Virus record (IMG/VR): IMGVR_UViG_3300018079_000019
Span: 1 to 41,966 of that record
DNA length: 41,966 nt
From: a virus
Reading direction: 5' to 3' (one strand)
Translations under genes and position numbers: made by a program
The notes under the pieces: model-generated
Told to the model about the DNA's origin: nothing
The model's database searches: none
Seen by the model: only the letters and a program-made list of their open reading frames with translations
Shown here: piece by piece, positions 1-41,966 of the stretch
Layout: every line of letters begins with the position of its first letter
How positions within the stretch are numbered: position 1 is the stretch's first letter

Positions 1-97
1 CCACGTCTCGCCGGTCCATGATGATGTGCTGGGGCTTCCGGCGGTGCAGCCGAATGGTGACGATGCCCTCGGGAAACTGCTCGCTCGGCGGGTTCAC
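1..97 (-). CDS. Partial hypothetical protein (runs off left edge)
   Basis: Only the first ~32 codons lie in the window. The chosen start is GTG at 97-95, which overlaps the TGA of the upstream gene (GTGA). A GGAGG lies about 11 bases upstream. An ATG at 115 in the same frame is possible but has no ribosome-binding site. The visible residues (SEQFPEGIVTIRLHRRKP and on) look like a normal beta-strand-containing protein. No family is recognised. It is the most distal gene seen in the leftward DNA-metabolism operon. Confidence 0.6.
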   Translation of the reverse strand, partial: MNPPSEQFPEGIVTIRLHRRKPQHIIMDRRDV

Positions 98-282
98 GGG
101 TAGAGCTGCCTCCATGCAGCGGCACAGCCTGAGCCATCGTACGCCTCGCCGCCGGCAAAGCGTCGTTGGGCCATCCAGTGCGGCGGCTCGATGTCGCGGT
201 GGACGACGGTCATGGCGTAGACCTGGTTCACGACACGCGGCCGGCACCAGCACCATTCGGATGCTTCGTGTTCAACTCCCAT
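94..282 (-). CDS. Small hypothetical protein, 62 aa
   Basis: ATG at 282 is preceded by a purine-rich GGGGGAGAG ribosome-binding site, and the start overlaps the end of the upstream gene by a few bases. The protein has a WCWCRP motif near the N-terminus and several Trp and His residues. The cysteines are too few for a clear zinc site. No family is recognised. Its place in an unbroken minus-strand operon and the clean translational signals support it as a real gene. Confidence 0.6.
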   Translation of the reverse strand: MGVEHEASEWCWCRPRVVNQVYAMTVVHRDIEPPHWMAQRRFAGGEAYDGSGCAAAWRQLYP

Positions 283-466
283 GGGTCACTCTCCCCCACT
301 GGTGGACGCCGGTGTGCCCCTCGTGACGCCGACAAGCCAGCCACCCGTGGACGAGCGGTACGATGCGCTTGCATCGCATGAGCCCTGTAGCAGGGTAGGG
401 GTCGCCCGGATGGCGACCGGCCCGCTCCCGCATCGGCGTCCTCCACGCCTCCCAGAGGTCGTACAT
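272..466 (-). CDS. Small Cys/His-containing hypothetical protein, 64 aa
   Basis: The frame stays open further upstream, but the start is placed at ATG 466-464 because it forms a TGATG junction with the stop of the preceding gene. The C-terminal half carries Cys and His residues (RCKRIVPLVHGWLACRRHEG, then HTGVH) that could bind a metal ion. The N-terminus is MYDLWEAWRTPM. No family is recognised. Function unknown. Confidence 0.55.
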   Translation of the reverse strand: MYDLWEAWRTPMRERAGRHPGDPYPATGLMRCKRIVPLVHGWLACRRHEGHTGVHQWGRVTHGS

Positions 467-750
467 CAGCGAGCCTCCAGTACCTTGATGTCTTTGACGA
501 TGGCCCGGGGGATGTGTGTGCAACCGCGGAACTTCTTCCCGGTGGTGCCGTAGTCGACGACCTCCGGCCCGACGGACACGATGTTCTCCTCGAGGCGGAC
601 GAGCTCGCCGGTGGTTGTAACGATGCAGGTGTCGCTCATCTGTTCGACGGTCTCCTCCGTCGTCTCCGTCCAGGCGTCGAGCCACGTCACGCAGACGACG
701 TCGCCGAGCTTCGCCTTCGGAGGCCTAGTCGTCTTCTTCTTCGACGGCAT
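466..750 (-). CDS. Hypothetical protein, 94 aa
   Basis: ATG at 750 follows GGGAGG at good spacing. The gene overlaps the end of the nuclease gene by 26 bases in another frame. The protein starts with a lysine-rich basic stretch (MPSKKKTTRPPKAKLGD) followed by a mixed, beta-rich body with VVCVTWLDAW and a C-terminal part containing THIPRAIVKDIKVLEAR. The basic tail suggests nucleic-acid contact, but this is inference. Family not recognised. Confidence 0.65.
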   Translation of the reverse strand: MPSKKKTTRPPKAKLGDVVCVTWLDAWTETTEETVEQMSDTCIVTTTGELVRLEENIVSVGPEVVDYGTTGKKFRGCTHIPRAIVKDIKVLEAR

Positions 751-1723
751 CGCCGCCTCCCTTCTTCGTTGGAACCCAGGTCAGACGGTTCGGAAAGCGG
801 CGGGCGACGCAGTCGGGCAGCTTGCAGAGCGGCGGGCCGGGGCATTGCCATCCGGCTTCGCCGCCCCACAACCCCTCCGCCGTGTGGACCTTCGCTTTGC
901 CGGTCTTCTTGTCGAGGTCATCGACGTCAACCCAGGGGTCGGGCCACTCGGGGTAGGAGTCCAACGCGTTCTTGAACAGGTGGAGGCGCGGCCGCAGAAC
1001 CTTGAGGACGTACGGGTCGGGCCACACGAAGGGGACCTGAACCTTCGCGAACTTCCCGGTCGGGAGGAACACCTCTTCCTTCTTCTCGACCTCGAGGACC
1101 TTCGCCCACTTCGGCCCCAGGTAGACGACGGCGACGTGCGACACGGGGTTCTCGCGCGGGTCGAAGGGGAGCTCGACCACCCCCTTCGGCAGGTCCCACT
1201 TCTCGGCGTGGCGAGCGATGAAGGCGTTGAACTCGACCTGCTCTGTGTGGTTCTTGTACGGGTAGTTGTACGCCGGCGGCGTCTGCGTCACCTTGTAGTC
1301 GAACAGGACCTCCGTGTCGAGGAGGTCGGGGGAACAGGAGAACTCGATGCCGTCGACCGTGGTGTAGAACCGGGCCTCCGCGATGGACCGCGGGTGGCGG
1401 TTCATCTCCATCGTGCGGTGGACCATCGTCCCGCGGAAGGGAACGTACAAGTCCTCGAGACTCGTGATGTAGTCCGCCTTCCGCTTGATGACCTCGGCCC
1501 GAGGACAGTGCGCCACAAGGGCGGACACGCTGATGCGCTCGAGCCGCTCCTGGTGCTCGTCGAGCATGGCGGAGACGAGTTCGTAGGTCCACGGCGCCCA
1601 CTTGATAGACTGCCCGATGTGCTCGAGCACGTCCTCGAGGGGGAGCCAGTTCGGGAGGTACCCGACCCTGTCCTTCCGCCGGAGCTCACTGTGGCTCGGC
1701 TCGACGACGCCGACGAGTGGCAT
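725..1723 (-). CDS. PD-(D/E)XK exonuclease, RecB/Cas4-like, probable Fe-S cluster
   Basis: A 332-aa protein with the ordered motifs of the RecB/AddB/Cas4 nuclease superfamily. These are a Cys in an ALVAHCPRAEVIKRK context (C73), GTMVH (H102), SPD (D133), the catalytic FDYK (D142, K144) and a downstream Q-containing helix (EQVEFNAF, Q162). Three more cysteines cluster near the C-terminus (C294, C300, C305; spacing C-x5-C-x4-C). One N-terminal plus three C-terminal cysteines is the arrangement that holds a 4Fe-4S cluster in AddB and Cas4. The likely role is exonucleolytic processing of DNA ends in phage recombination or degradation of host DNA. It lies in the same operon as the primase-polymerase and endonuclease VII. 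No CRISPR array or cas1/cas2 is visible, so it is not called Cas4. Confidence 0.8.
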   Translation of the reverse strand: MPLVGVVEPSHSELRRKDRVGYLPNWLPLEDVLEHIGQSIKWAPWTYELVSAMLDEHQERLERISVSALVAHCPRAEVIKRKADYITSLEDLYVPFRGTMVHRTMEMNRHPRSIAEARFYTTVDGIEFSCSPDLLDTEVLFDYKVTQTPPAYNYPYKNHTEQVEFNAFIARHAEKWDLPKGVVELPFDPRENPVSHVAVVYLGPKWAKVLEVEKKEEVFLPTGKFAKVQVPFVWPDPYVLKVLRPRLHLFKNALDSYPEWPDPWVDVDDLDKKTGKAKVHTAEGLWGGEAGWQCPGPPLCKLPDCVARRFPNRLTWVPTKKGGGDAVEEEDD

Positions 1724-1828
1724 CTACTTCACCAGCCAGAGGTTGTGCTGAGCGAGAGCCAGACCCAGGGCGACCGCGCTGAGGTGTGTGAGGACCAGCG
1801 TTAGCCGGGTGAACCACTTGACCGTCAC
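1724..1828 (-). CDS. Short single-pass membrane protein, 34 aa
   Basis: GTG at 1828-1826 overlaps the TGA of the upstream gene (GTGA), and its TAG abuts the nuclease start. The peptide has a short basic N-terminus (MTVKWFTR) followed by about 20 hydrophobic residues (LTLVLTHLSAVALGLALA), enough for one membrane helix. The exact fit between two genes supports it. Function unknown. Confidence 0.55.
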   Translation of the reverse strand: MTVKWFTRLTLVLTHLSAVALGLALAQHNLWLVK

Positions 1829-2052
1829 GTCTCGAACCCCAGCACGACGATGTCGCGCAGGTTGTCGGTACCAGGACCGGGCTCGCGGTCCTTGTAGTGA
1901 CGCTCGTCGCCCTCGACGAGGACGCGCAAGAAGCCCTCCTCCGTCATGCGGTGGAGTTCAGCCCTGCCCAGGTGCTCGAGCTGCCATGCCAGGTCGCGAA
2001 GGTTCCGCTCCGAAAGCGTCACCTGCGCTCCGCCGTCGTAGTGAACATCCAT
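1825..2052 (-). CDS. Hypothetical protein, 75 aa
   Basis: ATG at 2052 follows AGGAGGT and makes a TGATG junction with the upstream gene. The frame is open further upstream, but no better start exists. The protein (MDVHYDGGAQVTLSERNLRD at the N-terminus) looks like a compact alpha/beta domain. The N-terminal stretch resembles small phage proteins of the 'LT..n...L' type that carry a helix after a strand. No family can be named. It lies within the DNA-metabolism operon. Confidence 0.6.
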   Translation of the reverse strand: MDVHYDGGAQVTLSERNLRDLAWQLEHLGRAELHRMTEEGFLRVLVEGDERHYKDREPGPGTDNLRDIVVLGFET

Positions 2053-2177
2053 CAGTCTACCTCCTGCCTCTCTTGGTAATCGACCTCGACGACACCGGGG
2101 TCGTTGCGTAGCAGGTCGCGAATGCGGTCCCAGTCCCCTTCCTTGACCCACACCCACGCGAAGATGACGACGGCCAT
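2052..2177 (-). CDS. Small hypothetical protein, 41 aa
   Basis: ATG at 2177 and the stop at 2052-2054 both form 1-base TGATG junctions with the neighbouring genes. The peptide begins MAVVIFAWVWVKEGDWDRIR and ends in an acidic tail. It is hydrophobic and Trp-rich at the N-terminus, perhaps a beta strand rather than a membrane helix. Not recognised. Confidence 0.6.
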   Translation of the reverse strand: MAVVIFAWVWVKEGDWDRIRDLLRNDPGVVEVDYQERQEVD

Positions 2178-2299
2178 CAGACCTCCTCCTCCTCGTACTC
2201 GACAACGTCGCAATCGAACTCGAACTCGAGGACCTCGCGCAGCTCCTCCTCCGACGGAGGGGACTCGAAGCGCAGCACGACGGTCACCTCCGTAGCCAT
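2177..2299 (-). CDS. Small acidic protein, 40 aa
   Basis: The frame opens further upstream. The start is placed at ATG 2299 because of a TGATG junction with the upstream stop. The protein starts MATEVTVVLRFESPPSEEEL and ends with a run of glutamates. It looks like a small strand-helix-strand domain. Function unknown. Confidence 0.6.
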   Translation of the reverse strand: MATEVTVVLRFESPPSEEELREVLEFEFDCDVVEYEEEEV

Positions 2300-2520
2300 C
2301 AGTCGAGCCTCTCGTGAATGCTCTTGAGCTGCTTCCGGAAGCGGCGCTCCATGCGCCACAGCGCGAAGCGTCCGGGCATCTCCGCCGGCGGCGCCTCCTG
2401 GTGGAGCGGACCGTCGGGGCACGTCACCGGTTCCTTCGCGTACTTGAGCTCATCGAAGGGGGCGATGAGCTCGACCCCATGCGGGCAGCGTACGCGGAAG
2501 GTCCAGGGTTCGGTGGTCAT
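2299..2520 (-). CDS. Hypothetical protein with two CP(H/D)G motifs, 73 aa
   Basis: Two starts are possible: GTG at 2523 and ATG at 2520. ATG is preferred because it makes a TGATG junction with the upstream gene. The protein contains RCPHGVEL and TCPDGPLH about 20 residues apart, which could be half of a metal site, and a basic helical C-terminus (WRMERRFRKQLKSIHERLD). Family not recognised. Confidence 0.6.
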   Translation of the reverse strand: MTTEPWTFRVRCPHGVELIAPFDELKYAKEPVTCPDGPLHQEAPPAEMPGRFALWRMERRFRKQLKSIHERLD

Positions 2521-2756
2521 CACACGTTCCTCAGGTATTGTCCGTCGGCCCGGGGCGGCCCGTAGAACACGACGCTCTTGTTCAGCGCACTCACGCCACC
2601 GTTGTGCTTGCTCCGGTCGCGGGCGCTGACCGCGCGTCGCGACAAGGCGCCGGCGCGGATGCTTCGCTTCCCGCCCTTGAACCCGCGCTGAACCCCTGGG
2701 TTGTGCCGAACCTTGATGAGGAGGGGGCCGCCCTTATGCTTCCAACGCTTGAGCAT
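2520..2756 (-). CDS. Small basic hypothetical protein, 78 aa
   Basis: ATG at 2756 lies inside the end of the upstream endonuclease gene (23-base overlap). The product is rich in Lys, Arg and Gly (MLKRWKHKGGPLLIKVRHNP at the start) and is probably a nucleic-acid-binding or disordered protein. No motif identifies it. Function unknown. Confidence 0.5.
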   Translation of the reverse strand: MLKRWKHKGGPLLIKVRHNPGVQRGFKGGKRSIRAGALSRRAVSARDRSKHNGGVSALNKSVVFYGPPRADGQYLRNV

Positions 2757-3102
2757 TCAGCTTCTCCATCGCCGCCCGAATGCTTTCGTCGATGCGGCGG
2801 TTCTCGTAGGCGCGCAGGTAGTTCGCGGCCCCCTGGAGGTTCTGGAACGTGGCACCGCGGGCCAAGCGGTAGCGGTTGCACATCATGCAGAGTAGCCCGC
2901 GGTGGTACTTCCGCTTGTTCTCGTCCGACATCTTCGCGTACCCTCGGACGTGCTCGTGGTCGAGGTTCAGCCGAAGCGACGGGGGCAGCGTCCCGCACGC
3001 GCCGCACACGCCACGCTGGCGGTCCAGGATGACGCGCCACGCATGCTCGTCCAACCCGTGCTTCTTGAGCGTCAGCGCGGTAGGTACGAGGATTTCAGGC
3101 AT
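2734..3102 (-). CDS. HNH endonuclease, recombination endonuclease VII family
   Basis: 122 aa from ATG 3102, the best start; the upstream in-frame residues look like non-coding extension. The signature is in order: GVCGACG (zinc Cys pair), LNLDHEH (catalytic D-H), RGLLCMMCNRY (second Cys pair plus Asn). This matches the treble-clef fold of T4 endonuclease VII, which cleaves branched DNA to clear junctions before packaging. Helices follow the nuclease core. It overlaps the primase gene by 8 bases, so the two are translationally coupled. The role as a resolvase is inferred from the family. A general nicking HNH enzyme is the alternative. Confidence 0.85.
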   Translation of the reverse strand: MPEILVPTALTLKKHGLDEHAWRVILDRQRGVCGACGTLPPSLRLNLDHEHVRGYAKMSDENKRKYHRGLLCMMCNRYRLARGATFQNLQGAANYLRAYENRRIDESIRAAMEKLNAQALEA

Positions 3103-3973
3103 CCTTGCCACCCTTCTCCCAGGGCTTCTCAAGCCCGGCCTCGAACGCCGATTTCAACGTCTGGTAGACCTCGGTCCGGTCGAGGCCGGCGTACTCCGCC
3201 GCGGCCGCGATGACACGCAAAGCTTCGTCCGCCTTGAGCTCGCCGGCGGCCACGAGCTGACCGATGCGGAACCCGGTTCGGTTCAGGCGAACGTTGCGCT
3301 CGCCCTCGGGGGCCGTGAAGAGGTGGCCGGCCTGCTGCTCCAGGGCGCGAATGCCGTAGGCGGTACCCGCCTCCCAGGGGAAGAGAGCCTTGGCCTTCGA
3401 CGGATGGGGGCCCACGACGATGTCGGGGCGCTCGGGCCTCGTGAGGGCCCGGAGGAGCCAGGCAGGAAGGCGCAGCATGCCCGGGTACTCGATGGCGAAG
3501 ACGCCGTTCCACTGGTACATGTCGCCGTGGGCGTTGACCGACGGAGGCAGGAGGACGTAGCCGAGGCCGGCACGCTTCACGTCCACGCCCTGCATCCACT
3601 TCGTCACGAGCTGGCTATCTTCGGGGACCCGGAAGTACAAGTGCTGCCCGCCGCTCGGGGTGTAGGCGCAGAGCGTGAACTGCGACTCGCTCGGGAGGCA
3701 CTCGCCGGGCTCCGGCGCCCCGTTGCGGGGGTCGAAGTCGAGGACGACTAGGCCCTCGGGGATGTCCAGGGCGACGTTCGCCGTGGGATGGAGGCGCCAC
3801 CACTCCCGGACGAGGTCCTCGTTCATGGTGGCGTCCTTGAAACCGTGCAGGGTGAGGGGCTTCTTGTCTCTGCCGACGGGGAAGACGCGCAGGCCGGCAC
3901 GGATGTACTCCAGGGCGGCCTCGAGGACCTCCCCAGAGTCCACGACCGGCGCGTCTTCCCGTGTCGTCGTCAT
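3095..3973 (-). CDS. Primase-polymerase (Prim-Pol, archaeo-eukaryotic primase fold)
   Basis: 292 aa with the bifunctional primase/polymerase motifs: VVLDFDPRNG (metal-binding D79 and D81), TPSGGQHLYF (S107, H111) and a third motif VDVKRAGLGYVLLPPS (D131). Residues 15-75 carry the usual N-terminal helix and AGLRVFPVGRDKKPL strand. The C-terminal ~70 residues (around ERNVRLNRTGFRIG) resemble the PriCT helical domain. There is no helicase domain, unlike many phage primase-helicases, so a separate helicase must be encoded elsewhere or borrowed. It would make primers for phage DNA replication. Second gene of the leftward operon. Confidence 0.88.
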   Translation of the reverse strand: MTTTREDAPVVDSGEVLEAALEYIRAGLRVFPVGRDKKPLTLHGFKDATMNEDLVREWWRLHPTANVALDIPEGLVVLDFDPRNGAPEPGECLPSESQFTLCAYTPSGGQHLYFRVPEDSQLVTKWMQGVDVKRAGLGYVLLPPSVNAHGDMYQWNGVFAIEYPGMLRLPAWLLRALTRPERPDIVVGPHPSKAKALFPWEAGTAYGIRALEQQAGHLFTAPEGERNVRLNRTGFRIGQLVAAGELKADEALRVIAAAAEYAGLDRTEVYQTLKSAFEAGLEKPWEKGGKDA

Positions 3974-3977
3974 GGTG

Positions 3978-4322
3978 CTACGCGGCCGCCGTCACCAGCG
4001 TCGCGCGACCAGCCGCCTCGATGCGAGCCTGCACGGTCTTGCCAGGGTTCGCGGCGAGGAAGTCGGCCATCGCGGCCAGCATCCGGTCTCGGCTGTCGAC
4101 GGACCCCGTCTGGAAGCCGAGCTTGCGCTCCACGTCCTCGAGGGTGATGTCGAGCAGGAACCGCTCGGTGTCCTTGTAGCCGCCCGTCGGCTCAAGAGTG
4201 ACGTTCCGGATGGCGAAGGACTTGCCGCTCTTGAGCAGCTCCTCCTTCTCTTCGCCGGTGACGTAGTCCCCACCCTCGTAGGGAGTGTCGTCGACGTACG
4301 ACTGGAAGAACTCGTCGCTCAT
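3978..4322 (-). CDS. Hypothetical protein upstream of Prim-Pol, 114 aa
   Basis: The start is placed at ATG 4322, preceded by AAAGGGGA. The open frame extends further but upstream residues look non-coding. It is the first gene of the leftward operon, directly before the Prim-Pol. The N-terminus is acidic (DDTPYEGGDYVTGEEKEELL) and a beta-rich middle follows (FAIRNVTLEPTGGYKDTERF). An SRDRMLAAMADFLAANPG segment and a final strand end it. The layout would suit an OB-like fold such as a single-stranded DNA-binding protein, but this is inference from position and strand pattern. Confidence 0.65.
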   Translation of the reverse strand: MSDEFFQSYVDDTPYEGGDYVTGEEKEELLKSGKSFAIRNVTLEPTGGYKDTERFLLDITLEDVERKLGFQTGSVDSRDRMLAAMADFLAANPGKTVQARIEAAGRATLVTAAA

Positions 4323-4523
4323 AGCGAGAGTCCCCTTTCTGGCCTCATCTCTGGAGGCCCACTTGGTCGGGTGAGAGGGCCCCCCGGACCACGGGCTCAC
4401 TCGCGGCCGGGGGGACGACTTCCTCGAGGTATCAGCCGGTCTGGCAGAGCCCCGCCGCGCCGGCTTCCCATTCGAGTCTGCCCCCTCTGACACTGGGCAA
4501 ACGCACAACCATGTCCCCCCATC

Positions 4524-4543
4524 TGTCCCCCATTCGCCCTACG
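4524..4543 (+). repeat. Direct repeat copy 1
   Basis: TGTCCCCCATTCGCCCTACG. It differs by one base from the copy at 4620-4639, 96 bases downstream. A shorter related TGTCCCCCCAT occurs just before it (from 4513). The two copies bracket the palindrome at 4578-4606, as regulator sites around a promoter would. Confidence 0.7.
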
Positions 4544-4577
4544 CCGAACGGCTCTTTGATGAAGAACCAGTCCCCCT

Positions 4578-4606
4578 CCTTATCTTAGCCAAGGACTAAG
4601 AGAAGG
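4578..4606. repeat. Interrupted palindrome, operator-like
   Basis: Arms CCTTATCTTAG (4578-4588) and CTAAGAGAAGG (4596-4606) are complementary at 10 of 11 positions around a 7-base centre. It sits in the middle of the divergent region. It contains TATCTT on the plus strand and TAAGAT on the minus strand, both -10-like. An operator covering two divergent promoters is the simplest reading. A transcript hairpin is the alternative. Confidence 0.6.
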
Positions 4607-4619
4607 GAAATGCGCGCTG

Positions 4620-4639
4620 TGTCCCCCATTCGGCCTACG
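4620..4639 (+). repeat. Direct repeat copy 2
   Basis: TGTCCCCCATTCGGCCTACG, one mismatch to the copy at 4524-4543. It lies 46 bases upstream of the first codon of the nucleotidase gene. Confidence 0.7.
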
Positions 4640-4685
4640 TCAAAGGTCTCGGTTGTGAGATTGACCAGTGGCAGAGGAGGAATAC

Positions 4686-5273
4686 GTGAGCGAACCTAAG
4701 CACCTTGCCGTGGACCTGGACGACGTCGTCCTCGACTTCGTCGATTCCGGCGTCATCCGCTGCGTCAACCGGGAGTACGATGCCGGCCTCGTCATCGAGG
4801 ACATCGTCGATTGGGACCTCGGGAAGGTCCTCAACCCCATCATCGGGGGCGACTGGTGGGCGTGGTGGGCGAAGCGCGACTGGCTGTGGGCCCAGTGTGA
4901 CGCCATCCCTGGCGCCATCGGCGGCCTACAGAAGCTCCGCGACCTCGGCTACTACCTAGAAATCGTGACGTCGAAGCCCGAGTGGGCCGAAGCGCAGACA
5001 TGGCGTTGGCTCGGGAAGTGGCGCCCGCCGGTTCACCAGGTCACCATCATCGGCATGGGCGAGAAGAAGACGGACCGGACCGAAGCCGACATCCTCATCG
5101 ACGACAAGCCGAGCAACTGCGACGACTTCGTCGACGACGGTCGCCAGGCCATCATGTTCGACCGCCCACACAACCGCTCCGCGGAGCTCCGCCCGGGCAT
5201 GGACCGCGTGTTCAACTGGCGCAGCATGCCGACGGCGCTCGAGATGCTCACCTATGAGGAGGCCGTGTCGTGA
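4686..5273 (+). CDS. HAD-family 5'-deoxynucleotidase
   Basis: The start is GTG 4686 rather than GTG 4668, because GAGGAGG at 4674-4680 sits at the right distance from 4686. The 195-aa product has HAD motif I VDLDDVVLDF (nucleophile D10, acid D12), motif II IVTSKP, and a late motif ILIDDKPSNCDDF for the metal-binding aspartates. Length and motifs match the 5'(3')-deoxyribonucleotidase branch common in phages. It would dephosphorylate dNMPs and so adjust nucleotide pools. It is the first gene of the rightward operon, which also carries a dATP/dGTP diphosphohydrolase-like gene. Exact substrate is not shown by the sequence. Confidence 0.8.
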   Translation: MSEPKHLAVDLDDVVLDFVDSGVIRCVNREYDAGLVIEDIVDWDLGKVLNPIIGGDWWAWWAKRDWLWAQCDAIPGAIGGLQKLRDLGYYLEIVTSKPEWAEAQTWRWLGKWRPPVHQVTIIGMGEKKTDRTEADILIDDKPSNCDDFVDDGRQAIMFDRPHNRSAELRPGMDRVFNWRSMPTALEMLTYEEAVS

Positions 5274-5557
5274 AGTACAAGTTCAAGAAGGATATCATCG
5301 CGGATGCGGAGAGTCCGTCCATCGAGACCATCGAGTACACCGACGGGACGGCGAAGGTCGTCCTGACGTTCTTCACCGACTACACGCGGGCCGGCATTCG
5401 CACTGATGTGGAGCACGTCGTCGTGTTCAAGATGGACTACGACGACATCGCCTGCGTTAGCCGCACTCTCGCCGCGACCCTCATCATGCTCAAGACGCGG
5501 TTCGTCGAGAGCATCGACCACGCAACGGAGAGTGTCAGGAGGCAGTTCAATGGGTAG
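5270..5557 (+). CDS. Hypothetical protein, 95 aa
   Basis: GTG start at 5270 overlaps the nucleotidase TGA (GTGA). The protein begins MKYKFKKDIIADAESPSIET, has alternating strands (TAKVVLTFFTDY, EHVVVFKMDYDD) and ends with an amphipathic helix. It resembles a small alpha/beta domain of phage origin with no named family. Function unknown. Confidence 0.65.
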   Translation: MKYKFKKDIIADAESPSIETIEYTDGTAKVVLTFFTDYTRAGIRTDVEHVVVFKMDYDDIACVSRTLAATLIMLKTRFVESIDHATESVRRQFNG

Positions 5558-5942
5558 TCACGACGGCATTTCACCGGTTGGAGGCGACGCTATGGTGGTG
5601 GTGAACATGGAGACGTTGCTCGCCGCGGACGCGCGCCCGAGGGACGCCATCTTGCCGACCGAAGCGGCGTCGCGGAAGGCCCTGCCCGTCGCCACCGGCG
5701 TACTGGACTACTTCCCCGACGCTCTCGTGGCGGTCGCGGAGGTCTCGCGCGTCGGCAACGACCAACACAACCCGGGGCAGCCGCTCCACTGGGAGAAGAG
5801 CAAGTCGACCGACCACGCGGACAGCCTCGTCCGCCACCTCCTCGAGCGCCCAGGGTTCGATGACGACGGCGTCCGACACTCGGCGAAGGTCGCGTGGCGC
5901 GCCCTCGCGCTGCTCCAGACGGAAATCGAGGACGCGCGATGA
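5550..5942 (+). CDS. dATP/dGTP diphosphohydrolase-like protein (DUF5664/MazZ-type)
   Basis: 130 aa from ATG 5550, with AGGAGG upstream and an 8-base overlap with the previous gene. The conserved core is in order: GVLDYFPDALVAVAEVSRVG, GNDQHNPGQPLHW, KSTDHADSLVRHLLE and DDGVRHSAKVAWRALALLQ. This matches the all-alpha dATP/dGTP diphosphohydrolase N-terminal family, which includes MazZ of 2-aminoadenine (Z-genome) phages. The enzyme would hydrolyse purine dNTPs to dNMP and pyrophosphate. The 5'-deoxynucleotidase in the same operon could act on the product. No PurZ, DatZ or DpoZ is visible here, so base substitution cannot be claimed. Confidence 0.78.
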   Translation: MGSHDGISPVGGDAMVVVNMETLLAADARPRDAILPTEAASRKALPVATGVLDYFPDALVAVAEVSRVGNDQHNPGQPLHWEKSKSTDHADSLVRHLLERPGFDDDGVRHSAKVAWRALALLQTEIEDAR

Positions 5943-6112
5943 GGACGCTTGTGACGTTCATCTTCGTCGGTCTCATCATCGCGTCCAACGCCGCTCGCAT
6001 TGCGTACATCGGGAAGCCGCGGCCGCCCATCACGGCCCAGGTCGCGTTGTACGGCTTCCTCGGGGACATCGTGGCGGTCGTCGCTCTGCTCTGGCTAGGG
6101 GGCGTCCTGTGA
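5939..6112 (+). CDS. Small membrane protein, 57 aa, two helices
   Basis: ATG 5939 makes an ATGA junction with the previous gene. Two hydrophobic segments are visible: LVTFIFVGLIIASNAARIAY near the N-terminus and a second one from about residue 37 to the C-terminus (LGDIVAVVALLWLGGVL), joined by a basic, Pro-rich loop. It is probably an inner-membrane protein. It lies far from the lysis genes and in another operon, so it is not called a holin. Function unknown. Confidence 0.65.
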   Translation: MRTLVTFIFVGLIIASNAARIAYIGKPRPPITAQVALYGFLGDIVAVVALLWLGGVL

Positions 6113-6378
6113 AGTCTCCGCGCTACCGCTGGCCTAAGCCGGGTGAGTTCGACGAGTCCGACGGTACTTTCACCGCCGAGGTGAAAAAGCCCGAAACAGT
6201 GAAGAAGCGTCGCGTCCGCACCGTCTCTGAGGAGTTCGAGCTCCGGACCTGGCGCCTCCCCGAGAAGTACCGGAAGCGGTACTCTCCCCGCGGCCTCGAC
6301 CTGTCCGACTCGGCCATCGCGAAGATGACGAAGGGCTGCGCTTACCCGGCGGAGCTCGTGGAAAGGGAGGTACTGTGA
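6109..6378 (+). CDS. Basic hypothetical protein, 89 aa
   Basis: GTG 6109 overlaps the upstream stop (GTGA). The product is rich in Lys and Arg (EVKKPETVKKRRVRTVSEEF) with a central RTWRLPEKYRKRYSPRG stretch. It may bind nucleic acid. No family recognised. The alternative longer frame upstream overlaps other genes and is rejected. Confidence 0.6.
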   Translation: MKSPRYRWPKPGEFDESDGTFTAEVKKPETVKKRRVRTVSEEFELRTWRLPEKYRKRYSPRGLDLSDSAIAKMTKGCAYPAELVEREVL

Positions 6379-6569
6379 AGCTCTCGACCGAACTGCTGAT
6401 GAAGAACCGCGCCGGCTCGCCGGCGGTGGTTCTTTGGGCCCTCCGGAAGTTGGTGGCGGACCTCGAGGCGGAGATGGACAAGATGTACGAGGTGGGCGCC
6501 TCAGACCTCCACGTCAACATCACCGCCTATTCGGACAGCCTCCATGTCATGCTGCGGGGTGAGGCGTGA
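6375..6569 (+). CDS. Hypothetical protein, 64 aa
   Basis: GTG 6375 makes a GTGA junction. N-terminal helix (MKLSTELLMKNRAGSPAVVL), a second helix rich in Glu and Asp, then a strand-like C-terminus (HVNITAYSDSLHVMLRGEA). Compact alpha/beta phage protein, function unknown. Confidence 0.6.
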   Translation: MKLSTELLMKNRAGSPAVVLWALRKLVADLEAEMDKMYEVGASDLHVNITAYSDSLHVMLRGEA

Positions 6570-6838
6570 GGAACCGTGCCGTAGCGAAGCGCATCGCCGC
6601 CCGCCACAAGGCTGCGGTGCCGCCGTCGCAGCGCCCGGACCACGCCACGCCGGCGGAGAAGGCCACGGAGTCGTTGCTGCGCAAGCTTCTCGCGTGGTTG
6701 TTCACCCAGCCCGAGTGGTTGTTCATCCTGTCCGCTGACCGGCAGACGAGGAGACAGGTGGGGCGCGCCATCGGTGACCTGGTCACCCGCATCCCACCGC
6801 GTACGCTGCCATCACCGGCGGAGGAGGAAGAGAAGTGA
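6566..6838 (+). CDS. Hypothetical protein, 90 aa
   Basis: GTG 6566 overlaps the previous stop. Basic N-terminus (MRNRAVAKRIAARHKAAVPP) followed by a moderately hydrophobic LLRKLLAWLFTQPEWLFIL segment and an acidic tail. It could be membrane-associated. Not recognised. Confidence 0.6.
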   Translation: MRNRAVAKRIAARHKAAVPPSQRPDHATPAEKATESLLRKLLAWLFTQPEWLFILSADRQTRRQVGRAIGDLVTRIPPRTLPSPAEEEEK

Positions 6839-6933
6839 GCACCTTCTGGCCCGCGGTCGCCGTACTCTGGCTGATGCTCTTCGGCATCGCGTTTCTCGCG
6901 CTGTCCCACTACGTTGAGAGGAGGCACTCGTGA
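6835..6933 (+). CDS. Very short single-pass membrane protein, 32 aa
   Basis: GTG 6835-6837 overlaps the TGA of the previous gene, and its TGA overlaps the next GTG, so it fits exactly in the chain. The peptide is MSTFWPAVAVLWLMLFGIAF and on, one hydrophobic helix ending in a basic tail (HYVERRHS). Function unknown. Confidence 0.6.
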   Translation: MSTFWPAVAVLWLMLFGIAFLALSHYVERRHS

Positions 6934-7457
6934 GGAAGAACAAGGCACTGAACGACCTGCCGGACCCGCCACAGCAGAAGAAGAACCCCATCATCCGCAT
7001 CGGACTCGCGGTGGTGGTAGCTGCAGCCCTCGTCGTCGGCGGTCTGCTCCTCGTACCGCGCGACTCACAGTCGCCGGATGAGAAGGCGACGGCGCTGGCG
7101 ACCACAGTGGTCGATGACGTCCTCGTAGTCATCGCCGGCGACGACGTCGACGGGTCAGCGAACGCTCGCATCAAGGCTGCCATCAGCGAGTTCGACGACA
7201 CGTCGGGCTGCAAGTTCGTTGGCGGTACGGTGACCTTCGGTTCGTCTTCGGAGAACGCGACAGCGGTGGCGAGCAAGTACATCTACAAGGCGCGCCAGAC
7301 ACCGGGCGCGGCCTCCCTTGGCGACAATCTCGGCGTCGGCTACAGCGTCATCCCGACCCGCGGTCTCATCCGCGGCGAGGCGTTCATCGCGGCCATCGCG
7401 GCCGTCGACTGTTCAGCGCCGGCTGCCACCGGCCCGGCGGGAGGTATCGGGTCATGA
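6930..7457 (+). CDS. Membrane-anchored protein, 175 aa
   Basis: GTG 6930 makes a GTGA junction with the preceding short membrane gene. A basic, Pro-rich cytoplasmic N-terminus is followed by one hydrophobic helix at about residues 22-42 (IGLAVVVAAALVVGGLLLVP). A soluble, probably extracytoplasmic domain of about 130 residues follows. The domain has two cysteines (SGCKF and VDCSAP) that could pair. The layout suggests a surface or periplasm-side protein, possibly altering the infected cell, but no family is recognised. Confidence 0.6.
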   Translation: MRKNKALNDLPDPPQQKKNPIIRIGLAVVVAAALVVGGLLLVPRDSQSPDEKATALATTVVDDVLVVIAGDDVDGSANARIKAAISEFDDTSGCKFVGGTVTFGSSSENATAVASKYIYKARQTPGAASLGDNLGVGYSVIPTRGLIRGEAFIAAIAAVDCSAPAATGPAGGIGS

Positions 7458-7726
7458 GCGGAGTAGTCATCGAGCGAGAAGTCCCACCGCAGGACGAGCG
7501 GCCGGTCACGGCGGTGAAGGTTGTGTGTCCGTCCGACCGCGGCACCCTGGAGTTCTACCGTGACGACGCCGTGGGCTACGTCGGCGTCAAGCTTCCGGGC
7601 TACGGCGGGACCTGGGCGTCGCTGAAACTCGTGGAAGTCGCCGAGCTCATCCAGGGGCTCACCGACATCCTGGGCCAGAAGAAACAGACGACGCGCATCT
7701 ACACCGACTACCGCGCGGTCGAGTAG
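7454..7726 (+). CDS. Hypothetical protein, 90 aa
   Basis: ATG 7454 makes an ATGA junction. Last gene of the rightward operon, 20 bases before a strong terminator. Beta-rich sequence (VTAVKVVCPSDRGTLEFYRD, GYVGVKLPGYGGTW) with a helix (LVEVAELIQGLTDILGQKKQ). Function unknown. Confidence 0.65.
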   Translation: MSGVVIEREVPPQDERPVTAVKVVCPSDRGTLEFYRDDAVGYVGVKLPGYGGTWASLKLVEVAELIQGLTDILGQKKQTTRIYTDYRAVE

Positions 7727-7745
7727 TCGGTCGGAGCCAGAGCAT

Positions 7746-7784
7746 AGAGAAAGGCCCCCGCTCTCGGGCGGGGGCCTTCTCTTT
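7746..7784. terminator. Rho-independent terminator between convergent operons
   Basis: AGAGAAAGGCCCCCGC pairs with GCGGGGGCCTTCTCT (one bulged base) around a 4-6-base loop, followed on the plus strand by a pyrimidine-rich TCTTTCTC. It ends the rightward operon. The minus-strand late operon ends just to its right, so the hairpin may serve both directions. Confidence 0.88.
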
Positions 7785-7807
7785 CTCGTCGGGGAGGACG
7801 ACGAGGC

Positions 7808-7939
7808 CTATACCAGGAACGCTCCGGCGAGACACGCGATGCCGAGTGGCAGCGTGATGTCCGGGCGTACCTTGAGTGCTGCGAGCGCCTCGCACACTAC
7901 AGCGGCGAGGAGCAGCACAACCCTCAGGGTGAATTTCAT
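7808..7939 (-). CDS. Small two-helix membrane protein, 43 aa, holin-like
   Basis: ATG 7939 follows GGAGGTGAC, a strong ribosome-binding site. The peptide has a hydrophobic N-terminal segment (FTLRVVLLLAAVVCEALAAL), a short polar turn (KVRPD) and a second hydrophobic segment to the C-terminus (LGIACLAGAFLV). It is the last gene of the late operon, next to two other membrane proteins and the M15 endolysin. A holin or anti-holin role is inferred from position and topology. Confidence 0.65.
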   Translation of the reverse strand: MKFTLRVVLLLAAVVCEALAALKVRPDITLPLGIACLAGAFLV

Positions 7940-7951
7940 GTCACCTCCCTC

Positions 7952-8170
7952 CTACTCGTCTACAGGAATGGCCGGAACAGCCGGCGTCACTAGTGCGGCG
8001 TACCCGATGGCGGCGCGGACGCCGGCGAAGAGCGCGGCGGCGACGGCGGCGATGAGGGCCGACTTGCCTACGGCCTTCGGGGTCTCCGACAGGAATGCGC
8101 CGAACGCCGTGACGAACCCGGCGACGAACGCCAGGCCCACGTTGATGGCGAGTTTCTCGAACTTCTCCAT
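7952..8170 (-). CDS. Putative holin, 72 aa
   Basis: Two hydrophobic helices at about residues 8-27 (INVGLAFVAGFVTAFGAFL) and 37-60 (SALIAAVAAALFAGVRAAIG), separated by a short basic loop (SETPKAVGK). The N-terminus is charged and the C-terminus is acidic. Size, topology and the place just after the endolysin match small phage holins, which make the membrane lesion that releases or activates the lysin. The class cannot be assigned from sequence alone. Confidence 0.7.
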   Translation of the reverse strand: MEKFEKLAINVGLAFVAGFVTAFGAFLSETPKAVGKSALIAAVAAALFAGVRAAIGYAALVTPAVPAIPVDE

Positions 8171-8183
8171 GCTTCACCTCCCT

Positions 8184-8510
8184 CTATCGAGTCAGTAGGC
8201 CGACGACGGTCAGTCCGACTCCCATGAGGCCGACGCTGACGGTCGCGAGGGCGATGTTGACGGCCCGAGTACGCTTGGTCCAGGCCGTTTCGAAGGCCTC
8301 GAACTCCGCGCGGGGGATGAACCGGAGGCGGACGTCGTTCAGTTGCTCGTCACGCCGCTCCTGCTCGTGCGCGGCGATGTCGATGCCCTTCTCCACGCCG
8401 ACGAGGCGCGTCTCCACGTTCTTGAACTCGGAGGCGACCCAGTCCTTGAACATGGCGAGGTCGTTGCGGTCGATGGGCTCGCTGCCTGTCGCTGCCTGTC
8501 GGGTGGTCAT
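8184..8510 (-). CDS. Coiled-coil protein with C-terminal membrane helix (XhlA-like layout)
   Basis: The start is ATG 8510, two bases after the endolysin stop. The longer frame has no support. The 108-aa product has a polar, helical N-terminal two thirds (FKDWVASEFKNVETRLVGVE and a Glu/Arg-rich run). One hydrophobic helix at the end follows (VNIALATVSVGLMGVGLTVV). Coiled coil plus C-terminal anchor is the layout of XhlA-type lysis proteins that work with holins. Its position in the lysis cassette fits. Confidence 0.65.
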   Translation of the reverse strand: MTTRQAATGSEPIDRNDLAMFKDWVASEFKNVETRLVGVEKGIDIAAHEQERRDEQLNDVRLRFIPRAEFEAFETAWTKRTRAVNIALATVSVGLMGVGLTVVGLLTR

Positions 8511-8512
8511 GA

Positions 8513-8968
8513 CTACCCGCTCAACCGGAAGCTGGCGTGCCACGGCTCGCCGGAGACGCCGTAGTGCCAGCCCTCGGCGATGAGGGCCTTCTTGATGGCG
8601 GCCTGGCGGAGGTAGCTCTGGTTCGTGTCGACGTCGACGGCCAGGCCCTCGACGTGCAGGGAGCCGTCGGGGTCGGCGTAGCGCCCCGAGGAGTCGCCCC
8701 GGTACAGGGAGGCCTGATAGGCGTAGCTGCGGAAGCCCACGCCCGTGATGAGGATGTGGCGCGTCTTCCCCCGGCGCCGCATGTACCGCGGGGTGATGCG
8801 CTGCTCGGCCGCTTTGAACGCGCGGATGGCCGGGCCCTGGAGTACGACCTGTCGTGAGCCCGTCTGAGCGTACGTCTGGAGGTTCGGGGGCGCCTGGACG
8901 CGCCCGGGGTTGCGGACGGTGACGGTGCCGTACTTGGTGGCGAAGTCGCCGTTCTGGTAGTTGGACAT
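8513..8968 (-). CDS. M15-family peptidase endolysin
   Basis: 151 aa with the zinc site of the VanY/Ply500-type M15 peptidases: GSLHVEGLAVDVD (H105, D112) and GEPWH (E141, H144). These enzymes cut the stem peptide of peptidoglycan. There is no separate cell-wall-binding domain; the first ~75 residues are a short linker-like region. Three membrane proteins follow directly, forming a lysis cassette. The last 49 residues align without gaps with the C-terminus of the virion protein at 15735-16739, so the two domains are paralogues. Start ATG 8968. Confidence 0.85.
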   Translation of the reverse strand: MSNYQNGDFATKYGTVTVRNPGRVQAPPNLQTYAQTGSRQVVLQGPAIRAFKAAEQRITPRYMRRRGKTRHILITGVGFRSYAYQASLYRGDSSGRYADPDGSLHVEGLAVDVDTNQSYLRQAAIKKALIAEGWHYGVSGEPWHASFRLSG

Positions 8969-8977
8969 GGTGCCTCC

Positions 8978-11900
8978 CTATCCGAGGGCTTGCAACGAGC
9001 CGAGGAGACTACCCGAGGCCGCGGTGACGGCGGGCTCCGGCTCGGCGATGGGGCTCGGCTCGATGCCGAGGCTGGTGAGGACATTGGTCACGCTGCCGAA
9101 GGCGTCCTTGATGTCATCGGTCGTCGGCAGCGGGTAGTTCATCGCGCGCAGGTTCTCGAGCTGCGGGAGGACCTGCGAGTAGTAGAAGTTCAGCTCCTCG
9201 TTCGTCATCGCCCGCTTGTCGACGGGGCGGATGGTAACACCGAAGCCGGCGGAGACGAAGGCGTTCATCCGCAACGGTACGCGGTCCGGGTCGGAGAACA
9301 GCCAGTCCTTCGCCCGCGAGAAGATGGGGACGAGGCCGAGGAGGTTCTGGTTCGTGTCGCTCATGTAGAGCTTCCCGCCCTCGCCCGCCTTCGCGAGCCC
9401 GGTCGCCGAGAGGACCTCGCGGATGCCCGGGATGTCGAAGAAGGGGTTCAGAGGGATGGGCTTGCCCGTGATGGGCTTCCCAGAGAAGGTGCTCTGGTGG
9501 TAGACCCAGGACTCGAGCATCGGCCGAATCATCGGCAGGGCGGAGGAGACGAACTCCCGCGTCGACATGAAGAGGTCGCTCATCGGGAGGTCGAGGAGGA
9601 TGGAGTTGAAGCCGTCCTCCTTCGTGGTCGTCGGGATGACGAAGGAGCTGCCCATCCACGAGGGCATCTTGTACTTCTCCTCGTCGTAGTCCAGACCCCT
9701 CGTGGTGAACACGGCGCGCTGGGCCTTCTGCACCGCCAGGAGCTTGCCGGGGCTCTCGAGGAGCTGGTGGACTTGGAAGGGGATGTTCGTCCGCATCCAC
9801 TTGTAGAAGGGGACGATGTCGCGGATGACGCTGAACTCGAAGTCGGTCAGGTCGGCGTAGTCGCCGTGGCGCATCATCGTGAAGAGGCGCGCCTCCTGTA
9901 CGGTACCGTGGGAGCGGAGGCCGCGCGCAAAGGCCGCGGTGCGCATCATGTTCTCCGTCAGAGTACCGGCACCCCTCGCCGCGGCGACGTAGTTCCGGGC
10001 CAGAGGAACGCGCTCCGCGAGCATGCGTCCGCCGGCTTCGACTTCGGAGGTGATGAGGCGGGCCTCGGCGAAGGCGCGGCCGTTCGAGGCGGTGAGACCC
10101 AGGCTCGTCGTCATGGTGGCGAAGTCGCCGTAGGTCAGGTCCTCGATGTTCCGCCCGTACAAGCTGACGTTCCCGCTCTCCCGCAGGGCCTTGATGATGT
10201 CGTCGTCCCCACCGGAGATGAGGGTACGGTCGGCCCAGCGCCGCGAGTCACCGTGGGAAAACTCGGAGGCGGCACGCCGAACGCGGCCGGCGAAGCGGTA
10301 GTCGACCATGCCGACGCCGCCGAGCATGTTGTTGAACATGCCCCCGTAGGCGTTGCGGATGTGGAACCCGGGCCACAGCCATGTGACCTGGGTCTTCCAC
10401 CATGCGTTGAGCTTCCTGAACTCCGCGTGGAAGCCCTCGAGGGACCCGAAGCCCTGGATGGCGTGCTTGAACTCCTGGGCCATGAAGACCGGCATCGCCA
10501 TGTCCTCGAAGCCCGGGATGCCGTCGAGGCGCTCGAGTCCCGTCATGTTCATCGCGCCCTCGGTCGGGACCAGGGCCGGGCGGACCTTCGCGGCCTCGGT
10601 CGTCATCCGGGTCTTGAGGCGGTTCACCTCGTTGATGGCGTTCGTGAGCTCGATGTTCGAGGCTTCGAGCTCGCGGGAGGCCGTCTGGATACGGCCCGGG
10701 ACCTTCGTCCGCACGTCCTCCGCCAGCTTCTTGACCTGGCTGGCATTCAGCGCCGCCCCACCCTTCGAGAGGTGGCGAACGCCCGCGCCGTAGCCGGCCT
10801 CAATCATCTCTGCGGCGTCGTCGAAGGGCGTCGCGGAGTCCCAGACGCCGGCTTCGCTCCAGTGTGCGCGGTGGAGCTTCCCGCCGAGGCCCTTGGTTCC
10901 GGGGGCCGACCAGGCGCCGACGGCCCCGTGTAGCGGGCGCTCGCCGGCCTTGACCGCGACCTCTCGGACGCTGCGAACCTTGCCGGCTTCGACGGCCCAG
11001 TAACGGACCTCCGTGGTTCCGGTACGGTAGACCTTCTCGGAGCGGAAGACGCCGTTTCCGAGGTCCTGAACCCGACCGGCGACCGATGCGGCGTCGAAGA
11101 GGACCTGGTCATCGTTGACGTCGTCTGCGAGGCGTGCGGCCTTCGGCACGAGCTCGCTGGCGGTTTCATCCGTCGAGCGGGTGATGATGCCCATGACGTG
11201 TTCGAGCTGGCTGTTGACGCGCTCGTACTCCGCGGCCAGGGCGCGCGAGACGCGCTCGGCGTTATCGGCGAGGAGCGTGGCCTTCTGCGTCGACAAGAGG
11301 GAGATACGCTCCGAGGCCGCGGCGATGTCCGGGCCGAGGCGCTCGAGGGTCTCGAGGTCTGCGGTCTCGTTGACGATGGCCTTGTACCGCGAGACTCCGA
11401 CGGCGCCGCCGTTCCAGACGGAGCCGCCGAAGCCCAGGCTCTCTAGGCGGCGCATGCTCTCGCCGACGATGCGGCGCTTGACGCGGCTGACGGTCGTACG
11501 GGTCTGCTTCTCGAGGGCCTTGAAGGGGTCCTTCTCGAGGATGCTCTGGCCCGGGACAAGCTCGATGCCCTGGGTCGTGAGGCGCTTCCGGATGACCGCT
11601 TCGGCCTCGGCGCGCGTCAAGTTCGCGGTCTCGCGGATGGCTGCTTCGAGCTCCTGGATGGAGCCACCGGGGAGGTCGCGGACCTTCGAGCGGCGGACGG
11701 CCGCGAGGGCCTCGTCCGTAGCAGCGCGGGCCGTGAGGCCCCGACCGGGGCCGACCCAGGGAGCGCTCGGATTGAGGCGGGAGACGGGGATGGAGCCGTC
11801 GGCGCTTTGGAGGACGGTGACGAAGACACCCTGGTCCGTGTCGTCGATGAGGGAGTCGAAGCCGCGGGTGCGGAGCTCGCGGGAGATGATGTCGGACATC

Positions 11901-14587
11901 TTCTCCTGGTGCTCCGCGAGCCGCTTCACGATGGCTGCGACGTCTGGGTCGGCGATGCCCTTGAGGTTCGTGATGGCGCCGTCAATCTCGTCGAGGACGG
12001 GCTGGTACTGCGCCTTGAGCTCTTCGATGAAGTCGACGGGCTGCGTGGCCTCGGTACCCTTGGCGGCACCGGTGCGGAGGTTCCGGCGGTAGGGGCGGTT
12101 CGCGAGGACGACGTGGTCGGTCGACCGCCCCGTGAGGCCGTCGACGTCGCCGGCGGCGGCACGAACACGCTCGGCGGCGGCCTGCCGCTCTGCATTCGTG
12201 GCGACGAGACCGGGGCGGTCGAGCTCGAGGAGCTGGGCCCGGGCGTCGTTGAGGCGCGCGCCGGCGGAGACGAGCTCTTCGACCGGGTCCGGGGCTCCGA
12301 AGGGGGCGGTGTGGGCGATGGGGTTCCGGGTCAGCTTGAGCTGGACGCCCCGGACGGGGGTACCGAAGCCGCTGACGTCTCGCAGAGCCTCCTCGTCGAT
12401 GATGTCGGCGTTCAGGCCGTCGTCGACGGAGCGGAGAGTGACGCCCTTGAACTCGTCGGCGGCCTCGCTCGTGGCGGAGAGGGCATCGTCGACGCGCAGC
12501 TCGTCCTGCCACGGGAAGGGGTTGTCGTCGATGTGGACGGGGAAGCCGTTCTGTGAGAGGACCTCGTTGCCGTTGTGGATGACGCGGCGAGTGGCCTGGG
12601 CGGCCTCAAGCCCGTCCGGTCCGAGGCCCTTGAAGTAGGCCTCGAGCTGGAGGGCCTCGGCGCGCTCATCGAGGGTCCGGGGGGTGAAGACGGGGATGTT
12701 GTCGAAGTAGTCGCTGACGCCTCCATAGCCGGCCTCTCTCGGGAGGAGGCTCTGCCAGCGGTCGAGCTTCTCCGCGAGCACCGCCTGGTCGACGTCCTTG
12801 AAGGTGTCGATGATGAACCGCGTGGAGGCCTTGGAGTCGAGGGTCTGTTCCGTGCCGTCGGCGAGCTTCCGCGTCACGGTCCCAATCTGCTCGTGGAGCT
12901 GGTCCTCCACATGGGTCATCACGCGGCTCAGGTCCGCGGCGAACTTCGCGGGGAGGCCGCCTCCGCGCAGGACCGCGGCGTGCGGGCTCAGATGGGCCGT
13001 CAGGCGGCCGACGTTCTCCGATAGGGAGAAGAGGGCCGAGCCGCCGTGCTTGTACAGGCCGTGGGCCATGGCCTTCGCGACGCCCGGGTTGTAGGCCCTG
13101 AGGCCGTCGAAGCCACCACGGAAAGCGTCCTTCGAGAGGGAGGCCGCCCCGGCCGAACCCTGCCAGAAGGCCTTGAGGTCGTCCATGCTCGCAGCACCGG
13201 TGGCGACCATCTTCTCGAGCCGGAGCTCGCCGGAGATGCCGGCGAAGAAGCGCCGACCAATCTGGAAGTCGAGGGAGGGGAGGAAAGCCGGGAGGAGCCG
13301 AACGCCCGCGAGGCGGATGCCGAGGACCGGGACGGAGAGACGGAGGCGAACGCCGCCCATGGCGGCTGAGGCGGCCTTGCCGGCCTGGTAGAGGCCGCGC
13401 CCTGTGGCTCCGGGCATGACACCCGTGCCGCGGCTGACCCAGCCCTTGAGGATGTTCTCGACGTTCCCGCGGTCGATTCCGAACTTCGTCGCGAGCTCCC
13501 CGGACAAGTTCTTGAACCCGCCCGTGGTGCCCTGGCGCATGGCGAGGTCACTGATGCTGAGGATTTCGCGAAGGGTCGTCGAGGTGAGCTCGTTGTTCGC
13601 GGTCGAGAAGACACCCGGGATGGCGTCGGGGTGAATGCCCTCGAACGCCCCCTTGAGCTTCGAGATGATACCCCCGCTGGCCCTCTCGGCGGCGAAGGAG
13701 CCGACGTCGCCGGTCTTCAAGATGATGGCGGCGAGCTCATCGTTCGAGAGCGTCTTGCCGGCGAGCTCCGGTGCCTTCGCGGCCCACGCGCGAATCTGCG
13801 CGGTGAGGGCGCCCGTACCCTTGACGGCGCCGCGCTCGAGGACGTCGACCGTGGCCGCCTTCGCCAGCGTCGTACCGATGGCCTCCCTCGCGACGCCGCC
13901 GGCTCCGAGGGTGACGTAGGTCAGGGGGTCGGTAGCGACGTCTCCGATGAAACCCAGGGTGGCCGTGAAGGCGTTGCGCTCCATCCCGAAGTTGTCGACG
14001 AGGACGTCGTCCCAGGAGATAGTGGACCGGCCCGCGAGGGCCTGGCCGACGTTGTCCCAGACGCTCTCCTTCCCCCAGTCGTGGATGACCTCGGGGAGGA
14101 TGTGGGAGGTGCGGCCGAGGACCTCGAGGACCTGGTCAAGGTGGGTGACGCGGAGGGCGGTTCCGAGCCCCTCCTTGAGGGTGCCCCAGAAGCCGCCGCC
14201 GCTGCCACTCTCCGCCTGCCGGCCACGGGCCGCGGCGAGCTGCTGGGCGAGCTCCGGGTTCACCTGGGCGATGCGCGCGAGGGCGTTGTCGGTCTGCTGG
14301 ACGGCCTCGTTCGGGGTCCACTGTTGCGGGTCGTTCGTCGCGCTGATGACGCCCCCGGTCTGCGAGGAGAGGAACTGCATCGTGCGGAGGTAGGAGTCGC
14401 CGGAGGGCGTAAAGCTGTTCCCGAATGCCGTCGGTGCTCCGCCGAGAGGAACGCCGGCGGCCGCGCTCTGCGCCTGGAGCTGGGCCTGGTCGTTCGTCAA
14501 GCCGAAGCTCGGGAGCGGCGAGGGAGGTGGTAGCAAGACAGGCGCGATGGGAGGGAGTGAGAGCGGGGCGATTCCGGGGAGTGGCAC
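8978..14587 (-). CDS. Giant internal virion / DNA-ejection protein, 1869 aa
   Basis: The largest gene in the window. Start is GTG 14587-14585, overlapping the upstream TAG (TAGTG). The N-terminus is Pro-rich (MPLPGIAPLSLPPIAPVLLP), followed by long helical, Ala/Glu/Arg-rich stretches and some strand-rich segments. Near the C-terminus there are aromatic conserved-looking parts (FHIRNAYGGMFNNML; IVPFYKWMRTNIPFQVHQLL). Size and place, downstream of the nozzle and other internal virion proteins and before the endolysin, match the largest ejection protein of short-tailed phages. No transglycosylase or polymerase motif was found by eye. The function is inferred from context. Confidence 0.7.
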   Translation of the reverse strand: MPLPGIAPLSLPPIAPVLLPPPSPLPSFGLTNDQAQLQAQSAAAGVPLGGAPTAFGNSFTPSGDSYLRTMQFLSSQTGGVISATNDPQQWTPNEAVQQTDNALARIAQVNPELAQQLAAARGRQAESGSGGGFWGTLKEGLGTALRVTHLDQVLEVLGRTSHILPEVIHDWGKESVWDNVGQALAGRSTISWDDVLVDNFGMERNAFTATLGFIGDVATDPLTYVTLGAGGVAREAIGTTLAKAATVDVLERGAVKGTGALTAQIRAWAAKAPELAGKTLSNDELAAIILKTGDVGSFAAERASGGIISKLKGAFEGIHPDAIPGVFSTANNELTSTTLREILSISDLAMRQGTTGGFKNLSGELATKFGIDRGNVENILKGWVSRGTGVMPGATGRGLYQAGKAASAAMGGVRLRLSVPVLGIRLAGVRLLPAFLPSLDFQIGRRFFAGISGELRLEKMVATGAASMDDLKAFWQGSAGAASLSKDAFRGGFDGLRAYNPGVAKAMAHGLYKHGGSALFSLSENVGRLTAHLSPHAAVLRGGGLPAKFAADLSRVMTHVEDQLHEQIGTVTRKLADGTEQTLDSKASTRFIIDTFKDVDQAVLAEKLDRWQSLLPREAGYGGVSDYFDNIPVFTPRTLDERAEALQLEAYFKGLGPDGLEAAQATRRVIHNGNEVLSQNGFPVHIDDNPFPWQDELRVDDALSATSEAADEFKGVTLRSVDDGLNADIIDEEALRDVSGFGTPVRGVQLKLTRNPIAHTAPFGAPDPVEELVSAGARLNDARAQLLELDRPGLVATNAERQAAAERVRAAAGDVDGLTGRSTDHVVLANRPYRRNLRTGAAKGTEATQPVDFIEELKAQYQPVLDEIDGAITNLKGIADPDVAAIVKRLAEHQEKMSDIISRELRTRGFDSLIDDTDQGVFVTVLQSADGSIPVSRLNPSAPWVGPGRGLTARAATDEALAAVRRSKVRDLPGGSIQELEAAIRETANLTRAEAEAVIRKRLTTQGIELVPGQSILEKDPFKALEKQTRTTVSRVKRRIVGESMRRLESLGFGGSVWNGGAVGVSRYKAIVNETADLETLERLGPDIAAASERISLLSTQKATLLADNAERVSRALAAEYERVNSQLEHVMGIITRSTDETASELVPKAARLADDVNDDQVLFDAASVAGRVQDLGNGVFRSEKVYRTGTTEVRYWAVEAGKVRSVREVAVKAGERPLHGAVGAWSAPGTKGLGGKLHRAHWSEAGVWDSATPFDDAAEMIEAGYGAGVRHLSKGGAALNASQVKKLAEDVRTKVPGRIQTASRELEASNIELTNAINEVNRLKTRMTTEAAKVRPALVPTEGAMNMTGLERLDGIPGFEDMAMPVFMAQEFKHAIQGFGSLEGFHAEFRKLNAWWKTQVTWLWPGFHIRNAYGGMFNNMLGGVGMVDYRFAGRVRRAASEFSHGDSRRWADRTLISGGDDDIIKALRESGNVSLYGRNIEDLTYGDFATMTTSLGLTASNGRAFAEARLITSEVEAGGRMLAERVPLARNYVAAARGAGTLTENMMRTAAFARGLRSHGTVQEARLFTMMRHGDYADLTDFEFSVIRDIVPFYKWMRTNIPFQVHQLLESPGKLLAVQKAQRAVFTTRGLDYDEEKYKMPSWMGSSFVIPTTTKEDGFNSILLDLPMSDLFMSTREFVSSALPMIRPMLESWVYHQSTFSGKPITGKPIPLNPFFDIPGIREVLSATGLAKAGEGGKLYMSDTNQNLLGLVPIFSRAKDWLFSDPDRVPLRMNAFVSAGFGVTIRPVDKRAMTNEELNFYYSQVLPQLENLRAMNYPLPTTDDIKDAFGSVTNVLTSLGIEPSPIAEPEPAVTAASGSLLGSLQALG

Positions 14588-15726
14588 TAGCGGGCCTTGG
14601 CCTTCGCCCTGGCGATGGCGGCCTGGACCTCAGCGGAGGTGGGCTCAGAGTTGATGAACGGGTTGAAGGCGGCGTTCAGGTCCGACAAGAACCCGCCGCT
14701 CCAGTTGCTCTTCCCATCTTCGCCGCCGCCTTCGCCGCCGCCGCCGCTGGCGGCGTCCGAGATGTAGTTCGCACCGAGGTTGGACTGGACTGAGTCCAAC
14801 ATCGGCACACCCCACTTGTCGAAGCCCTTCATGGCGCCGTAGGTCTCCTGGAGCGCGCCGCGGAAGGCATCGCCCGCGTTGACTCCGCTCTGCATGCGAC
14901 GCATGGTCGCGACGAACAAGGCGATGTGGGCGTCGTCGGAGTAGCCGGTCTTCGCGGCCCACGCTGTCACGAGGTCCGTGACGTTCGCATCCTGGAAGGC
15001 TCCGGGCTCACCCGCGGGGTGCGCGGCCTTGTAGTCCGCGACCCACCTGCCGATGGAGGTCGCGGTCTCCGTACCCTGCTCGATGAGGGCCGTGACGCCC
15101 GCCTTGTCGGTCCCAGCCAGCTTCTCCGCGTCTTCCTGCAACGCCTTCGCGTTGCGGAGCTGGAGGTTGTACTGGAGGGCGGTGTTCTGGAGCTGTCCTT
15201 CGAGCTGGGCGATGGTGTCGTTCGTGACCATGAAGCGGCTCTGCATCGCTTGCGCCATGGCGTACTGCGCGGCGGCCTGACCCGCGGCCACGCCCTCCTG
15301 CGCGATGCCTATGGCGAGCTGGCCGGCCTTGGCCTGGTCGACGCCGAGGCGCACGTTGGCCTCAGCCGAGCGTGCGCCGGCGCCGGCCCTTGCACGGGCT
15401 CCGTAGAACTCCAGGGCTGCGCTGCCTCCGAACATCCCGCCGTAGTTCTGACTGATGCGGTCCTGCGCCGCGATGGTCTGGCGCTGGATGGCGCGGGCCT
15501 TGTCGGACAACTTCGCGACGCCCCGAACGGTCCGGCGGTCGATGCCGTGGGTGGTGGCCTGGATGCGACTCATCTGCTTCGACAAGCCCGCGGAGCCGGC
15601 CCGGGCGGCGGAGGAGGCCACGCCGTAGTCGGCGACGGTCTCGGCGTGCGAGGCCCCGCGCATCTTCTCGAGGGAGGCGAGACTGGACCTCAGCGTCGCC
15701 GACGGCTTCGATTGCTTCGTGGGCAT
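14587..15726 (-). CDS. Internal virion protein, Ala/Gln-rich, 379 aa
   Basis: The start is ATG 15726 with AGGAG upstream. The 29 in-frame residues before it are rejected. The protein is almost wholly helical and rich in Ala and Gln, with likely coiled coils (QLEGQLQNTALQYNLQLRNA), like ejection proteins that sit in the capsid and enter the cell with DNA. A FGGSAALE segment matches YGGSAALE in the neighbouring 334-aa protein, which suggests common ancestry. The C-terminus is glycine-rich (ASGGGGEGGGEDG) followed by NPFINSEPTSAEVQAAIARA. Confidence 0.68.
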   Translation of the reverse strand: MPTKQSKPSATLRSSLASLEKMRGASHAETVADYGVASSAARAGSAGLSKQMSRIQATTHGIDRRTVRGVAKLSDKARAIQRQTIAAQDRISQNYGGMFGGSAALEFYGARARAGAGARSAEANVRLGVDQAKAGQLAIGIAQEGVAAGQAAAQYAMAQAMQSRFMVTNDTIAQLEGQLQNTALQYNLQLRNAKALQEDAEKLAGTDKAGVTALIEQGTETATSIGRWVADYKAAHPAGEPGAFQDANVTDLVTAWAAKTGYSDDAHIALFVATMRRMQSGVNAGDAFRGALQETYGAMKGFDKWGVPMLDSVQSNLGANYISDAASGGGGEGGGEDGKSNWSGGFLSDLNAAFNPFINSEPTSAEVQAAIARAKAKAR

Positions 15727-15734
15727 CTGGTCTC

Positions 15735-16739
15735 CTAACCTGTCGTACCGTAGCTGAAATGCCACGGTTCCTTGGCGGCATCGAACTGGTGCCAGCCGTT
15801 CGCGAGGAGCCACTCGCGTGCCTTCGGGTTCGCAGCGAGCCAGGTGCTATCGACGTCGATGGCGAGGCCCTGCTGGTGGAGCGACTTCCCTGGAGGGGCC
15901 GCGAGGCCGGGCTTGGCGGCGTACAAGGCGGCCTGCTGCTCCGGCGTCCGGTACGAGGACGTCAGGTGGCCCACGATGTCGATGCCGGCCTTCGTCGCGG
16001 CGCGCAGCGTGTGGATGGCCGGCTGCTGGAGCGTTGTACCCTGATAGTTCCGGAGGAGCGGGCTATCGGCCGCGAGCGGTACGCCGGTCTGGATGTTGCC
16101 CGATGAGCTCACGCTGCCCTCGGTGCCGCTCACGATGGTGTTCTGCTGCAACTGCGATGCAAGCTGAGACTGCTGCATTGCGAGCTTCTGCGCCTGGAGC
16201 CCCGCCAGACCAATCTGGAGGGCGCCGCCGGAGGCCTGGTTCTGGAGCTTGAGCGCCTGGAGCGCGTTGATGACGCCCGTCTTCGCCTCGGCGCGGGCCG
16301 ACGCGGCGAGGCCGTGGATGCCAACTTCCTTCTCGAGCGCGGCGCTGCCGCCGTAGAGGCCCTGTCCGATGGCGGCCGCGCGGACGTCATTGAGGCCCTG
16401 AATCTTCTCGCGCTTGATGTCCGCCAGGATTGGCTGGAGCGCGGACTTCACGCCGACGCGCTGGGCCCGGATGGCCGCGGCCTGCATCGCGTAGCCGTAT
16501 TGGAGGTTCTGGAGCTGGGAGTAGTAGGAGGCGGTGTCCGCGGGGGAGAGAGAGGGGAGGGCGGTGATACCGCCCGGGTTCGTATACGTCGGGGCGACCA
16601 GGCCGGAGGAGGCCGCCGGCTTGTGGCTACCCTGGTTGTTGTTCGCGGTCTGGCGCAGCCGATTCGGGTTCGGCAGACCCCGTGGTTCGAGTCCGCCGGA
16701 GAGCGACGAGGAGCCGCCGAGAGGTCCAGCTAGTGGCAT
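15735..16739 (-). CDS. Internal virion protein fused to an M15 peptidase
   Basis: 334 aa, ATG 16739. Residues ~60-190 are Ala/Gln-rich helices typical of internal virion proteins, with the YGGSAALE segment shared with the next gene. From about residue 230 there is an M15 peptidase domain: LTSSYRTPEQQAALY, then KSLHQQGLAIDVD (H288, D295) and KEPWH (E324, H327). It is likely a virion-associated lysin that opens peptidoglycan during DNA entry. Its last 49 residues align without gaps with the endolysin. Both also share an LQ-x-PAI...AA segment upstream of the domain. Confidence 0.8.
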   Translation of the reverse strand: MPLAGPLGGSSSLSGGLEPRGLPNPNRLRQTANNNQGSHKPAASSGLVAPTYTNPGGITALPSLSPADTASYYSQLQNLQYGYAMQAAAIRAQRVGVKSALQPILADIKREKIQGLNDVRAAAIGQGLYGGSAALEKEVGIHGLAASARAEAKTGVINALQALKLQNQASGGALQIGLAGLQAQKLAMQQSQLASQLQQNTIVSGTEGSVSSSGNIQTGVPLAADSPLLRNYQGTTLQQPAIHTLRAATKAGIDIVGHLTSSYRTPEQQAALYAAKPGLAAPPGKSLHQQGLAIDVDSTWLAANPKAREWLLANGWHQFDAAKEPWHFSYGTTG

Positions 16740-16742
16740 GGG

Positions 16743-17063
16743 CTAGTTCCTTCTGCCGTCCGGATGTCCGGCGGCTACTACTTCGGCGCCGCGACTGCGC
16801 CTTCGATTGCCGAGCCAGGGCCACAACATCGCGTAGAGAGCTTGGACTCGCTCGAAGCCGGACAACTGCCACACCCAGTAGGGCTTGTTCGTTCCTCGAT
16901 AGGGACCGTGAACGCGCCCTCCGAGAAGTTCGAGAGTGGCAGCGAAGCGTCGCACTACGTCTTCGTCGGTCATGGCGAGCCGCGCGGACGGGTAGGCTTG
17001 GTGGCGAAGAGACCAGGAACCTTCACCCTCGAACAGACCAGCAGCCCATGCAAGGTTTTCCAT
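16743..17063 (-). CDS. LAGLIDADG homing endonuclease, single motif
   Basis: 106 aa from ATG 17063, with GGGAGGGG upstream and two bases after the stop of the nozzle gene. The motif LAWAAGLFEGEGSW at residues 4-17 is the LAGLIDADG helix ending in the catalytic acid. The rest gives the beta-alpha pattern of the family (MTDEDVVRRFAATLELLGG; YWVWQLSGFERVQALYAMLW). One motif implies a homodimer that cuts a near-palindromic site. No intron or intein is seen around it, so it is free-standing between two virion genes. Confidence 0.82.
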   Translation of the reverse strand: MENLAWAAGLFEGEGSWSLRHQAYPSARLAMTDEDVVRRFAATLELLGGRVHGPYRGTNKPYWVWQLSGFERVQALYAMLWPWLGNRRRSRGAEVVAAGHPDGRRN

Positions 17064-17065
17064 GC

Positions 17066-19066
17066 TTAGCCCCTCCCGTAGCGGAGACGACGAGGCTGGG
17101 TGTGGACACCGAAGCCGTGGACTTCGGACTTCCCGGTCCCGGTGAGCTCGAGCGACAAAGCTCCGGAGTCGGGGACGACGTTGCCCTCCTTGTAGAGGGG
17201 GACCGTGGCCGCGGCACCGAGGGCCTGCGTGTAGTACGCGGCGTCGGAGAAGTCGCGGTAGGCCTTGAGCGTGATGGAGTTCGGCGACTTCGCGAGGGCC
17301 CAGATGCGCCGGATGCGGCGCTCGATGTGGACACCCAAGCCGAACTGCATCCAGGACGAGCGGACGTTCCACGCGATGGCCGTGCCGTCGTCCGTCGGGG
17401 AGCTCGGCTCCTGGGCCGAGGGGGCGAACTGGTAGAGCACGCCCTTCGTCGCACCCGTGCCGGGCTGCGAGAAGTAGACGTACTCCATGCCCTGCTTCTG
17501 CACTAGGGCCGCGTCGAGGACGGCGAAGCCCTGCTTCATGAAGCTGTTGTTCAGGGGGTCGTAGGTCCAGGTCTCCGCGGGGACACCGCCGGCCGCCGAG
17601 GGGATGGAGAACCACACGAGGTCGTCGTAGACCCACATCGTCACGTCGGCCAGGGAGGAGGTTGCGTCCAGCTTGCGGGCGATGTACTGGTTGATGACCT
17701 CCGAACCCGCGGGCGTGCCGATGGCGGTGCCGTCGGTGTAGTGGAGGCCGTCCGGGCCGATGAAATAGACCGTTCCATCGAAGTTCGCGACGGCCCGCAT
17801 CGACTGACAGCCGACGTCCCCAATCTCCCGGAGGGACCAGGCGAAGTCGTCGCCGGTCGCCGTCTGGAGGGCCCAAGTCCAGTTCCGTTGGAAGATGAGG
17901 AGGTAGTTCCCGTAGGAGAAGAGGGCCGTGACGGGCTCGTTCCGCTGGAGGTCCGGGAGCCAGCCGCCGCCGGGGCCGTCCTCGTCGTCGCCGAGCCCGA
18001 AGTCCTTCGGGTCGAACCGGAGCGCCTGGATTTCATCGCGCTTCCGTGGCTTGTCGGGCGCGCTGTACTGGATGCGCTGCATGCCCACGGAGCCCGCGAT
18101 GTCGTCGTAGCGGAGGAACAGGCGATGGTCGTGCCACGTCGCGACGAAGGTCGACGCCATCTCGGGGATGACGTCCCAGTCGCTCGAGATGATGGTGTCC
18201 TCGTCCCGGGGGTCGTCGAGGATGATGGGGCGCCACTTCGTCTGCCAGGCGCCGGTGCCGTCGCCGGGACGGTTCAGGGTGCTCGCGGTGTGGTCCTTCT
18301 TGCAGCGGAAGGAGCGGTACCAGAGCTTGCTATTCGCGAACCAGTCGCGCTTGATGGAGACCCGGGCGTGCCGCGAGTAGTCCCGTCCGCTCTTCCACTT
18401 CGCGAAGCTGTTTCGGACGGCGACGCGATAGGACATCGTCGAAGGGTTGTCGGCGTCGGACCAGCGGGCCTTGTCGCGCTTCCGGAAGGCCTTGTCCGAA
18501 GGGACCTGCGTCGCGAGAGTGATGCCGGCACTCGGGTCGACCAGGGTCTTGAAGTCGTGTGCCCCCGGGTCGACCTTCCACGTCGTACCATCCCAGGAGT
18601 ACGGGGCGTCGAGGAGGCCCCCGCCGTAGAACACCCCGTCGATGGTCTCTCCCCAGTGGCGGCTGTTCCCCGAGAGCCACTGGCGGGCGACTCCGCCCGC
18701 GCCATCGGTCGGTCGGGAAATCCAGGTTGCGGTGCTGGTCCCGAGGTCGACGGCGTAGATGCGGACGTTGTCCGAGACGTTGTCGCCCGCGCCGTTGTCC
18801 ATCACGCAGACGGCGTAGTCCGTCCTGACGCCTGCGGCCGAGGTCTTGGAGTAGAAGGAGACGGTCCGGATGGTGTAGGAGGCGTTGACGGTCACCACCG
18901 CGACGAAGCCCTTTCGCGTCACGAGGGCCCCGGACTCCTTGTCCGGAACGAGATTGAGCGCGTCGAGGAGCTCCGTAGGGCCCAGGGAGGCCGGCGTGAG
19001 GGATGGCTTCTGGCCTCCGCGGAAGTCGCGGAGCTCGATTATCAGCGGTGCGGCGACAGGCGACAA
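17066..19066 (-). CDS. Tail nozzle / tail tubular protein B-like, 666 aa
   Basis: Start is TTG 19066-19064, the only start in reach of the AGGAG about 9 bases upstream; no ATG or GTG fits. The protein begins SPVAAPLIIELRDFRGGQKP and is beta-rich with repeated Trp/Tyr/Asp segments (LDAPYSWDGTTWKVDPGAHD; GNYLLIFQRNWTWALQT; IYFIGPDGLHYTDGTAIG-like). This composition suggests a propeller-like structural protein such as the T7 gp12 nozzle class. Position between fibre-like genes and internal virion genes agrees. Assignment by context; no single catalytic motif. Confidence 0.6.
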   Translation of the reverse strand: MSPVAAPLIIELRDFRGGQKPSLTPASLGPTELLDALNLVPDKESGALVTRKGFVAVVTVNASYTIRTVSFYSKTSAAGVRTDYAVCVMDNGAGDNVSDNVRIYAVDLGTSTATWISRPTDGAGGVARQWLSGNSRHWGETIDGVFYGGGLLDAPYSWDGTTWKVDPGAHDFKTLVDPSAGITLATQVPSDKAFRKRDKARWSDADNPSTMSYRVAVRNSFAKWKSGRDYSRHARVSIKRDWFANSKLWYRSFRCKKDHTASTLNRPGDGTGAWQTKWRPIILDDPRDEDTIISSDWDVIPEMASTFVATWHDHRLFLRYDDIAGSVGMQRIQYSAPDKPRKRDEIQALRFDPKDFGLGDDEDGPGGGWLPDLQRNEPVTALFSYGNYLLIFQRNWTWALQTATGDDFAWSLREIGDVGCQSMRAVANFDGTVYFIGPDGLHYTDGTAIGTPAGSEVINQYIARKLDATSSLADVTMWVYDDLVWFSIPSAAGGVPAETWTYDPLNNSFMKQGFAVLDAALVQKQGMEYVYFSQPGTGATKGVLYQFAPSAQEPSSPTDDGTAIAWNVRSSWMQFGLGVHIERRIRRIWALAKSPNSITLKAYRDFSDAAYYTQALGAAATVPLYKEGNVVPDSGALSLELTGTGKSEVHGFGVHTQPRRLRYGRG

Positions 19067-19085
19067 GAGCGCGGTCTCCTATGAA

Positions 19086-19439
19086 CTAGACGGCGTAAGT
19101 CTCACCTTCGATGACGATGACGAGGGTCAGCGTGGTGGCGGCTCCGCCGACGAGGAACTCGGTGGACACCATCTTCTTCGCGCAGTAGTAGTCGTACGTC
19201 AGCTTCGCGGTGACGGGAAAGTCGAAGAAGAGCTCCGTTCCGGCGGCGTTGGCGCCGGTGGCGCCGAGGTACAGGCGGAAGGTGTCGTTCGCCAGCTTGT
19301 TGGCGACATGGATGTGGCGAACCACGTCGTACAGCAGGGCCGAGCCGGCGGCTAGTGTGAAGCCCCCGCCCTGCATGATGTTCGTCGTGTACACGGTGGT
19401 CAGCGCCACCGGACCGAGACTCTTGATGGTGCCGGCCAT
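19086..19439 (-). CDS. Small virion-associated protein, 117 aa (putative)
   Basis: ATG 19439 follows GAGGTAGAGC. Beta-rich, with Thr/Ala-rich strands (IKSLGPVALTTVYTTNIMQG at the start; TTLTLVIVIEGETYAV at the end). The style is that of small head or tail decoration proteins, and it resembles the 135-aa protein at 24471-24878 in make-up. Role inferred only from position in the tail block. Confidence 0.55.
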   Translation of the reverse strand: MAGTIKSLGPVALTTVYTTNIMQGGGFTLAAGSALLYDVVRHIHVANKLANDTFRLYLGATGANAAGTELFFDFPVTAKLTYDYYCAKKMVSTEFLVGGAATTLTLVIVIEGETYAV

Positions 19440-19442
19440 GCT

Positions 19443-19634
19443 CTACCTCACTTTCTTGTGGAGCCGGAGTCGACTCTCACACTTCGGACAGACGAGAAAT
19501 GCCTTGAACGGCTCCCACGACTCTTGGTCGTATTCCGTGAGGAAGCCGTCGCACAAGTTCGAAGGGCACGGGCGTTTGAGTCCCGTGAAGTAGGACCGCA
19601 TGTCGCGGTTGGCGGTCAAGTCGAGGACGTCCAC
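19443..19634 (-). CDS. Zinc-ribbon protein, 63 aa
   Basis: Start placed at GTG 19634, which overlaps the TAG of the upstream gene (TAGTG). The frame opens slightly earlier. Two cysteine pairs are visible: CPSNLC and, about 25 residues on, CPKC, followed by a basic end (ESRLRLHKKVR). This is a four-Cys zinc ribbon. It may be a small DNA- or protein-binding factor. It sits among tail genes without an obvious link to them. Confidence 0.65.
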   Translation of the reverse strand: MDVLDLTANRDMRSYFTGLKRPCPSNLCDGFLTEYDQESWEPFKAFLVCPKCESRLRLHKKVR

Positions 19635-20308
19635 TAGAAGGCGGTGACCTCGGCCCACGAGAAGTCAACCGAGATGCTAGTGATGAAAGATGTCACGGAG
19701 CCCGCGACGATGGGTCTGATTTGAAGGCCCTCGTTCTGTGCGAGCGCGAATGGATGAGTGCCGTTCACGTCGTCGAGAAGCTCCCACGGAACAACCGGGG
19801 CTAGCTCCGACGCAGTCGGCATCGCCGCGAGGAACCAACGCTCCCCAATCCAGCCCGCGCCGCCGTCCGCAACCCACGTACCGCCGGTCATTCCCGCTGC
19901 CGCTCCTGCGATGGTGACGTGTCGGATGGCTGCTCCACCCGGGGGCGCTGCCATACCCGAAGTACGCTTGATGGACGCCGTCGGGGTGACGGTGTTCGTC
20001 GTGGACGAGACGGTGAAGCCCGTCAGCCTTCGAAGCTCTAGGTCGTAACGACCCGCGGTGGTGACAATACCCGCCTGCGTCCAAGACACCCTGAGGCGCG
20101 TAGGAATGATGATGTTCGCCGCGGTGTTCCGCACTTCCCACACGGGCACGATGGTTGCCTGGGCCGCTACGGTGGCGAACCGCACCGCGGAGCGGTAGTG
20201 CCCGAGCGAGCCGTGCGGGATGGGCTTGATTGTGGCGTGCTGCGCCATCGCTGCGCCCAGCCCGACCTCTGCGAGGAGCCCGGAGACTCCGCCTTCAATG
20301 ACCGCCAT
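19634..20308 (-). CDS. Putative tail/appendage protein, 224 aa
   Basis: ATG 20308 follows AGGAGGAGTAC. The N-terminal 25 residues are helical (GGVSGLLAEVGLGAAMAQHA) and the rest is beta-rich (ATIVPVWEVRNTAANIIIPT; GRYDLELRRLTGFTVSSTTN). It lies directly downstream of the collagen-containing fibre gene. It may be part of the fibre or its chaperone. No motif decides this. Confidence 0.55.
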   Translation of the reverse strand: MAVIEGGVSGLLAEVGLGAAMAQHATIKPIPHGSLGHYRSAVRFATVAAQATIVPVWEVRNTAANIIIPTRLRVSWTQAGIVTTAGRYDLELRRLTGFTVSSTTNTVTPTASIKRTSGMAAPPGGAAIRHVTIAGAAAGMTGGTWVADGGAGWIGERWFLAAMPTASELAPVVPWELLDDVNGTHPFALAQNEGLQIRPIVAGSVTSFITSISVDFSWAEVTAF

Positions 20309-20317
20309 GTACTCCTC

Positions 20318-22078
20318 CTAGAAGACCAGGTAGCTGAACTTGACGTTACCCCGGACCTTGCCCACAACCGCTACACCGTCTTGTGAGGCAGGAACAGCGA
20401 GTCGCCGCATCCCTGGGCCCAGGGTCGCGGGGTCGAACGCATCCGCTAGTACCCGCTGGGTGTAGTTTGGCCGGAGAGCCTGAACAGAGCGCCACTTCAC
20501 CACGCAGGAACCGGTGGCAGGTTCAGTAGCGTCAATCTTGATGGGAGCCAGCTCGGCCTCGTCGGCCCGTGTCCCCTTCCCGGTGTACGGGCCGGGGGCC
20601 TGCCAGACGAAGACCTTGCTGCTTGAGGTGATGCTTCCGTCCGTGATGGTGAACTTCCCCCGCCACACCGCCTCGGGGGCTGCGCCGAGATTGACTTCGA
20701 CGGTCGTGGCGGCGGGAGGGGCGCCCGCCGGGGCTGCGAACGTACCGTCGGCGCGGAGGAACAGTGAGCCGCCGGGGAACCTGAAAGATGGGTCCGTGAT
20801 GGCGAGGACGTTTCGGCCTTGCGGCCAGTCCCAGTCGTCGTCTTCGGTCTGGAAGGGAAGCCAGACGGTAGGAGCCGCGGCCCCGGCGGCAGGACCGCCG
20901 GCGCTAGGTGTGAGGATGTTGGCGCGGATGCTGTACCGGTTCGCCGTCGTTGTCGGAGCGTAGAAGCCCCAGTCTACGAACCAGTACGAGGCACCACCCG
21001 GGTCGTACGTTCGGTCGCTTCCGCTGCCGTCAAAGTAGATGCGAGTCTCAGCACCGGCAGCACGGCCGTGCTGGTACGCAATCCAGTAGTCGCCGGCGGT
21101 GAGCCATTTCCCGATGGGGATTGCCAGCCAGCGCGGGTCGGTGTTCCCTCCCGCTCCGGACGTATCATCGAGCAGGACCGAGGCATCGTCGCCCTGAACG
21201 TAGGCGACGACCCGGTTCGGAGTCCCCGCCGTGTCGTCGTAGACCGCCGCGGCCAACCCACCAAGGACGTCGTTCGCGTTGCCGCCGTCCACGTATGCTT
21301 CGATGCTGGTCAGAAGCCCGGCTGCTGCCAGAGTGATTTTCTTGGCATACACCCGGCTGACAGCCATTGCTTCGGTGCTGACGCCAATAACGTTGTAGCC
21401 GAGGTACTCCTGCGTTACGCCACCGCCGTCTGCACCTGCGGGACCAGCGGGCCCCTGCGGGCCGGGCGGCCCAAGTGGGCCCTCCTCGCCTTCGGCCGCG
21501 GGCCACATACCGGGGGGACCGGTGGAGCCGGCTGCTCCGGGGGCTCCCGCCCCACCAGGCGGACCTGGACTTCCAGGAGGACCAGGGAGTCCGTCGTCGC
21601 CCTCCACCTCGAGCCACATGCCGGGGGGCCCTGTCGGACCCTGGGGACCTGGAGCACCCGGGTCACCGGGCGTTCCGGCGCCGCCGCCACCGCCGGCGCT
21701 GGAGGGGAAGTGCTCGTGCTCATCGTCGGCCGGGAAGAGGAGATGGTAGCCGAGGTTGCTGCCGACGCCGCCGTAGATGGCGTCCGGGGCGAGTGGTCCG
21801 CCCTCGGAGCCACCGCCGTCGACCGCACCGTCGGCCGGCGTAGAGTGGTCGTGGTCCTCGACGACGAGGAGGTCCTGCTCGTCGATGTACTCCTTGGTGT
21901 CGCGGGCGAGCTTGTTGAACTTCGCGACGAAGGCCCGGTACTGGCCGTCGATGTGAGTGAAGTTCTGCTCCGCCTCCGACGCAAGCTGCGCGAGCTGCTT
22001 CTGAAAAGTCTCGGCCTTCGCCGGCCCTACGGGCTGCTGAGGGTCGTCTGCGGCACCCTGGATTTCATCGTCTGCCAT
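20318..22078 (-). CDS. Collagen-like tail fibre protein, 586 aa
   Basis: Residues ~20-70 are helical and may attach to the particle. Residues ~136-220 are Gly-X-Y collagen repeats broken twice by the related inserts [10 protein letters not shown] and [10 protein letters not shown], each preceded by GPPG. The C-terminal ~360 residues are beta-rich and probably form the receptor-binding head. Trimeric fibres of this design bind the host surface. The next upstream gene (lectin-like) overlaps by 14 bases, so both are made together. ATG 22078 with GAGGGAA upstream. Confidence 0.75.
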
Positions 22079-23372
22079 CGTGTTCCCTCATCGTCCACGG
22101 GTGAACCCGCCATGCTGCCTGCGTGAGCGGGAAGGGTCGGCGCTCATGCTCCACGCCGCCCCCGCTCGGAGCGGCCGCTCCCGCTCGGTACGCGATTTCG
22201 TAGACGACACGATGGAGGCGCGTGAATGGGCTGGTGTCGGTGGACTTCCCGTGCGTGTGGAACAGGCTGTTGATTTTCGCAGCGGAGTCGGGGGGAAAGT
22301 TTCCGGGGAAGAGCCAGAACACAAGCTCATTGGCAAAGAAGGTCTCCTCGGACGTGTGAGAGCTGGCATGGTTTTCGCCGATGCTCCGAGTGTTGCCGGT
22401 GTCCGGGTTGGTGAGCCAGTTGCTCATCGTTCCGGAGGCTGCCGCGCTCATCGCGTGGTTGAGGTGAGCGTTGATGCCGTAGACCCAAGAAGTCGTGGGC
22501 ATTCCTCCGAAGTTGAGGTCTATGTACGCCGCAGCATCGTTCGCGTTCTGGTAGAAGTAGTCCCCCAAGCCGTTCACGTCATCGACGAAGAGATGCGGAT
22601 TGACCGGCGGGGTGTTGCCGGCGCTGTCCGTGAACTTCTCGGGACTGACGGTCGTACCCGTGGACTGCGGAACCATGGTGTAGGTCTCGCCGGGTCCTAG
22701 TGGGTACCCCGGGTCCGGGGAACCGCCGGGTCCTCCGTACTGCGCGACGATGTCGTCGATGTACACGGTGAAGGCGGAACCCGGGTTCTGGTAGGGGCCG
22801 ATGTGAAGCTCGAAGTTCGTAAACCCGGACGGCTCGTCGATGCAGTCGGGGCTCTGCCCTCCGAAGACCTCAACCTCGGTGCTCATCGGGGCGATGGACG
22901 TTCTGGAGTGCAGAACCGGCCCGTTCACACCGATGTCGCCGTTGATGGCGACTTCCAGGCGGTACCACGCACCCGTTGACACGACCAGGTCGGCGTCGGA
23001 GCCGTAGTGGTAGCCGCCGCTGTCCTTGACGAAGGACCGAATCTTGCCGGTCGCACTGTTGAACGCGTTGCCGAACGCGTGACCCAGGTCTCCGATTACG
23101 GCCTGGATATTGGACAGCGTCTCGTCCGTCGTCGGCAGCGAGTCGAAGTAGATGTACCAGCGCCAGCTCAGGTCGATGCCGCCGTTGCTGTCCATGACGT
23201 AGACGACCTTCGCCACCTGTGACGTGGTCGAAATCGCCTTGACCGACGTGAGACTGGTACCGTGGACGATGGTGTGTTCGTAGAAGAGCGCGCCGATGTA
23301 GATGCCACCATCCGCGATGTACTCGCGCATCTCGAACCCATGCGCGTGAGAGTCCCGTGTGATGACCGGCAT
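22065..23372 (-). CDS. Tail fibre/adhesin with lectin-like domain, 435 aa
   Basis: ATG 23372. The first ~210 residues have the strand pattern of a concanavalin/laminin-G type beta sandwich ([49 protein letters not shown]). This is a fold used for sugar binding. The second half is Ser/Thr/Gly/Asn-rich and beta-like, with [18 protein letters not shown] and a basic end. A host-glycan adhesin is inferred. No enzyme motif was seen. Confidence 0.65.
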
Positions 23373-23375
23373 GGA

Positions 23376-24125
23376 CTAGCCCAGCGTCGGCGGGATGCGC
23401 CCCATCACGTAGTCGCGTTGACTCCGGAACCGGTTCTCCGGAAGCTCGCGGCCCCAGGCGACGACCTCATCCTGCGACTGCGCGAGGAGGTCGTGCCGGG
23501 CCTGGTCGAGCACGTCCTTGTACAAGGCGAACTGCTCCGAGGCCTTCTGGCTGATGCCGAACTCCTTGAGGAAGAGCTTCCCCGCGGCCCACGAGGGGAT
23601 GGCGTCGTCGTAGTCCTGCGGGCAGTCCGTCAGGTCCGTGCCGCCCGACATGAGCGCCGGCTTGCGGAGGTACTGCGCCTCGAGGTCGTACATCGTGTCG
23701 GGCTGCGGGATGAACTTCATCGTGTAGTTGACGTGGACGCCGTTGCCGGCGTCGACCGCAGCGGAGGTCAGGTAGTAGTAGCGGGGGTCGCGCGCGATGT
23801 TGTTGTAGGTGAAGCGGAGGCGGAAGCCGGCGTCCGGGGGGACGCGCTCGAGGACCTGCGGCCGACCGAGGCCACCGCCGGAGGCGGAGACGTTGAACAT
23901 CCGGTTCAGGCTGACGTCGTCGGGGAGAACCAGCTCATCATCCGCGGGGCCGCTGAGGCCAATCTGGCTCGTGAACTCGGTGAAGAGCCACGGCCATTGC
24001 TCCTCGGCGTTGAAGTGGCGGACGGCTTGGTTGATGGCGCGGTCGACCTCGACGTCGGTGAAGAAATTCGCGGAGAGCTCACCGATGCGTTCCCGCACCT
24101 CGAGCCTGGCTGTCGTCAAATCCAT
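23376..24125 (-). CDS. Head-tail adaptor / tail tubular protein A-like
   Basis: 249 aa with the four-helix pattern of phage gp6/gp11-type adaptors. The N-terminal helices (TARLEVRERIGELSANFFTD; VEVDRAINQAVRHFNAEEQW) are followed by a strand-rich insert. C-terminal helices include GKLFLKEFGISQKASEQFAL and YKDVLDQARHDLLAQSQDEV. Such proteins form the ring under the portal. The position between head genes and fibres fits. Start ATG 24125. Confidence 0.72.
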   Translation of the reverse strand: MDLTTARLEVRERIGELSANFFTDVEVDRAINQAVRHFNAEEQWPWLFTEFTSQIGLSGPADDELVLPDDVSLNRMFNVSASGGGLGRPQVLERVPPDAGFRLRFTYNNIARDPRYYYLTSAAVDAGNGVHVNYTMKFIPQPDTMYDLEAQYLRKPALMSGGTDLTDCPQDYDDAIPSWAAGKLFLKEFGISQKASEQFALYKDVLDQARHDLLAQSQDEVVAWGRELPENRFRSQRDYVMGRIPPTLG

Positions 24126-24128
24126 CGG

Positions 24129-24452
24129 CTACCACATCTTCCTGGGTGACTCGGGCCGGAGCGGGCGCTTGTTCCCGCTGCCCGGCGCGTGTTCGTCGTT
24201 CCACTGGCGAATGCCCTTGGACCCGTCGGGGTCTGTGGGGCCGGCGTAGTCCCGCGCCGTCGGGAGGAACAGGTCCCGGACAGCAGAAGACCCCCCAGTC
24301 TCGCGCTCGCGGCGGAGCTGGAGGGTCTGAACACCGGCGGCTTCGGCGCGGTAGTCGCGCTTCATGGTCGTATCGTGGCACGACGGAGCGATGGCGAGAC
24401 CAACCTCGCGTGAGGACCCGCAGAGCGTGCAGATGAAGCAGTACGTCGCCAT
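24129..24452 (-). CDS. FmdB-like zinc-ribbon protein, 107 aa
   Basis: ATG 24452 after GGGAGGG. The start MATYCFICTLCGSSREV resembles FmdB-family zinc ribbons (strand, CxxCG, strand); SCHDTTMKRDYRAEA would give the second, incomplete metal pair. The remaining 60 residues are polar and basic and may be flexible. Phages often carry such proteins near head-completion genes, but their role is unknown. The upstream 135-aa gene ends in TAG in the same frame only six codons before this start. Confidence 0.65.
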   Translation of the reverse strand: MATYCFICTLCGSSREVGLAIAPSCHDTTMKRDYRAEAAGVQTLQLRRERETGGSSAVRDLFLPTARDYAGPTDPDGSKGIRQWNDEHAPGSGNKRPLRPESPRKMW

Positions 24453-24470
24453 GGGCGACCCTCCCGGACG

Positions 24471-24878
24471 CTACTGGAGCGCTTTCGCGCTGACGCTGAA
24501 CGTGATGGTGTCTGTCGCGATGACTTCGACGAGACGGAGTGATGTCGGCACAGGAGCCGAGAACGCCCGCTTCTTGCCGACCGCCGGAACTACGACGCCG
24601 AAGCTCGGGTACACCGCGAGCTGGAACTGCTCCGTCGGGGTGACCGCGGTCGCGGCGATGGCGATGGCGGTCGGCGCGGCGGTCACGAAGTCCGTGAGAG
24701 CCACGTACGTCTGCGACGCCTCGTCGTAGGTCTGGAGATTCAAGGCCAGCGTCGCCGCACCCGCACCTTTCGCGGTGATATTCGCGGTGATGAGAACACC
24801 GCGCGCGGTGGAGTTGATGCGGAAGTCGTTGTTGAACGTGCCGATAGCACGCAGAACGGACTCGTGAACAATTGCCAT
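24471..24878 (-). CDS. Putative head decoration/completion protein, 135 aa
   Basis: ATG 24878 after GGAGGAACCCC. Beta-rich, Ala/Thr/Val-rich composition (STARGVLITANITAKGAG; FGVVVPAVGKKRAFSAPVP) typical of small capsid-surface or joining proteins. It lies between the adaptor genes and the 282-aa head protein. No named family. Confidence 0.55.
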   Translation of the reverse strand: MAIVHESVLRAIGTFNNDFRINSTARGVLITANITAKGAGAATLALNLQTYDEASQTYVALTDFVTAAPTAIAIAATAVTPTEQFQLAVYPSFGVVVPAVGKKRAFSAPVPTSLRLVEVIATDTITFSVSAKALQ

Positions 24879-24905
24879 GGGGTTCCTCCAACCGGAGAGG
24901 GGGCA

Positions 24906-24921
24906 GGGGCCCGAAGGCCCC
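24906..24921 (-). terminator. GC hairpin with UUCG tetraloop after the 282-aa head gene
   Basis: On the minus strand the transcript reads GGGGCC-UUCG-GGCCCC, a perfect 6-bp stem closed by the very stable C(UUCG)G loop, 22 bases after the upstream stop codon. There is no U-run, so it may only weaken transcription or protect the upstream mRNA 3' end. A similar hairpin follows the capsid gene. Confidence 0.6.
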
Positions 24922-24942
24922 CGTACCCCTCACTAGGTCGTG

Positions 24943-25791
24943 TTACGTGATGGCGAGTGTGGCGCGCGCGGAGAACGGACCGTAGGCGAACCCACCGTCG
25001 GCCCTCTTGTAGCGCCACGCGACGTACAGCGCGTAGGTGCCGGCACCCGGCGTGAACAACGTCGAGATGTCGGTTCCGCCGTCCACCGTTCCGAAGAACA
25101 GAGCGACCTTCTTGTCGACATCAGTGTCGGTGTCGCGCGCGAACACGGAGACGAGCGCACCGGCGCGGCCAGCGGCCCCAGCGGTGATGTCGTCGGCGTG
25201 CAGGTCAATCTGCATGATGCCGGTGGTACCGTCCACCAGAGCCACCGTACCGGCCGCGGGGTTCGCGGCAGCGCCGATGGTCGGACGGCCGCCCGGAGGG
25301 GCGACCGCGGTGACGGTCTCGTCGGCTACGAGGGTACCGCGACCGGATGCTCCGAGCACCCGCCCGCCCTCGCCGTCGATGGTCGTTCGCTTGTCGAACG
25401 TGCCACCGCCGCCGGGATAGCCCCCACCGACGAGGACGTGGTCCCCGCTGGCGATGGGGCGACCCGGAATGGACCCACCCTGAACGCCGGCGCCGAGGAA
25501 GCGCGTGCGCCCCGTCGGCCTGGTGTCCGTGGTGGACGGAGCTCCGGCCATGCCGCCGGTGTTGCCGTCGATGCCGTAGGTGTCGCTCTCGCGGCTACCC
25601 GTGGTGTCCTCGGCGCCCCCGGCCTCCGCCCCGGTGGCGTGTGTCACCGTGGCCGGACCGGCCGTAGCAGCCTTGGACAAGACGGGCCCTGCGAAGAGCG
25701 CCCCTGCGGCACCGCGGAGCGACCGCTTCGGCTTGTTCGGGGGAAGCGGCTTGGTACCTGGAACGAGTGCGGTGACCGTGATGGCAACCAT
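24943..25791 (-). CDS. Putative head accessory protein, 282 aa
   Basis: ATG 25791 after GGAGGTGTAGAG. The N-terminal half is Gly/Thr/Ala-rich and low in complexity (GRPIASGDHVLVGGGYPGGG). The C-terminal third looks like a beta sandwich (GALVSVFARDTDTDVDKKVA; GTYALYVAWRYKRADGGFAY). It may be a capsid decoration or surface-exposed protein with a flexible linker. It follows the 149-aa protein of similar style. Function inferred. Confidence 0.55.
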   Translation of the reverse strand: MVAITVTALVPGTKPLPPNKPKRSLRGAAGALFAGPVLSKAATAGPATVTHATGAEAGGAEDTTGSRESDTYGIDGNTGGMAGAPSTTDTRPTGRTRFLGAGVQGGSIPGRPIASGDHVLVGGGYPGGGGTFDKRTTIDGEGGRVLGASGRGTLVADETVTAVAPPGGRPTIGAAANPAAGTVALVDGTTGIMQIDLHADDITAGAAGRAGALVSVFARDTDTDVDKKVALFFGTVDGGTDISTLFTPGAGTYALYVAWRYKRADGGFAYGPFSARATLAIT

Positions 25792-25793
25792 CT

Positions 25794-26243
25794 CTACACC
25801 TCCAGGAGAAGGTCGACCGTCAGGAAGTCGGTGACCGTCGCGAAGTTCCTCGCGGTGACCGTGAACGGCAACTTGTACGGCTGCGGTGAACCCGCCTCAG
25901 TCTCGGCCGCCATGGTGATGGCCGCTCCGGTGGCGTCGACGTAGGTGCCGGCGCCGGTCAAGCCGGTCGCTGTGACGTCACGGGTGACGTTCAGCCGAAC
26001 TTCGGCCGTAGCGTAGTCGCGGTCGGCGGCGTCGAGGAACATGATGCGCCCCTCAGCGTCCTTGACCTCGAGCGTACCGAGCACGTCGGCACCAGCCGCG
26101 GCCTTCGCCGAGCTGGCGAAGTTGCGAGCGATGATGGCGCGGAGAGCTGCGTAACCCCCCGTACCGGGTCCACCCCCGACCGAGCCGAGAACGACCGGCG
26201 CGGCGGAAGTCAGACCCTCGATGCGACGCTTCTTGAAAGCCAT
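25794..26243 (-). CDS. Putative head accessory protein, 149 aa
   Basis: ATG 26243 after GGAGACACGAAC. A short basic start (MAFKKRRIEGL) precedes beta-rich segments (GTLEVKDAEGRIMFLDAADR; LPFTVTARNFATVTDFLTVD). The C-terminal part resembles that of decoration-like proteins. It lies two genes after the major capsid gene. No family recognised. Confidence 0.55.
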   Translation of the reverse strand: MAFKKRRIEGLTSAAPVVLGSVGGGPGTGGYAALRAIIARNFASSAKAAAGADVLGTLEVKDAEGRIMFLDAADRDYATAEVRLNVTRDVTATGLTGAGTYVDATGAAITMAAETEAGSPQPYKLPFTVTARNFATVTDFLTVDLLLEV

Positions 26244-26306
26244 GTTCGTGTCTCCTCGCGGGCCCTAGGCCGACTTCGGCTTCGCCCGACTCTTCGGAGC
26301 CGGCTT

Positions 26307-26744
26307 CTACGCCGGCTCGCTGGGTGGCGTGTCCGTCGCTGCGACATCCCCCACTTCCGGGGGACCTTGCAGCTTCTCACGCGCTTCTTGCACGAGCTGC
26401 TCTCGCGCCGACTTGCGGGGCTGCGTCCACATCCGGAGGATTTCCTTCCGGTTCTTCCCGGCCTCCTCCGCGAGGAAGAGGATGTCCCGGTCGATGGTAT
26501 TCGCAGCTTCGTAGAGAGCCAGGCATGCCCCCGCGGGGAGCGGCGTCAGGCGTTCCTTCGCCTTCTCGACGCGCTCGAAGAGGGAGCCGCTGTTCCGCTG
26601 TGACCGACGCTCCATGGCCTCCTCGGCCACGGCCTTCTGGAGCTCCATGTTTGCCTGGCGCTCCGAATCGCGCGAACGCTGGACGTCCCGGCGTTCGTCG
26701 AGGGTGTCCGCCGTCACGAGCGGCCTTGCTCCGTGTCCAATCAC
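26307..26744 (-). CDS. Helical protein, 145 aa, with possible TAG read-through tail
   Basis: ATG 26744. Helical, charged protein (RSRDSERQANMELQKAVAEE; GSLFERVEKAKERLTPLPAG) placed right after the capsid gene, possibly a head-joining or assembly protein. It ends PPSEPA at TAG 26309-26307. The frame then continues for 13 codons encoding KPAPKSRAKPKSA before another TAG at 26268-26266. The basic Pro/Ala/Lys tail looks like coding sequence, so either the first TAG is sometimes read through or a recent mutation cut the tail off. Confidence 0.62.
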   Translation of the reverse strand: MIGHGARPLVTADTLDERRDVQRSRDSERQANMELQKAVAEEAMERRSQRNSGSLFERVEKAKERLTPLPAGACLALYEAANTIDRDILFLAEEAGKNRKEILRMWTQPRKSAREQLVQEAREKLQGPPEVGDVAATDTPPSEPA

Positions 26745-26766
26745 GAGACCTCCCAGGTGTGCGCGG

Positions 26767-26786
26767 GAGGGAGACCCGAAGGTCTC
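26767..26786 (-). terminator. Hairpin with UUCG tetraloop after the capsid gene
   Basis: The minus-strand transcript forms GGGAGACC-UUCG-GGUCUCCC, a perfect 8-bp stem with a C(UUCG)G loop, 25 bases beyond the capsid stop. A few C/T residues follow but no clear U-run. Partial termination or protection of the capsid mRNA is inferred, which would raise capsid expression over downstream genes. Confidence 0.65.
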
Positions 26787-26811
26787 CCCCCAGCGTCTAC
26801 TCGACGGTGAC

Positions 26812-27828
26812 CTAGACCACCGTCGCGACTGCGACGCCGTGAGACCGGCGCGAGTCGGTGATGAGGTTCCCCATCGACAGGATGAGGGCGACCTTGGCGT
26901 CCTGGTTGTACGGACGGACGAAGTCCGTCGGGTTCAACCACTCGTCCGCGTGCTGCACGAACTCCAGCCTGTCGCTGTTCAGGAAGAACCACGCACCCCC
27001 GCCGGAGATGGTGACGGTACCGTCGTTGATGGTACCCGTCGCCGGGGCGTCCGGGTCGAACACGACCTCGGCCGTCTTGTGTGCGATGGACTCGAACCCG
27101 AGGTCCGCAGCCTTGAGGGACTGGAAGCGGATGTTCGGGACCGCGAGGGCCTCGTAGGCCTCGTAGTTCGCCTGCGTGGTGACCTCGATGTCCACCTTGG
27201 AGCGGTTCAGGCGGATGGTGTTGTACACGTTGTTGAGGGCCTGCACGCCATCGAACGTGGTGAGGTCCACGGCCGCGGTGCGGACGACGGACTTCCACCA
27301 GGTATAGGTGGCGGCGGAGATGCCCCCGAGGTGCACGTCGGTGCCGGCCGCGGCGTTCTGCGTCCCGTTGGACACGATGCCCTTGAGGCCAATCATGTCC
27401 TTCTGGGTGTTGCCGATGCCGTCGCCGTAGAGCATGGCGTTGAGGTCGTCGGCGACCGACAACTTCAACTGGTCGAACTTGGCCTGGAGGAGGTTGATGA
27501 GCTGCGCAGCGCCGGCGTTCTTCTTGACTTCCTCACCGGAAATCACGACGGAACCGGCGTGCTGGGCCCACGGAAACTCCGCCCAACCCATTCCCTCCTG
27601 CGGCGTGGTGTCGATGACGTCGTATCCCGAGTAGGACCCGACGGTGTCGTTGAACGCGAAGAGGACCGGGCGCCGCAGGACGGTTCCACCGTCTACGGTC
27701 ACGCGGGACTTCGAGTTCAGCCACGCCAGGAGGACGTTCTCGTTCGAAATCTGGTCCGTCAGCACTGGACGAATCTTGTCCAGCGTGGTCGTGACCAAGA
27801 CGTCGAACTGGTCGGTGTAGATGCCCAT
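26812..27828 (-). CDS. Major capsid protein
   Basis: 338 aa, ATG 27828, directly after the scaffold gene. Features typical of HK97-fold capsid proteins of this type are an N-terminal helix (MGIYTDQFDVLVTTTLDKIR) and a long central helix (VADDLNAMLYGDGIGNTQKD region). A P-domain/A-domain segment follows (YNTIRLNRSKVDIEVTTQAN; EAYEALAVPNIRFQSLKAAD), then a C-terminal strand pair with GGGAWFFLNSDRLEFVQHAD. It forms the capsid lattice. The gene ends VATVV-TAG, then VTVE and another TAG in frame. A hairpin follows the gene. Confidence 0.85.
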   Translation of the reverse strand: MGIYTDQFDVLVTTTLDKIRPVLTDQISNENVLLAWLNSKSRVTVDGGTVLRRPVLFAFNDTVGSYSGYDVIDTTPQEGMGWAEFPWAQHAGSVVISGEEVKKNAGAAQLINLLQAKFDQLKLSVADDLNAMLYGDGIGNTQKDMIGLKGIVSNGTQNAAAGTDVHLGGISAATYTWWKSVVRTAAVDLTTFDGVQALNNVYNTIRLNRSKVDIEVTTQANYEAYEALAVPNIRFQSLKAADLGFESIAHKTAEVVFDPDAPATGTINDGTVTISGGGAWFFLNSDRLEFVQHADEWLNPTDFVRPYNQDAKVALILSMGNLITDSRRSHGVAVATVV

Positions 27829-27866
27829 GTACTGCTCCTGTCGCTACTGAGGCGAGCTGCCTCGGT

Positions 27867-28802
27867 TTACTCCGAGGGCTTCTCGACGAGGCGCCGCTTC
27901 ACGGCGTCCCGCCAGGAGAGCTTCGTCTCCCTCTCAGCGGCCTTCGCGGCCTGCGCGACCGCATCGCGAAGGGATGTGCCCTTCTTGATGAGCGGTTCGC
28001 CGGCGGCGTTGCTCCGCGGCTTGACGCCCGCGGCTGCCTCCTTCTTGAGCGTTTCACGCCTCGCGATGGCCGCGGCCTGCTCGACCTCACGCTTGATGGG
28101 AGCCGTGAGCTTGAAGTAGGCCTCGTAGGGCGAGGCGAGCTTCTCGGCGACGGCGTATTTCAGCACGTCGACCCGGCCGAACGGGAGCTTCCCGTAGGAA
28201 CCCTCCAGTTCGTCCAGCGCGGAGTTCCAGGCCTTCTCGGTCTCGTTGTACTGCGAGTTCTTGAGAACCTCGTCGACCTTGTCCTCCAGCGCGAGCGTGC
28301 GCCGAAGAATCGGCAGGATGACGACAGCGTTCTGCTGTGTCGCGAAGTCCTCGGGGTCGAGGCCCGCGGCGCGGAGAAGCGCCTCGTCGCTGACTTCCTC
28401 GGCTTCGTCCGGGGTGACCGGCGTGGCCGACTCGTCAGGCTGAGAGAGGGCGGCGATGCGCCCTTGGAGTTTCTGGATGGTGCTGTCCTGCTGCTCGAGG
28501 TGCGCTATGATTTCCGCGCGCCTCTCAGCCGGAATACCGGTCAGGTCTGTGCCCCAGTACACCTCGGGGACGTCGGCTGCCGGCGTTGCCGGCTCGGCCG
28601 GTACCTCGGGCTCCTGGGCCTCGACCTTACTGGGTGGCTCGCCCGGAGTAGCGTCGGGCGCCTCTACCGTCTCTGTCGCGCTGGGCTCGGCTTCGAAGCT
28701 GTCCCAGCCGTCGTCGACGGCCGTTTCCTCCGTGGGGAACTTCGTCTCGGCGAGTGCCGCGGCGATGCCCTCACGGGTTGATGCGGTGGCCTCTGGGGCC
28801 AT
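27867..28802 (-). CDS. Scaffolding protein
   Basis: 311 aa between portal and capsid genes, the usual place for scaffold. The first ~90 residues are acidic and Pro/Glu-rich. The middle has coiled-coil helices (AEIIAHLEQQDSTIQKLQGR). The last 60 residues are basic and helical (RETLKKEAAAGVKPRSNAAG; DAVKRRLVEKPSE), the end that binds the capsid protein in other scaffolds. It would direct procapsid assembly and leave before DNA packaging. No protease motif was seen. ATG 28802. Confidence 0.8.
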   Translation of the reverse strand: MAPEATASTREGIAAALAETKFPTEETAVDDGWDSFEAEPSATETVEAPDATPGEPPSKVEAQEPEVPAEPATPAADVPEVYWGTDLTGIPAERRAEIIAHLEQQDSTIQKLQGRIAALSQPDESATPVTPDEAEEVSDEALLRAAGLDPEDFATQQNAVVILPILRRTLALEDKVDEVLKNSQYNETEKAWNSALDELEGSYGKLPFGRVDVLKYAVAEKLASPYEAYFKLTAPIKREVEQAAAIARRETLKKEAAAGVKPRSNAAGEPLIKKGTSLRDAVAQAAKAAERETKLSWRDAVKRRLVEKPSE

Positions 28803-28894
28803 GTGGTGCCTCCCGTTCGTTGTGGCGGTCGCCCTCGGCCGGACGGCTGTGGCTATGCCCTCGACGATGCAAGCTTGAACTGAGGTAGCACGTA

Positions 28895-28911
28895 TTCACG
28901 CTTTCCGTGAA
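28895..28911. repeat. Perfect inverted repeat between portal and scaffold genes
   Basis: TTCACG-CTTTC-CGTGAA, a perfect 6-bp inverted repeat in the 115-base space between the portal stop and the scaffold start, an unusually long gap for this operon. It may be an operator for an internal promoter or an RNA hairpin that separates portal from scaffold expression. Confidence 0.5.
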
Positions 28912-28917
28912 CTGGCG

Positions 28918-30828
28918 CTATCTTGACCCACCGGAGCGGCCGGCGGGGGTCCGGGCGCCGCCCTTGGTGGGGACGCCGAAGGCCGCGATATTCAGGCCAG
29001 GCGCCCCGCCACCTTCCTGCGGGCGGGCGGAGAGAACGGTTTCGAGCTGGGCGGCCTCCTGCTCCTTCGCGAGCTCCTCCTGGCTCTTCACGAGCGTGAG
29101 GATGTCCTCCTCAGAGAGGATGCCGGTCTCGCGCAGCACGGCCCGGATGAGGTCGGGGCGAGACGTTTCGGGGAGCGGGATGAGCAAGTTCATGACGAGC
29201 ATCATGCGCTGGAGGCGCTCATCGCGCGTCAGGTTCTCGCGCGGCGTGATGGCGACGTCGATGTCGGCCTCGATGGCGATGTCCTCGCGCGTCCAGGTCC
29301 AGGTGAACTCCTCGCCGGTCTCCGACACGAAGCGGTGCATCCGCTCGGCGTCGTAGAAGACCTGCATGAGCTGGAGCATGGTCCGGGCGATGCTGAGGTA
29401 CCACTCCTCGAGGTTCCCCCGACGCTCGGCCTGGCGCACGTCCCCGTGAGCCGACACGAGCTGGGTTTCCGCGGCGGTCTGGCGCTTCGAGGTGAAGACG
29501 CCGCGCATGACATCCGAAGCGCCGGTCGCCTCTTTGAGCTCCTCGACAATCTTGTCGGGGACCCCGTAGACCTCCTGCGAGAGGATGGGGAGCTGCGGCG
29601 TCCAGATGCCGTTCGGGGGAGTCTGGCGGGAGGTCTCGACGTACGCCCCCCACTCGGTCGACTCGAGGGCCTTCTTACCGGCCTTCGTGAGACCCTCTTC
29701 CGGGCCGAAGAACTTCGGGATGGTCCGGGCGACGTTCGTCGCGATGTTCGAGCGGTACTCGTCGAGCTCCTCGAGGCCGTTCTGGATGAGGCGGGCGTCG
29801 CCGAGGCCCTCGAACTCGTCCGAGACTTCGCGCACCATGAGGGGCTTGAAGGGGTTCCGGTCCTCGAGGTCGAGGTTGAACATCAGCGGGTTGAGGCGCT
29901 GGTAGAGAACCAGGTCGTTCCGGTCGCGGGGGAAGACGGTGATGAGGCCGGTCTCGAAGTCCCACATCTCGACGACGGTCACGCGCGAGTCGTCCTCGTG
30001 CTCGTCCTTCGGAACGGTGTTCATGAAGCCCAGGTCGCTCTCGAGGCCCGTCAGGACCTTCGAGTCGCCCTTGAGGTCATCGAGGAGGCGCTTCCCTTCG
30101 GCCTCCCCGTAGCGGTCGAGCACGAAGGCGCGGTAGGTCGGGTTCCACACGACCTCCGTCTGCGGCATCGGCGTGTACTGCGCGACCCAGCGGATGTCCT
30201 CGACCTGCTTCGCCGAGGGGTCGTAGCGAACGAGCTTCCAGGGGACGTAGTCGACGCAGACGCGGTCGCGCATGACGACGGTCTGGTCTTCGCGGGTCGG
30301 GACCATCTCCGCGAGCTCATCCGCGGTGAGCTTCGCGTCCTTCCCTAGGAGCTCCTCCATCTCGGCCTTGATGGCGGCATCCGGACGGTCCGCGGTCATC
30401 ACGTCGGTCTCGTAGTCGTAGTACACCTTGACCCAGCCGACGTCCGCGAGGAGCGCGTCCTTGACGGCCTTCTTGCACCGCTTCTGGCCCTTCGTGTCGC
30501 GCCAGGATTGGTTCAAGCCCTGGGTCGCTACGTAGGCCTGCGAGCGCGTGCCGCGCCCAAGAGCCTTGGTGATGAACTCGACGTCCACGGCGACCATCGA
30601 AGAGTAGAGGGTGTCGATGATGCCGGTGCCGACGCCCGTGGTGACACGGTGGCCGCGGGAGGTGAACTGCCCCTCCTTCGGCATCTCGCGGTACCGGTCG
30701 AAGAACTCCTCGCGCTCCTTCGACATCCGAGCGTACTTCTCGTCGGCGACCTTCAACCGGCGGGAGTAGATGGCGAGCATGACTTCCTCGTCGTCGTAGA
30801 CGCGGAACACTTGGTTCCCAGCCATCAT
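28918..30828 (-). CDS. Portal protein
   Basis: 636 aa, large as in short-tailed phages. Directly downstream of TerL, overlapping by 4 bases. Two adjacent ATG codons (30828, 30825) could start it; AGGAG lies just upstream. The N-terminal helices (RRLKVADEKYARMSKEREEF) precede a wing-like region (VGWVKVYYDYETDVMTADRP), long middle strands and helices, and the C-terminal crown helix area (EEDILTLVKSQEELAKEQEA). It forms the dodecameric ring for DNA entry and exit and binds terminase. Confidence 0.85.
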   Translation of the reverse strand: MMAGNQVFRVYDDEEVMLAIYSRRLKVADEKYARMSKEREEFFDRYREMPKEGQFTSRGHRVTTGVGTGIIDTLYSSMVAVDVEFITKALGRGTRSQAYVATQGLNQSWRDTKGQKRCKKAVKDALLADVGWVKVYYDYETDVMTADRPDAAIKAEMEELLGKDAKLTADELAEMVPTREDQTVVMRDRVCVDYVPWKLVRYDPSAKQVEDIRWVAQYTPMPQTEVVWNPTYRAFVLDRYGEAEGKRLLDDLKGDSKVLTGLESDLGFMNTVPKDEHEDDSRVTVVEMWDFETGLITVFPRDRNDLVLYQRLNPLMFNLDLEDRNPFKPLMVREVSDEFEGLGDARLIQNGLEELDEYRSNIATNVARTIPKFFGPEEGLTKAGKKALESTEWGAYVETSRQTPPNGIWTPQLPILSQEVYGVPDKIVEELKEATGASDVMRGVFTSKRQTAAETQLVSAHGDVRQAERRGNLEEWYLSIARTMLQLMQVFYDAERMHRFVSETGEEFTWTWTREDIAIEADIDVAITPRENLTRDERLQRMMLVMNLLIPLPETSRPDLIRAVLRETGILSEEDILTLVKSQEELAKEQEAAQLETVLSARPQEGGGAPGLNIAAFGVPTKGGARTPAGRSGGSR

Positions 30829-32294
30829 GCTCCTCTCGGGACGATGGTCCCGGGCTCAAAGGTCGCGCGACGCTTCCGGCTGTTGCCGAGCCAGCGGTCG
30901 CTGTCGGGCTTGCTCAGCCCTTGCTGGAAGACGTAGCCGTACTGGTTCGGCTCGAACTCCTTCTCCGACGCGTCCTCCACGCTGCGGGGGCCGAAGGGGA
31001 GGAGGACGGAGGCGGCGTAGCGGAGGGCGTCGACGTAGTGGGAGGTCCAGTCGTGGACCGGGTCCTTCGCCGACTTCATGCCCTCGGTGCCGAGCTTCCA
31101 CTTATGGGAGGCCAGCGCGTGAGAGACCGTGTCCGCGACACCCTTCGCGATGAGGACGCGCCCGCCGGCCATCATGTTGTTCAAGATGCGGAGGGAGTAG
31201 TCCTGCGGCCGCTTGAGGACGGGGCCGACGTTCACGCCGGCGGTGTTCAGGTCGGCGATGACGCTCGTGCCGGTCGAGGGGTTCCGCTGCATCCCGGCGG
31301 GGTCCCCGTAGTCGCCGTCGGTCTTGGCACCCTGGAAGGCCGTCTCGAGCCGCTCCTTGTAGGCGAGGGCCCAGTCGGCGGCGGTCCACTCCTTCTCGGC
31401 GATGACGTCGAGGATATAGAGCTGCGGGACCTGCATGCGCGGGCCCTTGTAGTTCGCCCCGTCGGCAACCTGCTTGTCGAGCCACTCGACCTGCATGAAG
31501 AGGCAGACGCCGAGGTCACCGAAGCCGAAGTCCCAGCCGGTGTAGAGGGGGAGCTCCGGGCGGTACTCGATAGGGACGAGGAACGACGCCGGGTCCCAGT
31601 AGGGGAAGACGCCGCCCTCGACGAGGCCGACGAACTTGCCCTCGACCTCCTGCTCGTAGAACCGGCCGTGGTAGTTGGCCTTGAGGTTGTCGATGTAGCC
31701 CGGAGGGAGATGGCGGTTCTGCGTCGTCGGAGCGTTGTACCAGACGGCGCCCGGGACGCGATTCTCCGAGTCCTCGTGGAAGACACGCCACATCCAGTCG
31801 TAGCCGTTCGGGGTCGAGCACACGAACCCGGAGGTGTCGTAGCCCCGCTGGCGGAGACGACCCGTGAGGACCTTCCACGCCTCCATGGTCACGTTGCGGC
31901 CCTCGTCGATGAAGAACCAGGAGTATTCCGGGCCGCGCATCCAGTCCGGCTTGTCGAGGGACCGGAGACGGATGACGGACCCGTTGATGAGGGTCAGCTC
32001 CTTCTCCGACTTCTTGTAGTCCTTCGACCAGTCGGCCAGGCCGGTGATGGTGATGATTTCCTCGAGGGTCGGGACGATGGTGTCTCTGAGGACGGGGTAG
32101 GACGATGCGGCGATGACGCCGCGGGCGGCGTGGAAGACGCCGTCGGGCTTCGGCTGGAGCGAGTATCGGAGGCCACGGGCGATGCCGGCGAACGTCTTAC
32201 CGGCGCCGACCCCCCCGACGTACGCCGTGTACTGCGAGGGCGACATCACGAAGTCGGTCTGTGCGCCCGGGTTCAGGTCCAGCGCGCGACTCAT
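30825..32294 (-). CDS. terL: Terminase large subunit
   Basis: 489 aa. The ATPase half has Walker A GGVGAGKT (residues 27-34), Walker B WFFIDEG (D130, E131) and a coupling motif CSTPNG (159-164). The nuclease half starts with YTGWDFGFGD (D255), the first metal-binding aspartate of the RNase H-like fold, and has further acidic residues (KTDGDYGDPAG). It cuts and pumps DNA into the procapsid through the portal, whose gene overlaps by 4 bases. Upstream in-frame codons contain a stop, so ATG 32294 is the start. Confidence 0.93.
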   Translation of the reverse strand: MSRALDLNPGAQTDFVMSPSQYTAYVGGVGAGKTFAGIARGLRYSLQPKPDGVFHAARGVIAASSYPVLRDTIVPTLEEIITITGLADWSKDYKKSEKELTLINGSVIRLRSLDKPDWMRGPEYSWFFIDEGRNVTMEAWKVLTGRLRQRGYDTSGFVCSTPNGYDWMWRVFHEDSENRVPGAVWYNAPTTQNRHLPPGYIDNLKANYHGRFYEQEVEGKFVGLVEGGVFPYWDPASFLVPIEYRPELPLYTGWDFGFGDLGVCLFMQVEWLDKQVADGANYKGPRMQVPQLYILDVIAEKEWTAADWALAYKERLETAFQGAKTDGDYGDPAGMQRNPSTGTSVIADLNTAGVNVGPVLKRPQDYSLRILNNMMAGGRVLIAKGVADTVSHALASHKWKLGTEGMKSAKDPVHDWTSHYVDALRYAASVLLPFGPRSVEDASEKEFEPNQYGYVFQQGLSKPDSDRWLGNSRKRRATFEPGTIVPRGA

Positions 32295-32355
32295 CTTCCT
32301 CCCACTCCTCGGAGCTCAGGTCGATATCGAACAGGTCTTCGCAGACCTGACACAC
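32197..32355 (-). CDS. Possible short leader ORF overlapping terL start
   Basis: GTG 32355 follows GGAG at 7 bases. It encodes 52 residues starting VCQVCEDLFDIDLSSEEWEE, with a CxxC pair and an acidic stretch, then runs about 30 codons into terL in another frame. Its acidic part lies over the GGAGG-like site of terL, so its translation could couple to terL. The C-terminal half reads like frame-shifted sequence, so this call is weak. Confidence 0.35.
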   Translation of the reverse strand: MCQVCEDLFDIDLSSEEWEEDESRAGPEPGRTDRLRDVALAVHGVRRGGRRR

Positions 32356-32637
32356 CTACTTGCTCCGGCTCTTGCCCCGACGAGTGACCTGGGCGCGGAT
32401 GTGCGTCCGCGCGTTCGTACCGGCGGTCGCCTCACGCGCGACGCGTGGGCGGAGAGAGGCCGCCGCACCGCGAGGGCGAATGGGCTTCGCGGCGGTCGGA
32501 AGCATCCGCTTCGACATCTTCGCGACGCCCGCGTTGACCTTGGTTTCGGACTTCATGCCCTTGCGGACCGTGACGGACCTGGTTCCCGCCCCACGGCTTC
32601 GGATGGCGCTGCCCTTCAATCGTCCGGTGACTGGCAT
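32356..32637 (-). CDS. Small basic protein, 93 aa
   Basis: ATG 32637 after GGAGGAAGTAGCC. Very rich in Arg and Lys (RSRGAGTRSVTVRKGMKSET; RTHIRAQVTRRGKSRSK), no acidic patch. It may bind DNA or RNA, or be packaged. It lies in a row of small basic proteins before TerL. Family not recognised. Confidence 0.6.
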   Translation of the reverse strand: MPVTGRLKGSAIRSRGAGTRSVTVRKGMKSETKVNAGVAKMSKRMLPTAAKPIRPRGAAASLRPRVAREATAGTNARTHIRAQVTRRGKSRSK

Positions 32638-32639
32638 GG

Positions 32640-32771
32640 CTACTTCCTCCGGGCTTTGCCCGCCTTGCGTAGGGCGATGGCGATGGCCTGCTTCTGTGGC
32701 CGGCCGGCTCGCATCTCCGTCTTGATGTTCGAGGACACGACCTTGCGCGAAGACCCCTTACGAAGAGGCAC
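32640..32771 (-). CDS. Small basic DUF6496-like protein, 43 aa
   Basis: Start placed at GTG 32771 because GGGAGG lies 6-7 bases upstream and the N-terminus then reads MPLRKGSSRKVVSSNIKTEM, the usual start of this family of small phage proteins. The longer ATG 32816 is a poorer choice. The conserved part continues RAGRPQKQAIAIALRKAG. Function of the family is unknown; members are often encoded in phage structural regions. Overlaps the upstream zinc protein gene by 14 bases. Confidence 0.72.
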   Translation of the reverse strand: MPLRKGSSRKVVSSNIKTEMRAGRPQKQAIAIALRKAGKARRK

Positions 32772-32997
32772 GAGGCGCCTCCCGGGCCGCACGACTCGCC
32801 TCCCGAACGGAGACATCGCTGTGGCTGACGCTCGGGTACCAGTAGGGGCCGCCCGGTGCGGTCCCGCCGGGGAACGGAGTCCAGGGCGGAGTCCAGGGCT
32901 GAGGTACCACGGCTGGATGGGACTTGCAGGCTCGGCAAGATGGGACCCACGGCGCATAGACCGCGCCGCACTTCGGACACACCCAGCCGGTCGCCAT
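32758..32997 (-). CDS. Zinc-ribbon protein with Pro-rich tail, 79 aa
   Basis: ATG 32997, two bases after the previous stop. The N-terminal 25 residues form a zinc ribbon, WVCPKCGAVYAPWVPSCRAC (two CxxC pairs). A Pro/Trp-rich middle (PQPWTPPWTPFPGG) and a charged end follow. A small binding or adaptor protein is likely, partner unknown. Confidence 0.68.
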   Translation of the reverse strand: MATGWVCPKCGAVYAPWVPSCRACKSHPAVVPQPWTPPWTPFPGGTAPGGPYWYPSVSHSDVSVREASRAAREAPRASS

Positions 32998-32999
32998 CC

Positions 33000-33197
33000 C
33001 TACTTCCCGACGGCGGGGCGGTTCAAGGCGTCGATGGGGTCGGGGGTCGAAGCGCGCGGGTCGTCCGCGTCGCCCTTGGCCTCGACGGCCTCGGCGACCG
33101 TCGTGTCCGGGCTCTTCTTGGCCTCGTCGGCGTCGACGAACTCGCCGGAGACGGCGGAGCGGGTCCGGGTCTTCGATGCGGGCTTCTTCTTAGCCAT
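33000..33197 (-). CDS. Small Lys-rich hypothetical protein, 65 aa
   Basis: ATG 33197 after GGAGGACGCACC. Basic start (MAKKKPASKTRTRSAVSGEF), then acidic helical part (VDADEAKKSPDTTVAEAVEA). The RSA-x-SG-x-FV segment followed by PDTTV is a pattern seen in many small phage proteins of unknown role. The open frame upstream is not coding-like. Confidence 0.68.
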   Translation of the reverse strand: MAKKKPASKTRTRSAVSGEFVDADEAKKSPDTTVAEAVEAKGDADDPRASTPDPIDALNRPAVGK

Positions 33198-33549
33198 GGT
33201 GCGTCCTCCAGTCGAGGAGAGATTAGGCGTCGGGAGGGTCTGACCGGGGCATGACTCCCGGACGGGGCTTCCTTCACCGACGGGCCCTCGGCGGGCCAGC
33301 CAAGCCGGGTCCGGCCCCCGAGCCCTCGGAGGTGTACTCCCGGCAGTTACGAGTGCTGAGCGGAACTCCGGTCCCTCACGCTCCTGCAAGGGAGAGCGTG
33401 TGCAGTACCCGGGGCGGACCTCAGCACGCTTGTGCAAAGGGGGCGCGATTCCTGGCTGTCGACTTGCCGTCGCCCCAGCGGGGCTGAGAGCACCAGGCAT
33501 GGACTCGTCAGTCCTCAGCACCATCCGGCTCACGCGGACCGGGGTGGGC
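33198..33549. other. 352-base gene-free, hairpin-rich interval
   Basis: No convincing gene on either strand. Several perfect or near-perfect hairpins are visible: CACGCTC...GAGCGTG (about 33377-33400), GCCCC-AGC-GGGGC (about 33474-33486), GGACT-CGTC-AGTCC (about 33497-33510). Copies of CTCAGCAC in both orientations occur near 33354, 33421 and 33514. It may be a structured RNA or control element in the late operon beside pup. A tRNA T-arm was not found. Confidence 0.5.
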
Positions 33550-33720
33550 CTATGAAGCGTAGCGGTGGTCGAACCACCACTTCGCCTGTTCGACGGAGAG
33601 GCCGGCCGGCATGAGCGGCCAGTGCTTCCGTCCGGAGTTGCTAGAGCGCTTGGAGCGCCCGAACGTCTTGGTGGCGCTGGTCTTCGGCTGCGCCTTGCCT
33701 CCGGGCTGGTACCGAGCCAT
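33550..33720 (-). CDS. Small hypothetical protein, 56 aa
   Basis: ATG 33720 with GGAG 7 bases upstream. The product starts MARYQPGGKAQPKTSATKTF, is Lys/Arg/Ser-rich in the first half and ends with a helix containing LSVEQAKWWFDHRYAS. Ending TAG at 33550-33552 precedes the gene-free interval. Function unknown. It is the gene directly downstream of pup. Confidence 0.65.
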   Translation of the reverse strand: MARYQPGGKAQPKTSATKTFGRSKRSSNSGRKHWPLMPAGLSVEQAKWWFDHRYAS

Positions 33721-33775
33721 GAGGACTCCATCCGGAACGGGGGATAGGGCTCCCGCCCCTATGTGTCACTCATGC

Positions 33776-33979
33776 TCATTGACCGCCTTCCTGGACGTAC
33801 GACTCGATGAACTCTGTCGCGTTCTCCTCGAGGACGGCATCGACTTCGTCGAGCATGTCGTCGAGCTCCGCGCGGAGTCTGTCGGCCTCGCGATGGGTCC
33901 GCGAGTCCTTCATGACCTCCGTCCGGGTGTTCATGTCCACTGTGGTCCGGGGCTTCCGGATGCGCTGCTGGCTACCCAT
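33776..33979 (-). CDS. pup: Phage-encoded prokaryotic ubiquitin-like protein (Pup)
   Basis: 67 aa from ATG 33979, close to the 64 aa of mycobacterial Pup. The C-terminal 28 residues (from D40) contain DDMLDEVDAVLEENATEF and end ESYVQEGGQ. From memory, 19 of these 28 are identical to mycobacterial Pup, with no gap. Helix residues that contact the proteasomal ATPase (Mpa/ARC) and the Gly-Gly-Gln end are kept. Host Dop would have to deamidate Gln67 before PafA could ligate it to lysines. The first 30 residues (MGSQQRIRKPRTTVDMNTRT and on) are unlike the bacterial N-terminus. No ligase or Dop gene is visible. The gene overlaps the upstream gene by 8 bases in the late operon. Function as a tag is inferred from the family. 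Confidence 0.9.
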   Translation of the reverse strand: MGSQQRIRKPRTTVDMNTRTEVMKDSRTHREADRLRAELDDMLDEVDAVLEENATEFIESYVQEGGQ

Positions 33980-34241
33980 GGTCGAGGGCCTCGCGGTGGA
34001 AGATGGGGGTGTAGAGGTCGTCGAGCGCCAGTAGCGCCGCTCGGACCTCACGGTGGGCCTTGGGATTGGACTGGCACTCGGGCGTCACGATGACCGCCTG
34101 GAGTGCGTTCGTGGCCCAGGACAGCAGCTCGCGGGTCAGGTATTGGGTCCGCGGGACAGAAGCGCCGTCAGGCGTCTCGCCAGTCAGAGGGGGCGCGCCA
34201 GCCTCGAACTCCCGGGTGCCGGGGCGCTCCTCCGCTGCCAT
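33972..34241 (-). CDS. Hypothetical protein upstream of pup, 89 aa
   Basis: ATG 34241, two bases after the stop of the upstream gene. Disordered N-terminal 30 residues (EERPGTREFEAGAPPLTGET) then helices (LTRELLSWATNALQAVIVTP; HREVRAALLALDDLYTPIFH). The end overlaps the pup start by 8 bases, so the two are probably co-translated. No ligase or deamidase motif. Function unknown. Confidence 0.65.
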   Translation of the reverse strand: MAAEERPGTREFEAGAPPLTGETPDGASVPRTQYLTRELLSWATNALQAVIVTPECQSNPKAHREVRAALLALDDLYTPIFHREALDHG

Positions 34242-34243
34242 CG

Positions 34244-34588
34244 CTAGTCCAGGATTTCCTCCTCGGGCCCGCCGAAGAGCTCGGCGGCCGTGGGAATGCT
34301 CGTCGTGGTGCCGTCCTCGCGGCGCATGGTGCCGGGGCGGCCGATTCCGTACTCGAGGGCCCGGGTCAACGCCTTGAGGCGGTCCTCGCCTTTGAGGCCC
34401 GCGAAGTCGCCCCTACCCAGGGCGGCGTCCAAGAGCTCCTTGATGAGCTCGGGGGCGGCGGTCCGGGCGGCCTCGGCGGCCCGTTCCTCGGGGGAGAGGT
34501 CGGCCTTCCGGCGCCGGACCTCAGCGGACCTGGCGGCCGCTTCGGCCGGCGTCAGCCCACCGAAGTTGACGATGTCGCCCTCAGCCAC
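34244..34588 (-). CDS. Possible terminase small subunit or DNA-binding protein, 114 aa
   Basis: Start placed at GTG 34588, which overlaps the stop of the upstream HTH gene by 8 bases. Longer frames look non-coding. Helical and charged: GGLTPAEAAARSAEVRRRKA, then DLSPEERAAEAARTAAPELI, and a later KGEDRLKALTRALEYGIGRP. The style is like DUF5681/small-terminase-type proteins found near TerL. TerL is about 2 kb downstream in the same operon. Assignment by composition and position only. Confidence 0.55.
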   Translation of the reverse strand: MAEGDIVNFGGLTPAEAAARSAEVRRRKADLSPEERAAEAARTAAPELIKELLDAALGRGDFAGLKGEDRLKALTRALEYGIGRPGTMRREDGTTTSIPTAAELFGGPEEEILD

Positions 34589-34805
34589 GGTCGTTGAGCT
34601 CCCGAGCCTTGGCGAGAGCCTTTCGGAGGTGCTTCGACACCGCCTGTTGGGTGATGCCGAGAAGGGTTCCGACCTGGGCCTGGGTCCGGCCGGGAAGGGA
34701 CATGGCGAGAACGACGCGGGCCTGCATCGGCGTGAGCTCCCAGCGGTACCGCATGTACTCGGCTGGCACTCTGCTAGGGTCACCGCTCGTCCGGCGCTCG
34801 CTCAT
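34581..34805 (-). CDS. Sigma-70 region 4-like HTH protein, 74 aa
   Basis: ATG 34805 after GGGAGGAACGAG. The C-terminal 50 residues match region 4 of sigma factors: LTPMQARVVLAMSLPG, then TQAQVGTLLGITQQAVSKHL and RKALAKAREL. Only region 4 is present, so it cannot be a full sigma factor. It may regulate transcription or serve as the DNA-recognition part of the terminase. It is the first gene of the late operon, and two TGCAA-N5-TGCAA sites lie upstream of it. Autoregulation is inferred. Confidence 0.75.
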   Translation of the reverse strand: MSERRTSGDPSRVPAEYMRYRWELTPMQARVVLAMSLPGRTQAQVGTLLGITQQAVSKHLRKALAKARELNDRG

Positions 34806-34820
34806 CTCGTTCCTCCCTAC

Positions 34821-34835
34821 TGCAAGTCGTTGCAA
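34821..34835. promoter_or_regulatory. Operator-like site 1, TGCAA-N5-TGCAA
   Basis: TGCAAGTCGTTGCAA, 15 bases before the first codon of the HTH gene, i.e. just behind its ribosome-binding site. It matches the site at 34988-35002 at 14 of 15 positions. Binding by the adjacent HTH protein is inferred. Confidence 0.6.
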
Positions 34836-34987
34836 CTGGCGACGGGCAAGGAACCCGCGAGGCGTGGCCGGCGTGGCCGCTGAGGAGAGCCAGTCCAGAA
34901 GGGGAGGAGAGACAGTCGCCCTTGCTCTGTTCCCTCTGCTACTGGGAAGGAGCACAACCATATCGCCACTACCAGCAACAATGTAGA

Positions 34988-35002
34988 TGCAAGCCGTTGC
35001 AA
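34988..35002. promoter_or_regulatory. Operator-like site 2, TGCAA-N5-TGCAA
   Basis: TGCAAGCCGTTGCAA, 167 bases from site 1 and one mismatch to it. It lies in the A+T-richest part of the region (ATAGCGATTTCTACAA follows), where a promoter for the late operon would be expected. Confidence 0.6.
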
Positions 35003-35147
35003 TAGCGATTTCTACAACCCCCCACCTTGGGGGTCTGTGGGTAGTGTGGTCACTCGTGCGAACGGCCTAGGCTGGGGGCACCGGTCCGCGGGCATGCGCT
35101 AGGGTCGTGTGCGTTTGACCTAGGCCGGTCGGGCCCACGCTCGCCAT

Positions 35148-35180
35148 TGGTCTTAGGTCTATGGTCTTAGGTCTATGGTC
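35148..35180 (+). repeat. 14-bp tandem repeat, two full copies and a partial third
   Basis: TGGTCTTAGGTCTA at 35148-35161 and again at 35162-35175, followed by TGGTC at 35176-35180. Related TAGG-containing words occur on both sides (for example near 35066, 35119 and 35330). Possible regulator or terminase binding sites. Confidence 0.7.
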
Positions 35181-35251
35181 AGGGTAGGCATCGGGAGTAG
35201 GTCGATGAGCGTGCGCCCTCAGCCCATGGTCGTAGGCCCAGGCTCGGTGTC

Positions 35252-35312
35252 ACATCAGCACCATCAGTCACGACATCAGTCACGACCCACATCAGCCACG
35301 GTGTCAGTCACG
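35252..35312 (+). repeat. Iteron-like array of TCAGYCACG
   Basis: TCAGTCACG at 35264-35272, 35276-35284 and 35304-35312, and TCAGCCACG at 35292-35300. The offsets are 12, 16 and 12 bases. A partial TCAGCACC starts at 35255. Direct repeats at near-regular spacing are typical of replication-initiator or regulator sites. Confidence 0.65.
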
Positions 35313-35379
35313 CGCCACATCGTCGTGGGCTAGGCTGAATGCCAGGCTCGCAGGCTGCCGGTCGTAGGGCGGACGCCGA

Positions 35380-35413
35380 GAGGCCTCGGCCGGAGGGACC
35401 AGGCCGAGGCCTC
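35380..35413 (-). terminator. Long GC hairpin after the small-gene operon
   Basis: GAGGCCTCGGCC (35380-35391) and GGCCGAGGCCTC (35402-35413) are perfectly complementary over 12 bp with a 10-base loop. It lies 17 bases beyond the last stop of the minus-strand small-gene operon. There is no U-run, so it would be a U-less terminator as often seen in actinobacteria. Confidence 0.7.
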
Positions 35414-35429
35414 AAGCTGTGGTTGAGGG

Positions 35430-35756
35430 TTAGCGGGAGTGCCACATTCGGCGACGGTTCGGGTCGCGCCACGACCCGCCCTCGCACGGGCACGCGTCGC
35501 CGAGTCGGTCGTGTGCAGCCCGGATGCGTGCAACCCAGGTGTTCCCGTGGACGTCGGTCTCGCCGCCTAGCTCCACACGGTCGAGTGTCACGTCGGGCCT
35601 CGACCCGCGCCACGCGATGCGCGAGTGCGCGCTCCGGTCCACGTACCGGTAGTCCCGGTCATCGACCAGCCCTTCGAACCGGGCCTCGGCGTGGTTAGCC
35701 GTCGCGAAGGCCTCAACCGTCCCGTTCTCGTGCCGGACCAGCCACACGTAGTCCAT
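35430..35756 (-). CDS. Hypothetical protein, 108 aa
   Basis: ATG 35756 after GGAGGTGA; the frame opens earlier without a good start. Begins MDYVWLVRHENGTVEAFATA, a strand-helix pattern. A DVHGNTWVARIRAAHDRLGD segment and a CPCEGG end with basic residues follow. It is last in the right-hand minus operon, just before a hairpin. Function unknown. Confidence 0.65.
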   Translation of the reverse strand: MDYVWLVRHENGTVEAFATANHAEARFEGLVDDRDYRYVDRSAHSRIAWRGSRPDVTLDRVELGGETDVHGNTWVARIRAAHDRLGDACPCEGGSWRDPNRRRMWHSR

Positions 35757-35779
35757 CACTCTCTCACCTCCCTCTACCG

Positions 35780-36013
35780 TCATAGCAGGTCTCGAATGTC
35801 GAGGCACTGGCCGGTCGGTAGCATGTCGTTCAGGGTCCGCTCGAACAGGGCCCAGTCATCCGGCCATGCTCCGATTTCGTCCCACACGGCTACTGCGTCC
35901 TTGACGACACGCGCGACCTTCTCCGAATCGTTGGTCTTCTTCGCGCGCTCGAGCGCGGCTTTCTGCCGCGGCCACACTCTATTCATACGCGCGTAGTCAA
36001 TGCGTCTGACCAT
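35780..36013 (-). CDS. Hypothetical helical protein, 77 aa
   Basis: ATG 36013 makes a TGATG junction with the upstream gene; the longer open frame is rejected. Helical: VWPRQKAALERAKKTNDSEK, then VARVVKDAVAVWDEIGAWPD, then WALFERTLNDMLPTGQ. Trp-rich. Function unknown, probably co-translated with the 198-aa protein. Confidence 0.65.
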   Translation of the reverse strand: MVRRIDYARMNRVWPRQKAALERAKKTNDSEKVARVVKDAVAVWDEIGAWPDDWALFERTLNDMLPTGQCLDIRDLL

Positions 36014-36609
36014 CACTCGGCGCTCCCCCGGACATACGTCCACACGACGGCCTGGAAGTCGGCCGTGTCGATACCTGCCTCCCGAGCTGCCGCCCGGAGC
36101 GCTTCGGCCACGGCCGCGTACTGGCGCGTCGTGAGTTTCGCGTGCGCGGGCTCGCCTATGGCCCGCAGCATCCACATGTCCACCACGGCCGCATCCGAAT
36201 CGCCCATGATGGCCCGATAGAATGCGCGGACCTTGTCGCCCCCGAGCACCCGGAGCGGCGCCTCGCCCGCGGCGATGCGCTCGGCTTTCGCGATGTTCGC
36301 GCCGAAGCCCGGCACGCCTCGCCCGAGGCCCTCCAGCTCGCCGCCCGGCCCGAACACGTCGGGATAGGCGGCACGGTGTAGGACCGTCTCGGCGCCCTTG
36401 ACGTTGTCGGCCCAGTGGACGCGAGGCGATAGCGCCGCGATAACGCCGGCCACGGTGCTCAGACTCACGCCGTACTCCCCAGCGAGCGCTTGAGCGACCC
36501 GCCGAGACTCTTGGTACCACGACCCGTCAAGCGCGGCCGTGCGCTCGCCCTTTGGGATGGCTTCCCAGTGGCCCAAGAGTGCGTCCCGCATCTCCCGCTC
36601 GGTCTTCAT
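36013..36609 (-). CDS. HhH-GPD-like protein (DUF7178-type), 198 aa
   Basis: ATG 36609 makes an ATGA junction. All-helical, with TVAGVIAALSPRVHWADNVK, a GFGANIAKAERIAAGE loop-helix and a KVRAFYRAIMGDSDAAVVDM helix. This order recalls helix-hairpin-helix DNA-glycosylase-like proteins; the D in VVDMWMLRAIG sits where the catalytic Asp of HhH-GPD enzymes would be. A DNA-repair or base-modification role is possible. The fold match is by eye and needs a profile search. Confidence 0.6.
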   Translation of the reverse strand: MKTEREMRDALLGHWEAIPKGERTAALDGSWYQESRRVAQALAGEYGVSLSTVAGVIAALSPRVHWADNVKGAETVLHRAAYPDVFGPGGELEGLGRGVPGFGANIAKAERIAAGEAPLRVLGGDKVRAFYRAIMGDSDAAVVDMWMLRAIGEPAHAKLTTRQYAAVAEALRAAAREAGIDTADFQAVVWTYVRGSAE

Positions 36610-36998
36610 CGAGGACGCTCCGACTCGGCCCAGGTGTTCCCGGCCTGAATGGTCGGCCCTGGGCCCGTGAGGGCGTACACCTTGCCCAGCTCGGGACGGC
36701 CTCGGTCACGCTTCGGAACCACGGCGTAGCCGAAGAGTGCGTGATGTGCCACGGCTTCGCTCGGGAACACCGACTGGTCGAAGTCGAGTATGACGCGGCC
36801 GATGTCGGCGACGTAGACATCGCCCATTTCGGTCGCGAACCCATGCACGTTGCAGAATGCCCGGGCGAATGGCTTGGTGCCGTCGGTCTGCCACGTCTTG
36901 AGCACTTCGTACCGCCAGCCCGTGCGCGGGTCCTCCGTGGTGATGTAGGCGCTCCCTGGTTTACGGGAACGACCCATTGGGTTCGGCGTGCGTGCCAT
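36606..36998 (-). CDS. Hypothetical protein, 130 aa
   Basis: ATG 36998 makes a TGATG junction. Basic start (MARTPNPMGRSRKPGSAYIT) followed by a beta-rich body (GWRYEVLKTWQTDGTKPFAR; EMGDVYVADIGRVILDFDQS). It contains one Cys (FCNVHGF). Function unknown. Confidence 0.65.
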   Translation of the reverse strand: MARTPNPMGRSRKPGSAYITTEDPRTGWRYEVLKTWQTDGTKPFARAFCNVHGFATEMGDVYVADIGRVILDFDQSVFPSEAVAHHALFGYAVVPKRDRGRPELGKVYALTGPGPTIQAGNTWAESERPR

Positions 36999-37225
36999 CA
37001 GGCCTCCTCGACGAAGTAATCATCGCTGGACTTGGCGTCCAGCCACCACACGGTCGAGCCTCCGATGCGGGTCTGAACCTTCACCTGCAAAGGCCATTCC
37101 GCGAGGCCTCGGTCGAACATCGCCTTGACGACGCTTTCCGCCGCTTCGGCGTCTTCGGCCTCAACGTAGAAATCGGCCGTCATCGGCGTGCGGACACTGA
37201 CGTGGAACCGTTCTGCCGTGGTCAT
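36998..37225 (-). CDS. Hypothetical protein, 75 aa
   Basis: ATG 37225, placed by an ATGA junction with the upstream gene and GGAAGG/GGAGGT nearby. Strand-helix-strand layout: FHVSVRTPMTADFYVEAEDA, AEAAESVVKAMFDRGLAEWP, LQVKVQTRIGGSTVWWLDA. A small ferredoxin-like alpha/beta fold is plausible. Function unknown. Confidence 0.65.
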   Translation of the reverse strand: MTTAERFHVSVRTPMTADFYVEAEDAEAAESVVKAMFDRGLAEWPLQVKVQTRIGGSTVWWLDAKSSDDYFVEEA

Positions 37226-37557
37226 ACCTCCGTCCTTCCGTCCGGCCCCACGAGGACCGTTTCCCCGTAGGTTACCGCGATACTGTCTTGGTGCCAAAGC
37301 TCGGCGATGCGTCCTAGGTCGGCTTCTAGTACGACGTTCGGCCGGATGCTGGTCGCACCCACCCACGTCGCCGATTCCTCGCGCACGCCCTCGTACTCGC
37401 CCGTACCGGTCCCGGCGAAAAAGACCGTCACGCCCCGGTCCCGGAGCGCGTGGTCAACGGCCGAGCGGAACCATTCCCAATTCACGTCGGACATCGGCTT
37501 GTGTGGTCCGATGTTCCGGCCGATGCTAACCGTGATGGTCCACTGTCTCTCCGTCAT
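37222..37557 (-). CDS. Hypothetical protein, 111 aa
   Basis: ATG 37557 makes an ATGA junction; the 22 earlier in-frame residues are rejected. WTITVSIGRNIGPHKPMSDV, then NWEWFRSAVDHALRDRGVTV, and a C-terminal strand pair (SIAVTYGETVLVGPDGRTEV). It resembles phage proteins that start with a TISIGRN..-type strand and loop, but no family can be named. Confidence 0.65.
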   Translation of the reverse strand: MTERQWTITVSIGRNIGPHKPMSDVNWEWFRSAVDHALRDRGVTVFFAGTGTGEYEGVREESATWVGATSIRPNVVLEADLGRIAELWHQDSIAVTYGETVLVGPDGRTEV

Positions 37558-37772
37558 CGGTAGTGCCTCCCTCCGTGCCGCTTGTGCTCGGCGTAGGTAT
37601 CGAAGCTGGTCGGTTCGCCGCACGTCTCAGAGTACAGGAATGCGGCGCGGTCGTCGTACACGTCGACGTACCATCCGCACGCTATTCGCGCTGCCTCGTC
37701 GTACGCGCCATCCGCCATGATGGCCGAGTCGATGCCGTCCAGGTCGCGCGCCATGCCGTCGCCGTAGTCCAT
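37554..37772 (-). CDS. Hypothetical protein, 72 aa
   Basis: ATG 37772 overlaps the TAA of the upstream gene (TAATG). Acidic N-terminal half with a helix (GIDSAIMADGAYDEAARIAC) and Tyr-rich body (GWYVDVYDDRAAFLYSETCG), ending EHKRHGGRHYR. Function unknown. Confidence 0.65.
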   Translation of the reverse strand: MDYGDGMARDLDGIDSAIMADGAYDEAARIACGWYVDVYDDRAAFLYSETCGEPTSFDTYAEHKRHGGRHYR

Positions 37773-38068
37773 TACTCCGGCCCCCCTTTCAGGTCGTCGT
37801 TCGCCTTCCGGATTGCCCGAAGGTCGTCCTCCGTCCCGGGATAGACGTCCGGGATGCCACCGTCGGCCAGGATGTCCGACCCCTGGATGTAGGTCCGAAT
37901 CTCGTCGAGTGTGTTGTACTCGAAGCTACAATCCTGCGCCCATGACCATGCACGTCCCCCAAGCTCGCGCTGGAGCGCGTCGAGAATGGCGTAGTCCTCC
38001 TGGTCCCGGTCGCCCGGCTCTAGAATCGGCTCGCCGTGGTATTCGAAAATCCCGTACCGTTCGGTCAT
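37772..38068 (-). CDS. Hypothetical acidic protein, 98 aa
   Basis: ATG 38068 makes an ATGA junction. MTERYGIFEYHGEPILEPGD at the start, a Trp/Asp-rich middle (LGGRAWSWAQDCSFEYNTLD) and a helical end. Strongly acidic. Function unknown. Confidence 0.65.
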   Translation of the reverse strand: MTERYGIFEYHGEPILEPGDRDQEDYAILDALQRELGGRAWSWAQDCSFEYNTLDEIRTYIQGSDILADGGIPDVYPGTEDDLRAIRKANDDLKGGPE

Positions 38069-38226
38069 TCCGGCTCCCCCCGTAGGTACTCGGCGGCCGC
38101 GTTTCCGGCCAGGTACTCGTCAAGCTCCCGGTCTAGGACGAGGAGCGTATCCTCGGCGCGAGCGATGGCCCGAAGCTCGGCAAGCGCTAGGGCCAGTGGT
38201 TCGGTCGTCGGCTTCGCGAATGTCAT
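38065..38226 (-). CDS. Small hypothetical protein, 53 aa
   Basis: ATG 38226 and TGA at 38065-38067 form ATGA junctions on both sides. One long helix is likely (ALALAELRAIARAEDTLLVL, then DRELDEYLAGNAAAEYLRG). Function unknown. Confidence 0.62.
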   Translation of the reverse strand: MTFAKPTTEPLALALAELRAIARAEDTLLVLDRELDEYLAGNAAAEYLRGEPE

Positions 38227-38384
38227 CGCTCCTCCGTCCGCTCCTCGGCCACGGCCGTCTTTCGGTCAAGCTCGGCCAGCATCTTCGCGACGTGCTCCGG
38301 GACATCCTCCCCCGGATGTTGCAGCGCATACAGCTCGGCGAGGGTCGCGCCATTCCCCTCTCTGACGAACCAAAGGTCGGCCAT
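38223..38384 (-). CDS. Small hypothetical protein, 53 aa
   Basis: ATG 38384 after AGGGAACCG. First gene of the right-hand minus operon. MADLWFVREGNGATLAELYA at the start, then HPGEDVPEHVAKMLAELDRK and an acidic end. Function unknown. Confidence 0.62.
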   Translation of the reverse strand: MADLWFVREGNGATLAELYALQHPGEDVPEHVAKMLAELDRKTAVAEERTEER

Positions 38385-38548
38385 CGGTTCCCTGTCCTTC
38401 CTGGGGCCCGTCCCTCGGGCCCTACGTCATCATCGGGCATGGGCCCGTGCCTGTCATCGGCCATTTGACCCATTCTCGCCGAGCACTCCGGGGGACGCCT
38501 CACCCGCCCTTCGCCCTAGGCCGGCCAGCCGGGGACCCATCCCCCGAA

Positions 38549-38595
38549 GACAGGGGCAGGACCTTCGACAGGGGCAGGACCTTTGACAGGGGCAG
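38549..38595 (+). repeat. 18-bp direct repeat, three copies
   Basis: GACAGGGGCAGGACCTT starts at 38549 and 38567; GACAGGGGCAG starts again at 38585 and then diverges. The exact 18-base period would put the sites on nearly the same face of the helix every two turns or less. The array ends 17 bases before the -35 element, as an activator or repressor site would. Confidence 0.75.
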
Positions 38596-38611
38596 TCGAG
38601 ACCTTTGTCGG

Positions 38612-38640
38612 GTGACACCGCCCGATGCCGAGCGTACGAT
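38612..38640 (+). promoter_or_regulatory. Sigma-70-type promoter giving a leaderless mRNA
   Basis: GTGACA (38612-38617, 5/6 to TTGACA), a 17-base spacer and TACGAT (38635-38640, 4/6 to TATAAT). The ATG of the first gene starts at 38647, 7 bases after the -10 box, where transcription would begin. No ribosome-binding site precedes the ATG, which agrees with a leaderless start. Confidence 0.6.
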
Positions 38641-38646
38641 GTGAGC

Positions 38647-39027
38647 ATGGTTCAGCGAAGGACGAGAACGACAGGGGCCATCGGCGGTCGGTACGCCGGC
38701 CAGGAGGTACACCTCGCGCGGCGTAGCAACGAACCGCGAGAGTACAGCCGACGCGGAGAGGCCCCCACGGAGCAGCGGGCGACGCACTTGAACGGGCGCC
38801 GAGCACCGCTCCTGGACGTCTTCTGCCCGGTACAGGAGTGCACCTGGAGTTCTTCGTTGGTCGAGCGCGAGGTCGCCGTCGACCTCGGCATGGTACACTT
38901 CCGGGAGACGCATTCGGAACAGAGCGTCGCGGGGTCCGGCTCCCACAACGGACGTCTGAGGGTACGGCCGCCGGCTTCACCCGGGAACGTGGCCGGACCC
39001 CGCGGCACCATCGTGGAGGAGGAGTAG
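38647..39027 (+). CDS. Basic protein with C2H2-like zinc finger, 126 aa
   Basis: ATG 38647, probably the first base of the transcript. Arg-rich N-terminal half (MVQRRTRTTGAIGGRYAGQE; RRSNEPREYSRRGEAPTEQR). The middle has FCPVQECTW and, about 20 residues on, HFRETHSEQ, which would give a C-x4-C...H-x4-H zinc site. A DNA-binding regulator of early genes is possible. The C-terminal part is Pro/Gly-rich. The downstream gene starts directly after its TAG. Confidence 0.6.
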   Translation: MVQRRTRTTGAIGGRYAGQEVHLARRSNEPREYSRRGEAPTEQRATHLNGRRAPLLDVFCPVQECTWSSSLVEREVAVDLGMVHFRETHSEQSVAGSGSHNGRLRVRPPASPGNVAGPRGTIVEEE

Positions 39028-39381
39028 ATGGTCAACGTCACGGACATCATCATGTACGAGGACGGGGCGATGGAGTCCTGGGAGGTCATCCGCCTGTTCT
39101 CGGAGCTCATCCGGACAGGGCAGGCCTTCGAGCTCCAGGGCCACTACGGCCGCGTGGCCGCATCATTCCTTCGGATGGGGTACATCCTCCCGAACGGGGA
39201 CATCACGGGGGCCGGCATCGCCGTGTACGGCGAAGAAGAACCAGAGCAATACACGCCTCACTACTTCCCGAGCGGCGAGGAGTACCCGGAGCACGACTAC
39301 CACTATGGCGCCATCGACGTCGAGGGTACGTACCCTGTGAACACGGCCGTGGACGCTGACTTGGACGAGGAGGAGAACTGA
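39028..39381 (+). CDS. DUF7417-like hypothetical protein, 117 aa
   Basis: ATG 39028 directly after the previous stop, with GGAGGAGGAG upstream. The start VTDIIMYEDGAMESWEVIRL and ELIRTGQAFELQGHYGRVAA closely resemble a domain common in actinophages (helix, LQG-YGR motif). The C-terminal half is acidic and Tyr-rich. Function of the family is unknown. Confidence 0.7.
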   Translation: MVNVTDIIMYEDGAMESWEVIRLFSELIRTGQAFELQGHYGRVAASFLRMGYILPNGDITGAGIAVYGEEEPEQYTPHYFPSGEEYPEHDYHYGAIDVEGTYPVNTAVDADLDEEEN

Positions 39382-39626
39382 TGGTGGCAACCGAAGCGGA
39401 GCAGTTCGAGAAGCGGATATACGAGGTCGTGGACGAGCTGGTCGAAGACCTAAGAGGGTCCGTCCAGCTCCGCAACATCGCGAAGTACGTGGCGACGCTC
39501 GAGCGTGAGCTCTCACAATCCGCGAGCCGCGAGCTCGAGCTCGGCCAACTGCGTCGCCTCGACGAAGCGCTCGAGGACGACGAAGAGCGCGAGCGCGAGC
39601 GCGACCTGTTGCATTGGGGCGTGTGA
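39381..39626 (+). CDS. Coiled-coil protein, 81 aa
   Basis: ATG 39381 makes a TGATG junction. Nearly all helix with many Glu/Arg/Leu (VVDELVEDLRGSVQLRNIAK; ELELGQLRRLDEALEDDEER). A coiled coil is likely. Function unknown. Confidence 0.65.
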   Translation: MVATEAEQFEKRIYEVVDELVEDLRGSVQLRNIAKYVATLERELSQSASRELELGQLRRLDEALEDDEERERERDLLHWGV

Positions 39627-39880
39627 TGCACGGGCCGGACGAAGTGCTCAAGGCCATCCGCGACGGCCTCGACCAGTGGGGCTTCGAGTACGAGACCTAT
39701 GACGACATCGTCATGCGCGTAGCGGAGATGGTCGTTCGTTTCGGGAACGGCGGCTCCGTCGTCATCCGCACCCACATCCGCGAGGAGGACTTCCCGACAG
39801 GCGAAGAGCCCAGAGAGGACCAATGGGGCAACAAGTGGGGCCTCGACGTTCCCTTCGGTACGCGTCCGGGGGACCGCTGA
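39626..39880 (+). CDS. Hypothetical protein, 84 aa
   Basis: ATG 39626 makes a TGATG junction; the frame opens four codons earlier. MHGPDEVLKAIRDGLDQWGF at the start, then helices and strands (YDDIVMRVAEMVVRFGNGGS). The first 13 bases around the start (TGATGCACGGGCC) are repeated at the next gene. Function unknown. Confidence 0.65.
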   Translation: MHGPDEVLKAIRDGLDQWGFEYETYDDIVMRVAEMVVRFGNGGSVVIRTHIREEDFPTGEEPREDQWGNKWGLDVPFGTRPGDR

Positions 39881-40248
39881 TGCACGGGCCCCGGGCGCGC
39901 GAGTACGACATCGTCGTTCGCGACGCCCCGGGCGGACGCGCCTGGTTCCACGAGGCCTGCGGTCGGCGAGGCATGGCGACCGTCTGGGGCCCGGGCCCGG
40001 AAGCGCTGCGGTGGGCGCGTCGACATCACCGCTGCCCCCTTGCCCCGCGCGCCTGGGTAGACTGCAACGAACAACAGCGGGACCACGACTGGGGTCCGAC
40101 CGCGGAGCTCGTGTGCGTCGACCGCTCCTACTGGAAGTGCCGGCGCTGCCCGGTCTCGACCGTCACGTCGAACAGGGGCAACGGCACGACCGCGCTCGGG
40201 TACGAGGTACGCTCGGCTCGGCGCGAGCCGGTGGGGGTCCTCCCGTGA
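39880..40248 (+). CDS. Cys/His-containing protein, 122 aa
   Basis: ATG 39880 makes a TGATG junction. Starts MHGPRAREYDIVVRDAPGGR. Cysteines and histidines are spread through the chain (HEACGRRG; HHRCPLAP; DCNEQQRDHDW; VCVDRSYWKCRRC); WKCRRC looks like half a zinc ribbon. A metal-binding protein of unknown role. Confidence 0.62.
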   Translation: MHGPRAREYDIVVRDAPGGRAWFHEACGRRGMATVWGPGPEALRWARRHHRCPLAPRAWVDCNEQQRDHDWGPTAELVCVDRSYWKCRRCPVSTVTSNRGNGTTALGYEVRSARREPVGVLP

Positions 40249-40451
40249 GAAGCAACCACGACCACTACATGTACGAGGAGTGGGGCTCGGTTGATAGCCA
40301 GTCCCACCAGGCCCGGATGGAGCGTCTGCGCGACTGGCAGGCGGAGTACCTCGAGAGCCTTGCGGCGGAACAGGACCAGGACTTCGCCGAGTGGGAGCTC
40401 GAGGTCGGAGGGTACCTGGACTGGCTGGCTTTCTTCGAAGGGAGTGCATGA
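40245..40451 (+). CDS. Hypothetical acidic protein, 68 aa
   Basis: GTG 40245 overlaps the previous TGA (GTGA). MRSNHDHYMYEEWGSVDSQS at the start, then helices (HQARMERLRDWQAEYLESLA; ELEVGGYLDWLAFFEGSA). Rich in Glu and Trp. Function unknown. Confidence 0.62.
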   Translation: MRSNHDHYMYEEWGSVDSQSHQARMERLRDWQAEYLESLAAEQDQDFAEWELEVGGYLDWLAFFEGSA

Positions 40452-40726
40452 TGGAGCAGCAGGCGAAGCGTGACGCCCTCCGCGCTGCGTACATGGGCGC
40501 CGGTACACACCCCGCAGCTCAGCCCGAGGTTGGCGAGGAGGTCCATTATGTGTCGCGCCGGGGCGGGTACCTCTTCCCCGCGAGTGTAGCGCGCGTGGTC
40601 AGGGTCGAGAAGGGGCCGACCCTGGTCATCGCGCGCAACATCGCCGGCAACCTCGTCACACTCGACCGCGCAGACCTGTACGTCGACGAGCACGGCCGAT
40701 GGGTGGAGGGGGTGAAGTACGCATGA
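40448..40726 (+). CDS. Small beta-barrel-like protein, 92 aa
   Basis: ATG 40448 makes an ATGA junction (a second ATG follows at 40451). N-terminal helix (QQAKRDALRAAYMGAGTHPA), then a strand pattern like an SH3/KOW barrel (VGEEVHYVSRRGGYLFPASV; NLVTLDRADLYVDEHGRWVE). Such small barrels often bind nucleic acid or protein. Function unknown. Confidence 0.62.
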   Translation: MMEQQAKRDALRAAYMGAGTHPAAQPEVGEEVHYVSRRGGYLFPASVARVVRVEKGPTLVIARNIAGNLVTLDRADLYVDEHGRWVEGVKYA

Positions 40727-40896
40727 CCGAGAAGTTCGACAAGTCGGGTTGGTGGGAGTACAGCTCACCCTGGTTCGTTCGCGCCCAGCGTCGGTGGACA
40801 GAGGGTGCGCATGTGTTCTTGGAGGGGCGTAGGTTCTTCGGGCCCCACGCCGCTGAGCGCGCGGAGAGGTGGGTCCTCGATGAACGTCCTGCATGA
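40723..40896 (+). CDS. Small Trp/Arg-rich protein, 57 aa
   Basis: ATG 40723 makes an ATGA junction. MTEKFDKSGWWEYSSPWFVR at the start, then RRWTEGAHVFLEGRRFFGPH and a helix. Rich in aromatic residues. Function unknown. Confidence 0.6.
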   Translation: MTEKFDKSGWWEYSSPWFVRAQRRWTEGAHVFLEGRRFFGPHAAERAERWVLDERPA

Positions 40897-41020
40897 GGAC
40901 TACGTGCTGTGCCACCGCTGCCATGGCGAGGTCAATCGCTTCACGGGACTGGCGGTGGACTACCCGCCGACCTGCTACACTTGCTGGGCAGTCATCCAGG
41001 AACTAGGAGGCGAGGGCTGA
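40880..41020 (+). CDS. Small zinc-ribbon protein, 46 aa
   Basis: ATG 40880 lies inside the previous gene (17-base overlap). Two cysteine pairs, LCHRCHGEVN and TCYTCWAV, about 20 residues apart make a minimal zinc ribbon. Probably a small binding protein. Function unknown. Confidence 0.66.
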   Translation: MNVLHEDYVLCHRCHGEVNRFTGLAVDYPPTCYTCWAVIQELGGEG

Positions 41021-41021
41021 G

Positions 41022-41207
41022 ATGAAGGTCAAGCTGGCGCTGCTGAACAGGACGGCAACGTACGGGCATCCGGCCATCGAGGATGCGGTGTACGAGAACG
41101 TCGTCTCGTACGACGTGCTTGGGTCGTTCCTCGTCCTGACATTTTCGCACGGAGTAGTCAAGTTCTTCCCCGTCCACCGCATCTTCTTCGTCGAGGTGAC
41201 GCCATGA
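41022..41207 (+). CDS. Small beta-rich protein, 61 aa
   Basis: ATG 41022, one base after the previous stop, with GGAGGCGAGG upstream. Strand pattern KVKLALLNRTATYGHP, VSYDVLGSFLVLTFSHGVVK, FFPVHRIFFVEVTP. It resembles small phage proteins that start with a strand and end in a valine-rich strand. Function unknown. Confidence 0.63.
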   Translation: MKVKLALLNRTATYGHPAIEDAVYENVVSYDVLGSFLVLTFSHGVVKFFPVHRIFFVEVTP

Positions 41208-41464
41208 ACAAGAGCGAGGCAGGACAGGTCGGGTTCTACCGCGCCTACTCCCCCGGGGTGTTCGACACGCTCGAGGAAGCCTGCGAGTGGGTTCTCCTCC
41301 TCGCGCAGGACTGGGGCCTCGTGGAAGTCCAGGTCAACAAGCGGGCGTCCACCAGGTACTCGACCGGCGGCTTCTTCGTCGCCGTGGTCGGGCGCAGACC
41401 GGAGGGCGTCCAGCTCGGCTCGGAGCATCCGTTCCTCCTCCCACCGGAGACGAGGTGCCCGTGA
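41204..41464 (+). CDS. Hypothetical protein, 86 aa
   Basis: ATG 41204 makes an ATGA junction. VGFYRAYSPGVFDTLEEACE, then a helix and strand (EWVLLLAQDWGLVEVQVNKR) and a strand-rich end (GGFFVAVVGRRPEGVQLGSE). Function unknown. Confidence 0.63.
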   Translation: MNKSEAGQVGFYRAYSPGVFDTLEEACEWVLLLAQDWGLVEVQVNKRASTRYSTGGFFVAVVGRRPEGVQLGSEHPFLLPPETRCP

Positions 41465-41661
41465 GCGCTGTCATGCTCATCCTGGACACGGTGCGCCGGT
41501 TGCTGCGCGGGGGTAACGCGGCGGACCCGGAGAGCTGGAAGGCCCTCGAATCTGCGCCAGAACCACCTCGCCGGCGAGTCCCGAGCTATGCCCACCCCGC
41601 AGAGCGCGCGGAGTACGTCAAGCGCCGGCTGCGAGAGCTCCAGGGGTTCCACGATGAATAG
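41461..41661 (+). CDS. Hypothetical protein, 66 aa
   Basis: GTG 41461 overlaps the upstream TGA (GTGA). Starts VSAVMLILDTVRRLLRGGNA, a hydrophobic amphipathic helix, then a Pro-rich linker and a basic helix (AERAEYVKRRLRELQGFHDE). An ATG at 41473 is a second possible start. Function unknown. Confidence 0.58.
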   Translation: MSAVMLILDTVRRLLRGGNAADPESWKALESAPEPPRRRVPSYAHPAERAEYVKRRLRELQGFHDE

Positions 41662-41842
41662 GGTCAGGGCCGACGAGTGCCTCGAGTGCGCCGCGCCGCT
41701 CGCTATCGTCCACGAGTGGACTGCGACGGGGGCCGGCTTCGGCCCGCCCGGAACGGAGTGCATCGTCGAGATGGCCCGGGTTCAGTGCGCCGTCGGCCAC
41801 CAGTACGACATCGAACTAGGAAGCGTGGAGGTGACTCCGTGA
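41654..41842 (+). CDS. Small zinc-binding-like protein, 62 aa
   Basis: ATG 41654 overlaps the previous gene by 8 bases. ECLECAAPLAIVHEWTATGA gives one CxxC pair; ECIVEMARVQCAVGHQYDIE gives a second group (C, H). Together they look like a zinc ribbon. Function unknown. Confidence 0.63.
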   Translation: MNRVRADECLECAAPLAIVHEWTATGAGFGPPGTECIVEMARVQCAVGHQYDIELGSVEVTP

Positions 41843-41966
41843 ACACCGAGCAGGACTTCGCTGGTATTCGTTGGGATGGTGGTTTGACGTGGGCACAGCA
41901 ACAGGCCCTCTCCCGCATCGAGGCTGTACAGAAGCTCGCCACAGAACAGGTGGAGTGGTTGCAGCG
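41839..41966 (+). CDS. Partial hypothetical protein (runs off right edge)
   Basis: GTG 41839 overlaps the TGA of the previous gene (GTGA). The 42 visible codons start VNTEQDFAGIRWDGGLTWAQ and continue as a helix (QALSRIEAVQKLATEQVEWL). The rest lies outside the window. Function unknown. Confidence 0.6.
   Translation, partial: MNTEQDFAGIRWDGGLTWAQQQALSRIEAVQKLATEQVEWLQ

Follow-up and report, generated by a model that had tools for sequence, protein, structure and literature searches.

The question raised by this locus is what two nearly identical 15-bp sites do in front of the late genes of an uncultured virus, and which protein might recognize them. The stretch analyzed, referred to here as the window, is the whole viral record of 41,966 bp, in which genes were picked for annotation by size and position from a list of open reading frames, with no gene caller; all of those picked lie on the minus strand. 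The late operon, in which a small helix-turn-helix gene comes first, runs from a first conserved late gene through several small genes to the large terminase (TerL) and the portal and is preceded by a non-coding stretch of 0.4 to 0.6 kb. The features needed to follow the argument are these:

Positions 34988 to 35002, no strand given: site 2, TGCAAGCCGTTGCAA, the palindrome TGCAA-GCCG-TTGCA followed by A, with the inverted repeat at 34988 to 35001
Positions 34821 to 34835, no strand given: site 1, TGCAAGTCGTTGCAA, the palindrome TGCAA-GTCG-TTGCA followed by A, with the inverted repeat at 34821 to 34834
Positions 34581 to 34805, minus strand: gene for a 74-aa sigma-70 region 4-type or KorA-like helix-turn-helix (HTH) protein, assigned by PF04545 and an AlphaFold model
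Positions 34244 to 34588, minus strand: first conserved late gene, 114 aa, GTG start, predicted to be all-helical; the anchor for comparing relatives
Positions 30825 to 32294, minus strand: large terminase, the query for finding relatives
Positions 28918 to 30828, minus strand: portal

Both 15-mers are present, identical at 14 of 15 bases and 167 bp apart from start to start, as the initial annotation had described them. It had read them as a TGCAA-N5-TGCAA direct repeat; the sites stand, but they are better described as a perfect inverted repeat, TGCAA-N4-TTGCA, a stronger reading that the direct-repeat one masks, since the reverse complement of TTGCAA is again TTGCAA. The genome-wide scan that it had proposed gave a clear outcome, as the exact 15-mer pattern occurs nowhere else in the record and the sites are not spread randomly through the genome. 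With one mismatch allowed, only two places in the 41,966 bp matched TGCAANNNNNTGCAA; as the site is a palindrome, each of them was hit on both strands. The expectation was 0.31 matches, and none of 100 shuffles reached four. Base composition predicts about 0.01 copies of TGCAA-N4-TTGCA for the window and 0.0002 for the intergenic region. There are just 10 fixed bases per site, which gives chance similarity its one point in favor, but this explanation was rejected on the basis of the shuffles together with the positional test in relatives described below, and we regard it as scarcely credible. A LacI-type operator with a central CG was also considered and rejected, as the four central bases vary. 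The spacing equals 15.9 turns of the helix at 10.5 bp per turn, and these ~16 turns could accommodate looping, of which they are by themselves no evidence. Both sites are unchanged in L028, which over positions 34527 to 35180 differs from the window by a single base, at 34897, between the sites; at 99.7% identity to the window, this contig adds little.

The relatives were found by the large terminase (23 uncultured viral contigs, or 80 with an alignment query). Among cultured phages, none is close by DNA, and terminase identity is below 27% in the best-ranked matches. Every terminase relative was searched for TGCAA-N4-TTGCA, with the first conserved late gene serving as an independent reference point and with near-exact arms, which hardly sample variation within the palindromes. 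Across 30 non-redundant loci, all seven palindromes found are located no more than 450 bp upstream of the first conserved late gene, where 0.004 were expected over the 30 loci, and none lies elsewhere in these loci, where 0.08 were expected. Two of the seven are the window lineage's own, and the other five come from outside it (L130, of the lineage of L128, L183, L189, L018, and L179); the palindrome stands some 280 to 430 bp upstream of the first conserved late gene. G001, a 50-kb relative, has its only exact copy of the palindrome, TGCAACGCCTTGCA, at this place. On the TerL tree, the palindrome appears on both sides but patchily, and it is absent from L126, L131, L144, and L176, all close neighbors of palindrome bearers. 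An alternative palindrome, TTGAAYGGCCRTTCAA, occupies the place of the TGCAA palindrome in three relatives (L137, L156, and L157) and is single-copy in G002 (positions 31069 to 31084 of the L137 record) and G015 (positions 20704 to 20719 of the L157 record). A short palindrome before the packaging genes can be traced through a family in which terminase identity is only ~42%, and its sequence type switches between lineages. Since palindromes lie at the same place in relatives, site 2 is the copy at the conserved position and site 1 a lineage-specific one. The late-gene switch suggested by the initial annotation is a reasonable reading, because the sites precede the late operon and the position of the palindrome is conserved in relatives; the mechanism, including the sign of regulation, is what we infer from this arrangement.

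The surroundings of site 2 contain further conserved elements:

Positions 35028 to 35071, minus strand: conserved block CCTAGGCC..CGCAC..ACTACCCACAGACCCCCA in the intergenic region, upstream of site 2
Positions 34965 to 34976, minus strand: GCTGGTAGTGGC, found by inspection and tentatively a degenerate copy of the CTCTGACC(A/T)G element
Positions 34932 to 34959, minus strand: block GGTTGTG-N-AGTAGCAGAGGG, resembling a promoter or leader and lying downstream of site 2

When ten leaders were aligned, a common order emerged, in which the palindrome is followed after ~8 to 29 bp by CTCTGACC(A/T)G in either orientation and then by GGTTGTG-N-(TA)GTAGAGGG/TATGGAGGG; the GGTT and GG of the leader-like block are invariant in all ten. 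Its description as promoter-like is drawn from this conservation. The region holds no match to the sigma-70 consensus -35/-10 promoter (0.2 expected by chance), and a consensus promoter at the sites themselves was rejected, with none found and with site 1 leaving no room for a -10 element before the ribosome-binding site. When the palindrome and CTCTGACC were sought together across the collection, four stretches of this phage family (three lineages) and ten unrelated ones were recovered, the latter being about the number that we would expect by chance. The element CTCTGACC(A/T)G / CCTCTGACCTGCGGTTT follows the palindrome, in either orientation, in many relatives (among them L183:2861, L018, L189, L142, and L157), and it is widespread in other viral contigs, at least 120 of them. 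The intergenic region also carries a 14-bp tandem repeat, TGGTCTTAGGTCTA, at 35148 to 35180, with 2.4 copies in the window and ~5 at the end of L028, so that its copy number is variable. Sequences resembling tRNA occur in the intergenic region of other relatives (L193, ~900 to 1190; L184 and L186, 1 to 100), and two of these contigs that come from different metagenomes, L184 and L186, begin at an identical base of that region.

The gene adjacent to site 1 encodes what the initial annotation had called a region 4-type HTH, and this is borne out by Pfam (PF04545, 32.8 bits against a cutoff of 24.1). The ATG of this gene (34805, minus strand) lies 15 bp beyond the end of site 1, which is directly upstream of the ribosome-binding site of the gene, TAGGGAGGA. 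In GTGGCTGA, the stop codon of the HTH gene overlaps the GTG at which the next gene begins. The single-sequence AlphaFold model of the 74-aa protein has a pLDDT of 85, and a fold search with it gave sigma region 4 domains and KorA as the best matches, none below an E value of 0.001. Although the protein resembles sigma-70 region 4 in both sequence and model, its 74 aa hold region 4 only; a complete sigma factor was ruled out by the absence of region 2, and no consensus promoter accompanies the sites. KorA (TrfB) is a plasmid repressor that binds palindromes. The likeness to it extends to the HTH sequence (PF16509, E value of 1e-3) and the fold (5clv, TM-score of 0.60), but the PF16509 score of 19.7 bits lies below the gathering score of 26.7, the KorA dimerization tail is missing, and the operator sequence differs. 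No dimerization domain is evident in the 74-aa protein. The binding sites of lambda CII read TTGC-N6-TTGC, as do both sites here on the minus strand; however, the inverted symmetry is better conserved, one TTGC is lost in L128 and L179, and no CII relative was recognized. The literature yielded nothing useful on the operator sequence.

Among the terminase relatives, the HTH gene occupies this place in L028 only, and site 1 was likewise seen in just the window and this contig. From L126, the nearest distinct relative (TerL 81 to 82% identical), the gene and both sites are missing. Related HTH domains are found at the C terminus of longer proteins (~180 to 200 aa) in G001, G004, G002, G015, and G008, and a search for further long relatives gave no new lineage. 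The recognition helix reads TQQAVSKHL in the window and SQQAVSKRL in the 197-aa protein of G001, both genomes with the TGCAA palindrome, and is of the SSAQ type in the two genomes with TTGAAYGGCCRTTCAA (SSAQERVERAL in G002 and SSAQRAVELA in G015). The counter-example is G004, in which the helix reads SQQAVSKQL and the TGCAA palindrome is missing. The type of helix thus matches the type of palindrome in four of five informative genomes, an agreement that is suggestive but limited to five genomes and that is partly explained by descent.

In all likelihood, the two sites are regulatory and of an ordinary kind. We see about an even chance that they are the operators of a late-operon switch, with the palindrome bound by a dimeric HTH regulator, and the adjacent 74-aa protein is the leading candidate for this binder, which is plausible but unproven. 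Under this model, the dimer would bind a palindrome of 14 to 16 bp and control, at its start, the late operon of packaging and structural genes in this phage family. Site 2 would be the ancestral copy, conserved in position and lying directly before the promoter-like leader block, and site 1 would be an extra copy that this lineage has alongside the 74-aa HTH gene. With a site at either end of the leader, the regulator could act from both sides, possibly through looping, and could control its own gene along with the rest of the late operon. If this is true, it would provide a concrete late-gene operator and a candidate protein for a phage family that has no near relative in culture. The autoregulation part of the initial annotation fared less well. 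An autoregulated operator should always lie beside the gene of its regulator, which is not what was found, and since relatives have the palindrome with no adjacent HTH gene (none stands at that position in L128/L130, L183, L189, L018, or L179), simple autoregulation is weakened; the joint absence of gene and sites from L126 and the agreement of helix and palindrome, with its one exception, speak for it.

The same relatives lend some weight to a different binder, either a host transcription factor or an unrecognized early phage protein, with the HTH gene as an accessory in a variable slot before the first conserved late gene. Palindromes like site 2 in five other lineages with no HTH gene nearby, their patchiness on the TerL tree, and the unrelated open reading frame that occupies the slot in L133 would all fit, and most early open reading frames gave no family match. 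Against this stand the concerted absence in L126, the partial agreement between recognition helix and palindrome, and the fact that the HTH is the sole DNA-binding domain recognized in the ~40 open reading frames of the window that were scanned, and we consider this explanation somewhat unlikely. The initial annotation had offered a terminase recognition site as the alternative to a switch, that is, a palindrome bound or cut by the terminase as a cosB- or pac-like packaging signal. Its location just upstream of the packaging operon would suit this function, and of the 18 contigs of relatives that exceed 15 kb, 10 have an end no farther than 2.7 kb upstream of TerL. Two of the relatives have terminal direct repeats in the intergenic region, namely G003 (L181/L228), the first 254 bp of which are repeated at its end with one mismatch, and G008 (L190/L229), which has a 75-bp repeat and ends in a C/T tail and sequencing-adapter sequence; the exact 99-bp repeat of G002 resembles a randomly placed assembly overlap. 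Physical genome ends therefore probably do lie in this intergenic region in some relatives. What fits less well is the palindrome itself, since its distance from the contig ends is not constant, most relatives lack it and some have another, and two copies 167 bp apart are ill-suited to a cut site. Contig ends can also arise from repeats that break assemblies. The 114-aa product of the first late gene is a possible candidate for the small terminase, but its predicted structure, with three main helices, contains no HTH, and a fold search found no homologue. We therefore regard a packaging signal as improbable.

A hairpin in the late transcript, with a 5-bp stem and a 4-nt loop and acting, for example, in translational control behind site 1, would make use of the location of this site next to the ribosome-binding site of the HTH gene. 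The stem is, however, short and weak, the loop sequence is variable, complementary changes are not seen, and the conserved copy of the palindrome is distant from any start codon, all of which makes this reading very unlikely. A structured RNA was likewise rejected, as Rfam gave nothing above threshold in the region and one sub-threshold snoRNA match elsewhere. An integrase attachment site was dismissed after 12 records gave no match to a tyrosine integrase.

Returning to an HTH-bound operator, a broader version of the model may be envisaged, in which uncultured phages control their late operon through one conserved palindromic operator, the sequence of which changes in step with the recognition helix of a phage-encoded region 4-type HTH protein, while in the window lineage the regulator gene would have been moved to or gained beside a doubled operator to form a loop-forming, autoregulated switch. 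In this full form, we consider the proposal speculative and on balance unlikely. Comparison with the late regulators Ltr, RinA, and ArpU from phages of Gram-positive bacteria places the arrangement in context. For Ltr, the location has been described, along with putative sites in the form of four direct repeats (PMC13123087). As in these systems, a gene for a small basic regulator lies at the border between early and late genes, before the packaging genes, and binding sites are expected in the leader that precedes the packaging genes. In contrast, the gene described here is downstream of both candidate sites and first in the late operon, its product has 74 aa rather than ~130, and the sites are palindromes rather than direct repeats. 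The 74-aa protein does not fall into the Ltr/RinA/ArpU families, with Pfam, PHROGs, and NCBIfam returning only generic region 4/HTH matches.

The late operon also contains a gene for a prokaryotic ubiquitin-like protein (Pup):

Positions 33776 to 33979, minus strand: Pup, 67 aa, ending in GGQ

The assignment is by NCBIfam TIGR03687 (50.4 bits against a cutoff of 41.45), and about a dozen relatives have orthologues, ending in GGQ or GGE, at the same place. A search of 50,697 phage records gave one weak match only, and no report of a phage-encoded Pup was found in the literature. The presence of Pup suggests an actinobacterial host, and the phage family is probably actinobacterial. Use of, or interference with, host pupylation is a possible function, and this Pup-like protein may be of more interest than the sites themselves.
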